From positions 186,001 to 250,000 of the forward strand of contig NZ_VCLB01000004.1 in the NCBI RefSeq assembly GCF_005924265.1: a DNA stretch of 64,000 nt, in the 5' to 3' direction. The position numbers and the translations under genes are program-made. The notes beneath the pieces are model-generated. The model saw only the letters and a program-made list of their open reading frames with translations. It had not been told where the DNA came from and searched no databases. Source of the DNA: Martelella lutilitoris (GTDB lineage: Bacteria; Pseudomonadota; Alphaproteobacteria; Rhizobiales; Rhizobiaceae). Shown in pieces: positions 1 to 64,000 of this stretch (position 1 is the first letter of the stretch; each line of letters starts with the position of its first letter).

Positions 1-13
1 TTCAATTGTCGCC

Positions 14-41
14 CCGCGGGCAGGCCTGCGCCCGCCCGCGG
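14..41 (-). terminator. GC-rich hairpin after rplL
   Basis: An 8-bp inverted repeat (14-21 with 34-41) lies just downstream of the rplL stop codon on the minus strand. No clear T-run follows it inside the window. It may be the partial terminator or processing hairpin often found between rplL and rpoB, but rpoB itself is outside the window. Confidence 0.35.
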
Positions 42-58
42 AACAGAAAAAGTAAAGC

Positions 59-436
59 TTACTTGAGCTCGACCTTGGCGCCGGCTGCTTCCAGCTTGCC
101 CTTGAGCTCTTCGGCTTCGCCCTTGGAAACGGCTTCCTTGACAGCCTTCGGAGCGCTCTCGACGAGTTCCTTGGCTTCCTTGAGGCCGAGACCGGTGATG
201 GCGCGAACTTCCTTGATGACGCCGATCTTGTTGGAGCCGGCTTCAGCCAGGACAACGTCGAATTCGGTCTTCTCTTCAGCAGCGGCAGCAGCTTCGCCAG
301 CACCACCGGCAGCAGCGACGGCGACCGGAGCAGCGGCGGAAACGCCCCACTTCTCTTCGAGCATCTTGGACAGTTCAGCGGCTTCGAGAACCGTCAGTTC
401 AGAAAGTTCGTCTACGATTTTGGCGAGATCAGCCAT
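59..436 (-). CDS. rplL: 50S ribosomal protein L7/L12
   Basis: This is the 125-residue stalk protein of the large ribosomal subunit, which recruits translation GTPases. The N-terminal dimerisation helix ([20 protein letters not shown]) is followed by an Ala/Gly/Glu-rich hinge at about residues 35-55. The C-terminal globular domain carries the family signature [20 protein letters not shown] and the following lysine-rich helix. Length and order match the family throughout. It is the last gene of the minus-strand series rplK-rplA-rplJ-rplL and sits 66 bp after rplJ, so it is expected to be co-transcribed with it under L10(L12) feedback control. Confidence 0.98.
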
Positions 437-502
437 GTTAGTCTTCCTTCAGTGTGTTTGGTTCGAACTGGGTCGAAATTTCATAAACAGCGAAAAACCG
501 CC

Positions 503-1021
503 TCAAGCGGCTTCGTCCTTCGTGGCGTAGGCGTTGAGCACGCGGGCAAGCTGGCTTGCCGGTGCAGAAGCAATCGTCGCGATGCGGGTTGCCGGGGTCT
601 GGATCATACCAACCAGCTTCGCACGCAGCTCATCCAGCGAAGGCATCGTCGCAAGCGACTTGACACCATCAGCATCGAGCACGGTTGCCCCCATGGCGCC
701 GCCGATGACAACGAGCTTGTCGTTGCCCTTGGCGAAATCCATGCAGACCTTCGGAGCCGTCACCGGGTCATCGCAATAGGCGATGAGCGTCTGACCTGTG
801 AACAGGTCAGCCATTCCCTCGGACTCCGTACCCTGAAGGGCAATCTTGGCCAGGCGGTTCTTCGCGACTTTGACAGTGCCGCCCGCTTGACGCATCTTCG
901 AACGGAAATCGTTCATCTGCGCAACGGTGACACCGGCATAGTGGGCCACGACAACCGAGCCGGAAGCCTTAAAGACTTCGTTCAGTTCCGTGACGAATTC
1001 GCGTTTTTCCGCTCTTTCCAC
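503..1021 (-). CDS. rplJ: 50S ribosomal protein L10
   Basis: L10 anchors the L7/L12 dimers to the ribosome and binds its own mRNA leader to control translation. The 172-residue protein has the usual N-terminus ([17 protein letters not shown]), the [13 protein letters not shown] segment and a C-terminal helical tail that binds L7/L12. The start is a GTG with a GGAGA ribosome binding site seven bases upstream on the minus strand. The 342-bp stretch between rplA and rplJ is unusually long for this operon and fits a regulatory leader. rplL follows. Confidence 0.97.
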
Positions 1022-1363
1022 TGCCTATCTCCAGTTGACAGGACCATTGACGGACCTGTCGGTTGCCTTTGCCGCAAGGGACTTGCTTTGACCCAAGATC
1101 CCAAGCGACGCTCGAGGATCCTGCCCCCTTCGGCGCGCGATTTCTCAAGCGCCTAGGCACACCAGGTTCGAACCGAACTTAACCGCGTCAGGCTTGACCG
1201 CCAGCGGTAAAATTGGGTCTCACCCGTCTCATGCAGGCATTGAATTAAGGTTGCCCACCTGCAATCTCGGACAGGAAACCGGGATGTTCGTCCCGGTCAT
1301 TTTCCGGGCCCTGGAGCCCGGAAACTTTTCACCGGAAGACAAGCGCTTCCGGAAATTCAAAAC
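1022..1363 (-). promoter_or_regulatory. rplJ leader with tandem hairpins
   Basis: This non-coding interval lies between the rplA stop and the rplJ start. Reading the minus strand from rplA, three hairpins follow directly: 1332-1352 (stem CCGGAAG), 1301-1324 (stem TTTCCGGGC) and 1278-1297 (stem ACCGGGA). The proximal part close to rplJ contains the repeat GACAGGTCC/GGTCCTGTC at about 1037-1063. The position fits an L10 leader with possible attenuation or processing. This is inference from location and structure; the L10 binding fold was not modelled. Confidence 0.5.
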
Positions 1364-2059
1364 TTAAGCGTTGACCGACGAGAAGTCGATCTTGACGCCG
1401 GGGCCCATCGTCGACGAGAGCGCAACGCGCTTGACGTAGTTGCCCTTGGCGCCGGCCGGCTTTGCCTTGACGACGGCATCGGCGAAGGCGCGGATGTTTT
1501 CTTCCAGCGCGCTTGCGTCAAACGAGGCCTTGCCAACGCCGGCATGCACGATACCGGCCTTTTCGACGCGGAACTCGACAGCGCCGCCCTTGGAGGCTTC
1601 GATGGCGGCCTTGACGTCCATGGTGACGGTGCCAACCTTCGGGTTCGGCATCATGCCGCGCGGGCCGAGCACCTTACCGAGACGGCCGACGAGCGGCATC
1701 ATGTCCGGGGTCGCGATGCAGCGGTCGAAGTCGATATTGCCGGCCTGAACCTGCTCGACGAGATCTTCCGCGCCGACGACATCCGCACCGGCTTCCTTGG
1801 CTTCATCAGCCTTCGGGCCGCGGGCGAACACGGCAACGCGAACGCTCTTGCCCGTGCCGTTCGGCAGGTTGACGACGCCGCGAACCATCTGGTCGGCGTG
1901 ACGCGGGTCAACGCCGAGGTTCATCGCGATTTCGATGGATTCGTCGAACTTTGCAACAGCCCGTTCCTTGACCATCTGAACGGCCTCGGAAAGCGGATAG
2001 AGCTTGTTGACGTCGATGCCCTTGCGGGTCTTCTGGATACGCTTTGCAATCTTCGTCAT
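1364..2059 (-). CDS. rplA: 50S ribosomal protein L1
   Basis: L1 binds 23S rRNA at the mobile stalk and represses its own operon mRNA. The protein starts [16 protein letters not shown] and carries the conserved block [19 protein letters not shown] in its second half, with the C-terminal [17 protein letters not shown] chose the ATG at 2059; a TTG three codons upstream is also open but sits directly after the rplK stop. The gene follows rplK by five bases, so translation is probably coupled. At 231 residues it has the normal family length. Confidence 0.97.
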
Positions 2060-2064
2060 GGCAA

Positions 2065-2493
2065 TCAACCCGTCACTTCCAGGCCCATGGCGCGGGCGGA
2101 GCCCTCGACCATGCGCATTGCGCCTTCGATATCGGCGGCGTTCAGGTCGCTCATCTTGGCTTCCGCGATCTTGCGGACCTGCTCGGAAGAGATCGAACCT
2201 GCGCTCGCCTTGCCCGGGGTCTTGGAACCCGACTTGATCTTCGCTTCCTTCTTCAGGAAGTAAGCGACCGGGGGCTGCTTCATGACGAAGGTAAAGGACT
2301 TGTCCTGGTAATAGGTGATGATTACCGGGATGGGCATGCCCTTTTCCATTTCCTGCGAGGCGGCATTGAACGCCTTGCAGAATTCCATGATGTTGATGCC
2401 GCGCTGACCAAGAGCGGGACCGATCGGCGGGGACGGATTTGCCGAACCTGCCGGGACCTGCAACTTGAGCTGGCCTGCAACTTTCTTAGCCAT
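2065..2493 (-). CDS. rplK: 50S ribosomal protein L11
   Basis: L11 forms the GTPase-associated centre with 23S rRNA. The 142-residue protein has the family motifs [20 protein letters not shown] near the N-terminus, the central [15 protein letters not shown] and the C-terminal [20 protein letters not shown]. Its stop codon is five bases before the rplA start. nusG lies 143 bp upstream on the same strand. Confidence 0.98.
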
Positions 2494-2636
2494 TACTCTG
2501 CCTTTCTCATCTCGGACCGGCTTGCCGGCCCATCATGCCGGCACCTGCCGGCGGCTGCGGTTGCGTGGTGCGGGTTTGATGGACACCGGCTAAGCGCCCT
2601 GCCCTTCCACGCGAAATTGCCCCGAAGGGCAAAAGC

Positions 2637-3167
2637 TCAAACTTTTTCGACCTGGGCGTATTCCAGTTCCACCGGCGTTGCGCGGCCGAAGATCGAGACC
2701 TCGACCTTCAGGCGGGCGCGCTCCTCGTCGACATCCTGCACGACGCCGTTGAAGGAGGCGAACGGGCCGTCGGAAACGCGGACATTCTCGCCGATTTCGA
2801 AAGATACGGTCGCCTTCGGACGCTCGACGCCCTCCTGAACCTGGCCGAGAATGTGCTCGGCCTCGGAATCCGGGATCGGAACAGGCTTCTGGTCGCTGCC
2901 GAGAAAACCGGTCACCCGCGGCGTGTTCTTGATCAGATGGAAGACCTCGTCATTGAGGTCTGCCCGCACCAGAACATAGCCCGGGAAAAACTTGCGTTCC
3001 GAATCGACCTTGCGGCCGCGACGGACCTCAACGACCTTTTCGGTCGGAACGAGGATACGATCGAAGAAATGATCAAGGCCCTTCTGCTTGGCCTTCTCCT
3101 CGATTGCCTCGGCCACCTTCTTCTCGAAGTTGGAATAGGCATGAACAATATACCAGCGCATCGCCAT
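2637..3167 (-). CDS. nusG: Transcription elongation/antitermination factor NusG
   Basis: NusG binds RNA polymerase and links it to Rho or to the ribosome. The 176-residue protein has the NGN domain (MRWYIVHAYSNFEKKVAEAI, then FFPGYVLVRADLND) and a C-terminal KOW domain from about residue 124 (GENVRVSDGPFASFNGVVQD). An ATG two codons into the frame is an alternative start, and a GGGGAGAAG ribosome binding site favours the first. It follows secE closely, the usual secE-nusG pair, and precedes rplK. Confidence 0.97.
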   Translation of the reverse strand: MAMRWYIVHAYSNFEKKVAEAIEEKAKQKGLDHFFDRILVPTEKVVEVRRGRKVDSERKFFPGYVLVRADLNDEVFHLIKNTPRVTGFLGSDQKPVPIPDSEAEHILGQVQEGVERPKATVSFEIGENVRVSDGPFASFNGVVQDVDEERARLKVEVSIFGRATPVELEYAQVEKV

Positions 3168-3189
3168 AGTGCTTCTCCCCTTTTCCCGA

Positions 3190-3390
3190 TCAGGCGCCGA
3201 GATTGAGGACGAAATTCATCGCCAGGCTCATCAACTGATCAGCCGCGAAGAAGAAGAACGCTGCCACGACAACCATCACCATGACCATGAGAGTCGAGAT
3301 CACAGTTTCGCGCCGGGAAGGCCAAACGACTTTGGCCGTCTCAGCGCGCACTTGCTGCAGAAACGTGAATGGATTGGTTTTCGATGCCAT
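3190..3390 (-). CDS. secE: Preprotein translocase subunit SecE
   Basis: SecE clamps SecY in the Sec translocon. The 66-residue protein is the short single-span form common in alphaproteobacteria. An amphipathic N-terminal helix with the signature FLQQVRAETAKVVWPSRRET is followed by one hydrophobic span at about residues 32-58. It is 22 bp upstream of nusG on the same strand, and tRNA-Trp lies upstream of it, the standard arrangement. Confidence 0.96.
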   Translation of the reverse strand: MASKTNPFTFLQQVRAETAKVVWPSRRETVISTLMVMVMVVVAAFFFFAADQLMSLAMNFVLNLGA

Positions 3391-3561
3391 AAACTGCCCA
3401 CACCTTTACGGCACGTAAAGCGGAAGTAACCAGCTCCACGCACCGCGAGTCTGTTTTGCATTACATATCATCGTTTTTCGCTCAGACAAGAGAAAAACGA
3501 AATTTTTCTTGTATCACGTCCACGCGAGCCGCCGCGCACCGCGCTGGCAGAACCGCCAAAC

Positions 3562-3637
<76 letters not shown>

Positions 3638-3795
3638 TCATCAAATCAGGCCGCCAGCGTTTCCGCGCAGCCCCATCCGATCTGGCGCCCCATTTACGGG
3701 GATGAAGCGCGCTTGGCAAGAGTGTTTTTGAAGAAAGCCGGGGAAGCAAAGAGGCAATGCTCCGCCTCCTATTCAAATCATGAGGCCTGTCTGCT

Positions 3796-3936
3796 CCGTC
3801 ATCCCGGCCCTGAGCCGGGATCTACGGTCGAACGAATGGCATATGCCGCAGTAAACGCGCACGCTGGACCGGTCAAACACACAAAACCAACCCTGCCCCA
3901 GCCACCACGCATGCCGGCTCGAGGCCGGCATGACGG
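3796..3936. repeat. Composite palindromic intergenic element
   Basis: This lies in the 325-bp gene-free stretch between tRNA-Trp and the flavoenzyme gene. The ends are perfect 7-bp inverted repeats, CCGTCAT (3796-3802) and ATGACGG (3930-3936). Just inside each end sits a hairpin: CCCGGC/GCCGGG on the left (about 3803-3819) and TGCCGGC/GCCGGCA on the right (about 3912-3930). About 90 bp of non-coding sequence lies between. This looks like a mobile palindromic repeat of the RIME/REP type, but a second copy was not found in the window. Confidence 0.6.
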
Positions 3937-3962
3937 AAGGGCGGTGCGAGCATCCTCCCGAC

Positions 3963-6476
3963 TCAAGCCCGCAGCGCCTCATTCTCCGGATCGAACGGGC
4001 TTTCCTCCACCACCGTCGCGTCAAAAAGATCGCCGAGGATGCGGATCTTCAGCCTGGTACCCGGCGCGGCATAGTCCGGCTTGAGCATGGCAAGCGCGAT
4101 CGACTTGCCGATGCGCCAGCCAAAGCCGCCCTGGGTGGCGCGCCCGGCCAGATCGCCCTCAAGGTCGTAGATCGCCTCGGAACCACGCGCATCGCAATCC
4201 GTGACGCCGTCGACGATCAGCGTGGCGAAGACGGCGGAAAGCCCCTCCTCCTTCTTCGACAGCAGGGCCTCCTTGCCGATGAAGTCCTTCTTCGGCTTGA
4301 TGAAGCGGTCGAGCCCCGATTCGTAGGCGGTATATTCGATGGTCATCTCCCGCTGCATGGCGCGGTAGGATTTTTCCAGCGCCATAGACCCCATGGCGCG
4401 GATACCGAAGGGTTTGATGTCAAACTCGGCGCCGGCCTCCATCAGCATGTCAAAGATGTAGGTCTGCATCGCGATCGGGTGGTGCAGTTCCCAGCCGAGT
4501 TCGCCGACGAAGTTGACGCGCAGCGCATGGCAGCTTGCCGCGCCGATCGAGATCGGCTGACCGGTGAGCCAGGGGAAATCAGCATTCTCCAGCGATGTCC
4601 GCGTCAGCTTCTTCAACAGGTCGCGCGATTTCGGTCCGGCAATCACCAGCACGCCCATTTCCATGGTCAGCGGTCGGAGCGTCACGGAACCGTCGGTCGG
4701 CGCGAGCTTCGTCAGAAGATCGTGGTCGTGGCTTTCAAGCCCCGCGCCGGAAACCAGATAGAAACGACCGGGCGCCCACTCATAAAGCGTGAATTCCGCG
4801 CGCACGCCGCCCTGGCTGCCGAGCAGATGGCAAAGCGCGATGCGCCCCTGCTTCTTCGGCACGGCATTGGCGAAAATACTGTCGAGGAACCCGCGCGCGC
4901 CGGGGCCGGAAACCTCCATCTTGGCAAAGGGCGTCATATCGAGAATGCCGACCTTCTCATGCACATGCCTCACCTCGTTGCCGACATGCTCGAAATAGTT
5001 CGAGCGGCGGAACGACCATTTTTCCACGATCCGGCCATCATCCAGCGCCGGGGCGTAATTGTGATTGGTCAGCACATCGGCGCCGACGCCGAGCTCGCTC
5101 TCATCCAGCGCATAGCCTTCGGGCGCATACCAGTTGGCCCGCTCCCAGCCATAGACCGAGCCGAACACGCCGCCAAGCGCCTTCAGCCGCTCATAGACCG
5201 GCGAGACCTTCAGCGGCCGGGCTGCTCCGCGCTCCTCATCCGGGTAATGCATGGTGAAGACATTGGCATAGGCCTCTTCGTTCTTGGCAATGAGATAGCC
5301 CTCGTTGGCGTAAGGCCCGAAGCGGCGCGGATCGACGCCGGCAAGGTCCACGGTCGGCTCGCCGTTGACGATCCATTCGGCGAGCTGCCAGCCGGCGCCG
5401 CCGGCGGCCGTGATGCCGAAGGAATGGCCTTCATTGAGCCAGAAATTCTTCAGCCCCGGCGCCGGGCCGACGATCGGGTTGCCGTCGGGCGTATAGGCGA
5501 TCGCGCCGTTATAGACCTTCTTGATGCCAACCTCGGCAAAGGCCGGAACGCGGGTAAAGGCCGTCTCGATATGCGGCATCAGCCGGTCGAGTTCTTCCTG
5601 GAACAGCTCGTATTCGCTGTCGGCAGACGGCCCGTCGACATAACAGACCGGCGCGCCGGTCTCGTAAGGCCCGAGGATCAAACCGCCGGCCTCCTCGCGC
5701 ATATACCAGGCGCTGTCGGATTCGCGTAAGACCCCCATTTCCGGCAGGCCCTGTTTCTTGCGTTCCAGGATCGCCGGGTGCGGCTCGGTGACGATATATT
5801 GATGCTCGACCGGAATGACCGGCACGTTAAGGCCGACCATGGCGCCGGTCTTTCGGGCAAAATTGCCGGTGCAGGAAATCACGTGGTCCGCGGTGAAACT
5901 CTCCTTGTCGGTTTCCACGTGCCAGGTGCCGTCAAGGTTCTGGCGGATTTCGGTGACGGTGGTGTTGCGCATGATCCGCGCGCCGTTGTCGCGCGCGCCT
6001 TTCGCCAAGGCCTGGGTCAGGTCGGCTGGCTGAATATAGCCGTCGTCGGGATGCTGGATCGCGCCCAAGATGCCGTCGGTTTCGCAGAGCGGCCAGACTT
6101 CCTTGACTTCCTCAGGCGTCAGGAATTTGAAATCAACGCCGATGGTCTCGGCAATGCCGGAGTAATAGAGATACTCGTCCATCCGGTCCCTGGTCATGGC
6201 GAGGCGGATATTGGAGACCTTCGAGAAGCCGACATTGAGCCCCGTCTCTTCCTCGAGCGCGGAATAGAGATTGACCGAATATTTGTGTAGCTGGCCAACC
6301 GAATAGCTCATGTTGAACAGCGGCAGCAGGCCGGCCGCATGCCAGGTCGAGCCGGAGGTCAGTTCCTTGCGCTCAATCAGAACGGCATCGGCCCAGCCCT
6401 TCTTCGCCAGATGATAAAGCGTCGATACGCCGACGACACCGCCGCCGATCACCAGAGCCCTTGTCTTCGTCGTCAT
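3963..6476 (-). CDS. Dimethylglycine/sarcosine dehydrogenase-like flavoprotein with GcvT domain
   Basis: This 837-residue enzyme probably demethylates an N-methylated glycine such as dimethylglycine or sarcosine, passing the one-carbon unit to tetrahydrofolate. The N-terminus has a dinucleotide fold (ALVIGGGVVGVSTLYHLAKK). SGSTWHAAGL at about residues 41-50 carries the His that binds FAD covalently in this family. The DAO-type oxidoreductase part runs to about residue 400. A linker and a GcvT-like aminomethyltransferase domain with its C-terminal barrel fill the rest (GPGARGFLDSIFANAVP, then FIGKEALLSKKEEG). It is monocistronic with a divergent repeat on one side. The precise substrate cannot be read from sequence. 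Confidence 0.85.
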   Translation of the reverse strand: MTTKTRALVIGGGVVGVSTLYHLAKKGWADAVLIERKELTSGSTWHAAGLLPLFNMSYSVGQLHKYSVNLYSALEEETGLNVGFSKVSNIRLAMTRDRMDEYLYYSGIAETIGVDFKFLTPEEVKEVWPLCETDGILGAIQHPDDGYIQPADLTQALAKGARDNGARIMRNTTVTEIRQNLDGTWHVETDKESFTADHVISCTGNFARKTGAMVGLNVPVIPVEHQYIVTEPHPAILERKKQGLPEMGVLRESDSAWYMREEAGGLILGPYETGAPVCYVDGPSADSEYELFQEELDRLMPHIETAFTRVPAFAEVGIKKVYNGAIAYTPDGNPIVGPAPGLKNFWLNEGHSFGITAAGGAGWQLAEWIVNGEPTVDLAGVDPRRFGPYANEGYLIAKNEEAYANVFTMHYPDEERGAARPLKVSPVYERLKALGGVFGSVYGWERANWYAPEGYALDESELGVGADVLTNHNYAPALDDGRIVEKWSFRRSNYFEHVGNEVRHVHEKVGILDMTPFAKMEVSGPGARGFLDSIFANAVPKKQGRIALCHLLGSQGGVRAEFTLYEWAPGRFYLVSGAGLESHDHDLLTKLAPTDGSVTLRPLTMEMGVLVIAGPKSRDLLKKLTRTSLENADFPWLTGQPISIGAASCHALRVNFVGELGWELHHPIAMQTYIFDMLMEAGAEFDIKPFGIRAMGSMALEKSYRAMQREMTIEYTAYESGLDRFIKPKKDFIGKEALLSKKEEGLSAVFATLIVDGVTDCDARGSEAIYDLEGDLAGRATQGGFGWRIGKSIALAMLKPDYAAPGTRLKIRILGDLFDATVVEESPFDPENEALRA

Positions 6477-6611
6477 CTGTTCCGCCTCTTGCCGCCGTGA
6501 TTGACCGCCCGCCCGCCGGGCATCGCTTCAGATGACTATGCAACGGGTGCCGAAACGGAAACAGCCCGTTTGCGACATGCAGTCCTGCGGGCGCGACGCG
6601 GCTCGATTTGC

Positions 6612-9194
6612 TTACCGCTCGCCGCTGTCGTCATTGCCGGCATCGGGATGGTCGAACATCGGCCGGACCTCGGCCTGCGGCTCGGCCTGTTCCGCCGGGG
6701 CCGCCTTCTTCGTGTGCTTGCGGATCGAATCCGCCAACTCGTCGCGCCGTTCCTTCTGCGGAATGATATGCAGGTCGCGCTGCGGATAGGGGATGGTGAT
6801 GCCCTCGTCCTTGAAGCGCTCGAAGATGGCCACGCGGATATCATTGCGCACGGCAATGCCGTTGAACACATCGGCGAGATAGACGCGCACCTCGAAATCG
6901 AGCGTCGATTCGCCGAACCCCATGAAGATCACCATCGGCTCGGGATTCTGCAGCACCAGCGGGTGCGAGGTGCCGATCTCCATCAGGATATCCATCACCT
7001 TGCGCGGGTCGCTGTCATAGGAAACGCCGACGGCCACCTCGGAACGGCCCATCTGGTTGTGGTGCATCCAGTTGCCGACGGAGGCGTTGATCAGTTCGGA
7101 ATTCGGCACGATGATCGACTGGCGCTGAAAGGTCTCGATCTCGGTGGCGCGCACCGAGATGCGCTTGACGAAACCTTCCGTCGTCCCCGACACGATCCAG
7201 TCGCCGACCTTGAAGGGCCGCTCGACCAGGAGAATGAGACCAGAGACGAAATTGGAGACGATCGTCTGCAGGCCGAAGCCGATGCCGATGGATAGGGCAG
7301 ACGCCACCAGCGCCAGGCTGGAAAGGTTGACGCCGGCCGCCGAAATCGCAAGCAGGCTCGCCAACACGATGCCGAGATAGCTGATCCCGGTCTTGACCGA
7401 GTTGCGGACGCCGGCATCCGCACGCGAGCGCAACAGCACATTGTTGTCGAACCAGCCCTGGAACCAGCGCGTCGCCAGGAAGCCGCCGACAAACAGAAGA
7501 ACGCCGATCAGAATGCCGCCAAGCGAAATCGTGATCGAGCCGATGCTGACGGAGGTGAGGTTGTTGGTGGCCCAAAGCCGCATCTCCTCATAGCGCACGC
7601 CCCAGGACAGAAGCACCAGAGGAATGCCGATCATCAGGGTCAGCGCATAGATCAACAGCCCGCCCAGAAGCGAAAGCTGATCGGCCCGCACGGCGGAAAG
7701 CTGGAAGCGCTCGACGAAGCGCTTGCCGAAACTGGTGCGGGCAATGCTGCCGGCCTGCGAGACCGCCTGGCCGACGAGCATGCCGATATACATGGTGATC
7801 AGCACCGCACCCGTCAGCACCACCTGCTTGGCGGCGAAACGGGCAAGGGCGACGTAACCGACCAGCGCGCAAAGCATGACAAACAACCCGACCACGCGGG
7901 CGGAAAAGGCGATGGCCGAGGGGAACAGGAGCGCGATGGTGCGCGTGCGCTTCTTGTCCGCCTCGACCTGGACGCGCGGGCGAATGAAGGAAACGGCCAC
8001 GAGGATGGCGCCGATCAGAACAGACGAGATCAGGCTGCGCAGGACATCGATCTGGACGCCGGCATCCAGCGTCTCGTTCAGCACGCCGATCAGGATATCG
8101 CCCCAGTTGATCAGGGCCATTGCCGTGAAGGCCAGCATCAGGTTGCGCGAGGCGGCGTTGCCGATGGGCATAAGCCGCCATTGCGGCCGCCCCGGCGTCA
8201 GCACATTGCGCGACAGCAGAAACACGAAGAAGATGATCGCGCCTGATATATAGGCCTGCAGGACGAAGCGCTCGACGTCGGGCAGGAAAATCCCCATGCC
8301 GACAAACAGGACATAGGACACGGTGAGAAAGGCGAAGAGCGCCAGGCAAGGGATCATCGTCGTCCAGAAGGCGGCCAGCAACCGGATCACATAATCCGGC
8401 TCCTCCATCTGAAGATCCAGCTTCGTGCGTTCGACAAATCGCGTGGAGAGCCGATAGGCAAAGGCCGCGGCAAAGATCGAGAGCAGGTTGGCGACGATGA
8501 ACTGGATGCGCTTCGACTGCCAGATAAAACTCAGCCAGCCGCCATAAGATGCCCTGAACGTATCGAACTGCTGGCGCCAGAGAGCCCCGAAATCGGTCGA
8601 GAACAGCTCCTGCAGATCGGTATGCTTGAACAAGGCGCGGGCGAATTGCTCGCGGCGGATCTCGGATACCCTGTCGGAGGTCTCCTCGGCCGAGGTTCCA
8701 AGCTTGCTCACCCTGTCGGCGAGTGCATTGAGTTCTGAACGCTCGGCCAGAAGCGCGTTGCGTTCCTGCGTCGTCACGTCCGGCTCCGGCGCTTCGCCCG
8801 GACCCGGCGCGCTGCCGAGTTCGGAAAGCTGCGAGCGCACGTCGGAGAGCCGCGCTTGTATGGCGCTTTCGGTCTTGGAAAGCTCGGTTTGCAGTTGATC
8901 GACCTGGACCTGAAGCCTAGAGAGTGCGCCGTCGTCGTTGGTCCCCCTGTCGACAGCGTCTGAAACGGCGGAAAGCGCATTGGCATAATTGTCGAGCGCG
9001 GTCGCCGTCTCGGCGATGAAAGGATCGCTTGTCGTCGTCACCGCGTCATTCGGCCGCTGTCCCGTGCCGGTTGACGCGGATTGGCCCGCAGGCTGCGTTT
9101 GCTGGGCAAAGGCGGGCGCGCCGGACAGGACGCAAAAGAGCGCCGCCAACACCAGGACAAACCGGAAAACGCCTCTCGCCTCAACCCGCTGCAT
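6612..9194 (-). CDS. MscS/MscK-family mechanosensitive ion channel
   Basis: This 860-residue protein is a large MscS-type channel that gates on membrane tension during osmotic downshock. It has a signal peptide (MQRVEARGVFRFVLVLAALF, Ala-rich cleavage region near QQTQPAG). A periplasmic coiled region of about 200 residues follows, then about 11 hydrophobic spans. The MscS pore helix and beta domain are at about residues 650-800 (GLQTIVSNFVSGLILLVERP, VGDWIVSGTTEGFVKRISVR). A cytoplasmic acidic tail ends it. I chose the ATG at 9194 because AGGAAAGGGA precedes it and it opens the signal peptide; an upstream in-frame ATG at 9272 has no such support. Confidence 0.9.
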   Translation of the reverse strand: MQRVEARGVFRFVLVLAALFCVLSGAPAFAQQTQPAGQSASTGTGQRPNDAVTTTSDPFIAETATALDNYANALSAVSDAVDRGTNDDGALSRLQVQVDQLQTELSKTESAIQARLSDVRSQLSELGSAPGPGEAPEPDVTTQERNALLAERSELNALADRVSKLGTSAEETSDRVSEIRREQFARALFKHTDLQELFSTDFGALWRQQFDTFRASYGGWLSFIWQSKRIQFIVANLLSIFAAAFAYRLSTRFVERTKLDLQMEEPDYVIRLLAAFWTTMIPCLALFAFLTVSYVLFVGMGIFLPDVERFVLQAYISGAIIFFVFLLSRNVLTPGRPQWRLMPIGNAASRNLMLAFTAMALINWGDILIGVLNETLDAGVQIDVLRSLISSVLIGAILVAVSFIRPRVQVEADKKRTRTIALLFPSAIAFSARVVGLFVMLCALVGYVALARFAAKQVVLTGAVLITMYIGMLVGQAVSQAGSIARTSFGKRFVERFQLSAVRADQLSLLGGLLIYALTLMIGIPLVLLSWGVRYEEMRLWATNNLTSVSIGSITISLGGILIGVLLFVGGFLATRWFQGWFDNNVLLRSRADAGVRNSVKTGISYLGIVLASLLAISAAGVNLSSLALVASALSIGIGFGLQTIVSNFVSGLILLVERPFKVGDWIVSGTTEGFVKRISVRATEIETFQRQSIIVPNSELINASVGNWMHHNQMGRSEVAVGVSYDSDPRKVMDILMEIGTSHPLVLQNPEPMVIFMGFGESTLDFEVRVYLADVFNGIAVRNDIRVAIFERFKDEGITIPYPQRDLHIIPQKERRDELADSIRKHTKKAAPAEQAEPQAEVRPMFDHPDAGNDDSGER

Positions 9195-9274
9195 CCGTTC
9201 CCTTTCCTGTTGGCAAACCCCGGCAGATGCGCCATCCACCGTCAAATCGCGCCGTTTTGATGGCAATTGCACGC

Positions 9275-9856
9275 CTATTTCTGACCCCAGCCGGTATTTT
9301 CATCGCCTGCGAGATAGGCAAGTTCCGCGCGGGTCGACCGGCGCTTCAGGATCGGGTTGCGATGGGGAAAGCGGCCGAAGCGGGCAATCACCTCCCGATG
9401 GCTTTCTGCATATGAGGAGAATTCTTCATTGCCGAGCGCGGCGAAAAGCGCCACGGAACGGTCCTGATCGGCCAGGTTTTCGGAATGTTCGAACGGCATG
9501 AAGAAGAATGCCCGACGGTTTTCGGCGACCTTTTCATGCGCGCCGCTGGCAATCGCGAGCTTCGCCTCCCTCAGGGCCAGCATGTCGGTGGCAAAGGCCA
9601 TCGGCGTTGCGCGATAGATGTTGCGGGGAAACTGGTCGAGCACGATCACGGCGGCGAGCTGGGCCTCCGGCGTGGCCCGCCAGGGGGCGCCGACATCGCG
9701 CGCGAGCGCCCTGTGCGTTGCAAAGAAGCGGTAGAGGATGGCGTTGTCGAGGGCGGCGACATCGTCCGGCTGGAACCAGTCCTTCGGCGTCAGTTCGTCA
9801 AACCAGAAGGAAAGCACCTGATCGGGGCCGACGACGGATTCGATGAACTCACTCAT
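9275..9856 (-). CDS. DUF924 family protein
   Basis: This is a 193-residue member of the DUF924 family, helical proteins related to TPR folds whose function is not established. The signature segments are VLSFWFDELTPKDWFQPDD, then VIVLDQFPRNIYR and the C-terminal RFGRFPHRNPILKRRSTRAE. The ATG at 9856 follows a GGAAGGAAA ribosome binding site; a longer frame reaching 9931 has no support. The gene is divergent from the AI-2E family transporter, with about 118 bp between the starts. Confidence 0.85.
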   Translation of the reverse strand: MSEFIESVVGPDQVLSFWFDELTPKDWFQPDDVAALDNAILYRFFATHRALARDVGAPWRATPEAQLAAVIVLDQFPRNIYRATPMAFATDMLALREAKLAIASGAHEKVAENRRAFFFMPFEHSENLADQDRSVALFAALGNEEFSSYAESHREVIARFGRFPHRNPILKRRSTRAELAYLAGDENTGWGQK

Positions 9857-9974
9857 GACTTTCCTTCCCGCGCACAATCGCGTGTGGCAGCGCATGGGCG
9901 CGCTTGCGTATGACTGACAGGAACGATACATTTTCAGTCACATCCGCTCAAGCTAGTCATTTTAAGAGACACGA

Positions 9975-11060
9975 ATGTCTGAAACTGGGCCAACGGGCTC
10001 GCGACGCGGCGTCACCGTCGTCACATCCCTGATATTCGTCATCGTGCTCCTGATCGCGATCCGCTGGGCGGGCGGGTTCTTGAAACCCGTAGCGCTTGCA
10101 CTCTTCATCATCGCCGTCACCTGGCCGATCAAGAATGCCCTGCAGAAAGTGATGCCGCCGCTTCTGGCCCTTGCGGTTACCGTCATCAGCACCATCGTCG
10201 TTTTCGTCATTTTCGCAACGCTGGTCATCTGGGGCTTCTCCCGCATGGCGACCTCCTTCGTCGATGCGGCATGGCAGCTCCAGGCCGCTTACCAGGATGC
10301 GGTCGCCTGGCTGGGGGAAAAGGGCTTTTCCGTCGCAAGCTCGCTCAACGACATCTTCAATGTCGGCCTGATCGCACGCACCGTGCGACAAGTGACAGGA
10401 CAGGCGAGCACGACGCTGAGCTTCTGGCTCGTGGTGCTTGCCTATGTGGTCCTCGGCCTCACCGAGGTGGACAAGCTCCGCCACAAGATCGCGGCCCTTT
10501 CCAAGCCGGAGTTCGCCTCCGCCGCCATCCGCATCGCCGATGCGACGGCCAAGAAATTCGGTCGCTACATGCTGGTGCGCACACAGATGAGCGCTATGAC
10601 CGGCGTTCTGTTCTGGAGCTCGGCGACGCTGACGGGTCTCGACTTCCCGGTGGAATGGGGCGTCATCGCCTTCGCGCTCAACTACATTCCCTTCATCGGC
10701 TCGGTGATTGCCACCGTCTTTCCCTCGCTCTACGGCGTGATCCAGTTCGAGCACTGGGAGACGGCGCTGGCGCTGTTCGTCTGCCTCAACCTGATCCAGT
10801 TCATCATCGGCAATTACGTGGAGCCGATGGTCTCCGGGTCGACGCTGTCCATCTCGCCCTTCGTCGTGGTCTTCTCGATCTTCTTCTGGACCTTCATGTG
10901 GGGCCTGTTCGGCACCTTCCTCGGCGTGCCGATCACGATCGCGCTTCTGACGGTGTGCGAGAACATTCCCTCGCTCAAATGGGTGGCCGATATCCTCGGC
11001 GGAGGGCCGCGCAAGCAGAAGGCCCGCCGCAAACTGAGCCTGCCCTCTCCCGGCGAATAG
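9975..11060 (+). CDS. AI-2E family transporter (PerM/YdiK type)
   Basis: This 361-residue inner-membrane protein belongs to the AI-2 exporter-like superfamily, in which members export small molecules or exchange ions. About eight hydrophobic spans are visible, including an N-terminal pair (VVTSLIFVIVLLIAIRW and ALALFIIAVTWPI). The family motif is around residues 220-300: FALNYIPFIGSVIATVFP, then GNYVEPMVSGSTLSISPFVV and GLFGTFLGVPITIA. The tail is basic and cytoplasmic. Individual substrates of this family are rarely known, so no ligand is proposed. Confidence 0.85.
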   Translation: MSETGPTGSRRGVTVVTSLIFVIVLLIAIRWAGGFLKPVALALFIIAVTWPIKNALQKVMPPLLALAVTVISTIVVFVIFATLVIWGFSRMATSFVDAAWQLQAAYQDAVAWLGEKGFSVASSLNDIFNVGLIARTVRQVTGQASTTLSFWLVVLAYVVLGLTEVDKLRHKIAALSKPEFASAAIRIADATAKKFGRYMLVRTQMSAMTGVLFWSSATLTGLDFPVEWGVIAFALNYIPFIGSVIATVFPSLYGVIQFEHWETALALFVCLNLIQFIIGNYVEPMVSGSTLSISPFVVVFSIFFWTFMWGLFGTFLGVPITIALLTVCENIPSLKWVADILGGGPRKQKARRKLSLPSPGE

Positions 11061-11071
11061 CGCCGGAGCCG

Positions 11072-11443
11072 TCAGCGCGGGCGCTCTGCCCTGTCGCGAG
11101 TCATGCCCTTTTCGGCAAGCTCGGCCTCGTAATCGGCAAACATCCGCGCGCCGTCCTCGCCGAGTTCCCGCAGATAGGTCCAAGTATAGATGCCGCTGTC
11201 GTGCATGTCGTCAAAGCCGATGCGGATCGCGTAATTGCCGGCGGGCGCGACCGTCATGATCTCCACATTGCGCTTGCCCGGCACCGTCACCGCTTGTCCG
11301 GGGCCGTGCCCCTTGACCTCGGCCGAGGGCGAGAGCACGCGCAGCATTTCGGCGGGAAGCGAAAACCGCGCCCCATCGTCGAAAGAGACTGTCAGCGTCC
11401 GGCGGTCGCGAGAGACGCGGATTTCGGTTGGCGCTGCTGTCAT
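11072..11443 (-). CDS. DUF971 (gamma-butyrobetaine hydroxylase N-like) domain protein
   Basis: This 123-residue protein is a stand-alone DUF971 domain. The motif pattern is [19 protein letters not shown], then [20 protein letters not shown] and the late [19 protein letters not shown]. The same fold forms the N-terminus of gamma-butyrobetaine hydroxylase; free-standing copies are linked to iron-sulfur proteins in some genomes. The ATG at 11443 follows an AGGA ribosome binding site. The gene converges with the AI-2E transporter and its 5' side is divergent from moaA. Confidence 0.85.
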
Positions 11444-11541
11444 TGCTGGTCCTGACGGTTCCTGAAAATCACGCGGCTGTGTTTCGCACTTCACTTGACG
11501 CTTGCCAAGGCCTGTTCCATCTTCCGGTCAAGGAGAACTCG

Positions 11542-12585
11542 GTGAACCAGCACATCCTAGACAGACAGCCCGTGGCAGGCCAGCCAACGCCGATGATCGA
11601 CCCCTTCGGCCGGCAGATCACCTATTTGCGCGTATCGGTTACGGATCGCTGCGATTTCCGCTGCACCTATTGCATGGCGGAGAACATGACCTTCCTGCCG
11701 AAACGCGACCTGCTGACGCTGGAAGAACTGGAACGGCTCTGCAACGCCTTCATCGACAAGGGCGTCAGGAAACTTCGCCTGACCGGCGGCGAGCCGCTGA
11801 TGCGCAAGAATGTGATGCAGCTTATCCGCAATCTTGGTCAGCGCATCGATGAAGGCGCGCTTGACGAGCTGACGCTGACCACCAACGGCTCGCAGCTTTC
11901 ACGCTTTGCCGACGATCTCTATGCCGCCGGCGTGCGGCGCATCAACGTCTCGCTCGACACGCTCGACCCGCAAAAGTTTCGCGAGATCACCCGCTGGGGC
12001 GATTTCGACAAGGTGATAGCCGGGCTGGAAGCCGCTCGAAAGGCAGGCCTCAAGGTCAAGCTCAATGCCGTTGCGCTTGCCGGCTTCAACGAGCACGAAA
12101 TACCCGAGCTCCTGCGCTTTGCCCATGGAAACGGCATGGACCTGACGCTGATCGAGGCGATGCCGCTCGGCGAGGTCGACACCGACCGCTCCTCCCAATA
12201 CCTGCCGCTGAGCAAGGTCCGTCGCGATCTTGCGGAGCGTTTCACCCTCACCGATAATCCTCTGACCACCGGCGGCCCCGCGCGCTTCGTCACGGTTGCC
12301 GAGACCGGCGGCAAGCTCGGCTTCATCACGCCGCTGTCGCATAATTTCTGCGCGGCCTGCAACCGCGTGCGGCTGACCTGCACCGGCATGCTCTATCTCT
12401 GTCTCGGCCATGACGACAATGCCGATTTCCGCAAGGTGTTGCGCGACAACCCGAATGACGACGCCGTGCTGCATCGCGCGATCGACGCTGCCATCGCCAG
12501 GAAGCCGGAAGCGCATGATTTCGAACTCGATGAAACCCGTTCGCGCGTTGCCGTCGCCCGCCACATGAGCATGACCGGCGGCTGA
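11542..12585 (+). CDS. moaA: GTP 3',8-cyclase MoaA
   Basis: MoaA is the radical-SAM enzyme that begins molybdenum cofactor synthesis by rearranging GTP. The 347-residue protein has the N-terminal cluster motif CDFRCTYC, the GGEPLMRKN segment, and the C-terminal second cluster site [13 protein letters not shown]. It ends in the Gly-Gly tail (MSMTGG) that MoaA needs for activity. I set the start at the GTG at 11542, behind AAGGAGA. The open frame extends upstream to 11428, but that part overlaps the DUF971 gene. mobA follows about 1 kb downstream, so this is a cofactor locus. Confidence 0.96.
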
Positions 12586-12612
12586 TCCCTGCCGTCCGGA
12601 TACCGGACAGCC

Positions 12613-12630
12613 AAGTGACACAGATCACTT
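12613..12630. promoter_or_regulatory. CRP/FNR-like palindrome
   Basis: A perfect 6-bp inverted repeat with a 6-bp spacer, AAGTGA-N6-TCACTT, lies 51 bp before the EamA gene start and 28 bp after moaA. The GTGA-N6-TCAC core matches the CRP/FNR superfamily half-site pattern. That a regulator of that family binds here is inference; no regulator gene lies nearby. Confidence 0.45.
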
Positions 12631-12680
12631 CTCAGTCTCGTTGATCGTCTATATGAACAAGACATAAGATAACGAGACCA

Positions 12681-13643
12681 ATGATGCGCACATCCTCCAA
12701 TGTTACCGGCGCCGCCTTTATGATCGCGGCGATGGCCGGATTTTCCCTGACTGACGCGACCGCAAAACTGCTGACCGAGGAAATCGGTCTCGGTCAGATC
12801 ATGTTCGTCCGGGGTATCATCCTCACCGTTTTCACGGTGCTGATCGCCTGGCGCAGCCGCGCGCTTTCTCGCATTGGCGCGGTCTCCGACCGGCGCGTGA
12901 TCGTGCGCAGCCTGTGCGAACTGGTTGCCGCCGTCGCCTTTCTCCAGGCGCTGAAACAAATGCCGCTCGCCAATGCCGCCTCGATCATACAGTGCCTGCC
13001 GCTCGCCGTGACGCTGGGCGCGGCGCTTTTCATGAAAGAGCCGGTCGGCTGGCGGCGCTGGAGCGCCATCATCGTCGGCTTTATTGGCGTGATGATCATC
13101 ATCCAGCCCGGTCCGGACGGTTTCCAGCAGGGCGCGGGCTATGCCGTGGTCGCCATGCTCGCGGCCTCAGCCAGGGACCTTCTGACCAAGACGATCAGAT
13201 CCGACGTTCCGGCCATCATCATCACGCTGGCAACCGCCGTTCTCCTGACGATCGGCGGCGCGGTTCTCGGCACGCTCGAGCAGGATTGGAGCATGATGAG
13301 CTGGCCGATCATGCTGAAGCTCGTGCTCGCCGCCATCTTCCTCTTGTCCGGCTACCAGTTCGTCGTCTTTGCCGTGCGACTTGCCGATATCTCCTACATC
13401 GCGCCGTTCCGCTATGCCGGGCTGCTATGGGCGACGCTTCTGGGTATCCTCCTGTTCCGGACCTATCCGGACATGAACGTGCTTGTCGGCGGCGTGATCA
13501 TTGTTGCCGCCGGGCTCTACTCCTTCTACAGGGAGCGCAAGAAGGGGCTGGAGCCGCTTGCCGAAACCGGTCAGCCTGTCGCCTCCGAAGGCGGCGGACC
13601 GATCGTCAGGGCGGAGGAAGACATGCTGAAGGAGAGAAAATGA
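12681..13643 (+). CDS. DMT superfamily EamA-type transporter
   Basis: This 320-residue inner-membrane protein has ten hydrophobic spans in two EamA repeats. The first repeat begins GAAFMIAAMAGFSLTDATAK and includes SLCELVAAVAFLQALKQMP; the second has the FRYAGLLWATLLGILLFRTY segment. Such proteins export metabolites or drugs; the substrate is unknown. The C-terminal tail of about 30 residues is hydrophilic. Its stop codon overlaps the mobA start by four bases (ATGA), so the two are translationally coupled, an uncommon pairing. Confidence 0.85.
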   Translation: MMRTSSNVTGAAFMIAAMAGFSLTDATAKLLTEEIGLGQIMFVRGIILTVFTVLIAWRSRALSRIGAVSDRRVIVRSLCELVAAVAFLQALKQMPLANAASIIQCLPLAVTLGAALFMKEPVGWRRWSAIIVGFIGVMIIIQPGPDGFQQGAGYAVVAMLAASARDLLTKTIRSDVPAIIITLATAVLLTIGGAVLGTLEQDWSMMSWPIMLKLVLAAIFLLSGYQFVVFAVRLADISYIAPFRYAGLLWATLLGILLFRTYPDMNVLVGGVIIVAAGLYSFYRERKKGLEPLAETGQPVASEGGGPIVRAEEDMLKERK

Positions 13644-14266
13644 CGCCGTTTCCCGCCGTCATCCTCGCCGGCGGCGCCTCGCGGCGCATGGGCACGGACA
13701 AGGCGATACTGACGCTTGAGGGCGAACCCCTCCTCGCGCGGGCGCAGCGCCGAATCAAGACGCAGGCACACCCGGTTCTCATCAGCCGGCATGGCGATGA
13801 GCTTGCCGGTCTGCCTGACGCCACCGTCATCCGCGACGCCGGGACCGGGCACGAAGGTCCGCTTGCCGGCATTCTTGCGGGCCTTGGTCACCTCGCCGCG
13901 CAGGGCTCTAAGGCCACGCATATGGTTTCGCTCGCCGTCGACACGCCGTTTTTCCCGGCTGATCTCGTCGAGCGCCTGTCCGGCGCCAGACCCGCGCCCA
14001 ACGTGATCGTGCTTGCCCACTCCCAAGGTCGCGCCCATCCGGTCTTCGCCCTCTGGCCGCTTGCCCTGCGCGAGGCGCTTTCGAACTGGCTTGCCTCGGG
14101 CTCCAACCGGCGACTGATGGATTTCGTTGCGGGCCATCCATGCCTTGGCGTCGATTTCCCGTTGATTTCGACGAAGGAGGGCGCCGTCGATCCGTTCTTC
14201 AACATCAACACGCCGGATGATCTCGACGCCGCGCGCAGAGTTGCAAAACGGATCACCGACGGCTGA
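13640..14266 (+). CDS. mobA: Molybdenum cofactor guanylyltransferase
   Basis: MobA transfers GMP to molybdopterin, making the guanine dinucleotide form of the cofactor used by DMSO-reductase-family enzymes. The 208-residue protein has the nucleotide-binding loop AVILAGGASRRMGTDKA, the EGPLAGILAGL segment and the acidic metal site MVSLAVDTPFFPADLV. The C-terminal FFNINTPDDLDAARRV is a family hallmark. The ATG at 13640 overlaps the transporter stop. No mobB is adjacent. moaA lies just upstream of the transporter. Confidence 0.95.
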   Translation: MTPFPAVILAGGASRRMGTDKAILTLEGEPLLARAQRRIKTQAHPVLISRHGDELAGLPDATVIRDAGTGHEGPLAGILAGLGHLAAQGSKATHMVSLAVDTPFFPADLVERLSGARPAPNVIVLAHSQGRAHPVFALWPLALREALSNWLASGSNRRLMDFVAGHPCLGVDFPLISTKEGAVDPFFNINTPDDLDAARRVAKRITDG

Positions 14267-14329
14267 TCGCTGTTGCGCCGCGATCGATCCCGGCATAGAG
14301 CATGGCGGATATTCAACGGGATGACCGCA

Positions 14330-15151
14330 ATGGCACGCAAGATCGACGAGGAAAGACTGGCAGAGGCCTATAACCGGGCGCTTGCGCTCGAAAAGGCGGG
14401 CAAGTTCGCCGAGGCGGCAGAGGTCTACCGCGAAGTGCTGGCGATCGATCCCGACGATCATGGTGGCGCTGCCGTGCGTCTTGCCGCGATGGGCTTCGGC
14501 GAAGCGCCGAAAAAGGCGCCGGACGCCTATGTCGAGACCCTGTTCGACCAGCATGCCGAGGATTTCGAGGACATTCTCGTCGACCAGCTCGGCTATTGCG
14601 TGCCGATGATCATGCGCCAGCGCTTCCAGGCGCTGGAAATCGGGCCGTTCGAACGCATGCTCGATCTTGGCTGCGGCACAGGGCTTGGGGCCAGCGCGCT
14701 CGGCGATATGGCGGGCGATATCACCGGCCTCGATATTTCAGAGAAAATGGTCGAGATCGCCTATGAGAAGGAGCTTTACGACACGTTGTTCGTCGCGGAA
14801 GCCGAGGAATTTCTCCACGATGACGGCGAGGAGGCGTTCGACCTGATCATTGCCGCCGACGTGCTGCCCTATCTCGGCACGCTTGACGCGTTTTTCTCAG
14901 GCGCGGCGAAAAGCATGGCCGGCGGCGGCATCCTCGCCTTTTCCGCGGAAACCCTGCCCGATGACGTGTTGGCCGGACGCGACTACATGGTCGCCCCGCA
15001 TCACCGTTTCGCACACGGCCGTACGTATCTGACGGAGAGCCTGGAAAAGGCCGGTTTCCGGACGGTCGACGTCACCGACATCAATGTTCGCTTCGAAAAC
15101 GGAAAGCCGACGCCGGGCTATCTGGTGATTGCCCGCTACTGCGAAGCATGA
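14330..15151 (+). CDS. TPR-containing SAM-dependent methyltransferase
   Basis: This 273-residue protein joins an N-terminal tetratricopeptide-like helical part (about residues 1-45, YNRALALEKAGKFAEAAEVY) to a class I methyltransferase domain. The SAM loop is MLDLGCGTGLGASALGDM and the next strand gives ITGLDIS. The acidic motif DLIIAADVLPYLG follows. This layout matches annotated NDUFAF5-like or S-layer-type methyltransferases, but the target is not known. The ATG at 14321 is an equally open start. I prefer 14330 because a GGGA is better placed before it. Confidence 0.75.
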   Translation: MARKIDEERLAEAYNRALALEKAGKFAEAAEVYREVLAIDPDDHGGAAVRLAAMGFGEAPKKAPDAYVETLFDQHAEDFEDILVDQLGYCVPMIMRQRFQALEIGPFERMLDLGCGTGLGASALGDMAGDITGLDISEKMVEIAYEKELYDTLFVAEAEEFLHDDGEEAFDLIIAADVLPYLGTLDAFFSGAAKSMAGGGILAFSAETLPDDVLAGRDYMVAPHHRFAHGRTYLTESLEKAGFRTVDVTDINVRFENGKPTPGYLVIARYCEA

Positions 15152-15492
15152 GAACGCCGTCCGGCATGAAAATAGCGCCACGGCGTGTACCAGCGCCAGT
15201 CGGGGTCCAGCGTCTCGGGCACGGGATCGAAGCCATGGGTGCCGCCCGGGCCGCAACGCCCGACGCGAAAGAGCGTCAGGAAGCCGCCGGCCCAGAGCCC
15301 GTGGCGGGCGATTGCCTCATAGCCATATTCAGAACAGGTTGGCAGATGCCGGCAGGATTGGCCGATCAGGCTGGAGAATGTCAGCTGATAAAAGCGGATG
15401 AAGCCAAGCCCGAACAGGCGACCGGGCGTCTTGCGAAACGGCCCCTGCCAGTTGCGTGAAGACGGCTTTTTCCCGCCATGGCGCTCACACAT
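15136..15492 (-). CDS. yidD: Membrane protein insertion efficiency factor YidD
   Basis: YidD is a small membrane-associated protein linked to YidC-dependent insertion. The 118-residue protein carries the family core RFYQLTFSSLIGQSCRHLPT, then CSEYGYEAIARHG and the C-terminal VGRCGPGGTHGFDPVP. It has a basic N-terminal extension of about 40 residues. Its start at 15492 overlaps the end of the IscU-like gene by eight bases, so the two are translationally coupled. Its 3' end overlaps the convergent methyltransferase gene by 16 bases. Confidence 0.93.
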   Translation of the reverse strand: MCERHGGKKPSSRNWQGPFRKTPGRLFGLGFIRFYQLTFSSLIGQSCRHLPTCSEYGYEAIARHGLWAGGFLTLFRVGRCGPGGTHGFDPVPETLDPDWRWYTPWRYFHAGRRSHASQ

Positions 15493-15946
15493 CGCTTCGG
15501 ACGGCCTTCTGCTGTTCCGGCGCGGCGGCATCCAGTTCATCAAGCGCCTTCACCAGAGCATCGAAGGTCAGCATCACCGAGCCGTGTCGCGCGGGATAAT
15601 CTCTGACCGGCAGCAGACAGCGCATTTCCGCGAACCGTCCGCCGGGGCCCTCGCCGCCGTCCTTCAGCATCGCCAGCATCGCGCCGCGCGCCAAGCGGAT
15701 CTCGTCGGGCCTCGCGCCGATGACTGAGGCGGCCATGATCGCAGAAGAGGCCTGGCCGAGCGCGCAGGCCTTTACCTCGTGGGAAAAATCGCTGACAGCC
15801 CCGTCCGCGAGCTTCACATAGACCGTCAGCCGCGAGCCGCATAATTTCGAGTGGGCCGCAGCGCTGGCATCTGCATCGCCAAGGACACCCAGTCGGGTGA
15901 CATTGCCGGCATGGCTCAGGATGCGTGCGGAATAGATATCGTCCAT
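15485..15946 (-). CDS. IscU/NifU-like iron-sulfur cluster scaffold
   Basis: This 153-residue protein resembles the U-type scaffold on which iron-sulfur clusters are assembled. Three cysteines sit at positions expected for ligands: SKLCGSRLTVYV, KACALGQASSAIMA and EMRCLLPVRDYPARHGSV. The ending RHGSVMLTFDALVKAL is also typical. Alphaproteobacteria commonly place this U-type gene beside yidD. It is separate from any SUF cluster in this window. Whether it is a true scaffold or a divergent SufU is not decided by sequence. Confidence 0.85.
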   Translation of the reverse strand: MDDIYSARILSHAGNVTRLGVLGDADASAAAHSKLCGSRLTVYVKLADGAVSDFSHEVKACALGQASSAIMAASVIGARPDEIRLARGAMLAMLKDGGEGPGGRFAEMRCLLPVRDYPARHGSVMLTFDALVKALDELDAAAPEQQKAVRSDV

Positions 15947-16113
15947 CTTCGCTTTCCGTGGGACCCTTTTCGGAAAAGGCGGGCCGGAACTGACTGATTA
16001 CAGGAAAACATGGGATTTCGGCAAGGCTGCGGCAAGCCCCGACGCATTGCCAAGCGCAAGCGCCCGGTCTATCAACGCCGGAAGAAACAGGTCCGGCAAC
16101 GACAGGAAAGACC

Positions 16114-16560
16114 ATGCCGCAATTCGCAAAGCCGCCGCAGGACAAGGCCCTGCTCGACGAGGCCGCCGTCTTCACGCCGCGTTTCGATGACAAGGGGCTC
16201 GTCACCGCCATCGTCACCGATGTCCGCGACAATGCCGTGCTGATGCTCGCCCACATGAACGCCGAGGCCCTGTCGCTGACGCTCGAGACCGGCTTTGCCC
16301 ATTATTACAGCCGCTCGCGCGACACGATCTGGAAGAAGGGCGAGACCTCCGGCAACCTGCAGAAGGTGGAACAGGTGCTGGCTGACTGCGACCAGGATGC
16401 GGTCCTGCTGAAGGTTTCAATGACAGGCCATGACGCGGCCTGCCACACCGGCCGGCGTTCCTGCTTCTACCGGCAGGTGACGATCGCCGACGGCGCGGCC
16501 ATGCTCGAAAGCATCGACGACCACAGGGCCTTCGATCCGAAGGCGGTCTACGGCAAGTAA
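16114..16560 (+). CDS. hisI: Phosphoribosyl-AMP cyclohydrolase
   Basis: HisI opens the purine ring of phosphoribosyl-AMP in histidine synthesis. The 148-residue protein has the family metal site [20 protein letters not shown] followed by [11 protein letters not shown], with [14 protein letters not shown] in the middle. It is the single-domain form without HisE, the usual alphaproteobacterial arrangement. The ATG is preceded by AGGAAAG. The gene upstream on the plus strand is separated by the divergent IscU-like gene, so hisI is expected to start its own transcript. Confidence 0.95.
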
Positions 16561-16563
16561 GGC

Positions 16564-16998
16564 TCAGCCGGCGATATAGGACTTGATGTGCTCGGCCTCC
16601 TGCTCGACCTCGCGGATGCGCGACTTGACCACATCGCCGATCGAGATGATGCCGGCAAGCTTGCCGTCAACCTCGACCGGAACATGGCGAAAGTGCCTTT
16701 TGGTCATCACCTCCATCAGTTCATTGACGGTGGTGCCCTCATCGCAGCGGTAGACATTGTCTGTCATCTCCTGGGAGACGGGCGCTGTCAGAGCGCGCGC
16801 GCCGTGCTTGCCGACGGCGGCGGCGAGGTCGCGCTCGGTGAAGATGCCGGCGATCCTGTCGCCCTCGTCGGCGATCACCACGGCGCCGATACGGTTCTGG
16901 TGGAGGATCACCGCCACCTCGGAAATTGACGTCGTCGCCGGCGCGGTCACGACCGCCCTGCCCTTCTCGTCCAGTATCATCCTGACAGTGATCGCCAT
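16564..16998 (-). CDS. CBS-domain pair protein
   Basis: This 144-residue protein is made of two CBS domains (about residues 8-60 and 75-130). CBS pairs bind adenine nucleotides and sense energy state. Visible motifs are VVIADEGDRIAGIFTERDLA in the first and HVPVEVDGKLAGIISIGDVV in the second. The start at 16998 sits behind a strong GAGGAGG ribosome binding site. It converges with hisI, three bases between the stops. Close relatives are annotated as inosine-5'-monophosphate dehydrogenase-related or CBS proteins of unknown role. Confidence 0.88.
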   Translation of the reverse strand: MAITVRMILDEKGRAVVTAPATTSISEVAVILHQNRIGAVVIADEGDRIAGIFTERDLAAAVGKHGARALTAPVSQEMTDNVYRCDEGTTVNELMEVMTKRHFRHVPVEVDGKLAGIISIGDVVKSRIREVEQEAEHIKSYIAG

Positions 16999-17125
16999 CA
17001 AAACCTCCTCGTGTTTCCGGCACCTTCTGCGCATCCCTCCTCCAGGGCGCTGCGCGGACGAATATGGTGCATGAGGATTTGGGCGATTGCAAGAAAACCG
17101 TGCGGTCCGCTCCTTGCCCGAACCG

Positions 17126-17854
17126 CTAGAAAATCAGCGTGCGCGGCGTCTTCACGTCGAACAGCGGAAAAGCCAGGAAGCCGAACAGGAAGCCGCCGAC
17201 ATGGGCCTGCCAGGCAATGTCGGCCGCGCTGACGCCGATGAAACTGACGCCGACGGCGACGAGCAGATTGCCGACGAGCCAGACCAGGACGAAGGCGCGC
17301 GCCGTCGGATCGGCAAAGACCGCGCCGATCGAAAGCCTGGGGCCGAGATGCGCCTGCGGAAGGAACCGTCCGCCGGCAAAGACGAAACGGCAGGCCGCGC
17401 CCATATAGGCCGACACCACGCCGGACGCGCCGATCAGCACGGTTGCCGCCCCCCAATCCGTGAGCGCGAAGAAGAAGGCGGAGGCGGCAGCGCTTGTCGC
17501 CCATAGGAGAAGAAACCGCACCGGCCCAAGCCTTTTGGCGACCGGCGCGCCGAAGATCGCCAGCCAGATCGCGTTGAAGATGATATGGCTCCAGCCGCCG
17601 TGGAGAAGCGAATAGGTAAACGGCGACCACAGCCAGGCGAGGTCCTGTCCGGACAACGGACGAGCATAGCGCATCGGCATGAAGCCGAACTCCTGCCATA
17701 TCGCCATGTTGGTCGCATAGCCGAGAACGAATTCCTGCAGCAGAAAGACCGCAAACAGCACGGCAAGAGCCGCCAGCACGACCGGCGGAAGGTTGATCGG
17801 CGGCTCGCGCCTCTGGGGCTGGAAGGGGTCGCCGCCGGTTCGCGGTGTGCGCAT
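17126..17854 (-). CDS. Rhomboid family intramembrane serine protease
   Basis: This 242-residue inner-membrane protein has six or seven hydrophobic spans. The rhomboid signatures are all present: LLHGGWSHIIFNAIWLAIFG, the catalytic GASGVVSAYMG, and the late AHVGGFLFGFL with the catalytic His. Such proteases cleave substrates within the membrane. I placed the start at 17854, where CAGGAG precedes an ATG opening MRTPRTGGDPFQPQRR. The frame continues upstream to 18034 but shows no family sequence there. Confidence 0.9.
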   Translation of the reverse strand: MRTPRTGGDPFQPQRREPPINLPPVVLAALAVLFAVFLLQEFVLGYATNMAIWQEFGFMPMRYARPLSGQDLAWLWSPFTYSLLHGGWSHIIFNAIWLAIFGAPVAKRLGPVRFLLLWATSAAASAFFFALTDWGAATVLIGASGVVSAYMGAACRFVFAGGRFLPQAHLGPRLSIGAVFADPTARAFVLVWLVGNLLVAVGVSFIGVSAADIAWQAHVGGFLFGFLAFPLFDVKTPRTLIF

Positions 17855-18123
17855 GGCATTTGCTCCTGTTCGGCTTCTGATTATCCGATCGGAACATGTT
17901 TGAAAAGCGCCGCCGGGCATGGCAGAAGGCGCAACGGATAAGCGGCGGCGCGCCGGGCCGGGAAAACAGGAAAAAACGATGCCGCTGCGGTTACTTAAAC
18001 GAATATTAACCGCGATTTGATCAGATTTCGCCACAGCCTAGTAATGGATGAACGCGGCCGGTATCATGCCGGCACGGCTTCGCCAGGAAACAACAACCGC
18101 CAGATTTCGCAAGAGTTTTTCGA

Positions 18124-19575
18124 ATGCAGAGACAGGCAAACCGCCGCTTCCGTTTGAGCCGGTTCCTCAATGCCGTGATGGTTTTCGCGGCACTCATGAC
18201 CCTCCTCACCGGCCTACCCGTTAACGAGGCCCGCGCCGATTCCAACGACGCGGCCATCGTGATTGACGCCAATACCGGAAAAGTTCTCTACAGCGAGGCG
18301 CCGGACGCGCCGCGCTATCCGGCGTCGCTGACCAAGATGATGACCCTCTACATGCTGTTTGAAGCGCTCGACGAGGGCCGGGTCACGCTCAACACCAAGA
18401 TACCGTTTTCCAAGAACGCGGCAGCGGAGCCGCCGACCAAGCTCGGCATTCCCGCCGGCGGCAGCGTGACGGTCGAAACCGCGATCTACGCGCTCATCAC
18501 CCGCTCGGCCAATGACGTCGCCACCGCGGTCGGCGAATATCTCGGCGGATCGGAGAGCAATTTCGCCGCGATGATGACCAACAAGGCGCATGCCCTCGGC
18601 ATGACGCGCACGACCTATCGCAATGCTCATGGCCTGCCCAACAGCGCACAGAAAACCACGGCTCGCGACCAGGCCCGTCTCGGCATCGCGCTGCGCCAGC
18701 ATTTCCCGGAATATTACCACTATTTCGGCACGCGCAATTTCAAATACGGCAAGTACAATATCGGCAACCACAATCGTCTTCTCGGCCAGGTGAAGGGCGT
18801 CGACGGCATCAAGACCGGCTATACCAACGCTTCGGGGTACAATCTCGCCACCTCCGCCGTTTCCGGCAACCGCTCCATCGTTGCCGTCGTCATGGGCGGC
18901 GCGACCGGGGCAAGCCGCAACCAGTGGGCAACGCGTCTGGTAACGACCTATCTGCCCAAGGCATCCAACGGCCGCGGCGGCAATTTCGTCATCGCCCGTT
19001 CCGACACCATGGTGTTCCCGGACAAGGGCCCGATCCCTTACCCGCGTCCGGCGGCTGACGGCGGCGTCGCGCTCGCCTATGCGGCAAACGACAACGCCGC
19101 GCCGGCCGCTTCGGCGGGTCTCACCGGCGTCCAGGCCGAGCTCGTCTCCAACGTTCCCCTGCCGAGCGAACGCCGTCCGGCCGACAATGACGAGGGGCTG
19201 AGCGTCGAGGACGTGCTGCAAACGGCCGACACTGTCGCCGATGCCGTCGGCGATGCGATCATTCCCGCGGCCCAGGCCTCGGAAAGCGCGCCCGATACCT
19301 CGATCAAGACGGCCTCGATCAGCCAGCCGCGCGGCTGGGTCGTCCAGGTCGGCACCGCCGCAACCGCCGAGGGCGCCCGCGCGCTTTTGACCCGCACACA
19401 GGGCAAGGCCGGCGGCGCGCTGGACAAGTCGCAGCCCTTCGCCCTTGCCTATAACAATGGCGGCCAGGAGATCTACCGCGCCCGCTTCGGCGGCTTCCCC
19501 GACCAGGAAGAGGCGGTCAAGGCCTGCCGCGCGTTGAAGCGCAACGGCGTGAGCTGCTGGGCAAGCCTGCAGTAA
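18124..19575 (+). CDS. D-alanyl-D-alanine carboxypeptidase with C-terminal SPOR domain
   Basis: This 483-residue periplasmic penicillin-binding protein trims the pentapeptide of peptidoglycan. The N-terminus is a signal peptide ending near ARADS. The catalytic motifs are the SxxK at S68-K71 (ASLTKMM), SAN at residues 128-130 and KTG at 230-232 (IKTGYTNASGYN). The last 80 residues form a SPOR domain (GWVVQVGTAATAEGARALL to NGVSCWASLQ), which binds denuded septal glycan and suggests a role at the division site. A rho-independent terminator follows at 19630-19660. Confidence 0.94.
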   Translation: MQRQANRRFRLSRFLNAVMVFAALMTLLTGLPVNEARADSNDAAIVIDANTGKVLYSEAPDAPRYPASLTKMMTLYMLFEALDEGRVTLNTKIPFSKNAAAEPPTKLGIPAGGSVTVETAIYALITRSANDVATAVGEYLGGSESNFAAMMTNKAHALGMTRTTYRNAHGLPNSAQKTTARDQARLGIALRQHFPEYYHYFGTRNFKYGKYNIGNHNRLLGQVKGVDGIKTGYTNASGYNLATSAVSGNRSIVAVVMGGATGASRNQWATRLVTTYLPKASNGRGGNFVIARSDTMVFPDKGPIPYPRPAADGGVALAYAANDNAAPAASAGLTGVQAELVSNVPLPSERRPADNDEGLSVEDVLQTADTVADAVGDAIIPAAQASESAPDTSIKTASISQPRGWVVQVGTAATAEGARALLTRTQGKAGGALDKSQPFALAYNNGGQEIYRARFGGFPDQEEAVKACRALKRNGVSCWASLQ

Positions 19576-19629
19576 ATCCGAAGTTAAAAGCCGGTGCTTC
19601 GATGCACCGGAACAGAAAGCCTGAATAAA

Positions 19630-19660
19630 ACGCCGGTCCGCATCGCAGGCCGGCGTTTTT
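19630..19660 (+). terminator. Rho-independent terminator after the carboxypeptidase gene
   Basis: The stem ACGCCGG/CCGGCGT with a short loop is followed by a run of T residues (TTTTT). It lies 54 bp after the stop codon. Confidence 0.8.
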
Positions 19661-19786
19661 GCGTAAAGGGTTTCGAAAGATTTATCCGCTAGCCTCTTCG
19701 GTAAGGTTTCGGAAAGCAAGAAACGCAATAGCTTTCGGCGCCATGGAAAAGCCCATTATCTGTCCTGCGTAGCGATGGGGATTGAA

Positions 19787-20056
19787 GTGAACAGGAAACA
19801 GCGTTCCGGCATGATGTCAGGCAATATCGAACCCGCAACCGCCCGCCGCAGCGGTTTCAACCCGCTCCACGAGGCCGCCCAGAAACTGGCCGAATATGCG
19901 CGTTTCCAGGGCCGCTACAAGGCCAGGGAGCTTGTCGGTCTCCTGACAAGCCAGGGAGACCGTGCAGCCCGCGCCGTCCAGCCCTCAGCCCGCATTCACC
20001 TCTATATCCGCGCCGACCGCGACGGACGCGCGCCGGTCAACCTCAGACTGCGCTGA
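19787..20056 (+). CDS. Hypothetical small basic protein
   Basis: I do not recognise this 89-residue protein. It is basic, without a signal peptide or membrane span, and is rich in Arg and Ala. The middle has a helical segment (NPLHEAAQKLAEYARFQGRY). I chose the GTG at 19787, behind GGGGA with five bases to spare; ATG codons exist upstream (19775) and downstream (19811). It lies alone between two terminators and uses normal high-GC codons. Function unknown. Confidence 0.55.
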   Translation: MNRKQRSGMMSGNIEPATARRSGFNPLHEAAQKLAEYARFQGRYKARELVGLLTSQGDRAARAVQPSARIHLYIRADRDGRAPVNLRLR

Positions 20057-20080
20057 CGGTTTCTTTCGGGGACAGGCATG

Positions 20081-20108
20081 AAAAAAAGGCGCCGCGCGGC
20101 GCCTTTTG
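20081..20108. terminator. Bidirectional rho-independent terminator
   Basis: A perfect 16-base palindrome, GGCGCCGCGCGGCGCC (20088-20103), is preceded by seven As and followed by TTTT. It lies between the convergent hypothetical gene and the OmpA lipoprotein gene and can serve both. Confidence 0.85.
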
Positions 20109-20137
20109 TCGTTTCGGCAAGCCTTTCAGGGCCTGCG

Positions 20138-20788
20138 TCACATCTTGACGGCGGAGATCTGGATCTCGACGCGCCGGTTCTGCGCCCGGCCTTCCGGCGT
20201 CGCATTGGATGCGATCGGGTTGGACGGTCCGAAGCCAACGGCGGAGATGCGATTGGCACTGACGCCCGACTGAACCAGATAGTTGCCGACGCTGTTGGCG
20301 CGGTCCTGCGACAGTCTCTGGTTATACTCGACCGAACCGGTCGAATCCGTATAGCCGTTCACATTGACCGCGGTGCGGTCATATTTGCGCAGCACCGTCG
20401 AAACCGCATTCAGCGTCGAGTAGAAGTTCGGCAGGATCGTGTACCCGTCCGTCGGGAAGGTGACGTTGCCCGGCATGATCAGCGTCAGCATGTCGCCATT
20501 GCGGACAACCGAAACGCCGGTACCGGCCAGAGCCTGGCGGAATTCGCGTTCCTGGCTGTCCATATAGGCGCCAATGCCGCCGCCGGCGATCGCGCCGATC
20601 GCGCCGCCGATCGCCGCGCCCTTGGCGTCGCCGCCAACGGCAAGACCTGCCAGCGCGCCGAGCGCGCCGCCGGCGAGCGCGCCGGTTCCGGTATTGTTGT
20701 TGACGGTCTGTCCCGAATAGGGGTCCGTGGTCGTGCAGCCGGCAAGAAACGCAACGCTTACCGCAGCAATGGTCATTTTCTTCAGCAT
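20138..20788 (-). CDS. OmpA-like lipoprotein with glycine zipper
   Basis: This 216-residue protein begins with a lipoprotein signal peptide and lipobox (AVSVAFLAGC, Cys at about residue 18). A Gly/Ala-rich glycine-zipper segment follows at about residues 36-75 (ALAGGALGALAGLAVGGDAK). The C-terminal OmpA domain binds peptidoglycan: VNVNGYTDSTGSVEYNQRLS, then GFGPSNPIASNATPEGRAQN and RRVEI. It resembles YiaD-type proteins. It lies 142 bp downstream of a shorter paralogue on the same strand and likely shares its role at the outer membrane. Confidence 0.9.
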   Translation of the reverse strand: MLKKMTIAAVSVAFLAGCTTTDPYSGQTVNNNTGTGALAGGALGALAGLAVGGDAKGAAIGGAIGAIAGGGIGAYMDSQEREFRQALAGTGVSVVRNGDMLTLIMPGNVTFPTDGYTILPNFYSTLNAVSTVLRKYDRTAVNVNGYTDSTGSVEYNQRLSQDRANSVGNYLVQSGVSANRISAVGFGPSNPIASNATPEGRAQNRRVEIQISAVKM

Positions 20789-20930
20789 GATGTCCCTCGA
20801 ATAAGAAAAGCCTTAAACAATCTCAAGCCGCCTCATTGCGGCATTGATATGGCAAAGCCGCCGCGCGAGAACGGCGGTGACGCAAAGATATTCCTCCGGG
20901 TCACCGCCTTCATCCCTTGACCAATGATGC

Positions 20931-21521
20931 TCAGTTGGTCGCTGCCGCCATTTGATCCGCCGCCGGCGGGGGCGCGATGCGGATCTCGACACGGCGGTTT
21001 TGTGCGCGGCCGTCGGCCGTGTCGTTGGATGCCACCGGATCAGCCTTGCCGTAGCCCACCGGCATGATGCGCTGCGGGCTGACGCCGCGCTGGATCAGCG
21101 CGCCGGCAACGGCATTGGCGCGCTGCTGCGAGAGCTTGAGGTTATAGGCGTCCGAACCGGTCGAATCGGTATAGCCGTTCACGTCGATATCGGTGGCGTT
21201 ATACTTCTGCAGAAGACCGGCAACGACGGAAAGAGAAGGGCCGAAGGACGGAACGATCTCGGCGCTGTCGGTAGCAAAGGTGATGCTCGAATCGAAGACC
21301 AGCGCGATATATTTCGGCGTGCGCACGATGGTAACGCCGGCGCCTTCGAGCTGCTGGCGCATCTCGGCTTCCTGGCGGTCCATATAGGCCGTCGGATCGC
21401 TGACGGAAATATTGGTGACCGATACTTCCTCGGGCGCCTGATTCACGCTGTTCTGCGTGTTGGCCGCGCAGCCGGCAAGCAGTGCGGTTGCGAAGATGGC
21501 CGTGAGTAACTTGGCTTTCAT
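20931..21521 (-). CDS. OmpA-like lipoprotein (paralogue)
   Basis: This 196-residue protein starts with a lipoprotein signal (MKAKLLTAIFATALLAGCAA, lipobox LLAGC). Unlike its neighbour it lacks the glycine zipper. The C-terminal OmpA domain has IDVNGYTDSTGSDAYNLKLS, VGYGKADPVASNDTADGRAQ and RRVEI. I chose the ATG at 21521; the frame extends upstream to 21563 without a signal peptide. It shares most of its domain with the next gene, so the pair arose by duplication. Confidence 0.9.
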   Translation of the reverse strand: MKAKLLTAIFATALLAGCAANTQNSVNQAPEEVSVTNISVSDPTAYMDRQEAEMRQQLEGAGVTIVRTPKYIALVFDSSITFATDSAEIVPSFGPSLSVVAGLLQKYNATDIDVNGYTDSTGSDAYNLKLSQQRANAVAGALIQRGVSPQRIMPVGYGKADPVASNDTADGRAQNRRVEIRIAPPPAADQMAAATN

Positions 21522-21649
21522 GTTTCCCCCTTCAGGATTATCGGAATCGGACGCGCCGATCATTACGTTGAATATCTATATCAACAGTATGGTGTCTGAT
21601 TTAGCAAGTTTTTCCACGGAAACAGAAGCGGATACCCACGCTTTCAAGG

Positions 21650-24600
21650 TCAGTGAGAGATCGACGCCGCCTCGTGCATTTCCGCATTGAGACGCCGCTC
21701 CTCATCCGCCTTCGGTTTCGAGAAGCGCGCAAGGAGATAATAGGCGACCGGCGTAACGTAGAGCGTGACAATGGTGGCAAGGCCGAGCCCGCCGACGATC
21801 ACCCAGCCGAGCGCGATGCGCGCCTCTGCGCCCGCGCCGGAGGCGGCAACCAGCGGAATGCCGCCGAGCACGGTGGAGATCATCGTCATCATCACCGGCC
21901 GGAGCCGGAGCATGGTCGCATGTTCGATCGCATCGCGCACGCTCTCGCCGCGATCCCTGAGCTGGTTGGCGAATTCGACGATCAGGATGCCGTTCTTCGC
22001 CATCACGCCGATCAGAAGCACGAGGCCGATCTGCGAATAGATATTGAGGCTGGTCCCGGTCAGAAGCATGGCGATGAAGGCGCATCCAATGCCGAAGGGC
22101 ACAGTCGCCAGAATGATCAGGGCGCTCCAAACGCTTTCGAACTGGGCGGCAAGCACGAGGAAGACGATGATGATCGCAAAGCCGAACACCATGCCCATGC
22201 CTGACTCATTCTCGTCGAGCGCAGCGGCTTCGGCCTGCGCCTCGACATGGGCGCCGGGCGGCAGAAGCGGCTCGGCAAGCTCCAGAAGGCGCTGATAGGC
22301 ATCGCCCAACGCCACGCCGGGCCCGAGGCTCGATGACAGCGAAACGGCGGCCTGCTGCTGCTCGCGCTCCAGCGTCGGCGCGATGGATTTCTCCTCCAGC
22401 GTGGCGATGGTCGACAGCGGCACGATGCGGCCGTCGCCGGTGCGCAGGAAAATATTCCGCAAATCACTTGGATCGTCGACCTTGCGCGTGTCGGCGCGGA
22501 TCTGGACATCGTAGGAGTCGCCATCAATGAACACTTCGCCGACCGAACGACCGTCAAGCAGCGCCATCAAAGCCTGGGAAAGCCCGCCGATATCGATGCC
22601 GAGATCGGCCGCGCGGCGGCGATCGAGCGTGAGGGCGAGCTGCGCCTGCGTCGCCTCCTCGGAAAGGCGCGGCGCCGAGAACATCGGATCGGCCTCCATC
22701 GCCTCGACCAGCGCGCTCGCGGCGTCCGTCAGCCGTTCATGGCTGGAGCCGACAAGGGCGACGGAGAGCCCGTTGCCGGCGCCGCGGATATTGAGCGAGT
22801 TCGGCTGGAAGGCGAAGGCGCGCACGGCCGGAATGCTGCCGGAGGCCGCATTCACGTCGCGGGCGATCTGGTCCTGCGTGCGCTCGCGGTCCGCCCAGGG
22901 CGCAAGCGACATGACGACGAAGCCGCTGTTGGTGTTGCTGCCGAAACCGGAAATCGAGAAGACGCTCTCGATCTCGCCGCTGTCGATCAGCGGCTGGAGC
23001 TTTTCCTCCACCTGCTGGATGCGGTCGCGGGTATAATCGAGGCTGACGCCCTGGGGCGCTGAGACCCGCATCATCAGCATCGACCGATCCTCGCGCGGCA
23101 GAAGCTCGGTGGTGAGGTTGGCATAGGCGAGATAGGCCCCGAAAACCAGCAGGCCGGCGAGCGACAGGAGCACCAGCGGCGCGGCCAGCACCCAGCCGAG
23201 CGTCACGGCATAGAACCGCGCAAGGGCCGTGCCGAAGCGGGCGACCGGCCCCGGTTTCTGATCCTTGTGGCTCACCAGAATGCGCGATGCCAGCATCGGG
23301 CAGAGCGTCAGCGCCACGAAGGACGACAGCATCACGGCAAAGGCCAGCACAAAGCCGAATTCGCGGAACAGCCCGCCCGCCTGCCCCGGCAGGAAGGAGA
23401 GCGGCACGAATACCGCGGCAAGGGTTGCCGTCGTGGTGATGACGGCGAAGAACACCTGGCGCGTGCCGAGCACGGCAGCCGCGCGCGGGCCCATGCCGTT
23501 TGCCCTGAGACGCACGATGTTTTCCAGAACCACGATCGCGTCATCGACGACCATGCCGGTCGCCAGCACGATTGCCAGAAGCGTGAGGATATTGACGGAG
23601 AAGCCCGCGACATAGATCGCGGCCAGCGTGCCGACCAGCGCCACCGGCAGGGTGATCGCCGGAATGATGGTGGCACGCCAGTCACGCAGGAAGACATAGA
23701 TGATGGCGACGACAATCATCGCCGCGAGGATGAGCGAGCGGACAACTTCCTCGATCGAGCCGGAAATGAACACGGCGTCGTCGCTCGACACCTTGATTGT
23801 CGTGCCCTCGGGCAGGTTCGGCGCGATCTCGTTGACGACCCGGTGGACGCCTTCGGAGATTTCCAGCGTATTCGACTTCGCCTGGCGGATGATGCCGAGC
23901 CCGATGCCGGGCTGACCATTATAGCGCAGCGCCGTTGCCGCCGTATCCGGTCCGAAGACGACGGTGGCGACATCGCCGAGACGGACATTCTCGGCCACGC
24001 GGATATCGGCAAACTCTTCCGGCGTGGTGATATCGGCCGTGGCGCGCACGCCGAGCGCCTGGGTGGTGCTGGTCAGCGAGCCCGCCGGCACATCCCAGGA
24101 GATATCGGACAGCGCCGACGTCAGGTCGGCCACCGAGAGGCCGCGGCTGGCAAGGGCGGCCTGGTTAATATCGATGCGGAAGATTTTTTCCCGCTCGCCG
24201 TAAACGGCGACGTCGGCCACGCCGGGCACGGCCGCGAAACGGTCCTCGATCTCGTCGCTGACAAGTTCCGTCAGGTCGTCGATATCGAGTGTCGAGGAGG
24301 TGATCGCCAAACGGACCACCGGCTGGGCATCGGAATCCGCCTTGACGATGCTCGGCTCGTCGGCGTCATCGGGCAATTGTCCCTCGACCCGGCCGACGGC
24401 ATCGCGCACATCCATGGAGGCGACGTTGATATCCGTATCCTTGCTGAACTCGAGCGTCACGCGGCTCGAGCCGGTGGAGGACCGGGAGGACATCGACTGA
24501 AGGCCGGGAACGCGCGCCACCGCGCCCTCGATGACATTGGTCACCTCGCGGTCGACCGTCTCGGGCGCGGCGCCCGAAAAGGTGGTGCGCACGGTGATGA

Positions 24601-24841
24601 CCGGCTGGTCGACATCGGGCAGTTCACGCACCTCGACGCCGAAAAAGGCGGCGAGACCGGCAACCACGATCAGGGCGTTGAAGACGGCCGCAAGAATGGG
24701 CCTGCGCACAAAGAGCGCGGTAAAGCCGTGCTCGCTCTCATGCTCGGCAATCGCCTTTTCCGCCTCGCTGCGCGCATCGCTCGACTGGTTTTCGACCGCC
24801 GTCACTTCGCCGGGCGTCTTGTCGTTTTCGCGGTCGCTCAT
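21650..24841 (-). CDS. RND efflux transporter permease
   Basis: This 1063-residue inner-membrane protein is the proton-driven pump of a tripartite efflux system. It has the RND layout of 12 spans and two large periplasmic loops. The charged span-4 motif GMVVDDAIVVLENIVRLRAN carries the Asp pair that relays protons. The N-terminal hydrophilic stretch of about 40 residues is longer than in AcrB. The start overlaps the adaptor gene by four bases. No outer-membrane channel gene or regulator lies next to the pair. Substrates cannot be read from sequence. Confidence 0.92.
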   Translation of the reverse strand: MSDRENDKTPGEVTAVENQSSDARSEAEKAIAEHESEHGFTALFVRRPILAAVFNALIVVAGLAAFFGVEVRELPDVDQPVITVRTTFSGAAPETVDREVTNVIEGAVARVPGLQSMSSRSSTGSSRVTLEFSKDTDINVASMDVRDAVGRVEGQLPDDADEPSIVKADSDAQPVVRLAITSSTLDIDDLTELVSDEIEDRFAAVPGVADVAVYGEREKIFRIDINQAALASRGLSVADLTSALSDISWDVPAGSLTSTTQALGVRATADITTPEEFADIRVAENVRLGDVATVVFGPDTAATALRYNGQPGIGLGIIRQAKSNTLEISEGVHRVVNEIAPNLPEGTTIKVSSDDAVFISGSIEEVVRSLILAAMIVVAIIYVFLRDWRATIIPAITLPVALVGTLAAIYVAGFSVNILTLLAIVLATGMVVDDAIVVLENIVRLRANGMGPRAAAVLGTRQVFFAVITTTATLAAVFVPLSFLPGQAGGLFREFGFVLAFAVMLSSFVALTLCPMLASRILVSHKDQKPGPVARFGTALARFYAVTLGWVLAAPLVLLSLAGLLVFGAYLAYANLTTELLPREDRSMLMMRVSAPQGVSLDYTRDRIQQVEEKLQPLIDSGEIESVFSISGFGSNTNSGFVVMSLAPWADRERTQDQIARDVNAASGSIPAVRAFAFQPNSLNIRGAGNGLSVALVGSSHERLTDAASALVEAMEADPMFSAPRLSEEATQAQLALTLDRRRAADLGIDIGGLSQALMALLDGRSVGEVFIDGDSYDVQIRADTRKVDDPSDLRNIFLRTGDGRIVPLSTIATLEEKSIAPTLEREQQQAAVSLSSSLGPGVALGDAYQRLLELAEPLLPPGAHVEAQAEAAALDENESGMGMVFGFAIIIVFLVLAAQFESVWSALIILATVPFGIGCAFIAMLLTGTSLNIYSQIGLVLLIGVMAKNGILIVEFANQLRDRGESVRDAIEHATMLRLRPVMMTMISTVLGGIPLVAASGAGAEARIALGWVIVGGLGLATIVTLYVTPVAYYLLARFSKPKADEERRLNAEMHEAASISH

Positions 24842-25977
24842 GATGCGGTCTCCGCGCTTTCGCGTTTCGGAGCACCGGAGGTTACGTCGCTGACGGAAGC
24901 CCCCTCGCGCAGGCGCTGGATGCCCTCGATGATGACACTATCCCCCTCGCCCAGTTCGGCATCGACCAGCACCACATCGGGATCGCGCTGAATGATGCGC
25001 ACCCGCGTCTTGGTCGATTTGCCGTCGACGAACTGCCAGACATAGGCCCCGTCGGAATCCCACTGGATCGCAAGCGGGTCGACGGCCGGATAGACATCGC
25101 CTGGAAAGCGCATGGACACGTCAAAGGACATGCCAGCGCGCAGCGCGTCATCCTCATTTTCGAGCCGCGCGCGCACCATGAAGGTGCGGCTTGCCGCGTC
25201 GATGCGGTTGTCGACGGCCTGGACCTCGCCTTCGAAGACCTGCTGGGGCGCTGAAACGAGGCTCGCCTCCACCGGCGCGCCGGAACGGATCGCAGTCGCG
25301 AAACGCTCTGGCACGGAAAAGTCGACGAGGATCGAGGACCGGTCGTCAATGGTGACAATCTCCGAAGAGGTCGTAACGTAATCCCCCACATTGACCGGAA
25401 CGATGCCGGCGACACCGTCGATCGGCGCAACGATGCGGCGGCGCGCGAGATCGAGCTCGGCAGCCTCGAGGTCAAGTTCGGCCGATCGCTCGGCGATTTC
25501 GGCATTATAGACCTCAAGATCGGAGATCGCCGATTTGATCCGGCGATTGACATCGGCCTGGCGGGTGGCGCTTTCGAGCGCGACCTCGGCAAGGTTGCGG
25601 GCGAGCACCTGTTCGCGGTCATCAAGCACCGCGATGACATCGCCCTTCTTGACCATGTCACCGGAGGAAAGATTGAGTTCGGTGATCGTCCCTGCCTCTT
25701 CGGGCAGCACGGTGACCGAACGGATCGCCTCTCCGCTGCCGATCGCCGTCAATTCATCGTTCACGGTGCCCGTCGTCACCGGCGCGGTCACGACCTGTAT
25801 GCCGCCGCCTGAGAACCCGCCGGGGGCGCGTCCGCCGTTGCCGGCGGTCGGTTTCGCCTCCAGTATGCCATAGGACGTCAGCACCTCTCGCCCCCCGGGC
25901 GCCAGGAAAAGCCAGGCCGCGGACCCGATCGCCAGAAGACAAACGCTGACGGCAACCTGTTGGTAGAAACGCATCAA
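24838..25977 (-). CDS. RND efflux periplasmic adaptor (membrane fusion protein)
   Basis: This 379-residue protein joins the RND pump to an outer-membrane channel. It has an N-terminal membrane anchor (VAVSVCLLAIGSAAWLFLAP). A lipoyl/hairpin domain (SGDMVKKGDVIAVLDDREQV) and an alpha-helical hairpin follow. The beta-barrel portion includes ARRRIVAPIDGVAGIVPVNV and MVRARLENEDDALRAGMSF. A second ATG one codon in is equally possible. The stop overlaps the permease start, so the two are made as one unit. The promoter region is divergent from the uvrD-like helicase gene. Confidence 0.92.
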   Translation of the reverse strand: MMRFYQQVAVSVCLLAIGSAAWLFLAPGGREVLTSYGILEAKPTAGNGGRAPGGFSGGGIQVVTAPVTTGTVNDELTAIGSGEAIRSVTVLPEEAGTITELNLSSGDMVKKGDVIAVLDDREQVLARNLAEVALESATRQADVNRRIKSAISDLEVYNAEIAERSAELDLEAAELDLARRRIVAPIDGVAGIVPVNVGDYVTTSSEIVTIDDRSSILVDFSVPERFATAIRSGAPVEASLVSAPQQVFEGEVQAVDNRIDAASRTFMVRARLENEDDALRAGMSFDVSMRFPGDVYPAVDPLAIQWDSDGAYVWQFVDGKSTKTRVRIIQRDPDVVLVDAELGEGDSVIIEGIQRLREGASVSDVTSGAPKRESAETAS

Positions 25978-26229
25978 AAACCCCGGTTTTCAAGAAGATG
26001 CCGAAAATGGCGGCGTGCGGAAAGAAAAAAGAATATGAGTGGAATTATCCAGATCACCCGGCCCACTGCAAGCAGAGGAATCAAACCTCACCAAATTGTA
26101 ATGTTCCGGCCCCTTCATCGCCTTGGTTGCGGCGCGTTTTCGGCTAGGAAGGACCATCGTCTGTGCATATTTTGTTCTCATTTCGATGCATGCCTTCACC
26201 TTTCCCCCTCAAGCCACTAGATTGGCGCC

Positions 26230-28686
26230 ATGATTCACGGCCACGACGATATACCGTTCTTTGACGACGACGACGAACCGCGCAAGCCGGCGCCCCGATC
26301 CGGAGAGACCTCGGGGCAGACGGGCGGCCTTGCCGCGCGCGCCATGGCGGCGCGACGCGCGCCAGAGGCGCCCGATTACCTGACCGGGCTCAACCCCGAA
26401 CAACGCGACGCGGTCGAGACCATCGAAGGCCCGCTTCTGGTGTTGGCGGGCGCGGGCACCGGCAAGACGCGCGTGCTGACGACCCGCATCGCCCATATTC
26501 TCGCCTCCGGGCGGGCCTATCCAAGCCAGATCCTCGCGGTGACCTTTACCAACAAGGCCGCGCGCGAGATGAAGGAGCGCATCGGCATCCTCGTCGGCGG
26601 CGCCGTCGAGGGCATGCCCTGGCTCGGGACCTTCCACTCGATCGGCGTCAAACTTCTGCGCCGCCATGCCGAACTGATCGGGCTCAGGTCCGATTTCACC
26701 ATTCTCGACACGGACGATGTGATCCGCCTGATCAAGCAGTTGATCCAGGCCGAAGGGCTTGACGACAAGCGCTGGCCGGCGCGGCAGTTTTCCTCGATGA
26801 TCGACGGCTGGAAGAACAAGGGCCTGACGCCGGAACTCATCCCGGAAGGCGACGCCCGCGCCTTCGCCAACGGAAAGGGCAGAGAGCTCTACAAGGCCTA
26901 TCAGGACCGGTTGAAGACGCTGAACGCCTGCGATTTCGGCGACCTTCTGCTGCATCCGATCCAGCTTTTCCGCGAAAATCCGGATATCCTGAAAGAGTAT
27001 CACCGCCGCTTCCGCTACATTCTGGTGGACGAGTACCAGGACACCAATACGGCGCAATATATGTGGTTGAGGCTTCTGGCCCAGCGCCCGGGCGAGGACG
27101 ACGGACCGCTCAATATCTGCTGCGTCGGCGATGACGACCAGTCGATCTATGGCTGGCGCGGCGCGGAGGTCGACAATATCCTGCGTTTCGAGAAGGATTT
27201 CCGCGGCGCAAAGGTCGTCCGGCTGGAGCGCAATTACCGCTCCACGGCGCATATTCTGGGCGCTGCCGGCAAACTCATCGAGCACAATGACGGGCGGCTC
27301 GGCAAGACGCTGTTCACTGAACGCGCCGAACCGGACGACGACAAGGTGCAGGTTCACGCTGCCTGGGATTCCGAAGAGGAAGCGCGCGCGATCGGCGAGG
27401 AGATCGAACAGCTGCAGCGCCGCGGCGAGCTTCTGAACGACATGGCCATTCTGGTGCGCGCCTCCTTCCAGATGCGCGAGTTCGAGGACCGGTTTGTGAC
27501 CCTGGGGCTCAACTATCGCGTCATCGGCGGCCCGCGCTTTTACGAGCGGCTGGAAATTCGCGACGCCATGGCATTCTTCCGCCTCACCTGCCAGCCGGCC
27601 GACGATCTGGCGCTGGAGCGGATCATCAACACGCCGAAGCGCGGGCTGGGCGATGCCAGCGTGCGCAAGATCCATGATTACGCCCGCGCCCGCGATATTC
27701 CGATGCTGGCTGCCGCCCGTGAGATGATCGACACGGATGAATTGAAGCCGAAGCCGCGCAAGGCGCTCTTCGACGTCGTCACACAGTTCACCCGCTGGCA
27801 GGAACTGCTGGAAACCACGCCGCATACGGAGCTTGCCGAAATCATTCTGGAGGAAAGCGGCTATACCGAGATGTGGCAGAACGACCGTTCGGCGGAAGCG
27901 CCCGGCCGGCTTGAAAACCTGAAGGAGCTGATCCGCTCCATGGACGGGTTCGAGAGCATGCGCGGCTTTCTCGAGCATGTCTCTCTGGTGATGGACGCCG
28001 ACCAGAACGAGGAGATGGATGCCGTCTCGATCATGACGTTGCATTCGGCCAAGGGGCTTGAATTCAAGACCGTATTCCTGCCCGGCTGGGAGGAAGGCCT
28101 CTTCCCGCACCAGCGCGCGCTGGACGAAAGCGGTCGCGCAGGCCTCGAGGAGGAACGCCGGCTTGCCTATGTCGGGTTGACGCGGGCCAAACGCAACTGC
28201 CACATCTGGTTCGTCTCCAACCGGCGCATCCATGGGTTGTGGCAGTCGACCATGCCGTCGCGCTTCCTCGATGAACTGCCGGAAGACCATGTGGAGGTCG
28301 GCGAGACCGAGGTCTCCTATGGCGGTTATGGCCAGTCGCGCTTCGACCGGGCGGCGCCGTTTTCCAACACCTATGCCACGCCCGGCTGGAAACGGGCGCA
28401 GGAAAACCGCACCGATGCAACCCGCGACAACTGGGGCACGCGCTCCGGTCATGCCGTCGAACGCATCGGCTATGGGGAGAGCGGACCGCGCGGACGCATG
28501 ATCGAGGGCGAGCTCGTTGCTCGCAGCAGCGAAGAGACGGCCTCCAGATTCTCGGTCGGCGACCGGGTTTTCCACCTGAAATTCGGCAATGGCAACATCG
28601 CCGCGATTGAGGGCAACAAGCTGACCATCGACTTCGACAAGGCCGGGCAGAAAAGGGTTCTGGACGGGTTCGTCACGCCTGCCTGA
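26230..28686 (+). CDS. UvrD/PcrA-type ATP-dependent DNA helicase
   Basis: This 818-residue superfamily 1A helicase unwinds DNA in repair and replication. The Walker A is AGAGTGKTRVLTTRIAHIL, Walker B/DEXX is LVDEYQDTNTAQYMWL, motif III is GDDDQSIYGWRGAE, motif IV has LERNYRST, motif V is TLHSAKGLEFKTVFLPGWEE and motif VI is YVGLTRAKRNCHI. An acidic N-terminal extension of about 45 residues precedes the helicase core and the C-terminal 100 residues hold a Tudor-like stretch (GDRVFHLKFGNGNIAAIEGN). It is a uvrD/pcrA relative; which paralogue cannot be decided here. Confidence 0.93.
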   Translation: MIHGHDDIPFFDDDDEPRKPAPRSGETSGQTGGLAARAMAARRAPEAPDYLTGLNPEQRDAVETIEGPLLVLAGAGTGKTRVLTTRIAHILASGRAYPSQILAVTFTNKAAREMKERIGILVGGAVEGMPWLGTFHSIGVKLLRRHAELIGLRSDFTILDTDDVIRLIKQLIQAEGLDDKRWPARQFSSMIDGWKNKGLTPELIPEGDARAFANGKGRELYKAYQDRLKTLNACDFGDLLLHPIQLFRENPDILKEYHRRFRYILVDEYQDTNTAQYMWLRLLAQRPGEDDGPLNICCVGDDDQSIYGWRGAEVDNILRFEKDFRGAKVVRLERNYRSTAHILGAAGKLIEHNDGRLGKTLFTERAEPDDDKVQVHAAWDSEEEARAIGEEIEQLQRRGELLNDMAILVRASFQMREFEDRFVTLGLNYRVIGGPRFYERLEIRDAMAFFRLTCQPADDLALERIINTPKRGLGDASVRKIHDYARARDIPMLAAAREMIDTDELKPKPRKALFDVVTQFTRWQELLETTPHTELAEIILEESGYTEMWQNDRSAEAPGRLENLKELIRSMDGFESMRGFLEHVSLVMDADQNEEMDAVSIMTLHSAKGLEFKTVFLPGWEEGLFPHQRALDESGRAGLEEERRLAYVGLTRAKRNCHIWFVSNRRIHGLWQSTMPSRFLDELPEDHVEVGETEVSYGGYGQSRFDRAAPFSNTYATPGWKRAQENRTDATRDNWGTRSGHAVERIGYGESGPRGRMIEGELVARSSEETASRFSVGDRVFHLKFGNGNIAAIEGNKLTIDFDKAGQKRVLDGFVTPA

Positions 28687-28790
28687 TCCCGAATAAGGGC
28701 TTTGATGCCAACCCGCCGCCTCTTGTCTTTTGCACTGCACAATGCAAGGTCGAGATAAATGTTTTTACTTATTTAACCCCTCATTGTTTA

Positions 28791-28804
28791 GTGTAAGCTT
28801 ACAC
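28791..28804. promoter_or_regulatory. Perfect 14-bp palindrome upstream of the c-di-GMP gene
   Basis: GTGTAAGCTTACAC is a perfect 14-bp palindrome, 80 bp before the start of the GGDEF/EAL gene, in an AT-rich intergenic stretch. The position fits an operator. The regulator is unknown. Confidence 0.4.
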
Positions 28805-28883
28805 ACTGAACGTATTCCGCTTATTCACTCATAGGTTTTATTGGATTCTCGTTTCATCCTGACGCAAAAGGCCTCCCCATAAC

Positions 28884-31181
28884 ATGCAGCTGGCAGTGAG
28901 AAAGGTGCGACGATGTGAACGGCATATTGCCGGTGTTGTACTGGCGGCTTTCATGTTTGTGGCAGGGGTAACGACGGCGCCAAAAGCGCAGGTCCCCCTC
29001 ATCCGTCTGCCCGACTTCTTCGAGGACAGTCCCGTCGCAATGCTGGTGGTCGAGCCGATAAACGGCAAGATCCTTGCCGCCAATCATGCCGCGCAATCCC
29101 TTTACGGATGGACCTCCGCCGAGTTCAGGCAGCTTTTTGTCTCCGACCTGAACCAGATGTCGAAGGACAAGATCAAGGACGAGATGGAGCGCGCCCGCGA
29201 AGGCCGCCAGCATTATTTCCTGTTTCCGCACAGGTTCAAGGACGGCACGATCCATACGGTGCGGATGTTCTCCTGGCCGATCGTCATCCAGCAGAAGACG
29301 CGGCTTTTCTCGGTGATTGCGGAGGCTGACGACCTGCGCTCGGGCGGCGAGCCGCTGGCGGCCTATTCGTCCAACCTCGAAGATGCCGTGCGCCAGAAGG
29401 CGGCGGAACTGCGGGCAACCGACGGCCTCTTGAACCTCACACTCTTTTCCGCGATCGCCGTGCTTTCCGGCATTGTCATTGTTCTCGGCATCGTGCTCAT
29501 TCGCGGGCGGCGGCTGGTGCGCGCCCTCGGCCGCCAGCACCTGCTCTTGCGCGTAGTGATCGACGCGATCCCCGATCAGATCTACTTCAAGCGGCCGGAC
29601 GGCACGCTGGAGGCCTGCAACCAGGCCGCGGCCGAGTTTGTCGGCATGCCGGCCGAGATGATCGTCGGCAAGAGCGACCGGGAGATTTTCGGGCATAGCA
29701 CCGATGCGCTGTTGATGCAGCAGGTCTTCTCCGACGTGAACAACCAGGGCAAGCTGATCAACCAGGGCGAAGTCACCAATCCGGCCGGTCGCAAATACAC
29801 GCTGGAAATGATCAAGGCGCCGGTGATCGACGCAGGCGGCGAACGGCTCGGCTCGGTCAGCGTCTGGCGCGACGTCACCGAGAGACGACGCACGGAAGCC
29901 AGGATCGAAACGCTCGCCTATTATGATCCGCTGACCCGGCTTGCCAACCGCGCCAAGGCGCAGGAAGTGCTGCTCGGCTTCCTCGCCACCCACAGGGTGA
30001 ATCACCAATATATGGCGATCGCGATCTTCGATCTCGACAGCTTCGCCGCCTTGAACTCGATCTTCGGCCACAATATCGGCGACGCACTGCTGAAAACCAC
30101 GGCCCGGCGCCTTTCCGACAATATTGATGCCGGATCCTTCGCGGCGCGCCTTTCGAGCGACGAATTCGTCGTGTTCCTCACCACGCTTGGAGGCGAGGAA
30201 GAGCGCGCGCGCGAAACAGCGCATGCGAAGATCGAGGACCTGCATGCCTGCCTGTCGCGCCAGGCCTTCATCAACGGCAACCAGATCACGCCCAGCACCA
30301 GCGCCGGCGCGGTTCTGGTCGGCCCGTCATCGAAAAGCGCGGACGAAGAATTGCGGCGCGCCGACCTGGCGATGCACAATGCCAAGTCGCGCGGACGCGG
30401 CAGCATCTCATGGTTCCAAAGCGGCATGGTCGAAGACCTCGTCGCCCGATTCGACGTCGAAACCGCGCTGGAAAAAGCCCTGCAGAGCGACGGATTCAGG
30501 CTGTTCCTGCAGCCGAAGATCATCGCCGACGCGCCCGGCCGGCATTTCGAGGTCCTGCTGCGGCTCGATCACCCCGAACGCGGCATCATCGGTCCCGGCA
30601 GCTTCATCAACGTGGCGGAGGCGACGGGGCTGATCGTTCCCATCGGCGCCTGGGTTCTGGAGGAATCCTGCCGGATGCTGGCCGAGAACCCGGACCTGCA
30701 CCTCGCCGTCAACGTCTCGGTCCGCCAGTTCCTGCGAGAGAAATTCGTCGACGACCTTGCATCGCTTCTCGATCATCACCAGTTCGATCCCGAGCGGCTG
30801 ACGCTGGAGATGACGGAAAGCCTGATGATCGCCAATTTCGACCTGGCGCTTGCGCAACTCAGAAAGATCAGGGCGCTCAACATCAGGCTGTCGATCGATG
30901 ATTTCGGCACAGGCTATTCCGCGCTTGTCTATCTCAAGCAGTTTCCGCTGAACGAACTGAAGATCGACAAGACATTCATTGCCGGCGTGCCGCATGACAG
31001 CAGCGACACCTCACTGGTGGAACTGATCATCACCATGGCCCACCATCTCGGCATTTCGGTCATCGCCGAGGGCGTGGAGACGCGAGAACAGGAAGCATGG
31101 TTGCGCAATCAGGGCTGCGAAGGCCTCCAGGGCTTTCTCTTCAGCCCGCCGCAGCCGGCCTCCTATTACCTGAAACCCTGA
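28884..31181 (+). CDS. PAS-GGDEF-EAL protein, likely c-di-GMP phosphodiesterase
   Basis: This 765-residue signalling protein has a hydrophobic N-terminus, a PAS domain (about residues 40-150), a membrane span (about 183-206), a second PAS (about 222-335), GGDEF (about 340-510) and EAL (about 520-765). The cyclase signature is degraded: residues 424-428 read SSDEF, so diguanylate cyclase activity is unlikely. In the EAL domain the signature reads EVL at 556-558, but N610, E642, D672-D673 (DDFGTGYSA), K693 and E729 look intact. It therefore probably degrades c-di-GMP and uses the GGDEF as a sensor. The 14-bp palindrome upstream may control it. Confidence 0.88.
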   Translation: MQLAVRKVRRCERHIAGVVLAAFMFVAGVTTAPKAQVPLIRLPDFFEDSPVAMLVVEPINGKILAANHAAQSLYGWTSAEFRQLFVSDLNQMSKDKIKDEMERAREGRQHYFLFPHRFKDGTIHTVRMFSWPIVIQQKTRLFSVIAEADDLRSGGEPLAAYSSNLEDAVRQKAAELRATDGLLNLTLFSAIAVLSGIVIVLGIVLIRGRRLVRALGRQHLLLRVVIDAIPDQIYFKRPDGTLEACNQAAAEFVGMPAEMIVGKSDREIFGHSTDALLMQQVFSDVNNQGKLINQGEVTNPAGRKYTLEMIKAPVIDAGGERLGSVSVWRDVTERRRTEARIETLAYYDPLTRLANRAKAQEVLLGFLATHRVNHQYMAIAIFDLDSFAALNSIFGHNIGDALLKTTARRLSDNIDAGSFAARLSSDEFVVFLTTLGGEEERARETAHAKIEDLHACLSRQAFINGNQITPSTSAGAVLVGPSSKSADEELRRADLAMHNAKSRGRGSISWFQSGMVEDLVARFDVETALEKALQSDGFRLFLQPKIIADAPGRHFEVLLRLDHPERGIIGPGSFINVAEATGLIVPIGAWVLEESCRMLAENPDLHLAVNVSVRQFLREKFVDDLASLLDHHQFDPERLTLEMTESLMIANFDLALAQLRKIRALNIRLSIDDFGTGYSALVYLKQFPLNELKIDKTFIAGVPHDSSDTSLVELIITMAHHLGISVIAEGVETREQEAWLRNQGCEGLQGFLFSPPQPASYYLKP

Positions 31182-31226
31182 CGCGGGCGCCTCCCATCCC
31201 GCGGACCGTCTGTCCGGAGCAACAAT

Positions 31227-31853
31227 ATGAAAGCCCTTTTGCTTGTCGATATCCAGAACGGTTTCTGCCCCGGCGGCAATCTCGCCGTCGCCGACGGCGA
31301 TGCCGTGGTGCCGGTCGCCAATCTCCTGATCCGGGATGGCGGCTACGACATCATCGCCGCCTCGCAGGACTGGCATCCTGAAGGCCACGGTTCCTTTGCC
31401 TCGGTCCATCCCGACAAGAAGCCGTTTGACATGGGCGAACTCGACGGGAAACCGCAGGTGATGTGGCCGGACCACTGTGTGCAGAACACCGAGGACGCCG
31501 CGTTTCACCCCGATCTCGACATTGCCGCCGTCGATTACATCCAGCGCAAGGGCGAGAACCCTGAGATCGACTCCTATTCCGCCTTTCGCGACAACGAGCA
31601 TCATGCCGTCACCGGACTTGCCGATTATCTGAAGCAGAAGGGCGTCACCACGCTCGACATCACCGGGCTCGCTCTCGACTTCTGCGTCCGGTTTACCGCG
31701 GTTGATGCCCGCGAGATGCTGCCCGGCGTAACCGTCCGCGTGATCCTCGAAGGCTGCCGCGGCATCAGCGAGGATGGCGTCGAAGCGGCGCTAGCCGAAA
31801 TGCGCGAGGCCGGCGTCGAGCTCATTGATCTGCGCACCGCGATCGAAGACTGA
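31227..31853 (+). CDS. pncA: Nicotinamidase
   Basis: PncA hydrolyses nicotinamide to nicotinate in the NAD salvage route. The 208-residue protein has the catalytic triad D8 (LLVDIQNGFCPGG), K108 (IQRKGENPE) and C153 (LALDFCVRFTAVDA). Metal ligands D48, H50 and H54 sit in SQDWHPEGHGSF. The length and motifs match bacterial PncA. It follows the c-di-GMP gene by 45 bp and may share its transcript; the link is probably positional only. Confidence 0.93.
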   Translation: MKALLLVDIQNGFCPGGNLAVADGDAVVPVANLLIRDGGYDIIAASQDWHPEGHGSFASVHPDKKPFDMGELDGKPQVMWPDHCVQNTEDAAFHPDLDIAAVDYIQRKGENPEIDSYSAFRDNEHHAVTGLADYLKQKGVTTLDITGLALDFCVRFTAVDAREMLPGVTVRVILEGCRGISEDGVEAALAEMREAGVELIDLRTAIED

Positions 31854-32036
31854 CGGCAAGGCTGAAGCATCGGCGACCGAGCAGGGATCGCCGTCGCCCC
31901 GTCGTCCGCACGGGCGCTGACTGGCCCTCTTGCCATTCAGAGCGTGTTGGCCGCGATCGGCCAGGCCATCGCGGTGAAGGTTGCGGCGAGTGTCCTCGCA
32001 TGGTTCAGCCGGGTCCAGCGCCGGACACAGTTCGCC

Positions 32037-32282
32037 CTAGCGGTTCGCCTCGGGCATTTCCAGCGCCGCGATCTCGTCGCCGAAGCTTTCCATGCGCTTC
32101 ATCAGCAGGGCCTCGGCGTCGCGCAGGCCGGCGTTGTAGAAGACCGGCGCGAATTCGCGCGCGATGACTTCGGCAAACAGCTCGGCCTGAAGCGTGCCGA
32201 TCTCGCAATCGAGTTCCTCTGCGCAATAGTCCCTGAGCCGCTCCGCAAGGGCGGCCTTTTCGCGGGCGCTGAGCTTGATCAT
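32037..32282 (-). CDS. DUF2164 family protein
   Basis: This 81-residue protein matches the DUF2164 family in pattern: MIKLSAREKAALAERLRDYC, then EELDCEIGTLQAELFAEVIA and VFYNAGLRDAEALL. Function is unknown. The start at 32282 lies behind a GGAGGA ribosome binding site with nine bases between. A longer frame to 32336 has no support. The gene is antisense to the leftward extension of the AzlC frame, which is why I keep that start short. Confidence 0.75.
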   Translation of the reverse strand: MIKLSAREKAALAERLRDYCAEELDCEIGTLQAELFAEVIAREFAPVFYNAGLRDAEALLMKRMESFGDEIAALEMPEANR

Positions 32283-32399
32283 GACGCATTCCTCCGGTTT
32301 GATCGCATTATCAATTCTTCTCATTTGTGCATGCAACGCAAAGGCGGTAAACGGGTGGACAACCTCCCATCCCCTCCTGCAGCCTGTCCGCCGCTTCCC

Positions 32400-33140
32400 A
32401 TGGGGAACCAGCCCGAATTGATCAGGAGTCGCCTTCCTTTGCGAGAGAGTTCAGAATTTTCAAGCGGCCTTCGCTCCGGCATCGTGCCGGCTCTTTCGGC
32501 CGCCCCCTTCGGCATGCTGTTCGGCGCGGTGTCCGTCACGCAGGGCCAGAGCGTGTTCGAAACGGCGATGATGAGCCTGACGATCTTTGCCGGCGCCAGC
32601 CAGCTCGTCGGCGTCGAGCTTTTCGGCCAGCGGGTCGCGCCCTGGCTGATCATTGCCTCGATCGTGGCCGTGAACTTCCGCCATGTGCTCTATTCCGCTG
32701 CGCTGACGCCGGTCATCGCGCATTTTCCGCTGCCGAAAAAGCTCGTTGCCTTCTTCCTGATGACCGATCCGCAATTCGCCGAAGCCCTCAAACGCCACGA
32801 AGAGGAGGAGCGCGTCACCTTCGCCTGGTATCTCGGCGCGGGTCTTGTGCTCTATGTCCTCTGGAACATCATGACGCTGATCGGCGCAACGCTTGGCGGC
32901 TTCATTACCAACCCGGAAGCGCTCGGCCTCGACATCCTGCTGCCGATCTACTTTCTCAGCCTGGTCATGGGCTTCAGAAAACGGCCAAACTACCTGCCGA
33001 TCGTCGCCGCAAGCGCGCTCGGATCGATCCTCGCCTATGCCACGGTCGGGTCTCCCTGGCATGTCAGCATCGGCGCGCTCGCCGGCATCCTGCTGGCCGC
33101 ACTCCTGCCGCCCGGCAAGGGCAAGGAGGCGGCGCAATGA
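32400..33140 (+). CDS. azlC: AzlC family branched-chain amino acid exporter, large subunit
   Basis: AzlC pairs with AzlD to export branched-chain amino acids or related compounds. This 246-residue membrane protein has about six or seven spans. The motif PALSAAPFGMLFGAVSVTQG and the IFAGASQLVGVELFGQRVAP and AVNFRHVLYSAALTP segments are typical. The open frame runs upstream to 31944, but homology and the antisense DUF2164 gene argue for a start at the ATG 32400. The stop overlaps the azlD start by four bases. Confidence 0.88.
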   Translation: MGNQPELIRSRLPLRESSEFSSGLRSGIVPALSAAPFGMLFGAVSVTQGQSVFETAMMSLTIFAGASQLVGVELFGQRVAPWLIIASIVAVNFRHVLYSAALTPVIAHFPLPKKLVAFFLMTDPQFAEALKRHEEEERVTFAWYLGAGLVLYVLWNIMTLIGATLGGFITNPEALGLDILLPIYFLSLVMGFRKRPNYLPIVAASALGSILAYATVGSPWHVSIGALAGILLAALLPPGKGKEAAQ

Positions 33141-33454
33141 GCGATTTCACCAATGACCACATGATCCTCGTCATTCTCGGCGCGGCGGTCGCCACCTATA
33201 TGACGCGCATTGCCGGCTATGTCCTGCTCTCGGTGGTCTCGGACATTCCCCCGCGCGCAGAAGCGGCGCTCAATGCCATACCGGCAGCGGTGCTGACGAC
33301 GCTGGTGGCGCCTGCTTTTTATGCCGGCGGCTGGGAGGGCAAGCTGGCGATCGCGGCAGCCCTTTTGACGGGGCTGCGTTTCAAGTCGCCATTGCCGATG
33401 ATCGCGGTCGGCTGGTCGGTGGTCATGGTCTGCCGCTATTTCATCATCGGCTAG
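33137..33454 (+). CDS. azlD: AzlD family small subunit
   Basis: This 105-residue membrane protein has three or four spans and belongs to the AzlD family. Visible segments are AAVATYMTRIAGYVLLSVVS, then EAALNAIPAAVLTTLVAPAF and FKSPLPMIAVGWSVVMVCRY. It starts inside the last codons of azlC (ATGA overlap), the standard AzlC-AzlD arrangement. The stop codon is immediately followed by the 17-bp hairpin at 33455. Confidence 0.9.
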   Translation: MSDFTNDHMILVILGAAVATYMTRIAGYVLLSVVSDIPPRAEAALNAIPAAVLTTLVAPAFYAGGWEGKLAIAAALLTGLRFKSPLPMIAVGWSVVMVCRYFIIG

Positions 33455-33496
33455 CGCATCGACCCGAAAATCGAAATCCATTTTCGGGTCGATGCG
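33455..33496. repeat. Perfect 17-bp stem hairpin between convergent genes
   Basis: A perfect 17-bp inverted repeat (33455-33471 with 33480-33496, arms beginning CGCATCGACCCGAAAAT) encloses an 8-base loop. It lies in the gap between azlD and the convergent aminopeptidase gene and starts right after the azlD stop. It lacks a clear T-run. It may act as a bidirectional terminator or be a short interspersed palindrome. Confidence 0.7.
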
Positions 33497-33509
33497 TAGA
33501 TTCAATAGG

Positions 33510-35333
33510 TTAGAGCGTCCGGGTCGCCGCTTCAAGCCAGGCCCGCTCCTTGTCGTCGGCCACGAGCGGCATCAGCTTCTCGCGCGTTTCGGCGTGGTAG
33601 GCGTCGAGCCAGTCACGCTCCTCCCGTGTCAGAAGTTCGGGCATGACGAGGCGCAGGTCGATCGGGCACCAGGTCAGCGTCTCGAAGGCGAGCATCGGTA
33701 TTTCGCCGCCCTCGATCGGCTCCGCCTCCTTCACCAGAAGCAGGTTTTCGATGCGGATGCCGAATGCGCCGGGACGATAATAGCCGGGCTCGTTCGACAG
33801 GATCATGCCGGGCTTCAACTCCGGGCTTCCAAGCCGCGAGAACCGCTGCGGCCCCTCGTGAACGGAGAGATAGGAACCGACGCCGTGGCCCGTGCCATGG
33901 GCATAGTCGACGCCGGCCTTCCACAGCGCGATGCGGGCAAGAGGATCGAGGTCCATGCCGCGCGTTCCGGCGGGAAAGCGTGCGGTCGAGAGCGCGATCA
34001 CGCCCTTCAGCACCAGCGTGAAGAACCTGCGTTTCTCCTCGTCCACCGCCCCGATGGCGAGCGTGCGGGTGATATCGGTGGTGCCGTTCTGGTATTGCGC
34101 GCCGGAATCGACGAGATACATCTCCCCGTCCTGCAGCTTGCGGTCGGTCTCGGTCGTTACCCGATAATGAATGATCGCCGCGTTCGGCCCAGCGCCTGAG
34201 ATCGTGTCGAAGGAAATGTCGCGCAGCGGGTTCTGCATCCGCTCGCCGACGGCAGCCCGCGCGGCCTCAAGTTTCGTCGCAGCCTCGATTTCGCTGACGG
34301 CTCCGGGGGCCTCTCCGTCAAGCCAGCTCAGGAAGGAAACCATCGCCGCGCCGTCCTGCAGATGCGCCGTGCGCGTGCCGGCCTGTTCGCCCTCATTCTT
34401 GATCGCACGGGCGGCGACAACCGGATCGGGCGCATCAATCACTGTGCCCCCCGCCTTCTCGATGAGTTCGACGCAGGCATAAGGCACGGCGGAACGGTCG
34501 AGCATGATCGCCTCGCCCGCAAGCGCCGCGAGACGGGCCGAAACGGCCTCGGGCGCTTCGAGCGCAGCAAGATCATCGATATGCGCCCTGGCCTCGCCGG
34601 AAACCTTCCCGGGGGAGAGGAACAGCACGGCGCTGCCGTCGGCCTTCACGATCGCGCGGGAGAGCGGCGCCGGCGTGTGGGCGACATCATTGCCGCGAAT
34701 GTTGAACAACCAGGCAACCGAGGTCGAATCGGCGATCAGCACCGCGCCCGCCCGCTTGCCGCGCGCGGCTTTCGCGATCTCTGCCAGCTTCTCCTTCGCC
34801 GGTTTTCCGGCAAATTGCTGCGGCTGGACCGTCACCGGCGCTGCGGGCGGCGCCGGGCGGTCCTTCCAGACCCGGTCGATCGGGTTTTCGGGAAGGAGAA
34901 CAAGCGCGCCGCCGATCTCGGCAAGCGCGGACTTCAGCCGCTCGACCTCGCTTGGCGTATGCAGCCACGGGTCGATGCCGAGCCGTATGCCTCCCGGTCT
35001 GTTTTCGGTGAGCCATGCAGCAGGCGGGCAGCCGACCAGATCGCCGCCGGCAATCAGCGCCGGGTCGGTCTGGAGCTTCAGCTGCGAGGTATAGCGGCCA
35101 TCAACGAAGACAATCGCGGTCTCCGCCATCACCAGCGCCACGCCGGCGGACCCGGTAAAGCCGGTGAGGAAAGCGAGCCGCTCGGCGGACGGCGGCACGT
35201 ACTCGCCCTGGTACTCATCCGTGCGCGGCACGAGAAAGGCGTTGATGCCGAGGGCAGGAAACAGGGCGCGCAGGGCCTTGATGCGCGGGGCGGCCTGCTC
35301 CGGGCGGGCGGAAACGTCAAAGGACTGAAACAT
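33510..35333 (-). CDS. Aminopeptidase P family Xaa-Pro peptidase
   Basis: This 607-residue enzyme removes the N-terminal residue before a proline. It has an N-terminal creatinase-like region of about 290 residues and a C-terminal pita-bread metalloprotease fold. The metal ligands are visible as LVDSGAQYQNGTTDITRTLA, HGTGHGVGSYLSVHEGP, MILSNEPGYYRPGAFGI and RIENLLLV. I set the start at 35333; GTG four codons upstream is also open. The length is that of the long eukaryote-like aminopeptidase P form that occurs widely in alphaproteobacteria. Confidence 0.92.
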   Translation of the reverse strand: MFQSFDVSARPEQAAPRIKALRALFPALGINAFLVPRTDEYQGEYVPPSAERLAFLTGFTGSAGVALVMAETAIVFVDGRYTSQLKLQTDPALIAGGDLVGCPPAAWLTENRPGGIRLGIDPWLHTPSEVERLKSALAEIGGALVLLPENPIDRVWKDRPAPPAAPVTVQPQQFAGKPAKEKLAEIAKAARGKRAGAVLIADSTSVAWLFNIRGNDVAHTPAPLSRAIVKADGSAVLFLSPGKVSGEARAHIDDLAALEAPEAVSARLAALAGEAIMLDRSAVPYACVELIEKAGGTVIDAPDPVVAARAIKNEGEQAGTRTAHLQDGAAMVSFLSWLDGEAPGAVSEIEAATKLEAARAAVGERMQNPLRDISFDTISGAGPNAAIIHYRVTTETDRKLQDGEMYLVDSGAQYQNGTTDITRTLAIGAVDEEKRRFFTLVLKGVIALSTARFPAGTRGMDLDPLARIALWKAGVDYAHGTGHGVGSYLSVHEGPQRFSRLGSPELKPGMILSNEPGYYRPGAFGIRIENLLLVKEAEPIEGGEIPMLAFETLTWCPIDLRLVMPELLTREERDWLDAYHAETREKLMPLVADDKERAWLEAATRTL

Positions 35334-35699
35334 GAAATTCACCAATCAATTCGATCGGCGCGACGATAGAGCCTTTGCGGCGGCATCACAACAATCCGCT
35401 TTGCGATGGCTCGCCGCGCCTTTGGCGGGGCTGCATCCGGTCCAGGCAATGGTGCACAATATTCGTGCAGCATGACAGGCGTTTTGCCAGTTCCCGAAAA
35501 GTGCATGCGTTTTCTGCATGGCTCCCATTCGGCTTCCCACCTGCCAGACGCGGAAGCTACGGTCTATATTCCAGACAGTTGATTGATAAGGCTTCGCGCC
35601 GGCAGTGATCAGAAGGATCAGGGCTGATAGCCGCGAAGCAAAATGGACCGAAGGACGCAAGGCCGTCCGCAACGATCCGCCAGAAAAGGAGAACTGAAA
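35334..35699. other. Intergenic stretch, no gene seen
   Basis: This 366-bp interval between the divergent aminopeptidase and DUF1127 genes contains no convincing reading frame. The last 20 bases hold the strong AAAAGGAG ribosome binding site for the DUF1127 gene. Promoters of both genes must lie here; I could not single out boxes. Confidence 0.5.
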
Positions 35700-35867
35700 A
35701 TGGGTTTCTTCCGTAGCGCTTACAAGAGCATTGCCAATGCCCGTCAGAGCCAGGCCAACCGTTTCGTCAATGCCGAACTGCTGAAGCTTGACGACGAATC
35801 CCTGAAGAAGATGGGCAAGTCGCGCGCTGAACTGCGCCGCAACGCCAACGGTTCGATGCTGTTTTAA
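35700..35867 (+). CDS. DUF1127 small protein
   Basis: This 55-residue protein belongs by pattern to the DUF1127 family of small, basic, stress-related proteins. The core is LLKLDDESLKKMGKSRAELR near the C-terminus. In related Agrobacterium and Rhodobacter cases such proteins influence phosphate or sRNA turnover, but no function is assigned here. The ATG at 35700 follows AAAAGGAGAACTGAAA. A rho-independent terminator follows at 35963, so it is a single-gene transcript. Confidence 0.85.
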   Translation: MGFFRSAYKSIANARQSQANRFVNAELLKLDDESLKKMGKSRAELRRNANGSMLF

Positions 35868-35962
35868 TCGAGCAGGTTTCCGGCGCAGACAAAGCGTCGT
35901 GCAGACCCCGCAATCCGCTTGAGCGTCCTCCCCGCTCGCGGAGCGCCGCAGGTCAGCAAAAC

Positions 35963-35997
35963 AAGGGCCGTGCCGCAAGGCATGGCCCTTTTCTTTT
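35963..35997. terminator. Rho-independent terminator, 12-bp stem with GCAA loop
   Basis: The stem AAGGGCCGTGCC with GGCATGGCCCTT (one GT wobble) closes a GCAA tetraloop. A T-rich run (TTCTTTT) follows on the plus strand. It lies between the DUF1127 gene and the convergent acyl-CoA dehydrogenase gene. Confidence 0.85.
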
Positions 35998-36007
35998 GGC
36001 CGCAGCT

Positions 36008-37654
36008 TCAGTCCATTTCCGGAAACAAGAGCTCCACCACATAGCTCGCGTCAAAGCGGGTATCGAGCATGCCGTAGCTGGAGCGCCAGCCCGCCGCCAG
36101 CCGGGTTTCGAGGAAGGCGTCGGCGATACGACCGGCGCCCAGCCGGTAGAGTTCGGCGGCCCCTGCTGCAAGCGCCAACTGCTCGATGAAGATGCGGGCG
36201 GCGCTTTCATGGCTCTTGCACAGCGCCATTGCGGCGCGCAGCAATTCGACGATCTTGGCGCCGGACGCGCCGAGATCGCGCGCGATCACCTGAAACACGG
36301 CCTCGAACAGGTCGCTGCCATGCTCGACGACGCGCCTCAGATCAAGCGCCATCATGTTGCCCGCCCCGTCGTTCATCGCAAGGCCCGGCGCATCGCGATA
36401 GTGACGGGTGATCGGCCGGTCCTCGATGAAGCCGTTGCCGCCCATCACCTCCATCGCCTCGGCCACCACGGCGGGGGCGATCTTGGTCGTCCAGTATTTG
36501 GTCACCGGCGTCATCACCCGGGCGTAGGCTGCTTCCTCGGCGCTGTCTCGGGCGCGATCGAAGCTTTCGGCAAGGCGGAAAGAGAGCGCACCGGCGGCGG
36601 CCACGTCGAGCGCCAGGTCGGCCAGGACCCGCATCATCAGCGGCCGGCCGACCAACGCGTGGCCCTGCACGCTGCGCCCGCGCGCGGAGTGGGTCGCCTC
36701 GGCAAGGGCGGCGCGCATCAGGCCGGACGCCATCACCGCGCTGTCGAGCCGCATCAGGGTCAGCATGTCGAGAATGGTCCTGAGACCGCCATCCGGCGCG
36801 CCGAGCAGAAAGCCGAAGGCATCGGAAAACTCGATCTCGGCCGTCGCATTCGAGCGCAGACCGAGCTTGTCCTTCAGCCGCTGATAGCGCAGCGCATTGG
36901 TCCGTCCTTCTTCGAGAAGGCGCGGCACCAGAAAACAGCCCGGCTTGCCGTCGACATCGGCCAACATAACGAAGGCGTCGCTCATCGGCGCGGAGACGAA
37001 CCATTTGTGGCCCGTGAGGCGATAGACGCCCTCGCTGACGCGCGCGGCCTTGGTGGTCAATCCGCGCGTGTCGCTGCCGGCCTGCTTTTCGGTGATCGCC
37101 AGTCCGATGGTCGCCGCCGTCTTCTGCGCCTGCGGACGGTTGGTCGAATCATATTTGCGCGACAGGATTTTCGGCGCCCATTCCGAGCGCAGTTGCGGCG
37201 CTGCCGCCAGAACGGCGAGCGAGGCAGAAGTGGACGACAACGGCTCCAGATGGCCGCATTCAAGCTGCGCCGTGAGGAACAGCCGAACGGCTCTCAGCTT
37301 GTGCGCCTTCGATTTCGAATCGGCGTCGCGCGGCGGCTCCCAGAGCGAGGAATGCAGACCGGAGGACATCGAGCGGCGCAGAAGCGCGTGCCAGGCCGGA
37401 TGAAAGGCCACCGTGTCCAGCCGCTCGCCGGCCGGCCCGTGCGTCTTCAACTGCGGCAGGCTGGTATTGGCCATCTGCGCCAGCTCCTGCGCTTCCGGCG
37501 AAGTCACGTAACGCCCGATCGTGTCGAATTCCTCGCGCAGCGGCCGCGCCAGATTGCGCGTCAGATCGCCAAGAAGCGGGTCGGAATGAAAGGCGTTGTA
37601 GCCGCTCCAGGGCTTCGGCTGGTTCAACGTCCTGAATACATCATTGTCGCTCAT
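36008..37654 (-). CDS. AidB-like acyl-CoA dehydrogenase
   Basis: This 548-residue flavoprotein is of the AidB subfamily, in which AidB is linked to the alkylation response. The N-terminal region (YNAFHSDPLLGDLTRNLARP) precedes the acyl-CoA dehydrogenase core. FAD and substrate contacts appear as LAITEKQAGSDTRGLTTKA and GHKWFVSAPMSDAFVMLADV. The C-terminal helical domain has the VMGGNGFIEDRPITRHYRDA segment found in AidB. Its catalytic base and whether it uses a CoA substrate are not clear. It is divergent from pyrB, with about 150 bp between the starts. Confidence 0.88.
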   Translation of the reverse strand: MSDNDVFRTLNQPKPWSGYNAFHSDPLLGDLTRNLARPLREEFDTIGRYVTSPEAQELAQMANTSLPQLKTHGPAGERLDTVAFHPAWHALLRRSMSSGLHSSLWEPPRDADSKSKAHKLRAVRLFLTAQLECGHLEPLSSTSASLAVLAAAPQLRSEWAPKILSRKYDSTNRPQAQKTAATIGLAITEKQAGSDTRGLTTKAARVSEGVYRLTGHKWFVSAPMSDAFVMLADVDGKPGCFLVPRLLEEGRTNALRYQRLKDKLGLRSNATAEIEFSDAFGFLLGAPDGGLRTILDMLTLMRLDSAVMASGLMRAALAEATHSARGRSVQGHALVGRPLMMRVLADLALDVAAAGALSFRLAESFDRARDSAEEAAYARVMTPVTKYWTTKIAPAVVAEAMEVMGGNGFIEDRPITRHYRDAPGLAMNDGAGNMMALDLRRVVEHGSDLFEAVFQVIARDLGASGAKIVELLRAAMALCKSHESAARIFIEQLALAAGAAELYRLGAGRIADAFLETRLAAGWRSSYGMLDTRFDASYVVELLFPEMD

Positions 37655-37803
37655 CGACGTTCACGCACTTCTTTTTGAAGACAGATCGCAGAGTTGGCAC
37701 GGTTCGATATAATCTGTCAAAGCTTGCGGCAAAGCCGGCGAGCCATTATAGACGCCAGGACTTCAAGCGATAGACCGCACGGCCTCATATGGAGGAAAGC
37801 TTC

Positions 37804-38745
37804 ATGGTCTTCTTTCCCCACCGCCATCTGATCGGCATCAAGGGCCTTTCGCCCATTGATATCGGGACACTTCTCGACAAGGCCGAAGAGGCCATAGCAT
37901 TCAATCGTTCTCGCGAAAAGAAAAACAGCGTCCTGCGCGGGCTTACCCAGATCAATCTGTTCTTCGAAGCCTCCACCCGCACGCAGGCCTCCTTCGAACT
38001 GGCCGGCAAGCGGCTTGGCGCCGACGTGATGAACATGTCGGTCGGCAATTCATCGGTGAAAAAAGGCGAAACGCTGATCGACACGGCGATGACGCTGAAC
38101 GCCATGCACCCGGATGTGCTGGTGATCCGACACGCCTCGGCGGGCGCGGCAGCGCTGCTTTCGCAGAAGGTCGCCTGCTCGGTGATCAACGCCGGAGACG
38201 GCGCGCATGAACACCCGACACAGGCGCTGCTCGATGCGCTGACGATCCGCCAGGCCAAGGGGCGGCTCGACAATATCATCGTCGCCATCTGCGGAGACAT
38301 CCTGCATTCGCGCGTCGCCCGTTCCAACATCATTCTGCTCAACACGATGGGCGCCAGGGTGCGCGTCGTCGGCCCGGCGACGCTTCTGCCCGCCGGGATC
38401 CGCGACATGAGCGTCGAGGTCTTCGACAATATGGAAGACGGGCTGAGGGACGCCGACGTGGTGATGATGCTGAGATTGCAGCGCGAGCGCATGTCCGGCG
38501 CCTTCGTCCCCTCGATCCGGGAATATTTCCGCTTCTGGGGGCTCGATGCCGAAAAGCTGAAGGCCGCCAAGGAAGACGCGCTGGTGATGCATCCCGGCCC
38601 AATGAACCGGGGCGTGGAAATTGCCACCGACGTTGCCGACGGCCCGCAGAGCGTGATCGAGAAACAGGTGGAAATGGGCGTCGCCGTGCGCATGGCCGTG
38701 ATGGAAACGCTGATGCTCTCGGACAATGGAGGAGCACGGGTATGA
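37804..38745 (+). CDS. pyrB: Aspartate carbamoyltransferase
   Basis: PyrB condenses carbamoyl phosphate with aspartate in pyrimidine synthesis. The 313-residue protein has the carbamoyl-phosphate loop [20 protein letters not shown] and [11 protein letters not shown], with [14 protein letters not shown] near the end. I chose the ATG at 37804 behind GGAGGA; the frame also opens at 37789. Its stop overlaps the start of the dihydroorotase-like gene (ATGA). This pairing matches the class A enzyme, in which catalytic trimers need the inactive dihydroorotase-like partner for assembly. Confidence 0.96.
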
Positions 38746-40031
38746 AACCGCTGGTTCTGAACAACACCCGCATCATCGATCCGTCCCGCGACCTTGATCA
38801 GACCGGCACGATCATCGTTGCGGACGGCCGCATTCTCGCCGCCGGCCGCGATGCCGCCAACCAGGGCGCGCCGGACGGCGCGGACGTTGTCGATTGCCGG
38901 GGCCTTGTCGCCGCTCCCGGTCTTGTCGATGCCCATGTCTTCGTCGGAGAGCCCGGCGCCGAGCACACAGAGACCATCCATTCGGCAAGTCTTGCGGCGG
39001 CTGCCGGCGGCATCACCTCCTTCGTGATGATGCCCGACACAAATCCGCCGATCGATGATGTCGCGTTGCTGGAATTCGTGCTGAAGACCGCGCGCGACAA
39101 CGCCGTGGTCAACGTCTTCCCTGCTGCGGCGCTGACCAAGGGTCTGGCCGGCCTCGAAATGACGGAAGTGGGCCTCTTGAAGGGCGAAGGCGCGGTGGCC
39201 TTCGCCAATGGCCGCTACTCGCTCTCCGACAACCGGGTTCTGCGCCGGGCGATGACCTATGCCCGCGCCTTCGACGCCGTGGTCTCGCTGGAGCCGCGCG
39301 ACCGCTATCTCAGCGAAACCGGCGTGATGAACGAGGGGCTCTTCGCCAGTTGGCTCGGCCTTTCCGGCATTCCGCGCGAGGCCGAGATCATTCCGCTCGA
39401 GCGCGATCTGAGGCTCGCCGCGCTCACCGGCGCGCGCTACCACGCCGCTCTGATCTCGGTGCCCGAATCGGTCGAGGCCATTCGCGTCGCCCGCGAACGC
39501 GGGGCTTTCGTCTCCAGCGGCATCTCGATCAACAATCTGACGCTGAATGAAAACGACATCGGCGAATACCGCACCTTCTTCAAACTGACGCCGCCGCTGC
39601 GCCACGAGGAGGACCGGTTGCAGATGGTCGAGGCTCTGAAGAACGGGCTGATCGACATCATCGTCTCCTCACATGATCCGCAGGATGTCGACACCAAGCG
39701 CCTGCCGTTTTCCGACGCCGAGGACGGCGCGATCGGGCTTGAGACCATGCTGTCCGCCGCGCTCCGCCTGCATCATTCGGGTGAGGTGCCGCTGATGCGG
39801 CTGATCGACGCGATGTCGACCCGGCCGGCAAAGGTGTTCGATCTGGATGCCGGTACGCTTCAACCCGGCGCACGGGGCGATATCACGCTGATCGACCCGG
39901 AAGAGCCGTGGATCGTAACGCCGGACCGACTGGTCTCGCTTTCGAAGAACACCACGTTCGAGAATGCCCGCTTCTCCGGCCGCGCCGTCAGGACCTATGT
40001 CGCCGGAAAATGCGTCTACCAGGCCAGCTAG
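38742..40031 (+). CDS. Dihydroorotase-like protein without metal ligands (PyrC')
   Basis: This 429-residue amidohydrolase-fold protein sits directly behind pyrB. Usual dihydroorotases use DxHxHxR at the first metal site. Here residues 63-69 read DAHVFVG, losing the second His and the Arg. Further ligand positions are also replaced: [11 protein letters not shown] in place of the bridging Asp, [11 protein letters not shown] in place of the His pair and IVSSHDPQD in place of TDH. It therefore cannot be a normal zinc enzyme. It probably supports assembly of PyrB as in pseudomonad pyrBC'. A functional pyrC must lie elsewhere. Confidence 0.9.
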
Positions 40032-40046
40032 GAGAGGATAAGCATC

Positions 40047-40664
40047 GTGGGGGAATTATTCGCTTTCGACCTGACGCCCGTTGACGCACTGATCGTGATC
40101 GCGGTCGGCTATCTTCTTGGGTCCCTGCCCTTCGGCTATCTCATCACCCGCATGGCAGGCCTCGGCGACATCCGCAAGATGGGCTCCGGCAATATCGGCG
40201 CGACCAATGTTCTGCGCACCGGCAAACGGCATCTGGCCGCCCTCACTTTGCTCCTCGACGCGCTGAAGGCGACCTTCGCCGTCATCATCTGCGCCAGACT
40301 CTACGGAACGGATGCCGGACTTATCGCCGGCGCGGCGGCCTTTATCGGCCACCTCTTCCCGGTCTGGCTCGGCTTCAAGGGCGGCAAGGGGGTGGCGACC
40401 TATATCGGCGTGCTGCTCGGCATCGCTCCCGCCGCCGTCCTGATCTTCGCCTTCGTCTGGCTGCTGGTCGCCCGGTTGTCGCGCTATTCCTCGCTGTCGG
40501 CGCTTGTCGCCACACTTGTCATGCCGGTTGCTTTGTGGATAATGGATCAACCGCAGGCTTCATTGGTCATGGCCGTCCTCACCATTATTTCCTGGTGGCG
40601 GCACAAGGCCAATATCGAACGCCTGATCTCGGGCAAGGAAAGCAGGATCGGAGACAAGGGGTGA
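40047..40664 (+). CDS. plsY: Acyl-phosphate glycerol-3-phosphate acyltransferase
   Basis: PlsY transfers an acyl group from acyl phosphate to glycerol 3-phosphate in phospholipid synthesis. The 205-residue protein has five or six spans and the family motifs GSLPFGYLITR, GSGNIGATNVLRTGK and GHLFPVWLGFKGGKGVAT. It begins with GTG at 40047 behind GGAGAGG. It follows the pyrC' gene by 15 bp and precedes dprA by 61 bp, so all four genes are probably one operon. Confidence 0.96.
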   Translation: MGELFAFDLTPVDALIVIAVGYLLGSLPFGYLITRMAGLGDIRKMGSGNIGATNVLRTGKRHLAALTLLLDALKATFAVIICARLYGTDAGLIAGAAAFIGHLFPVWLGFKGGKGVATYIGVLLGIAPAAVLIFAFVWLLVARLSRYSSLSALVATLVMPVALWIMDQPQASLVMAVLTIISWWRHKANIERLISGKESRIGDKG

Positions 40665-40725
40665 CGGACAGTCTGGCTTCTCAAGGCGGCGCTTCGGCGC
40701 CGCGCCATAAAAGGGAAGCCGCCCG

Positions 40726-41850
40726 TTGAGCCGATCCGGCATTTCGCTCTCCGAGAGCCAGCGTATCGCCTGGCTCAGACTGATCAGAAGCGACAATGTC
40801 GGCCCGGCGACCTTTCGCGAACTCATCAATCATTGCGGCAGCGCCGAAAAAGCGCTCGACATGCTGCCGGAACTGGCAAAACGCGGCGGCGCTATGAAGC
40901 GGATCCGCGTTGCCAGCATTGCCGATGCCGAACGCGAGATGGAGGTGGCGGCCCGCCATGACGGTCGCTTCGTCGCCATCGGCGAGCCCGACTATCCGCC
41001 AGCCCTGCGCGCGATCGACGGCGCGCCGCCGCTTCTGGCCATGTGCGGCAGCGGCGAGACAGCGACCCGGCCGACGCTCGGCATTGTCGGCGCGCGCAAC
41101 GCCTCGGTCGCCGGCGCAAAATTCGCGGCCATGGTCGCCGGCGCGGCGGCGGGCGCGGGCTACACGGTGGCTTCCGGCCTTGCCCGCGGCATCGATGCCG
41201 CAGCCCACCACGCCAGCCTGAAGCACGGCACGCTTGCCGCCCTTGCCGGCGGCCTTGACCGGATCTATCCGCCGGAAAATGCCGATCTCTACCGCAGGAT
41301 CTGCACGGAAGGCGGCGTTGCCATCTCCGAGATGCCCTATGGCTGGGAGCCGCGCGCGCGAGACTTTCCCCGGCGCAACAGGCTGATTGCAGGTTCCGCG
41401 CTTGCCGTCGTGGTCGTCGAGGCGGCCATGCGCTCCGGCTCGCTGATCACCGCACGGCTGGCCAACGAGGCGGGGCGACTGGTGCTTGCCGTTCCCGGCT
41501 CGCCGCTCGACCCCCGCGCCCAGGGCAGCAACGGCCTGATCAAGCAGGGTGCCATGATCGTCTGCTCGCCGGAGGATGTTCTGGAGGCGCTTGCGCCGCT
41601 GTCAAATCTTGAGTTGCCGTTTTCTGGCGATGCCGGAGAGGAACCCGAACCGGAGGGCGAAGCGCCGGTCGAACCCGCCGAGGATGATCGCCTGCGCGTT
41701 GCCGAAGCGCTGGGGCCGAGTCCATGCGAGATCGACGATCTGATCCGGTTTACCGGCGTGAATGCGGCGACCGTCCAGTTGATCCTTCTGGAACTCGATC
41801 TCGCCGGCCGGCTGGCGCGGCATCCGGGCGGACGAATCTCGCTCACGTGA
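40726..41850 (+). CDS. dprA: DNA-processing protein DprA
   Basis: DprA protects incoming single-stranded DNA and loads RecA in natural transformation. The 374-residue protein has the Rossmann-type core: GIVGARNASVAGAKFAAMVA, SGLARGIDAAAHHASLKHG and FPRRNRLIAGSALAVVVVEA with AMRSGSLITARLANEAG. The C-terminal domain of about 60 residues is a winged helix (ALGPSPCEIDDLIRFTGVN). It starts with TTG at 40726. A stable hairpin GCGGCGC-TTCG-GCGCCGC lies at about 40686-40703 upstream, which might temper its expression relative to plsY. Confidence 0.95.
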   Translation: MSRSGISLSESQRIAWLRLIRSDNVGPATFRELINHCGSAEKALDMLPELAKRGGAMKRIRVASIADAEREMEVAARHDGRFVAIGEPDYPPALRAIDGAPPLLAMCGSGETATRPTLGIVGARNASVAGAKFAAMVAGAAAGAGYTVASGLARGIDAAAHHASLKHGTLAALAGGLDRIYPPENADLYRRICTEGGVAISEMPYGWEPRARDFPRRNRLIAGSALAVVVVEAAMRSGSLITARLANEAGRLVLAVPGSPLDPRAQGSNGLIKQGAMIVCSPEDVLEALAPLSNLELPFSGDAGEEPEPEGEAPVEPAEDDRLRVAEALGPSPCEIDDLIRFTGVNAATVQLILLELDLAGRLARHPGGRISLT

Positions 41851-41919
41851 TCGACTGTTCATTTTCGATCACATAGGTATGCTATTATCTACCCTGCGTT
41901 GAAACTAAATTACTGGTTT

Positions 41920-42120
41920 CTATCGGTCACGAAACTTCGTTATCAGCTGCGACTGCACTTCCCCCGCCTCGAGATAGGCCATGTCGATCAGGTAGCAGAG
42001 GATTTCCGTCCCCTCCTTGTCCGAAAGCCGGCGAAGCTGACCAAGTATTTGCCTGATATAGATAATCTCATCCTCCGTCAGTCTTCTATCATTATCGTTT
42101 CCGGATATATTCGCTGGCAT
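41920..42120 (-). CDS. Small hypothetical protein, 66 residues
   Basis: I do not recognise this protein. It is predicted helical and charged (RRLTEDEIIYIRQILGQLRR, then EVQSQLITKF), without a signal or span. AGGTG lies five bases before the ATG. TTGCAA (42206-42201) and TATTGT (42184-42179) on the minus strand, 16 bp apart, form a plausible promoter. The local base composition is lower in GC than the neighbours. It could be a small regulator or DNA-binding protein, but there is no motif to say so. Confidence 0.55.
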   Translation of the reverse strand: MPANISGNDNDRRLTEDEIIYIRQILGQLRRLSDKEGTEILCYLIDMAYLEAGEVQSQLITKFRDR

Positions 42121-42606
42121 TTAAACACCTATAAGCCTTGCAGTGCAGTCGCTTCGCCGTGACCTAGTCCCGTTCTGAACAATACCTCTCCAGAAACGGA
42201 TTGCAATTGCTAAAGGTATTCTCCCTTGGTTGTCCTCGGTTGTAATTGTCTAAAATTCCTTCACGGGCCTTGACCGAAACACAAACCCTGTCCATTTCGA
42301 CAGTCAAAAGCAGCCGGCACAAAGGTCGGGTTTGCACTGCCCCCCGTTTTCAGGGTAAAGGCAGAGCCGATCGAGCCTGCGAGAACGCGTGCGACGACAG
42401 GCCGTGGACTTCGAACACGCCTTCCCGCATCAGCGCCATCCCGGCACACGCTGACGGAAAATGCCGAGCGCGCAACCGCTTGCGGCCTTCCATACTGCGC
42501 TTGAAAGATCGGCAGAGGCCGCCAGGCTTCCCCGGTCGGTTGACCGCGCCGGGGAGGCAGCCGAAGATGCGCGCGAGAAGGCACAGACAGAATTGAGACG
42601 GAAGAC
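42121..42606. other. Intergenic region between the small ORF and topA
   Basis: This 486-bp interval is AT-rich at its left end and holds the probable promoter of the 66-residue gene. Two near-identical decamers on the plus strand (CCTTGGTTGT and CCTCGGTTGT, about 42227-42242) may be regulator sites. No other gene is convincing. The right end must carry the topA promoter. Confidence 0.45.
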
Positions 42607-45276
42607 ATGGACGTAGTCGTTGTAGAGTCCCCCGCCAAGGCGAAGACCATCAACAAATATCTGGGCAAGGACTACAAGGTTCTGGCGTCTTTCGGCCATG
42701 TGCGTGACCTGCCGCCGAAGGATGGCTCGGTGCTGCCGGACGAGGACTTCGCCATGTCCTGGAAAGTCGACGCGGCCTCGGCCAAGCGGGTGAAGGACAT
42801 CGCCGACGCGGTCAAGGACGCCGACGGCCTCATCCTCGCAACCGACCCGGACAGGGAAGGCGAAGCGATCTCCTGGCATGTGCTCGACCTGTTGAAAAAG
42901 AAGAAGGTGCTGAAGGACAAGCCGGTCAGGCGTGTCGTTTTCAACGCGATTACCAAGAAAGCCGTGCTCGACGCCATGGCCAATCCGCGCGACATCGACG
43001 AAGCGCTGGTGAACGCCTACCTGGCCCGCCGCGCGCTCGATTATCTCGTTGGCTTCAACCTGTCGCCGGTGCTCTGGCGCAAGCTGCCGGGCGCCCGCTC
43101 CGCCGGCCGCGTTCAATCGGTTGCGCTGCGCCTCGTTTGCGACCGCGAAAGCGAGATCGAGCGCTTCATCCCGGAAGAATACTGGAACATCGTCGCCGAC
43201 CTGAAGACCGTGCGCGGCGACGCGTTCGAGGCACGGCTGGTGCAGGCCGACGGCAAGCGCGTCCAGAAGAACTCGATCAAGGACGGTGAGCATGCCGGCC
43301 GGATCAGGGAACTGCTCGAAGGCGCGACCTATTCGGTCGCAAGCGTCGAGGCAAAGCCGGTGCGCCGCAACCCCGGCCCGCCCTTTACCACCTCGACCCT
43401 GCAGCAAGCAGCCTCGTCACGCCTCAGCTTTTCTGCCTCGCGCACTATGCAGGTGGCGCAGCGACTTTATGAAGGCGTTGATGTGGGCGGCGAAACCGCC
43501 GGCCTTATTACCTATATGCGTACCGACGGCGTTTCCATGGCGCCCGAAGCCATCACCGGCGCGCGCGATGCGATCGGCGATCAGTTCGGCCAGCGCTACC
43601 TGCCGGAAAGCCCCCGGCATTATTCGGTGAAGGCCAAGAATGCACAGGAAGCGCACGAGGCCATCCGCCCGACCGACTTTACCCGCACGCCGCAATCGGT
43701 GAAAAAATTCCTCGATGCCGACCAGTTCCGCCTTTACGACCTGATCTGGAAGCGCGGCATTGCCAGCCAAATGGCCTCCGCCGAGATGGAACGCACCACG
43801 GCCGAGATTACCGCGACCAATGGCGGCGAGACCGCAGGTCTGCGCGCCGTCGGGACGGTGGTGAAGTTCGACGGCTTCCTCAAGGCCTATGCCGACAATC
43901 GTGAGGAAAAGCAGCCGACCGACGATGACGAGGATGATGGTCGCCTGCCGGAAATCAATGCGCAGGAGACGGTGGACAAGGACAAGATCCGCGCCACCCA
44001 GCACTTCACCGAGCCGCCGCCGCGCTATTCGGAAGCCTCGCTGATCAAGAAGCTGGAAGAGCTCGGCATCGGTCGTCCGTCGACCTATGCCTCGACGCTC
44101 GCCACGTTGCGCGACCGCGAATATATCGCCATCGAGAATCGCAAGCTGACGCCGGAGGCCAAGGGCCGGCTGGTGACGGCGTTCCTGGAAAACTTCTTCA
44201 ACCGCTATGTGGAATATGATTTCACGGCGGATCTGGAAGAAAAGCTCGACAAGATTTCCGACGGTTCACTGGAATGGAAACAGGTTCTCCGCGATTTCTG
44301 GAAGGATTTCTTCGCCCAGATCGAAGACACCAAGGAACTGCGCGTCACCAATGTGCTTGACGCCCTGAACGAGGCGCTGGCGCCGCTGGTCTTCCCCAAG
44401 CGCGAGGACGGCTCTGATCCCCGCACCTGCCAGGTCTGCGGCACCGGCAAGCTTTCGCTGAAGCTCGGCAAATACGGCGCCTTCGTCGGCTGCTCCAATT
44501 ATCCGGAATGCAACTTCACCCGTCAGCTCGGCGCTGACGCCGATGCCGAGGCCAATGGCATCAATCCGAACGAGCCGAACGAACTCGGCATTGACCCCGA
44601 AACCGGCGAGACCGTGACGCTGAGAACCGGCCGTTTCGGTCCCTATGTCCAGCGCGGAGAAGGCAAGGAAGCCAAGCGCACATCCCTGCCGAAGGGCTGG
44701 AAGCCGGAAGACATCGACCTGGAAAAGGCGCTGCAGCTTCTCTCGCTGCCCCGCGAGGTCGGCGCGCATCCGGAAGACGGCAAGATGATCTCCGCCGGCC
44801 TTGGACGCTATGGTCCCTTCGTTCTGCATGACGGCACCTATGCCAATGTCGAAAGCATCGAGGACGTGTTCTCCGTCGGCGTCAACCGCGCGGTCTCGAT
44901 CATCGCCGACAAGCGCGCAAATGGCGGCCGCCGCCGTTCCGCGCCTGCCGCGCTGAAGTCGCTCGGCGAACATCCCGACGGCGGCGGCGAGGTGACTGTC
45001 AATGACGGCCGCTACGGGCCCTATGTCAAATGGGGCAAGATCAATGCCACGCTTCCCAAGGGCAAGGACCCGCAGTCTGTAACCTTGGAAGAGGCCGTTC
45101 CGCTGCTGACGGCGCGCATGGAAAAGACCGGCGCGAAGAAGCCTGCCAAAAAAGCCGCGGCGAAGAAGCCGGCTGCCAAGAAAGCGACAACCAAGTCGAC
45201 GGCAGCAAAAAAGACAACCACGAAGAAAACAGCTTCTGCGAAGAAAAAGGCTGAGGCTGAAAGCGACAACAGTTGA
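42607..45276 (+). CDS. topA: DNA topoisomerase I
   Basis: TopA relaxes negative supercoils by cutting one strand through a covalent tyrosine. The 889-residue protein has the TOPRIM domain (VVESPAKAKTINKYLGKDYK, then DPDREGEAISWHV), the catalytic Tyr303 in ITYMRTDGVS and the SAGRVQSVALRLVCDRESEI segment. A zinc-type domain near residues 605-635 (CQVCGTGKLSLKLGKYGAFV) precedes Ala/Lys-rich tails typical of alphaproteobacterial TopA. Its stop overlaps the rnr start (TTGA). Confidence 0.97.
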   Translation: MDVVVVESPAKAKTINKYLGKDYKVLASFGHVRDLPPKDGSVLPDEDFAMSWKVDAASAKRVKDIADAVKDADGLILATDPDREGEAISWHVLDLLKKKKVLKDKPVRRVVFNAITKKAVLDAMANPRDIDEALVNAYLARRALDYLVGFNLSPVLWRKLPGARSAGRVQSVALRLVCDRESEIERFIPEEYWNIVADLKTVRGDAFEARLVQADGKRVQKNSIKDGEHAGRIRELLEGATYSVASVEAKPVRRNPGPPFTTSTLQQAASSRLSFSASRTMQVAQRLYEGVDVGGETAGLITYMRTDGVSMAPEAITGARDAIGDQFGQRYLPESPRHYSVKAKNAQEAHEAIRPTDFTRTPQSVKKFLDADQFRLYDLIWKRGIASQMASAEMERTTAEITATNGGETAGLRAVGTVVKFDGFLKAYADNREEKQPTDDDEDDGRLPEINAQETVDKDKIRATQHFTEPPPRYSEASLIKKLEELGIGRPSTYASTLATLRDREYIAIENRKLTPEAKGRLVTAFLENFFNRYVEYDFTADLEEKLDKISDGSLEWKQVLRDFWKDFFAQIEDTKELRVTNVLDALNEALAPLVFPKREDGSDPRTCQVCGTGKLSLKLGKYGAFVGCSNYPECNFTRQLGADADAEANGINPNEPNELGIDPETGETVTLRTGRFGPYVQRGEGKEAKRTSLPKGWKPEDIDLEKALQLLSLPREVGAHPEDGKMISAGLGRYGPFVLHDGTYANVESIEDVFSVGVNRAVSIIADKRANGGRRRSAPAALKSLGEHPDGGGEVTVNDGRYGPYVKWGKINATLPKGKDPQSVTLEEAVPLLTARMEKTGAKKPAKKAAAKKPAAKKATTKSTAAKKTTTKKTASAKKKAEAESDNS

Positions 45277-47600
45277 GCCAGAAACCGCGTTCCCGCACGA
45301 AGGACACCGCCTCGCCGAAATCCGATGAACCGGTCATCCATGGCGCGGTGCCGCCGCGCGATGTTTTGTTGAAATTCATCGCCGATAACCCCGAGAGGGC
45401 ATCGAAACGCGAAGTCGCGAAGGCTTTCGGCATCAAGGGCGCGGCGCGCGTCGAGTTGAAGGACCTGCTGCGCGACCTCGAGGACGAGGGACTGCTGCAG
45501 AAAAAGCGCAAGAGCCTCGTCCGTCCCGGAGCGCTGCCGCCCGTGACCGTGCTCGACATCACCACCCGCGACAAGGATGGCGAGCTGATCGGCCGCCCGG
45601 CCGAATGGCCGGAGGAGGAAGGTGCAGCACCCGCCGTCCTCATCCGCCAGTCCGGCGGCGGCAAGAACGGCAAGCGCAAGGTTCCCACAGCCGGGCTCAA
45701 TGACCGGGTCGTCGCCAAAATCTTTCCGTCGAAGTCCGAGACCGGCCCGGCCTATACCGCCCGCATCATCAAGGTGATCGATAAGCGGCGCGCCGCAGCC
45801 CTTGGCGTCATCCGCATGTTCGATGACGGTTCGGCCCGGCTGATGCCGATCGACCGACGCGACAACGAGATCGCGATTGACGAAACCGCGCTCAACGGCG
45901 CGAAGGACGGAGACCTTGTCGAGGCCGACGTCAAGCGCTCGGGCCGCTATGGCCTGCCGCGCGGCGAAGTTCTGACGATCGTCGGCTCGCTGGCGTCGGA
46001 GAAAGCCGTCTCGATGATCGCGATCCATTCCCATGGCATTCCGCACATCTTCCCCAAGGATGTGATCGACGAGGCGGACGCGGCAAAGCCCGCGACGATG
46101 AAGAACCGCGAGGACTGGCGCGACGTGCCGCTCGTCACCATCGACCCGGCGGATGCCAAGGACCATGACGACGCGGTTTTCGCCGAGCCGGATGAGCGAC
46201 CCGAAAACGAAGGCGGCGTCGTCGTCACCGTCGCGATCGCCGATGTCTCCTGGTATGTGCGCCACAAGTCGGCGCTCGATAGAGAGGCGCTGAAGCGCGG
46301 CAATTCGGTCTATTTCCCCGATCGCGTCGTACCGATGCTGCCGGAACGCATCTCCAACGACCTCTGCTCGCTGCGCGAGGGCGAGGACCGGCCCGCCATG
46401 GCCGTGCGCATGGTGTTCTCGAAGGATGGCCGCAAGGCCTCCCACACCTTCCATCGCATCATGATGAAGAGCGCGGCGAAGCTTTCCTACCAGCAGGCGC
46501 AGGCCGCCATCGACGGCAGGACGGACGAAAAGACCGGCCCGCTGCTGGAGCCCGTGCTGAAACCGTTGTGGGCCGCCTACGAGACGATGAGGCGCGGGCG
46601 CGACCGCCGCCAGCCGCTGGAACTCGACATGCCCGAGCGCCGCATCCTCCTGAAGGAGGATGGCACGGTGGACAAGGTGGTGGTGCCGCCGCGCCTCGAT
46701 GCGCACAAGCTCATCGAAGAAATGATGATCCAGGCGAATGTGGCGGCTGCCGAGACGCTGGAGAAAAAGCGCCAGGCGCTGATCTACCGCACCCATGACG
46801 CGCCGTCGCTTTCCAAGCAGGAGAGCCTGCGGGAGTTTCTGGCGACGCTTTCCATTCCGCTCGCCAAGGGTGGCAATCTCAGGGCCAATTCCTTTAATGG
46901 CATTCTGGCAAAGGCCGAACAGTCGCCGCAGAAGGACCTGATCAACGAAATGGTGCTGCGCTCGCAGAGCCAGGCCGTCTATTCGCCGGAAAATGGCGGG
47001 CATTTCGGCCTCAATCTGATGAAATACGCGCATTTCACCTCGCCGATCCGCCGCTATGCCGACCTCATCGTCCACCGCGCACTGGTCGCCGCCCTCCATC
47101 TCGGCGAGGGCGGGCTGGAGCGCGAGGAGGAAGAGCAGCTCGACGATATCGCCGCCGAGATCTCCACCTTCGAGCGCCGCGCCATGGCCGCCGAGCGCGA
47201 GACCGTCGACCGCCTGATCGCCCACCATCTGGCCGGCCGTATCGGCGAGAGTTTCGACGGCCGCGTTGCCGGCGTCACCCGTTCGGGCCTGTTCATCGCT
47301 CTGCCGGAATATGGGGCCGATGGCTTCGTGCCGGTCTCCACCCTTGGCGGCGATTATTACGTGCATGACGAGGTGCGCCAGGCGCTGGTCGGCGAGCGAT
47401 CCAATCTCGGCTATCAGCTTGGCGACAATGTCGAGGTGCAGCTTGTGGAGGCGATCCCGCTTGCGGGCGCGCTACGCTTCGAGATGCTGTCGTCGGGCCG
47501 CAAGCTTCCCGCCCCCACCCGGTCCTTCCACAAATCGAAGACCGGACGCCCGATGCGCGGCGGCGGCGCGGGACGGCGCAGCGGACGCGGTCAGCGCTGA
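45273..47600 (+). CDS. rnr: Ribonuclease R
   Basis: RNase R is a 3'-5' exoribonuclease for structured and defective RNAs. The 775-residue protein starts with TTG, overlapping the topA stop by four bases. After an N-terminal winged-helix region (FIADNPERASKREVAKAFGI) and cold-shock-like domain comes the RNB catalytic domain with VTIDPADAKDHDDAVFAEPD, then an S1 domain (GVTRSGLFIALPEYGADGFV) and a basic tail. The order topA-rnr is conserved in related rhizobia. Confidence 0.96.
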   Translation: MSQKPRSRTKDTASPKSDEPVIHGAVPPRDVLLKFIADNPERASKREVAKAFGIKGAARVELKDLLRDLEDEGLLQKKRKSLVRPGALPPVTVLDITTRDKDGELIGRPAEWPEEEGAAPAVLIRQSGGGKNGKRKVPTAGLNDRVVAKIFPSKSETGPAYTARIIKVIDKRRAAALGVIRMFDDGSARLMPIDRRDNEIAIDETALNGAKDGDLVEADVKRSGRYGLPRGEVLTIVGSLASEKAVSMIAIHSHGIPHIFPKDVIDEADAAKPATMKNREDWRDVPLVTIDPADAKDHDDAVFAEPDERPENEGGVVVTVAIADVSWYVRHKSALDREALKRGNSVYFPDRVVPMLPERISNDLCSLREGEDRPAMAVRMVFSKDGRKASHTFHRIMMKSAAKLSYQQAQAAIDGRTDEKTGPLLEPVLKPLWAAYETMRRGRDRRQPLELDMPERRILLKEDGTVDKVVVPPRLDAHKLIEEMMIQANVAAAETLEKKRQALIYRTHDAPSLSKQESLREFLATLSIPLAKGGNLRANSFNGILAKAEQSPQKDLINEMVLRSQSQAVYSPENGGHFGLNLMKYAHFTSPIRRYADLIVHRALVAALHLGEGGLEREEEEQLDDIAAEISTFERRAMAAERETVDRLIAHHLAGRIGESFDGRVAGVTRSGLFIALPEYGADGFVPVSTLGGDYYVHDEVRQALVGERSNLGYQLGDNVEVQLVEAIPLAGALRFEMLSSGRKLPAPTRSFHKSKTGRPMRGGGAGRRSGRGQR

Positions 47601-47948
47601 GGCAGACGACGGGCTTTCCCGGACTTTTATAAGACGAACCCGGCGCCACCCACGCCCCGCTCGGCGAAGGCTTTCGCCTGACAGGCGGCGGCGGCTGGAC
47701 CAACGGCAACGCCACGGTCTGCGCCGCGCGGTAAGGCGCCGGAACGGCTTTACGGCCTTTGCCGGCGGTTCGCCGGATGAACGACACAGCACCATGCGAG
47801 CCCTGGGTAAAGCCCCACCGCCATCAATCTTCACCCTTGAGGGGGAGATCGGGTGGCATTGACCATGCCGCGCTACCCGTCACAGTCACTCCCGCACCAT
47901 TGCGTTTCGTCAGACTTTCAGGATAAATCGGGCGTCACGGAGGATGCC
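47601..47948. other. Intergenic stretch with a possible decayed gene end
   Basis: This 348-bp gap between rnr and the DUF983 gene contains no intact gene. A short frame at about 47634-47735 reads through a Gly-rich segment (LTGGGGWTNGNATVCAAR) to a stop but has an in-frame stop just before it, so it could be the remains of a lost gene. The GGAGG ribosome binding site at 47939-47943 belongs to the DUF983 gene. Confidence 0.4.
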
Positions 47949-48395
47949 ATGCCCGAACAGGCCGACGACAATCACCACCGCTATGGCGGCAAGCCGGACG
48001 ACGAGCGCCGGCTCGCCCCCGCCATGCTGACAGGCCTGAAGGGCCGCTGCCCCGCCTGCGGCAAGGGCAAGCTGTTCTACAAATATCTGAAGACCGTGGA
48101 CCATTGCGAGAACTGCGGCACGGAAATCCACCACCACCGCGCCGACGACCTGCCCGCCTATCTTGTCATCCTCGTCCTCGGCCATTTCATGGTCGGCGGC
48201 TATATGACCGGCGCGGAACTCTTCGACGTGCCCGATTGGGTGCACCTCGCCGTCTGGGTGCCGCTCACGGCGCTTACCGCCTTCGCCCTCATCCAACCCA
48301 TGAAAGGCGTCGTCATCGGCCTGCAATGGGCGCTCAAGATGCACGGCTTCGACGGCAAGGGACGCGAAGAGGCGGTGGATTATTCCGAGCGGTGA
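47949..48395 (+). CDS. DUF983 membrane protein with zinc-ribbon-like Cys motifs
   Basis: This 148-residue protein has two CxxC pairs (CPACGKGKLF and CENCGTE) and three hydrophobic segments, a DUF983 pattern. Visible segments are LPAYLVILVLGHFMVGGYMT and VHLAVWVPLTALTAFALIQP. Function is unknown; rhizobial genomes keep it beside rnr. I chose the ATG at 47949 behind GGAGG. The next gene to the right is of different composition, so this gene marks the end of the core block. Confidence 0.9.
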   Translation: MPEQADDNHHRYGGKPDDERRLAPAMLTGLKGRCPACGKGKLFYKYLKTVDHCENCGTEIHHHRADDLPAYLVILVLGHFMVGGYMTGAELFDVPDWVHLAVWVPLTALTAFALIQPMKGVVIGLQWALKMHGFDGKGREEAVDYSER

Positions 48396-48530
48396 TTTAC
48401 TGGTCTCTCCTCTTCAACGGAGAAGACGTATTCTTCAGAAAATCGTTATTTATTAAAATGATATTGCAAAAAATAATTATATAAGTATTTTAAATGAAGG
48501 TCAATATTGATTCGGGTAGCGAGAGTTGAA

Positions 48531-49928
48531 ATGGCTATTCAGCGTGTAAGAGATCCTGTTCACAATTTAATACAGTTCGACACCACGAATAGTGAAATTG
48601 AGCGAGTTGCCTGGAAACTAATTCAGTCTAGACCTTTTCAGCGATTGCGACGAGTGAAACAACTAGGGTTTTCCGAGTTGGTCTACCCCGGCGCCACTCA
48701 TACGCGCTTCGCGCATAGCATTGGAGTATTCCATACCGCGCGAAATTTGATGAATATAGTGCAAGAAAAAGCGCCTGAGAAACAAGAAACGTCTGAAAAA
48801 ATAGCGCTTGTGGCAGCGCTCGTTCACGACGTTGGCCACGGTCCGTTTAGCCATGCTTTTGAAGCTGTCGGAGAGCGCCTAAACCTTAAGCTAGCAGATC
48901 ACGAAGTAATGAGCGACGAACTCATACGAAACGGTGAAATCGCCGAGATTTTAAACAATGATATTATGAGCGGTTTCGCCTCGAACGTTGCGAATATGAT
49001 AAAAAAAGAAGGGCGTATAACGCTTCATAACTCTGTCGTATCGAGCCAATTCGATGCTGACCGACTAGATTACATGCAAAGAGATAGACTAATGACTGGA
49101 AGTCAGCACTCGGTAATTGACCTCGCTTGGCTTCTAGCGAATTTGGACGTTGGCCAAGTAGCTGCAGGCATTGATGAAACAAAGGTTGGGTCTATTCCGA
49201 CCTTTGTTATTGGACCGAAAGCGATACAGGCGGCAGAAGCGTATGTATTGGGTCTATTTCAGCTTTACCCGACCATATACTTCCATAAAGCGACACGAGG
49301 AGCAGAAAAGTTATTCTCTGAAATTCTTGTGCGCTTATTCTATCTCGTTCGAAATGGAGATATTCAGAACACCGGCCTCCCGAAAAACCATCCATTAGTC
49401 CGATTTGCTAATGACCCAGAAAGCATCGAAACCGCACTCTCTCTGGATGACGCCGTTGTGTGGGGAGCAATGCATCTTATGATTGACTCGGAAGACCCTG
49501 TTCTGTCTAGTTTTTCCGATCGCCTGTTGAACCGAAAACTCTTTAAATGCTTCGATATTCGGGCGGAAATTACTCATAGGTGCGATCCCCACAATTCACG
49601 CGATCCAGATAGTTTGGCAAAGATCGAAAAGTGTTGCGCATCTGCGGTGCTGAAGTTACAGGAATGGCAGAAAAACGAAGATAGGATTATGCCAAGGATT
49701 TTGACCGACCAGGCTGAGCGCAGACCTTACAAGACCAATGGTGTCGGCAATGGCCAAACCGAGCAAATCAATGTGCGAACTGATGGCGGCGAATTGATTG
49801 ACATTAAGCAGAGGTCCGAAATCGTGAACTCTCTGAGTGTTTTTAAACTTAATCGAGTGTATTATGATGATTCGCAAAAGCACTATCTGGAAGAAATTCA
49901 GAAAATCGTTTACGGGGAGATCGACTGA
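48531..49928 (+). CDS. HD-domain dNTP triphosphohydrolase-like protein (YwfO/SAMHD1 type)
   Basis: This 465-residue protein belongs to the HD superfamily branch of bacterial YwfO and human SAMHD1, enzymes that hydrolyse deoxynucleoside triphosphates. Metal ligands are visible: GATHTRFAHSIG (H57, H62), LVHDVGHGPFSHAFE (H99-D100) and QFDADRLDYMQRD (D175). The conserved PFQRLRRVKQLGF segment precedes the first His. I set the start at ATG 48531; TTG at 48507 behind GAAGG is an alternative. Base use is far lower in GC than in rnr, pointing to transfer. The stop shares one base with the start of the partner gene, so the two are coupled. A role in phage defence or nucleotide control is inference. 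Confidence 0.82.
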   Translation: MAIQRVRDPVHNLIQFDTTNSEIERVAWKLIQSRPFQRLRRVKQLGFSELVYPGATHTRFAHSIGVFHTARNLMNIVQEKAPEKQETSEKIALVAALVHDVGHGPFSHAFEAVGERLNLKLADHEVMSDELIRNGEIAEILNNDIMSGFASNVANMIKKEGRITLHNSVVSSQFDADRLDYMQRDRLMTGSQHSVIDLAWLLANLDVGQVAAGIDETKVGSIPTFVIGPKAIQAAEAYVLGLFQLYPTIYFHKATRGAEKLFSEILVRLFYLVRNGDIQNTGLPKNHPLVRFANDPESIETALSLDDAVVWGAMHLMIDSEDPVLSSFSDRLLNRKLFKCFDIRAEITHRCDPHNSRDPDSLAKIEKCCASAVLKLQEWQKNEDRIMPRILTDQAERRPYKTNGVGNGQTEQINVRTDGGELIDIKQRSEIVNSLSVFKLNRVYYDDSQKHYLEEIQKIVYGEID

Positions 49929-50449
49929 TGTCTGACTTCAAGATAGAAGAAGTGATTAATATTATTCAAGACGCAGGCGGAAAAATTGTAGGCAGAACAC
50001 GTCTTCAAAAGATTGCTTATCTACTCACCGCAACTGGCCTAGATGGAAATTTCTCGTTTTCTTATAAGCATTACGGTCCTTTTAGCGAAACTCTTGCCTC
50101 TTCTGCCGAGATAGGTGCGTTAGTTGGAAAGCTAAACGAAGTCCAAAAACAGACTTCGTGGGGCGGGACTTACTCTATCTACACTGCTGATGAGAATGCC
50201 CAAGAAAAAGATCACTCCGCTCGATCCATGCTAGCCTCAATCGCATCTGATTCTAATTCAATTGAGCTTGAACTTGCAGCCACTGCAGTTTTTTTGGCTT
50301 ACGAAGGCTATGAAGATGCTTGGGAAGAAACTGCTCAACGTAAACCGGAGAAAGCCTCTCCTGAGCATCTAGAAAACGCCAAAACGCTGTTGAAGAAATT
50401 GGCAACAGTCTCTGTACCTCGGCCGTTACCTACGACCCTGTTGAACTAG
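49928..50449 (+). CDS. YwgA/Panacea-like partner protein
   Basis: This 173-residue protein has the pattern of YwgA and Panacea (DUF4065-related) proteins: GRTRLQKIAYLLTATGLDGN and YKHYGPFSETLASSAEIGA. YwgA-like genes sit beside YwfO-type HD genes in Bacillus as well. Panacea proteins act as antitoxins in PanAT systems. Here the TGATG overlap with the HD gene implies fixed stoichiometry. The gene is AT-rich like its partner (hand count at 49921-49980: 24 of 60 bases G or C). Whether it inhibits or helps the HD protein is unknown. Confidence 0.7.
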   Translation: MSDFKIEEVINIIQDAGGKIVGRTRLQKIAYLLTATGLDGNFSFSYKHYGPFSETLASSAEIGALVGKLNEVQKQTSWGGTYSIYTADENAQEKDHSARSMLASIASDSNSIELELAATAVFLAYEGYEDAWEETAQRKPEKASPEHLENAKTLLKKLATVSVPRPLPTTLLN

Positions 50450-50467
50450 AACTTTATGTGCAGAGTT

Positions 50468-50803
50468 TTATAAACTAGGCCACCCCTGACCGCCCGAAAG
50501 CTTCATCAGCACGATCCCCGCAATAATCAGCGCCGCCGCGATCAGCCTTCCGGGCGTTGCCGCCTCGCCGAGGACGGCCACGCCTATGGCGAAGGCGCCG
50601 ATGGCGCCGATGCCGGTCCAGATCGTGTAGGCCGTGCCGAGCGGGAGCGCGCGCATGGAGACCGACAGAAGCACGAAGCTGGCGGCAGCGGCGACGATGG
50701 TGATGAGCGTGGGCGTTATGAGGGTGAAGCCCGCGGACTTCTTCATCGAAAAGGCCCAGACGACTTCGAGAACACCGGCGATTGCGAGAATGAACCAGGC
50801 CAT
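50468..50803 (-). CDS. gdx: SMR family guanidinium exporter (Gdx/SugE)
   Basis: This 111-residue inner-membrane protein has four spans and is a small multidrug resistance transporter. The Gdx-type signature MRALPLGTAYTIWTGIGAI and the conserved Glu in LEVVWAFSMKKSAG favour guanidinium export over the EmrE drug type. A guanidine-II riboswitch lies in the leader (50833-50880), which independently supports this substrate. The ribosome binding site AAGGAGG lies 50812-50820 on the minus strand. Confidence 0.92.
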   Translation of the reverse strand: MAWFILAIAGVLEVVWAFSMKKSAGFTLITPTLITIVAAAASFVLLSVSMRALPLGTAYTIWTGIGAIGAFAIGVAVLGEAATPGRLIAAALIIAGIVLMKLSGGQGWPSL

Positions 50804-50832
50804 GGCACGGCCCTCCTTTTGATCAAGAGTGG

Positions 50833-50880
50833 CCGGGCCGTCCCGGATGGGTGACGATTGGCGCGGGTCGTCCCGCGCGG
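50833..50880 (-). promoter_or_regulatory. Guanidine-II (mini-ykkC) riboswitch
   Basis: The minus strand leader of the SMR gene carries two hairpins with ACGR loops, the hallmark of this class. The 5' hairpin is GCGGG-ACGA-CCCGC (about 50863-50877). The second is CCGGG-ACGG-CCCGG (50833-50846). The linker between them is 14-16 bases and the second hairpin ends about 12 bases before the ribosome binding site, so ligand-dependent translation control is likely. Confidence 0.9.
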
Positions 50881-50909
50881 GTTCTATCTAGCTCCCGCAC
50901 GCCCCGGGG

Positions 50910-51836
50910 TCAATCGGCGAGGCAGACCCTGTTCTTGCCGGCGCGCTTGGCCCTGTAGAGCGCGGCATCGGTGCGGGCGTAGAGTTCGGCCTGATCCTCG
51001 CAGAGCGCGGCGGAGGCAATGCCGGCGGAAAAGGAATAGGCAAATTCCGGATACTCGGAAAAGGGCCTCAGCGTCCCAACCGCCTCAAGCATGGCCTCGA
51101 CGGCGCAAGCGGCCTCTGCCGGCGTCATGCGCGGCAGGACAAGGCCGAATTCCTCGCCGCCGAGCCGGCCGAAACAGTCGACGCGCCGGACCAGCGTCGA
51201 TATCTTCTGGGCAAAGCCGATCAGCAACCGGTCGCCGAAGGCATGACCGAAGCGGTCGTTCACCTGCTTGAAATTGTCGACGTCGAAGATCGCGAAACAG
51301 CCCGCCGGGCTCCTGCCCGCCTCCGGCCCACGATCAAGCATGTCGGAAAGCCGCTCCATCAAAAAGCGACGGTTGGCGATGCCCGTCAGGTCGTCCGTCA
51401 GCGACGAGCGCAGCGCGATGTCGCGCTCCTGCCTCAGCGTGCGTCCCTGGGCGCGAAGCGGCGTGATGTCGCTTGCAAGACACAGCATCCAGCCGTCCTC
51501 GTCCACCGTCTCCGTCATCCACAGCCAGGTGTCGTCATGCACATCGGTCTCGAAGGCGCGGAACGGCACCTTGCCGCGACGCGACAACGTGCCCTTCAGC
51601 CAGAGTTCGAAATCGGAACTGGAAATCACCGTCCCGCGCCGTGCGTGGAAATTGCGGCGCATCAGATCCGGCCAGAGCGGATATTCCTCCGCCTCGAGAA
51701 AAAAGGTCTCCCGGTATTTCCGGTTGGCGAAGATGAGCCTGTCCTCTTCGTCGAAAACCGCGAAGAACACGTCGGTCAGATCCATGAAGCGAAGGATGCG
51801 TCTCAGTTTGCTTTCCATGAAAAAGCAACGTCCCAT
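50910..51836 (-). CDS. PAS-GGDEF diguanylate cyclase
   Basis: This 308-residue protein makes c-di-GMP. An N-terminal PAS-like domain (about residues 15-130, DLTDVFFAVFDEEDRLIFAN) is followed by GGDEF. The active signature is intact: FGRLGGEEFGLVLPR. The RxxD inhibitory site (RRVD) sits five residues before it, so product inhibition is likely. I chose the ATG at 51836 behind AAGGA; an ATG at 51818 also opens the PAS part. It is soluble, without spans. Confidence 0.9.
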   Translation of the reverse strand: MGRCFFMESKLRRILRFMDLTDVFFAVFDEEDRLIFANRKYRETFFLEAEEYPLWPDLMRRNFHARRGTVISSSDFELWLKGTLSRRGKVPFRAFETDVHDDTWLWMTETVDEDGWMLCLASDITPLRAQGRTLRQERDIALRSSLTDDLTGIANRRFLMERLSDMLDRGPEAGRSPAGCFAIFDVDNFKQVNDRFGHAFGDRLLIGFAQKISTLVRRVDCFGRLGGEEFGLVLPRMTPAEAACAVEAMLEAVGTLRPFSEYPEFAYSFSAGIASAALCEDQAELYARTDAALYRAKRAGKNRVCLAD

Positions 51837-51912
51837 CTGGTCCTTGGTATGAGCGCACGGCACGGACAATGGCACGCCTCTGTCCCATCTATGGTTAACT
51901 TCGGCGAACGGG

Positions 51913-52632
51913 TCAACCGGAGGACCGGCTTGCTGTGTCAGCAAAAACGTTTTTGGCTCTACGGGAAATGCCGAGCCAGACCACATGCTTCAGTCCGCGC
52001 TTCTTTCGGTGGGCGCGCACCGTCTTCGCCTCGGTCTCGAACCCGCTCTTCTTCAGGCGCGCGGTGAAGCGGTCATCGGGGTGCGCCGACCAGATGGCGA
52101 GTACGCCGCCCTTTCTCAGGGCCCGTTTCGAGGCGGCAAGACCGGAAAGGCTGTAGAGCCGGTCATTGTCTCCCCGCGTCAGCCCGTCCGGTCCGTTATC
52201 GACATCCAGCAGGATCGCATCGAAGCCGTTCTGCGAGGCGGCGATCAGCGCGGTCACGTCGCCCTCATGGATCTCCACGCGGGGGTCATCGAGCGAGCCC
52301 TCAAAGACCTCGGCCATCGGCCCGCGCGCCCAGGCGATGACCGCCGGCACCAGTTCGGCGACCACGATACGGGCATCCCTGGGCAGGACCGCAAGGGCGG
52401 CGCGCAGCGTGAAGCCCATGCCGAGACCGCCGATCAGGACAGACGGCCGGTCCCGACCGGCGATCCTTTCGGCAGCAAGTTCCGCAAGCGCCTCCTCCGA
52501 GCCCGAGAGCCGGCTGTTCATCAGCTCGTTCGCGCCGAGCATGATGGAAAATTCTCCGCCGCGCTGCTTCAGTCGCAGCGTGCCCGCCTCGCCCGGAATT
52601 TCAGCCTCGTCGAGTTCGACCCATGGAATCAT
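51913..52632 (-). CDS. Spermidine-synthase-like SAM-fold protein
   Basis: This 239-residue protein has the class I methyltransferase/polyamine-synthase fold. Its glycine loop is VLIGGLGMGFTLRAALAVLP, followed by an acidic strand (VVAELVPAVIAWAR) and the DAILLDVDNGPDGLTRGDND motif. The DN near the active site resembles spermidine synthases, but their full signature is not clear, so it may instead be a methyltransferase. I placed the start at 52632 behind GAGGGAG; the frame runs on upstream without support. Confidence 0.75.
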   Translation of the reverse strand: MIPWVELDEAEIPGEAGTLRLKQRGGEFSIMLGANELMNSRLSGSEEALAELAAERIAGRDRPSVLIGGLGMGFTLRAALAVLPRDARIVVAELVPAVIAWARGPMAEVFEGSLDDPRVEIHEGDVTALIAASQNGFDAILLDVDNGPDGLTRGDNDRLYSLSGLAASKRALRKGGVLAIWSAHPDDRFTARLKKSGFETEAKTVRAHRKKRGLKHVVWLGISRRAKNVFADTASRSSG

Positions 52633-52927
52633 TGCCGGCTCCCTCACCAGAATGCAGTGGCTGCGCCTGGCGTGTTTAAGGGCAGAATCGCCCCTGCGGC
52701 AATAAAAGTTTGGCCGGACGGGCAAGGCAACCGGTTTTACGGCGACCCAGCCTTGACTTTTGCGCGAAGATTCGTAGTGTCCGCGCAGATTTTGCCGTGG
52801 CGCAGGCCCGGCGAGCCCAGCGAAGCGTCCGATGCGGGCGCTTCTTGATTTTTTAGGTAACAGTCCGGGCGTACCGGTTCCGCTTTCTCCAGGATGGAGG
52901 GCGGATTGCTCTTGAAGGCAGAAGAAC

Positions 52928-53095
52928 ATGGCAAAAGCAACAACGATCAAGATCAAGCTGCTGTCGACGGCAGACACCGGCTTTTTCTACGTCACCAAGA
53001 AGAACAGCCGCACGATGACGGAAAAGATGGTCAAGACCAAATACGATCCGATCGCGCGCAAGCACGTCGAATTCAAGGAAGCCAAGATCAAGTAA
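52928..53095 (+). CDS. rpmG: 50S ribosomal protein L33
   Basis: This 55-residue protein is L33, a small basic protein of the large subunit. The sequence [20 protein letters not shown] followed by [14 protein letters not shown] is the standard form without the zinc Cys pairs. A ribosome-binding GAAGG lies upstream. A strong terminator at 53121-53150 follows. The 295-bp stretch before it (52633-52927) lies between divergent genes and should hold its promoter. Confidence 0.97.
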
Positions 53096-53120
53096 GATCC
53101 TTGTTTTTTCTGGATTTGTG

Positions 53121-53150
53121 AAAGCCCGGCCTCTCTGGACCGGGCTTTTT
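53121..53150. terminator. Bidirectional terminator between rpmG and the MFS gene
   Basis: The stem AAAGCCCGG with CCGGGCTTT is followed by TTTTT on the plus strand and preceded by AAA. It ends one base before the MFS stop codon at 53151, so it can serve both convergent genes. Confidence 0.9.
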
Positions 53151-54368
53151 CTATGCGCCGGCCCGTTTCAGAAGACGGCGACGCAGACCAGCCATCAGGA
53201 CAGCCAGGGCAAGGCTGACGACGCCCATCGCCGCGATCTGGCCCGGATAGAAGACGCCGGCATCGATCAGATAGCCGGTCAGCCCCGGGCCGACGGCGGT
53301 GGAGAACACGATCGCCGCGATCACCACGGCGCGGATGCTGCCGAGATGGCGCGCGCCGTAAAGCTCCGGCCAGAGCGAGCCGTTGAGCGTGCCCGACGCG
53401 CCCATCGAGCAGCCGATCAGCGGCATGAAGACGAAGGGCGTCCATGCTGCACCCGAAAAGCCGATGATCAGGCAGGCGGCGGCGATCGGCAGCAACATGA
53501 AGGGCATGACCGCGACCGATGAGAACCGGTCGACCAGAACGCCGGTTGCCAGCATCGCCGCCAGGCTCGAAATCGACATCAGGAAGAACGAGCCCGCAAA
53601 CATTTCCAGCGTCCAGCCGCGCAGTTCCACCATATAGACCTGGTGGAAGAAGATCGTGGTGCCGATGAAGGGCGGGGCAAGGAAGACGGCGAGGATGGCC
53701 CAGAACAAGGGGTCGCGCAGCACCTCCCCGCGCGTCCAGTCGCGCGGGGCTGTCTGCACCTTGTGGCCCTTGGCTGCCGATTGCGGCTCCCGCTCCACCC
53801 GCATCAGGGCGACGATCAGCGGCAGGCCGACGGCGAGCGTCAGGGCGGCGGCGGCAACCCAGCTTCCGCGCCAGCCGACCAGGCCGGACACCGCCACGAA
53901 GATCAACGGAAAGCTGGCTTCCGCCGTCTGCAGGCCGAGCGAGGAGAAGGAGACCGCCCGCCCGCGCATGGCGTTGAACCAGCGGCCCATGGCGGTCACC
54001 GCGATATGGCTCATCATGCCCTGGCCGAAAAGCCGCAGCATATAGAGCGCAATGAACAGCAGGAAAATCCACTGGGAAAAAGCCATCAGCAGGCAGGCAA
54101 GCGCGAGAAGCGGCATCACGAGGAACACCACCTGCACCACGCTGCGATGGTCGACGATCCGGCCGAGACGCGTGAGCGTTGCCGCGCTCAGGAGCGTCGC
54201 GCCCATGTAGATGAGGCCGAAATCGCCGTGGCTCAGATCATATTCGGCGCGGATATCGCCGGCCGAAAGCGAGATGAAATAGGTTTGGCCGAAGGCGGTG
54301 AAGTAATTCATCAAGAACGCGCCGCCCACCCAGCGGGCGTTTTCGCGCAGGAATGCAAGGACGGTCAT
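53151..54368 (-). CDS. MFS transporter
   Basis: This 405-residue inner-membrane protein has 12 hydrophobic spans in two bundles. The MFS loop 2-3 motif is degraded but present (GATLLSAATLTRLGRIVDHR). The central hydrophilic loop is at about residues 186-215. No clear substrate signature is visible; the subfamily is unassigned. It ends at the bidirectional terminator. A long inverted repeat lies just upstream of its start codon (54377-54439). Confidence 0.85.
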   Translation of the reverse strand: MTVLAFLRENARWVGGAFLMNYFTAFGQTYFISLSAGDIRAEYDLSHGDFGLIYMGATLLSAATLTRLGRIVDHRSVVQVVFLVMPLLALACLLMAFSQWIFLLFIALYMLRLFGQGMMSHIAVTAMGRWFNAMRGRAVSFSSLGLQTAEASFPLIFVAVSGLVGWRGSWVAAAALTLAVGLPLIVALMRVEREPQSAAKGHKVQTAPRDWTRGEVLRDPLFWAILAVFLAPPFIGTTIFFHQVYMVELRGWTLEMFAGSFFLMSISSLAAMLATGVLVDRFSSVAVMPFMLLPIAAACLIIGFSGAAWTPFVFMPLIGCSMGASGTLNGSLWPELYGARHLGSIRAVVIAAIVFSTAVGPGLTGYLIDAGVFYPGQIAAMGVVSLALAVLMAGLRRRLLKRAGA

Positions 54369-54376
54369 CAGGATAT

Positions 54377-54439
54377 CCCGGTATGGAAGGGTCGGGCCGA
54401 ACCGAAGGCATCGCCTTCCTCCCGGCCTGGCATACCGGG
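54377..54439 (-). repeat. Inverted repeat in the MFS leader
   Basis: CCCGGTATG (54377-54385) pairs with CATACCGGG (54431-54439), and internal GGAAGG with CCTTCC extends the fold. It ends nine bases before the MFS start codon on the minus strand. It could fold over the ribosome binding site or be a palindromic repeat. Confidence 0.5.
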
Positions 54440-54512
54440 GCCCGCCGCCGGAAGGGCGGTAAGCTGAACAGGCGTCAGGTTAACGGGGCTTGACGCAGAG
54501 GTAAAGCGGCTG

Positions 54513-55979
54513 TCACTGCGCGCCGCCGTCCTCGGGCGGGTGCGGCGCGGACTTTTTCCCGCTGGCGGGTTCCGCCTTTGCCGCTGCCGCCTGCTTTTCC
54601 CGCGCCTTCTCCGCCTTGCGCTCGGCCTTCCTCAGGCGGCGCTCGCGCCGCGCATGGCTGAGCGCGACAAGCCTTGCCCTCGCACCCGCAGCCATCCGGC
54701 CGACGAAGATGCGGCCGCGATCGACCTCCCGCAGCTCCTGGGCATAGGCAACGGCAAGGGCGTTGCGATAGCTCTGCAGCCCCTCGCTGAAACTCGCCTC
54801 GAGCCGCCGCATCACCGAGACCCAGACAGGCGAGACCAGAAGCGAAATCGCCGTCATGGCGATGACCAGGCGGTAGAGGTCCTCGCCGAGCGCGCCGGCG
54901 GCAAGGCCGGCCGCGGCCAGCACAAAGGAAAATTCGCCGACCTGGGCCATGGAGAGCCCTGCGACAAGCGCCGTCTGGGCAGAGGAGCCGGTCCAGCGCA
55001 GCAACATCACGTTGAGCACGGATTTGGCGGCGACCACGCCGACGGCGGCCAGGAGCACGGTCAGAAGATTGTTCCAGATGAAGCCGAGATCGATCAGAAG
55101 GCCGATGGAGAGGAAGAAGATCACCAGAAGCACGCTCTGGATCGGCTCGACGACCGGAATGACGCGGCTTCGAAGCGTGGAATTGCCGACGCAAATGCCG
55201 GCAAGAAAGGCGCCATAGGCAGGCGAGAGCCCGGCCACGCCCGAAAGGGCCGCCGCCGAAAAGCAAAGCGCCAGCGCGCCGAGCGCCAGAAGCTCGACCT
55301 TGTCCTCCACCTTTTCCGCATAGGGGATCTTGAGTTTGCCATACCGGCCGAAATACCAGAGCAGGCCCGCCATGATGCCGACCGCGACAACCACGCGGAT
55401 CGCCGTCGACGTCACGTCGAAGCCCTCGCCGCCAAAGCTGGAGACGAAGATCAGCATCGGCACCACGGCGATGTCCTGGGCAATCAGCACGCCGACGGCG
55501 ATCCTGCCCGCATCGCCGCGCAGGACCCCCATCTCGTCCAGCATCTTCATCGCCACCACGGTCGACGACATGGCGATGACGAAGCTGAGGATCACGATTT
55601 CCCGCGTGGTCGCCTCAAGCAGAAAGCCGATGACGAGCGCCAGGACCGCAGCGCTCGCCAGCTGACCGGCCACCACCAGCAGTGCCTGACGAAGCGATAC
55701 GACAAAGGCCTTGATCGACAGCTCCATGCCGATGAAGAACAAAAGAACGACCACGCCCATCTCGCCCAGGAAGGCAACGCTGTCGCTGTTGGCGATCAAC
55801 CCTATCCCCGTCGGGCCAAGGAGAATGCCGGCGAGAATGAAGCCGACGAGCGGGGGCTGGCGCAGCCACAGGAAGCCGAGACCTGCAAGTGCCGCGACCG
55901 CGATGACAAGCGCAACGGCGGCGAAACTGCCGCCATGGGATGCGCCGTGGGTTACCGCCTCGTGTACGACCTGTTCCAT
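54513..55979 (-). CDS. CPA2 family cation:proton antiporter (Kef type)
   Basis: This 488-residue protein has about 12 spans and a monovalent cation:proton antiporter (CPA2) pattern. The N-terminal GFLWLRQPPLVGFILAGILL and LLFFIGMELSIKAFVVSLRQ segments and the central GVLIAQDIAVVPMLIFVSSF with the conserved QD are visible. The KTN/NAD-binding domain of KefB/C is absent; a basic helical tail of about 90 residues replaces it. It likely exchanges Na+ or K+ for protons; the ion is not certain. Confidence 0.85.
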   Translation of the reverse strand: MEQVVHEAVTHGASHGGSFAAVALVIAVAALAGLGFLWLRQPPLVGFILAGILLGPTGIGLIANSDSVAFLGEMGVVVLLFFIGMELSIKAFVVSLRQALLVVAGQLASAAVLALVIGFLLEATTREIVILSFVIAMSSTVVAMKMLDEMGVLRGDAGRIAVGVLIAQDIAVVPMLIFVSSFGGEGFDVTSTAIRVVVAVGIMAGLLWYFGRYGKLKIPYAEKVEDKVELLALGALALCFSAAALSGVAGLSPAYGAFLAGICVGNSTLRSRVIPVVEPIQSVLLVIFFLSIGLLIDLGFIWNNLLTVLLAAVGVVAAKSVLNVMLLRWTGSSAQTALVAGLSMAQVGEFSFVLAAAGLAAGALGEDLYRLVIAMTAISLLVSPVWVSVMRRLEASFSEGLQSYRNALAVAYAQELREVDRGRIFVGRMAAGARARLVALSHARRERRLRKAERKAEKAREKQAAAAKAEPASGKKSAPHPPEDGGAQ

Positions 55980-56224
55980 CTCCGACCTCTGCCTTGGGCC
56001 CTAGGGCCGTGCTCTTATCCACAGAATAGGAAAAATTGCACAAAATGCTCAAGCAATCCCTACCCGCAAATGCTCAAGAAGACCGGAAACCCAGCCTCCG
56101 AAGAAAATTCCGGCGCTTGACGTTGCGCATTTCAACTGCCGGAAATCACTGTCAGTCTGGGAAAACCGGGGCGATGGGCCCGGTCGAAGGGAGGACGCTC
56201 TCGCAGCGCAGCAACGAATTCGCT

Positions 56225-56252
56225 TTGCCAACCGCGAAAACAGTCATATATT
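56225..56252 (+). promoter_or_regulatory. Sigma-70 type promoter for the 25-residue protein
   Basis: TTGCCA (56225-56230) and TATATT (56247-56252) are 16 bp apart and lie 26 bases before the start codon of the micro-gene. The position and spacing suit a housekeeping promoter. Confidence 0.6.
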
Positions 56253-56277
56253 CGTAACCATAAATGGAGGAGACAAA

Positions 56278-56355
56278 ATGAGTTTATCACGGTCCCTGCA
56301 TACGATCCTGATCGGAGCCGCATTCGTTTTCGTAACGGCGATGCTCTTCATATAG
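56278..56355 (+). CDS. 25-residue membrane micro-protein
   Basis: The frame reads MSLSRSLHTILIGAAF then VFVTAMLFI. It is a single hydrophobic span with a short basic N-terminus. A near-perfect GGAGGAGA ribosome binding site lies five bases before the ATG, and a promoter lies upstream at 56225-56252. It is too short to be recognised by length alone. I cannot name a function; such proteins often stabilise partners in the membrane. Confidence 0.7.
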   Translation: MSLSRSLHTILIGAAFVFVTAMLFI

Positions 56356-56556
56356 TAAGGATCTGGCGCTCAGGCGCTTTCCCTGCCAAGGTCGCGCCGG
56401 TCGGAACCGGCCGCCATAGTTTTGCGTTGATATGGTCCTATATGCTGTATGCGCGCGATCGGTTCGCCACGACGGAAACTGGCTTGCGCATCCGGTTTGC
56501 TGCGCCGTCTGCCTTCGGGATGACGGTTAAGGACCTTTACTGGCACGGAGAAAACC

Positions 56557-56868
56557 ATGTTTGAACACAAGACGTCCTCGAGCGACCTGCTTGATCGCCT
56601 GCGCTTTTCACAGAAAACGCCGGTGGAACGCGCCGGTTCGATGGTGCGCGGCGAGGTGGACGCGCTCGGCCGCACGGCGCGCGAACATCCCGCGGCAAGC
56701 GGCTCCGCGCTGGCCCTGGTCGGGCTTGTCGCCTTCGGCCTCGGCTTTCTTGCCGGCAGTGCCGGCAGCGAGGCCTCGGTTCCCCGCAAACGCCTGTTCA
56801 GGTCCAAACGCCGCCCCGGCAAGCCGCTCTACAACGGCCGCAATTCCTTCTTCTCCGGCCGCCGCTGA
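56557..56868 (+). CDS. Small hypothetical single-span protein
   Basis: This 103-residue protein has a charged N-terminal half and one Gly/Ala-rich span at about residues 45-70 (ALALVGLVAFGLGFLAGSAG). The C-terminus is very basic (RKRLFRSKRRPG). The ATG has a GGAG upstream. The layout resembles DUF883/YqjD-type ribosome-associated membrane proteins, but the match is weak. Function unknown. Confidence 0.65.
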   Translation: MFEHKTSSSDLLDRLRFSQKTPVERAGSMVRGEVDALGRTAREHPAASGSALALVGLVAFGLGFLAGSAGSEASVPRKRLFRSKRRPGKPLYNGRNSFFSGRR

Positions 56869-56922
56869 AGCGGAGCGGCGAAGCCGGACGGAAGTCGTCA
56901 GGTCAGACACAGGATCGGCGCA

Positions 56923-57654
56923 TCAGCGCCAGTGCTCGTCGATCCACGCTGTGGGGCGGGCATATTTGTAGATGCGCTTCCACCGTTCTTCCAGCGGCCA
57001 TTTGCCGATCGCCGCTTCATCGGGATCCGGCTTGCCGGTGAAGGCGACGATCTTCGTGCCCTCCGGCAAGGGGGGCGCGCGAAAGAAATTCAGCGGCCAG
57101 GTCGGCACCAGCGTGTGCTTGAAACTCACACACCATTCGCGCGGCCAGAACACCATCTTGTCGACCACGTCTGAAATATAGACCTGTTCGATCCCGTATT
57201 TCCTGCGGATCTCGCCGCCATTCATCTCGAAATCCTCGAAGATGTGGGTGTTTTTTCCAACATGCCAGCGGAACACCGAGGTATTGCCGATACCCTGGCC
57301 CATCTGCGTCCAGTTTTCGCAGGCGCAGAACGTTCCCGGCTTGAAGTCGAACATGGCGTCGAGTCCGCCGGTGATGACGATATCGAGGTCGAGAAACAGA
57401 ACATCGCCTGAAAGGTCCGCAAGCGGCGCCTGCCAAAGCGAGAGTTTGCGCCACGGCGTATAGGCAATGTCATCGGCGATGCGGATATCGGGCAAGGGAA
57501 ATGTCACGATATCGGCGTCTACGCCCTCGGCATCATCGGTGAAGCAGACAAGCCGCGTCGGCCGTTTCGTATGCCGCTTGATCATCGACCAGAGCCGGTT
57601 GACGTAAAGCGCGGGATATCGCGTTCCCCATTTCATGCATACAACGGTCTGCAA
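56923..57654 (-). CDS. Glycosyltransferase-like protein
   Basis: This 243-residue protein has a DxD-type metal motif (GDVLFLDLDIVITGGLDAMF) near residues 83-103 with RLVCFTDDAEGVDADIV before it, a pattern of GT-A-fold glycosyltransferases. It also carries a conserved aromatic C-terminal region (WPLNFFRAPPLPEGTKIVAF). It lacks spans, so it is cytosolic. The substrate is not known; the neighbouring GT4 gene suggests a surface glycan role. Confidence 0.75.
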   Translation of the reverse strand: MQTVVCMKWGTRYPALYVNRLWSMIKRHTKRPTRLVCFTDDAEGVDADIVTFPLPDIRIADDIAYTPWRKLSLWQAPLADLSGDVLFLDLDIVITGGLDAMFDFKPGTFCACENWTQMGQGIGNTSVFRWHVGKNTHIFEDFEMNGGEIRRKYGIEQVYISDVVDKMVFWPREWCVSFKHTLVPTWPLNFFRAPPLPEGTKIVAFTGKPDPDEAAIGKWPLEERWKRIYKYARPTAWIDEHWR

Positions 57655-58018
57655 CGGGCATCATCCTGTCAATGTCGGCGGGATGCGATCCAATCGGCAG
57701 GCATGCCTGCCCGGGTTCGCCGACGCCGAAAATTGTCACGTCATTTTGGATTTCTGTATTTGAGCAAAGCCGGAGCAAAGGCAACCGCCGCGGCGCGCTC
57801 ACAATGTGGAAAACGACCGCTGGCCGGTCAGCCTGACAAACATCCTGTTGTGAAAAAAAGATTTTTTCGGTTACAAAATCAGCTTCGCGAACGAGCCGAT
57901 GCCCGCCGCAACCCGCGCGACGAGCGCGCGCCCGCAAAGTTACACCGACAAACCGCTCGACGTCCAGAGGAAGCCGGACCGTTCTTTCTCCGACACTGGC
58001 GAACCCGAAAGACCTTCG
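57655..58018. other. Intergenic stretch between divergent glycosyltransferase genes
   Basis: This 364-bp interval holds no convincing gene. A hairpin-like AAAAAAGATTTTTT lies at about 57855-57870. Promoters of both flanking genes must lie here. Confidence 0.4.
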
Positions 58019-59158
58019 ATGATGGACCGCCCGCCCCGCATCCTGCAGCTTCTTCCCTCCCTTGGCGACGGAGGCGTCGAACGCGGCACTGTCGAAATGG
58101 CGGCATACCTTGCCGAAAAGGGCATCGAGAACTGGGCGGCCTGCGACGGCGGACAGCTTCTGGCCTCACTTGAAGCAACGGGAACGCACCATATCAACAT
58201 GAAGGTCGGGCGCAAATCGCCCTTCGCGATCCGCGCCAATGCACGTCGCCTCGCACGACTGATCGATGAACATGAGATCGATATCGTTCACGCCCGCAGC
58301 CGCGCGCCGGCATGGGTCGGCTGGCTGGCTGCTGCGCGCGCCAAACGCAGGCCCCGCTTCATGACCACGTTTCACGGCGTCTACAGCCATGGCAACCGGT
58401 TCAAGCGCGCCTATGCCGGCGTGATGCTGAAGGGACCGCTGGTCGTTGCCAATTCAGCCTTCATCCGCGATCACATCATCAGCGTCTACGGCTATCCGGC
58501 GGAGCGGATCGTTCTCGCCCCCCGAGGCGTGGACACAGAAGTCTTCGATCCCGGCAAGGTGAGCGCGCATGCGATTGCCGAGACACGCGCGGAACTTGGC
58601 GTGGGCGATGGCCAGGCCCTGATCGCGATCGTCGGCCGCATCACGGACTGGAAGGGCCACCGCTACCTGGTCGAATCGCTTGCCTTTGCGGAGAACAAGG
58701 ATTTCCGCCTCGCGATCGTCGGCTCGGGCAGCGCCAGCGTGATCGGCGAACTGGAAACGCTCATCGCCGAACTGGAGCTCGGCGACCGTGTCACGATTGC
58801 CGGCAGCCGGCGCGACATTCCCGCCGTCATGGCGGCTGCGGACATCGCCGTCTCGGCCTCCATCCGCCCCGAGGCGTTCGGCCGGGTGGCGATCGAGGCC
58901 GAAGTGATGGGGACACCGGTGATCGCCACCAATCACGGCGGGAGCCTTGAAACGGTGATCGACGGCAAGACCGGCTATTTGGTGCCGCCGGCCAATCCGA
59001 AAGCCTTAGCCGATGCGATCGACACCGCGCTCTCCGATCCGCAAGCGCTGAAGGCAATGGGCCGCGCCGCCCGCGCTCACGTGCTGGCGAATTTCACCGT
59101 CGAGACCATGCTGGAAAAGGAATTCTCGGCCTATGAGCGGCTGATGTCGGAAGACTGA
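58019..59158 (+). CDS. GT4 family glycosyltransferase
   Basis: This 379-residue protein has the GT-B fold of family 4. The N-terminal ILQLLPSLGDGGVERGTVEM and the C-terminal nucleotide-sugar region with SIRPEAFGRVAIEAEVMGTP and IDGKTGYLVPPANPKALADA are typical. The GRITDWKGHRYLVESL segment begins the second domain. Targets are probably lipopolysaccharide or other surface sugars. I chose the first of two adjacent ATG codons (58019). Confidence 0.88.
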   Translation: MMDRPPRILQLLPSLGDGGVERGTVEMAAYLAEKGIENWAACDGGQLLASLEATGTHHINMKVGRKSPFAIRANARRLARLIDEHEIDIVHARSRAPAWVGWLAAARAKRRPRFMTTFHGVYSHGNRFKRAYAGVMLKGPLVVANSAFIRDHIISVYGYPAERIVLAPRGVDTEVFDPGKVSAHAIAETRAELGVGDGQALIAIVGRITDWKGHRYLVESLAFAENKDFRLAIVGSGSASVIGELETLIAELELGDRVTIAGSRRDIPAVMAAADIAVSASIRPEAFGRVAIEAEVMGTPVIATNHGGSLETVIDGKTGYLVPPANPKALADAIDTALSDPQALKAMGRAARAHVLANFTVETMLEKEFSAYERLMSED

Positions 59159-59166
59159 GCAGTGCT

Positions 59167-59631
59167 CTATAGCGCCACGAGGCCTTCCTTCTTCACCTGC
59201 CGGATGGTCAGCATGGTGCGCACCGTGTCGACATGCATGTTTGTGGTCAGGACCTCGATCACGAAATCCTGAAACTGCATCAGGTTCTCCGCGACACAGT
59301 GAAGCAGGAAGTCGGTCTCGCCCGAGGTCATCCACGCCTGGCGGACAATCGGCCAGTCATCGGTCGCCCTGGAGAACGCTTTCAGTTCGGCTTCGGACTG
59401 ATGCTTCAACCCCACCATGCAGAAGGCGACGAGATCGTAGCCGAGCCGCGGCGCGTTGAGCATGGCGTTATAGCCCTCGATAATGCCGGCCTCCTCGAGC
59501 CTGCGCACCCTTCTCAGACAGGGCGGCGCCGAGATGCCGACCCTTTCGGCGAGCTCGACATTGGTCATCCGACCGTCGCGCTGCAGTTCGCGCAGAATCT
59601 TCAGATCGACGGAATCGAGGTCGGCGCGCAT
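59167..59631 (-). CDS. Lrp/AsnC family transcriptional regulator
   Basis: This 154-residue protein has the N-terminal helix-turn-helix (LDSVDLKILRELQRDGRMTN, then VELAERVGISAPPCLRRVRR) and the C-terminal AsnC ligand domain. It is divergent from trxB and probably controls genes in response to an amino acid. The same order lrp/trxB/LysR occurs at the lsrB locus in rhizobia. Target genes cannot be read. Confidence 0.92.
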   Translation of the reverse strand: MRADLDSVDLKILRELQRDGRMTNVELAERVGISAPPCLRRVRRLEEAGIIEGYNAMLNAPRLGYDLVAFCMVGLKHQSEAELKAFSRATDDWPIVRQAWMTSGETDFLLHCVAENLMQFQDFVIEVLTTNMHVDTVRTMLTIRQVKKEGLVAL

Positions 59632-59839
59632 GGAGTTCTCCCGGGGCGGATCGGTGACGCGTTTGGCTTGGAGTGCGCAATAATGTTACAACACTCCGCA
59701 GGATTCTTTCAACTGACCGAAATGGTCTGTTGGTAGGACTTCCATGGCCTTGAAACTGACGCCCGTCCAGCCATAAATGAACCGACACGCAGAAATGACC
59801 CGGCGCGCCCGCTCAAGGGCCGCGCTGAAAGGATGTGAC

Positions 59840-60817
59840 ATGCCCGACCATCATACAAAGGTTCTGATCATCGGTTCCGGCCCGGCCGGCTATACCGCCG
59901 CGATCTACGCCGCGCGCGCGATGATGAAGCCGATCCTGATCGCCGGCCTCGAACAGGGTGGCCAGCTGACCATCACCACCGATGTCGAGAACTATCCGGG
60001 TTTCGCCGATCCCATCCAGGGCCCTTGGCTGATGGAGCAGATGCTGGCCCAGGCCGAGAACGTGGGCACCGAGATCGTCAATGACGTGGTCTCCAATCTC
60101 GACCTTTCGAAACGTCCCTTCACCGCCACGACCGACAGCGGCGAGGTCTTCACCGCCGACACTGTGATATTGGCGACCGGCGCGAAGGCCAAGTGGCTGG
60201 GGCTCGAGAGCGAGCAGACATTCAACGGCGGCGGCGTTTCCGCCTGCGCCACCTGCGACGGCTTCTTTTACCGGGGCAAGGATGTCGTGGTTGTCGGCGG
60301 CGGCAATTCGGCCGTCGAAGAGGCGCTTTACCTGGCCAACATCGCAAAAACCGTGACAGTGGTGCACCGGCGCGACGAGTTCCGCGCGGAAAAGATCCTG
60401 CAGCAGCGCCTCTTCGCGCTCGAAAACGTCAAGGTGATCTGGAACCACGCGGTCGAGGAGATTGTCGGCACGTCCGCGGTTCCGCCGCTTCCGCCTTCGG
60501 TCACCGGCGTCAGGCTGAAAGACGTGAAGAGCGGCGAGAAAACCACGGTCGATGCCGACGGCGTGTTCATCGCCATCGGCCACGCGCCGCAGGTCGACCT
60601 GATCCGCGATCAGCTCAGGCTGAAGCCGAACGGTTACCTCTGGACCGAGCCGGGCACGACCAAGACCAGCATCGAGGGCGTCTACGGCGCCGGCGATGTC
60701 GCCGACGACAATTACCGTCAGGCCGTGACAGCGGCCGGCATGGGATGCATGGCCGCCCTTGAGGCGGAGCGCTTCCTGACCGGACAAAAAACCGGTACAT
60801 TGGCGGCGGCGGAGTAG
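59840..60817 (+). CDS. trxB: Thioredoxin-disulfide reductase
   Basis: TrxB uses NADPH and FAD to reduce thioredoxin. The 325-residue protein has the N-terminal FAD motif LIIGSGPAGYTAAIYAARAM, the redox pair CATCDG (C136, C139) and the NADPH motif VVVVGGGNSAVEEALYLAN. I placed the start at ATG 59840 behind AAAGGA. It precedes the LysR gene by five bases, so the two are probably one transcript. Confidence 0.97.
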   Translation: MPDHHTKVLIIGSGPAGYTAAIYAARAMMKPILIAGLEQGGQLTITTDVENYPGFADPIQGPWLMEQMLAQAENVGTEIVNDVVSNLDLSKRPFTATTDSGEVFTADTVILATGAKAKWLGLESEQTFNGGGVSACATCDGFFYRGKDVVVVGGGNSAVEEALYLANIAKTVTVVHRRDEFRAEKILQQRLFALENVKVIWNHAVEEIVGTSAVPPLPPSVTGVRLKDVKSGEKTTVDADGVFIAIGHAPQVDLIRDQLRLKPNGYLWTEPGTTKTSIEGVYGAGDVADDNYRQAVTAAGMGCMAALEAERFLTGQKTGTLAAAE

Positions 60818-60822
60818 ATTTT

Positions 60823-61734
60823 ATGAAAAGCACGAGCATGCCTCTGGATTGGGACAAGCTGCGCATCTTCCATGCGGCAGCGGAGGCGGGCTCGTTCACC
60901 CATGCGGCCGACAAGCTGCACCTTTCCCAGTCGGCCATCAGCCGTCAGGTCTCGGCACTCGAACAGGATGTCGGCGTGAAGCTGTTCCACCGCCATGCGC
61001 GCGGCCTGATTCTGACCGAGCAGGGGGAACTTCTCTACCGCACCGCCCATGATGTTCTGCTGAAACTCGAGGGCGTGCGCTCGCGGCTGACGGAGACCAA
61101 GGAAAAGCCGTCCGGCAAGCTAAGGGTGACAACGACGGTGGGACTCGGTCAGGGTTGGCTTACTGACAAGGTCCAGGAATTCCTGCAGCTCTATCCCGAC
61201 ATGCAGATCCAGCTCATCCTCGACAATGAGGAACTGGATGTGAACATGCGCCATGCCGATTGCGCGATCCGCCTGCGCCAGCCGCAGCAGCCTGACCTGA
61301 TCCAGCGCAAGCTGTTTACCGTGCACATGCATGTCTACGCCTCGCCGTCCTATATCAACCGTCACGGCGAGCCGCAGTCGATCGAAGATCTCGACAACCA
61401 CCGCATCATCACATTCGGCGAGCCGGCGCCGGCCTATCTGCTTGACGTGAACTGGCTGGAAATCGCCGGCCGGTCGCCCGACAATCCGCGTCCGGCGCAT
61501 CTGCAGATCAATTCGCTGACCTCGATCAAACGCGCGGCGCTGCTCGGCATCGGCATCGTCATGTTGCCGGATTATATCGTCGGACGCGATCCGGGCCTGC
61601 TCCAGCTCGTCACCCATGCGGATGTACCGAGCTTCGACACCTATTTCTGCTATCCGGACGAAATGAAGAATTCGGCCAAGCTGAAGGTGTTCCGTGATTT
61701 CATCGTCGCCAAATCGCGCAACTGGAGCTTCTGA
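60823..61734 (+). CDS. lsrB: LysR family regulator, LsrB/VtlR type
   Basis: This 303-residue protein has an N-terminal helix-turn-helix (DKLRIFHAAAEAGSFTHAAD, then LHLSQSAISRQVSALEQDVG) and a C-terminal effector domain. Its position, after trxB and directly upstream of two AbcR-like sRNAs, is that of LsrB in Sinorhizobium and VtlR in Brucella, where it activates abcR transcription. The identification as LsrB rests on synteny and on the family motif. A near-perfect inverted repeat upstream of the first sRNA is a candidate site. Confidence 0.85.
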   Translation: MKSTSMPLDWDKLRIFHAAAEAGSFTHAADKLHLSQSAISRQVSALEQDVGVKLFHRHARGLILTEQGELLYRTAHDVLLKLEGVRSRLTETKEKPSGKLRVTTTVGLGQGWLTDKVQEFLQLYPDMQIQLILDNEELDVNMRHADCAIRLRQPQQPDLIQRKLFTVHMHVYASPSYINRHGEPQSIEDLDNHRIITFGEPAPAYLLDVNWLEIAGRSPDNPRPAHLQINSLTSIKRAALLGIGIVMLPDYIVGRDPGLLQLVTHADVPSFDTYFCYPDEMKNSAKLKVFRDFIVAKSRNWSF

Positions 61735-61931
61735 CGAAGCGTCTTTGCCCGGATATTTTTGTTTCCCCCTGCTTCGCGACACTCGAACTGCGCGCATTGC
61801 GCTGATCTTGTGCTGTCTCATCTCGAAGACAGTGGGCCGGCAGCCTCGATTTTCGACCAAAATCAGCCTTTATTTTAGGCATTTTCATATATTGCTTTTG
61901 ATTGGTCAATTTTGGCTGCAAATTTCGTTTC

Positions 61932-61950
61932 CTGCATGGCTGCCATGCAG
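61932..61950. promoter_or_regulatory. Candidate LsrB/VtlR binding site
   Basis: CTGCATGGC (61932-61940), a single T, and GCCATGCAG (61942-61950) form a perfect 9-bp inverted repeat. Its centre lies about 54 bp before the likely transcription start of the first sRNA, the usual LysR activator position. Confidence 0.55.
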
Positions 61951-61959
61951 AAAATCGCA

Positions 61960-61988
61960 TTGAAGAATGCCTAATTTAGGAGCATATC
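61960..61988 (+). promoter_or_regulatory. Promoter of the first AbcR-like sRNA
   Basis: TTGAAG (61960-61965) and CATATC (61983-61988) are separated by 17 bp. The next conserved RNA sequence begins at 61995. Confidence 0.7.
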
Positions 61989-61994
61989 GCTCGC

Positions 61995-62113
61995 AGCTGA
62001 TGCAGTTGGTGCCCAATTTCTCCCTGGTGCACCGCAGCAGCTGTTCCCCTCTGGAGGTTTTGAGAGACCTTCTAACTCAAAGGGCCCCGTTTTTTCGGTG
62101 GCCCTCTTTTTTT
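61995..62113 (+). ncRNA. abcR1: AbcR1-like (alpha-r15) trans-acting sRNA
   Basis: About 119 nt from the probable start at 61995 (AGCTGATGCA) to a rho-independent terminator (stem AGGGCC 62081-62086 with GGCCCT 62100-62105, T-run to 62113). A first hairpin, GGTGC 62008-62012 with GCACC 62029-62033, exposes TTTCTCCCT in its loop, a sequence able to pair with ribosome binding sites. A 28-nt block at 62034-62061 (starting GCAGCAGCTGTTCCCCTC) is identical to that in the second sRNA. Position beside lsrB matches the abcR locus. AbcR sRNAs with Hfq repress ABC transporter mRNAs. Confidence 0.88.
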
Positions 62114-62160
62114 GCCCGCGATTCCCTGTTCTTTTTTTTCGCATTTCACGATGAAAACTG

Positions 62161-62189
62161 TTGCAACGCGCACAAAAAAGAACCATATG
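62161..62189 (+). promoter_or_regulatory. Promoter of the second AbcR-like sRNA
   Basis: TTGCAA (62161-62166) and CATATG (62184-62189) are separated by 17 bp. The RNA sequence AGCTGATGCA starts at 62197, seven bases after the -10 box. Confidence 0.7.
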
Positions 62190-62196
62190 CTGAGTT

Positions 62197-62305
62197 AGCT
62201 GATGCATACGGCGACGACTCGTTGAGTCTCGCTGCAGCAGCTGTTCCCCTCTGGAGGTTTTACCTTCACACCTTACAAGGGCCCCGTTTGGAGGCCCTTT
62301 TTTTT
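62197..62305 (+). ncRNA. abcR2: AbcR2-like (alpha-r15) trans-acting sRNA
   Basis: About 109 nt with the same 5' motif (AGCTGATGCA) and the same 28-nt core at 62234-62261 as the first sRNA, exactly 200 bp away. It ends in a terminator (AAGGGCC 62277-62283 with GGCCCTT 62293-62299, then T-run). The first hairpin differs: GACTC 62216-62220 with GAGTC 62224-62228 and no CTCCCT loop, so its target set may differ from AbcR1. Own promoter at 62161-62189. Confidence 0.88.
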
Positions 62306-62522
62306 GCCTTGCGTCAGGTCGGGGGAACCGGAAGCGCTCTTCGGCAATTCAAGGCGTATACCCTTTCTTGTACTTTGTGTTTTAGAACGGCAGGACCTTT
62401 TCGACGTGACGAACGCGGAAAGGCTTCCGGAGACCATTTCGGGACGACTGGAAAATTGCGCATGTGTCCGGCGTAGGCTACACATGACAGAGCTTCGAGG
62501 GCCCGAGACGGAAAGGAATTGA

Positions 62523-63638
62523 ATGGCCAATCTTTTTGATCCCATCACGATCGGCGATGTCACTCTCGAAAACCGCATCATCATGGGCCCGCTGATGCGC
62601 AACCGCTCTCCTGATGCCATTCCGAACGCGCTGAATGTCGAATATTACCGACAGCGCGCCACGGCCGGTCTGATCATTTCCGAGGCGACCGCGATCACCG
62701 AGCAGGGCCAGGGCTATTCCCATGCGCCGGGCATCTACAGCGATGAAGCCGTCGAGGGCTGGCAGCATGTGACGAAGGCGGTCCATGAATCCGGCGGCAA
62801 GATTTTCTGCCAGCTCATGCATGTCGGCCGGATCTCGCACAAATCTCTGCAGCCTTTCGGTGATCCGCCGGTGGCCCCCTCGCCCATTCAGGCCCGCGCC
62901 AAGACCTTCGTCGTCTATTCCGACGGCACCAGCGATTTCATCGAGACCTCGATGCCACGCCAGCTCAAGCCCTACGAGATTTCCGGCATCATCGAGGACT
63001 ACCGCCGCGCTGCCGCACGCGCCATGGAGGCCGGTTTCGACGGCGTGGAAATCCACGGCGCCAATGGCTATCTCGTCGACCAGTTCCTGCGCTCCGGCAC
63101 CAACCAGCGCACCGATCTCTACGGCGGCCCGCTGGAAAACCGCGCGCGCTTCATGTTCGATGTCGTCGGCGCCATCGCGCGCGAGATCGGTCCCGGGCGC
63201 ACAGCCATCCGTCTTTCACCCGTTGCGCCGTCGAACGACATTTTCGACGAAAGGCCGCAGCCGCTGTTCAATTATCTGGCAAGCCAGCTGAGCGCCTACG
63301 ACCTTGCCTATGTCCATATTGTCGAGGGCGCGACCGGCGGCGATCGCGCCTACCAGCAGGGCCCCGAACCATTCAACTACGACGAAATGCGCGAGACCTA
63401 CTATCGCACCGACGGCTCCGGCGCATGGATGGTCAACAACGGCTATGACCGGCAGCTTGCCATCGATGCGCTGGAAAAGGAGCGCGCCGACCTCATCTGC
63501 TTTGGCCGTCCCTTCGTCGCCAATCCCGACCTTGTGCGCCGGCTTCGGATCAATGCGCAGCTCAATGCGTTGGATCAGAGGACGCTGTTCGGCGGAGATG
63601 AGAAGGGCTACACCGATTATCCCGTGCTCGGCAGCTAA
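62523..63638 (+). CDS. Old yellow enzyme family alkene reductase
   Basis: This 371-residue NAD(P)H-dependent FMN enzyme reduces activated double bonds or nitrate esters. The motifs are ENRIIMGPLMRNRSPDAIPN, FCQLMHVGRISHKSL and EIHGANGYLVDQFLRSGTNQ followed by RTDLYGG. The ending ICFGRPFVANPDLVRRL is typical. The ATG at 62523 follows GGAAAGG. It is transcribed away from the sRNAs and may have its own promoter in the 217-bp gap. Confidence 0.92.
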   Translation: MANLFDPITIGDVTLENRIIMGPLMRNRSPDAIPNALNVEYYRQRATAGLIISEATAITEQGQGYSHAPGIYSDEAVEGWQHVTKAVHESGGKIFCQLMHVGRISHKSLQPFGDPPVAPSPIQARAKTFVVYSDGTSDFIETSMPRQLKPYEISGIIEDYRRAAARAMEAGFDGVEIHGANGYLVDQFLRSGTNQRTDLYGGPLENRARFMFDVVGAIAREIGPGRTAIRLSPVAPSNDIFDERPQPLFNYLASQLSAYDLAYVHIVEGATGGDRAYQQGPEPFNYDEMRETYYRTDGSGAWMVNNGYDRQLAIDALEKERADLICFGRPFVANPDLVRRLRINAQLNALDQRTLFGGDEKGYTDYPVLGS

Positions 63639-63681
63639 GGATCGTGCGCCCTGACGGGCGAGAGAACGGGGTTGCTTCGAC

Positions 63682-64000
63682 ATGCTGAAATTCCTGCGCG
63701 GTGAAATCCTGCTCTTGCAGGCCGTTCCGGCCGCCCTTGTCGCCTATCTTTTCGAGCATGCCGTGATGGAGGCGGGCCAGGTCTTCGCCCTGATGGCAGC
63801 CGCCGTGCTGATCGTTTCGATCGCCTCGGCTTCCATGCGCGTCGCCCATCATGCTGAAATCCTCGCCGCCAAGGCGGGCGAACCCTATGGCACGATGATC
63901 CTGACGCTGTCGGCCGTGCTGGTCGAGGTGCTGATCCTGGTGATCATGATGCAGCAGACCCAGCAGCCGACGCTGGTACGCGACACGATCTATTCCGCCG
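63682..64000 (+). CDS. chaA: ChaA-type calcium/proton exchanger, 5' part
   Basis: The frame starts MLKFLRGEILLLQAVPAALV at 63682 and is open to the window end, so it is partial. Visible segments are FALMAAAVLIVSIASASMRV and AKAGEPYGTMILTLSAVLVE, the conserved CaCA repeat with GEPYGT and Glu. ChaA exchanges Ca2+ or Na+ for protons. The remaining domain lies outside the window. Confidence 0.85.
   Translation, partial: MLKFLRGEILLLQAVPAALVAYLFEHAVMEAGQVFALMAAAVLIVSIASASMRVAHHAEILAAKAGEPYGTMILTLSAVLVEVLILVIMMQQTQQPTLVRDTIYSA

What the first reader, a model, noticed from the sequence alone, without database searches (positions are those of the whole stretch)
48531..50449. AT-rich two-gene cassette: HD dNTP-hydrolase-like protein with YwgA/Panacea-like partner
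The two coding sequences overlap by one base (TGATG) and stand out by composition: 24 of 60 bases are G or C at 49921-49980 against 44 of 60 at 47161-47220 in rnr. The first gene keeps the HD metal ligands of the YwfO/SAMHD1 family. The second resembles YwgA and Panacea proteins. dNTP hydrolases act in phage defence and Panacea proteins act as antitoxins, so a paired defence or toxin-antitoxin module is plausible. I know of no described system with this exact pair.
Basis: partly seen in the sequence, partly recalled or inferred. Interest (0 to 1): 0.8.

Follow-up and report, generated by a model that had tools for sequence, protein, structure and literature searches.

The report
Mobile dNTPase and DarG-like partner pair
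Two overlapping genes of foreign origin encode an enzyme that probably destroys DNA building blocks and a small partner shaped like the toxin-binding end of a known antitoxin; relatives of the pair are scattered among bacteria and sometimes sit inside phage-defence operons, so it may be an untested defence module.

Summary
Window 48397-50480 is a 2.1-kb insert (44% GC, the lowest of any stretch that long in the window) carrying two overlapping genes, and is missing from matching sites in same-genus genomes. Gene 1 is an EF1143/YwfO-type SAMHD1-like dNTPase with metal ligands and HxxE dyad intact. Gene 2 shows no Panacea match; it is a free-standing homologue of the C-terminal, DarT-binding part of DarG (7yk3, Z 10.6; 74 of 75 relatives match the DarG model). 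Pairing is near-obligate seen from gene 2: of 80 genome loci found with gene 2 alone, 74 of the 77 decidable ones have the dNTPase directly upstream, usually overlapping; the trees mirror each other (Spearman 0.94, 61 pairs). The pair is rare and scattered in Alphaproteobacteria, and in some loci lies inside DISARM operons (drmD-drmMI-HD-partner-drmA-drmB). The gene arrangement itself is not new: Priestia megaterium has the two genes side by side at what I recall as the ywfO-ywgA position. My searches of open papers found nothing on ywgA. Best reading: a dNTP-depleting effector held in check by a protein inhibitor, used in defence. Inhibition, toxicity and phage protection are inferred, not shown.

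The parts
48397..50480 (.). Inserted segment between the DUF983 gene and an SMR/SugE-type gene (SMR name by eye)
   Evidence: Lowest-GC 2-kb stretch of the window. The matching gap is 54 bp in same-genus genome G202 (L123), 20 bp in G199 (L129), and holds an unrelated 585-bp stretch in the near relative G205 (L120, flanks 92-95% identical).
48531..49928 (+). HD-domain dNTP triphosphohydrolase of the EF1143/YwfO family, 465 aa
   Evidence: phmmer to 2o6i E=2.6e-41; Pfam HD and HD_assoc_2 over cut-off; active-site residues invariant in an alignment of 64; model of relative L083 matches 2o6i at Z 36.0.
49928..50449 (+). Partner, 173 aa: stand-alone DarG-C-terminal-domain/YwgA-like protein
   Evidence: AlphaFold2 pLDDT 95.9, pTM 0.92; top fold 7yk3_D, DarTG complex, Z 10.6 with next entry 5.6; profile hit to 7yk3_B, named DNA ADP-ribosyl glycohydrolase, E=1.2e-5; PADLOC DarG model positions 168-309 of 329, E=6e-9.
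49926..49930 (+). TGATG stop/start overlap, probably coupling translation of the two genes
   Evidence: Read directly. 66 of 84 pairs (this one included) overlap by my start assignment, most often by 4 (17) or 14 (14) bases.

Best explanation
The pair is a mobile two-gene module. The HD protein is a SAMHD1/EF1143-type dNTP triphosphohydrolase that can drain the dNTP pool. The partner, a free-standing DarG-C-terminal-type domain made from the same message by translational coupling, binds the HD enzyme and keeps it restrained. Phage infection (a change in dNTPs, or loss or titration of the partner) releases the enzyme, dNTPs fall, and phage DNA replication stalls. Shown here: foreign insertion, intact dNTPase active site, partner fold, near-obligate pairing and co-inheritance, presence in some defence operons. 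Inferred: binding, inhibition rather than activation, trigger, and phage protection.
For: dNTPase: 2o6i E=2.6e-41; family profile 3.4e-95; Q44, L45, R59, H62, H99, D100, H103, H108, E111, H124, D177, Y181, D185 present and invariant in an alignment of 64. Partner fold: DarG in a solved toxin-antitoxin complex; 74 of 75 aligned partners match PADLOC's DarG model. Pairing: HD directly upstream in 74 of 77 decidable of 80 genome loci, and in both viral loci; overlap in 66 of 84; tree correlation 0.935, 0 of 2000 permutations. Mobility. Defence context: L050 reads DrmD-DrmMI-HD-partner-DrmA-DrmB; DISARM genes or fragments in 8 of 82 loci; PADLOC families among neighbours 79 and 166 against 19 among random genes. 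Precedent read here: in Clover the dNTPase CloA is toxic without its partner CloB and defends against phage (PMC12265719).
Against: No activity, binding, toxicity or phage data exist. HD enzymes of this family occur without the partner in many bacteria, at times in plain housekeeping surroundings (Listeria, Bacteroides), and the P. megaterium pair has housekeeping neighbours. In the class survey only 6 of 13 decidable non-self HD genes had a partner-like gene. Most pair loci, this window's included, show no recognised defence operon in the DNA I examined. 8 of 82 against 0 of 20 control loci is not significant on its own. The partner family is not strikingly acidic (median net charge -1), so DarG-style DNA mimicry (recalled) may not carry over. 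The fused-chain model has pTM 0.82, which only hints at a defined contact.
Confidence: 0.45

Rival explanations
1. Housekeeping dNTP-pool control: the partner is an ordinary regulatory subunit (activator, stabiliser or allosteric sensor) of a dNTPase, as may be the case for ywfO-ywgA in Bacilli, and the alphaproteobacterial copies are accessory metabolic genes, not defence.
For: The HD family is widespread, with Pfam HD_assoc_2 in 10 of 14 control genomes, and sits among housekeeping genes in Listeria and Bacteroides. The pair in P. megaterium lies among housekeeping genes.
Against: In the alphaproteobacterial family of this genome the pair is rare (5 of 199 genomes once the DarG hit L008 is set aside), lies among differing neighbours and, here, in a recent insert; some relatives are embedded in DISARM operons. 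Core metabolic genes rarely behave so.
Confidence: 0.25
2. Selfish toxin-antitoxin module: HD is a dNTP-depleting toxin and the partner its antitoxin, kept by addiction, with defence at most a by-product.
For: Two-gene overlapping operon, mobile, with a partner of antitoxin fold. In Tokpelaia (L005/L069) the HD frame is interrupted while the partner is intact; HD is also split in L017 and L062, possibly by assembly error; two loci show the partner alone (L064, L072).
Against: The effector comes first, unlike most type II modules (recalled). Lone HD relatives are tolerated widely. Loci were found through the partner, so broken-HD cases are favoured by design.
Confidence: 0.17
3. The partner is a DNA- or phage-sensing adaptor that recruits or activates the dNTPase (or, in DISARM operons, couples it to the DrmAB complex) rather than an inhibitor.
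For: The N-terminal half of the partner aligns with winged-helix regulators at Z about 5. A partner-like gene also lies between the methyltransferase and restriction genes of a type III restriction system without HD (L081).
Against: Z near 5 is in the range that the tool calls common arrangement. The only fold match that stands out is the DarG chain of a toxin-antitoxin complex (7yk3).
Confidence: 0.13

Closest known systems
ywfO-ywgA gene pair of Bacilli (seen here in Priestia megaterium NZ_CP140268.1, L149)
   Same: Same two families in the same order. HD: 33% identity, E=1.3e-48; partner: 27% identity, E=1.9e-6 by tblastn, E=1.2e-18 by a profile built without it, 98.2% hhalign probability.
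   Different: There it lies among housekeeping genes with a 23-bp gap; here it is a mobile, overlapping insert. The names ywfO/ywgA for that region are from memory; B. subtilis itself was not read.
Clover (CloA-CloB)
   Same: Two-gene module with an HD dNTPase and a regulatory partner; CloA toxicity is restrained by the partner (PMC12265719, abstract and sections 3-5 read).
   Different: CloB is a nucleotidyltransferase that makes p3diT. The partner here is a DarG-C-terminal-type protein, and no nucleotidyltransferase gene adjoins it.
DarTG
   Same: The partner has the fold of the DarG part solved in 7yk3 (Z 10.6).
   Different: No macro domain and no DarT; the neighbour is a dNTPase.
EF1143 (E. 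faecalis dNTPase, 2o6i/3irh/4lrl)
   Same: Sequence and active site; fold for relative L083.
   Different: Whether EF1143 has such a partner was not examined here.
dGTPase defence protein (PADLOC PDLC02374, NCBIfam antiphage_dGTPase NF041026)
   Same: Shares the HD core over about 95 residues.
   Different: Far below the family cut-off (27.7 bits against 400); a different branch of HD dNTPases.
DISARM
   Same: Some relatives of the pair sit inside or beside DISARM operons (L050, L061, L033, L047, L066).
   Different: No drm gene was recognised next to the pair in this window (ORFs, by eye). The terms 'HD domain' and (in one) 'dGTPase', 'DarG', 'phosphohydrolase' do not occur in the two DISARM-related papers searched by term.
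Panacea (DUF4065)
   Same: Works-like only: a small antitoxin domain serving different effectors. The LQK and GP motif resemblance is by eye.
   Different: No Pfam SocA/Panacea match in any of 75 partners.

Membership tests
EF1143/YwfO-type dNTP triphosphohydrolase | HD metal ligands, HxxE dyad and dNTP-contact residues | tested here: met
   H62, H99, D100, D177, H108, E111, H124, Q44, L45, R59, Y181, D185 present, invariant in an alignment of 64. Their assignment to SAMHD1 roles is recalled; the Clover paper names the HD motif and the HE dyad.
EF1143/YwfO-type dNTP triphosphohydrolase | Full-length fold | tested here: met
   Met for relative L083 (42% identical): Z 36.0 over 401 residues to 2o6i. 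The window's own HD was not folded; its phmmer match covers residues 6-340.
EF1143/YwfO-type dNTP triphosphohydrolase | dNTP hydrolysis | not testable with these tools
   Needs an enzyme assay.
YwgA family | Homology to the gene at the ywgA position, behind an HD gene | tested here: met
   L149 product E=1.2e-18 against a partner profile that excludes it, hhalign probability 98.2%; HD gene directly upstream. The ywgA name for it is recalled.
DarG antitoxin | C-terminal DarT-binding domain fold | tested here: met
   Z 10.6, 153 residues, 4.7 A, next entry 5.6; PADLOC model positions 168-309.
DarG antitoxin | N-terminal macro (ADP-ribosyl hydrolase) domain and adjacent DarT | tested here: not met
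   Protein is 173 aa and matches only the C-terminal part; the neighbour is HD. NCBIfam DarG 22.6 bits against a cut-off of 250.
Panacea / DUF4065 | Pfam SocA/Panacea domain match | tested here: not met
   None at E<=1 for the window protein, none in 75 aligned partners at E<=0.01.
Clover | HD dNTPase effector | tested here: inconclusive
   HD dNTPase of the same general kind, but CloA itself was not compared in sequence.
Clover | Adjacent CloB nucleotidyltransferase | tested here: not met
   The partner matches DarG/YwgA; flanking ORFs are DUF983- and SMR-like, by eye.
Type II toxin-antitoxin system | Two overlapping genes with co-inherited partners | tested here: met
Type II toxin-antitoxin system | Toxicity of one product neutralised by binding of the other | not testable with these tools
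   Single-chain model pTM 0.82 is only suggestive.
DISARM | drmA and drmB present | tested here: not met
   Not recognised among the ORFs at 46000-53500 of this window (by eye; no library scan of them was made); present in relatives L047, L050, L061, L066.

The most novel reading that the evidence does not exclude
The DarG C-terminal fold is a second promiscuous inhibitor module besides Panacea: detached from DarTG it has been coupled to a SAMHD1-like dNTPase (this pair) and to a type III restriction operon (L081), and the dNTPase-inhibitor cassette is a mobile phage-defence system that can also be built into DISARM operons as an extra dNTP-starving arm.
Probability: 0.3. Interest if true: 0.82.

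Novelty: new variant of a known kind. Interest (0 to 1): 0.63.

Why it matters
dNTPase effectors are a theme shared by animal (SAMHD1) and bacterial (dGTPase, Clover) immunity, and how they are held off in healthy cells is an open question. Here a dNTPase is paired with a protein of known inhibitor fold in nearly every locus found through that protein, which makes a direct binding and inhibition test possible. It also offers a hypothesis for the ywfO-ywgA pair of Bacilli, on which I found no paper, and suggests that some DISARM operons carry a cargo that the two DISARM-related papers I searched by term do not name.

Tried and rejected
Plasmid and phage records with the partner as query: no match at E<=1e-5 and E<=0.01; the search is insensitive, since it also missed the P. 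megaterium partner later reached through HD. Panacea membership: no Pfam hit. PADLOC PDC-M19A matched 23 of 75 partners weakly; no paper holding 'PDC-M19' was found. Canonical dGTPase (Dgt) membership: only about 95 residues match, far below cut-offs. DNA mimicry as in DarG (recalled): the family is not consistently acidic, so this is kept only as a possibility. Promoter scan: 2 sites, both on the minus strand, against 3.4 expected; 6 terminator-like sites against a mean of 2.1, none on the plus strand after the pair. tRNA-targeted integration: the only tRNA in the window is at 3562-3637. Integrase: no second large ORF in the insert that looks like one (by eye). Pairing in Bacillota could not be counted: 'of' takes only genome handles. 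Of the 14 plasmid regions read (L144-L151, L172-L177), L151 and L173 have no annotated feature and were judged by profile only; one of the 14, L149, has a partner.

Corrected on re-check: the partner profile had the P. megaterium protein (and L130-L132, L141) among its own 91 sequences, so its E=1.4e-34 for that protein was inflated. One search repeats the search with a profile of A8 (75 sequences, none of these): E=1.2e-18 for L149, 1.0e-12 for the DarG of L008, 1.8e-6 or better for the six class-survey partners; no other of the 14 plasmid regions is hit.

Rows dropped: loci L027, L045, L058, cut at contig ends, from the pairing count; L017, L062, L009, L019, L077 and any HD outside 420-520 aa, and L069 (interrupted), from the HD alignment; L048 and some near-duplicates from the partner alignment. 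Only the best 80 of 107 matching loci were returned. Neighbour proteins over 1300 aa were left out of both neighbour and control sets, and L064, L072, L081, L027, L045, L058 and L069 gave no neighbours. 134 of the 135 drawn control genes were scanned. L047 and L050 carry nearly identical DrmA (97.7%), so they are not independent.

Full report
Observation. The quoted base counts are exact. The low GC is not a cherry-picked dip: the insert is 44.0% GC against 61.8% for the window, and the lowest 2084-bp stretch clear of it is 56.0%. Third-position GC is 0.45 and 0.38 against 0.83 in rnr.

The insert. Of 13 genomes of the genus, this one included, I compared ten other sites next to the DUF983 orthologue. 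In G205, with flanks 92-95% identical, the window's 2084 bp are replaced by 585 unrelated bp. In G202 and G199 the flanks are 54 and 20 bp apart. In G081 the site holds other AT-rich DNA and, by eye, an IS66-like transposase frame. In two (G206, G201) homology stops after DUF983 within the 10 kb fetched, and in four (G204, G203, G200, G208) it resumes only beyond the SMR-like gene. So the pair was acquired at a variable site. The closest HD relatives seen are in Rhodovulum and in a Hyphomicrobiales metagenome bin (73-74% identity); Mesorhizobium L018 has 57%. Within the family to which the tool assigns the genome, 6 of 199 drawn genomes had a partner hit: this one, four with HD directly adjacent among differing neighbours, and one DarG.

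The first protein. It matches the E. faecalis dNTPase structure 2o6i at E=2.6e-41; a profile of 64 family members reaches 3.4e-95, with SAMHD1 structures further down the list. All metal ligands, the HxxE dyad and the residues that I recall as SAMHD1's dNTP contacts are present and invariant in that alignment. A model of the relative L083 matches 2o6i at Z 36.0 over 401 residues. It is not a canonical dGTPase: TIGR01353 scores 40.9 bits against a cut-off of 152. I regard dNTP hydrolysis as very likely but untested.

The second protein. No Pfam family covers it. AlphaFold2 gives a confident model (pLDDT 95.9, pTM 0.92). Its best solved relative is a chain of the M. tuberculosis DarTG complex, Z 10.6 with the next entry at 5.6. 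A profile of 75 relatives finds the same entry's chain B, named DNA ADP-ribosyl glycohydrolase (DarG), at E=1.2e-5. 74 of 75 match PADLOC's DarG model at E<=0.001, in the window's case at positions 168-309 of 329. It is thus a free-standing DarG-C-terminal-type domain without the macro domain. The 169-aa product behind the HD gene of Priestia megaterium belongs to the same family: E=1.2e-18 against a profile that excludes it, 1.9e-6 by direct tblastn, hhalign probability 98.2%. An earlier value, 1.4e-34, came from a profile that contained this protein and is withdrawn. That this is the ywfO-ywgA pair of Bacilli is my recall of gene order.

Pairing. A scan of one genome per species with the partner alignment alone found 107 relatives, of which the best 80 were returned. 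HD lies directly upstream in 74. Three are cut by contig ends. Three lack it: L064 and L072 (partner alone) and L081 (partner between type III methyltransferase and restriction genes). Both viral contigs have HD. By my start assignment 66 of 84 pairs, this one included, overlap. HD and partner trees correlate at Spearman 0.935 over 61 pairs, and none of 2000 permutations reaches this; shared descent of genomes contributes, since no species-tree control was made. The converse is weaker: among 385 alphaproteobacterial genomes, 15 have an HD match at E<=1e-20. Setting aside this genome and one cut at a contig end, 6 of 13 have a partner-like gene downstream, including all three with over 300 bits. 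Of 14 plasmid-record regions with an HD match, only P. megaterium has a partner; Listeria, Staphylococcus, Paenibacillus, Aerococcus, Bacteroides and the others do not.

Neighbours. In L050 the order is DrmD, DrmMI, HD, partner, DrmA, DrmB, all in one direction, with best PADLOC E-values from 0 to 1.1e-23. DISARM genes or fragments are found in 8 of 82 pair loci and 0 of 20 control regions. Five are clear (L033, L047, L050, L061, L066; L047 and L050 share nearly identical DrmA), two are DISARM-like with a DpdE/DrmD-type helicase (L076, L079), and one is a fragment (L057). The counts alone are not significant against so few controls; the position inside operons is the stronger argument. Among nearest neighbours, 134 and 135 proteins matched 79 and 166 PADLOC families at E<=1e-8, against 19 for 134 random genes. 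Many families are redundant models of one protein, and generic ones (mad3, mad8) hit the control set more often, so these are not counts of systems. Most pair loci, this window's among them, show no such neighbour in what I examined.

Mechanism. Clover is the nearest worked example: the dNTPase CloA defends, is toxic without CloB, and responds to phage-driven dTTP (PMC12265719: abstract and sections 3-5 read, passages of others). Here the regulator would be a protein of DarG-C-terminal type, whose relative is solved with its toxin. I propose that the partner binds and restrains the dNTPase until infection. Shown: active site, fold, pairing, mobility, occasional defence operons. Inferred: binding, sign of regulation, trigger, protection. 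A fused chain of a naturally in-register locus folds with pTM 0.82; without interface scores this is a hint only.

Known or new. The gene arrangement is not new, since P. megaterium has it. I found no paper on the pair: of 11 papers holding ywfO or ywga (listing) no title or abstract start points to it, the two ywfO papers of which I read passages do not treat it, and 'DarG' with 'YwgA-like' gives none. Searches for dNTPase with antitoxin or defence terms returned Clover, and no title or abstract start in the listings describes this pair. Two DISARM-related papers searched by term do not hold 'HD domain'. Subscription papers were not searched. I rate it a new variant of a known kind: dNTPase defence with a new type of partner, function untested.

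Noticed in passing
L144 (7977-9407), L145, L146, L147 (3626-7413): Rhizobial and Roseibium plasmids carry a more distant HD dNTPase (about 36% identity) as the last gene of a four-gene cluster: radical SAM, 3'-5' exonuclease, AAA ATPase, HD. In three of these four regions, annotated neighbours include a DncV-like nucleotidyltransferase, Shedu-like, HEPN/Toprim or three-component ABC genes. The radical SAM and AAA proteins of L147 match no PADLOC model at E<=0.001. It looks like another defence-type cluster; no paper search was made for it.
   Followed up: partly
L081:8162-13222: A partner-like (DarG-C-terminal-type) gene sits between the methyltransferase and restriction genes of a type III restriction system, with no HD match in the locus.
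   Followed up: partly
L005 and L069 (Candidatus Tokpelaia): The HD gene is interrupted by a stop codon while the adjoining partner gene is intact.
   Followed up: partly
L120, reverse strand, between DUF983 and the SMR-like gene: At the site where the window has the pair, the nearest relative has a 585-bp stretch with one gene that looks, by eye only, like an AlkB-type oxygenase; the site may be a small hot spot for accessory genes.
   Followed up: no
L079:1993-11324 and L076: Helicase (DpdE/DrmD-like), DrmMI-like methyltransferase, HD, partner and (L079) an HNH-nuclease match in a row: a DISARM-like or restriction-like operon with no drmA/drmB match in the DNA held.
   Followed up: partly
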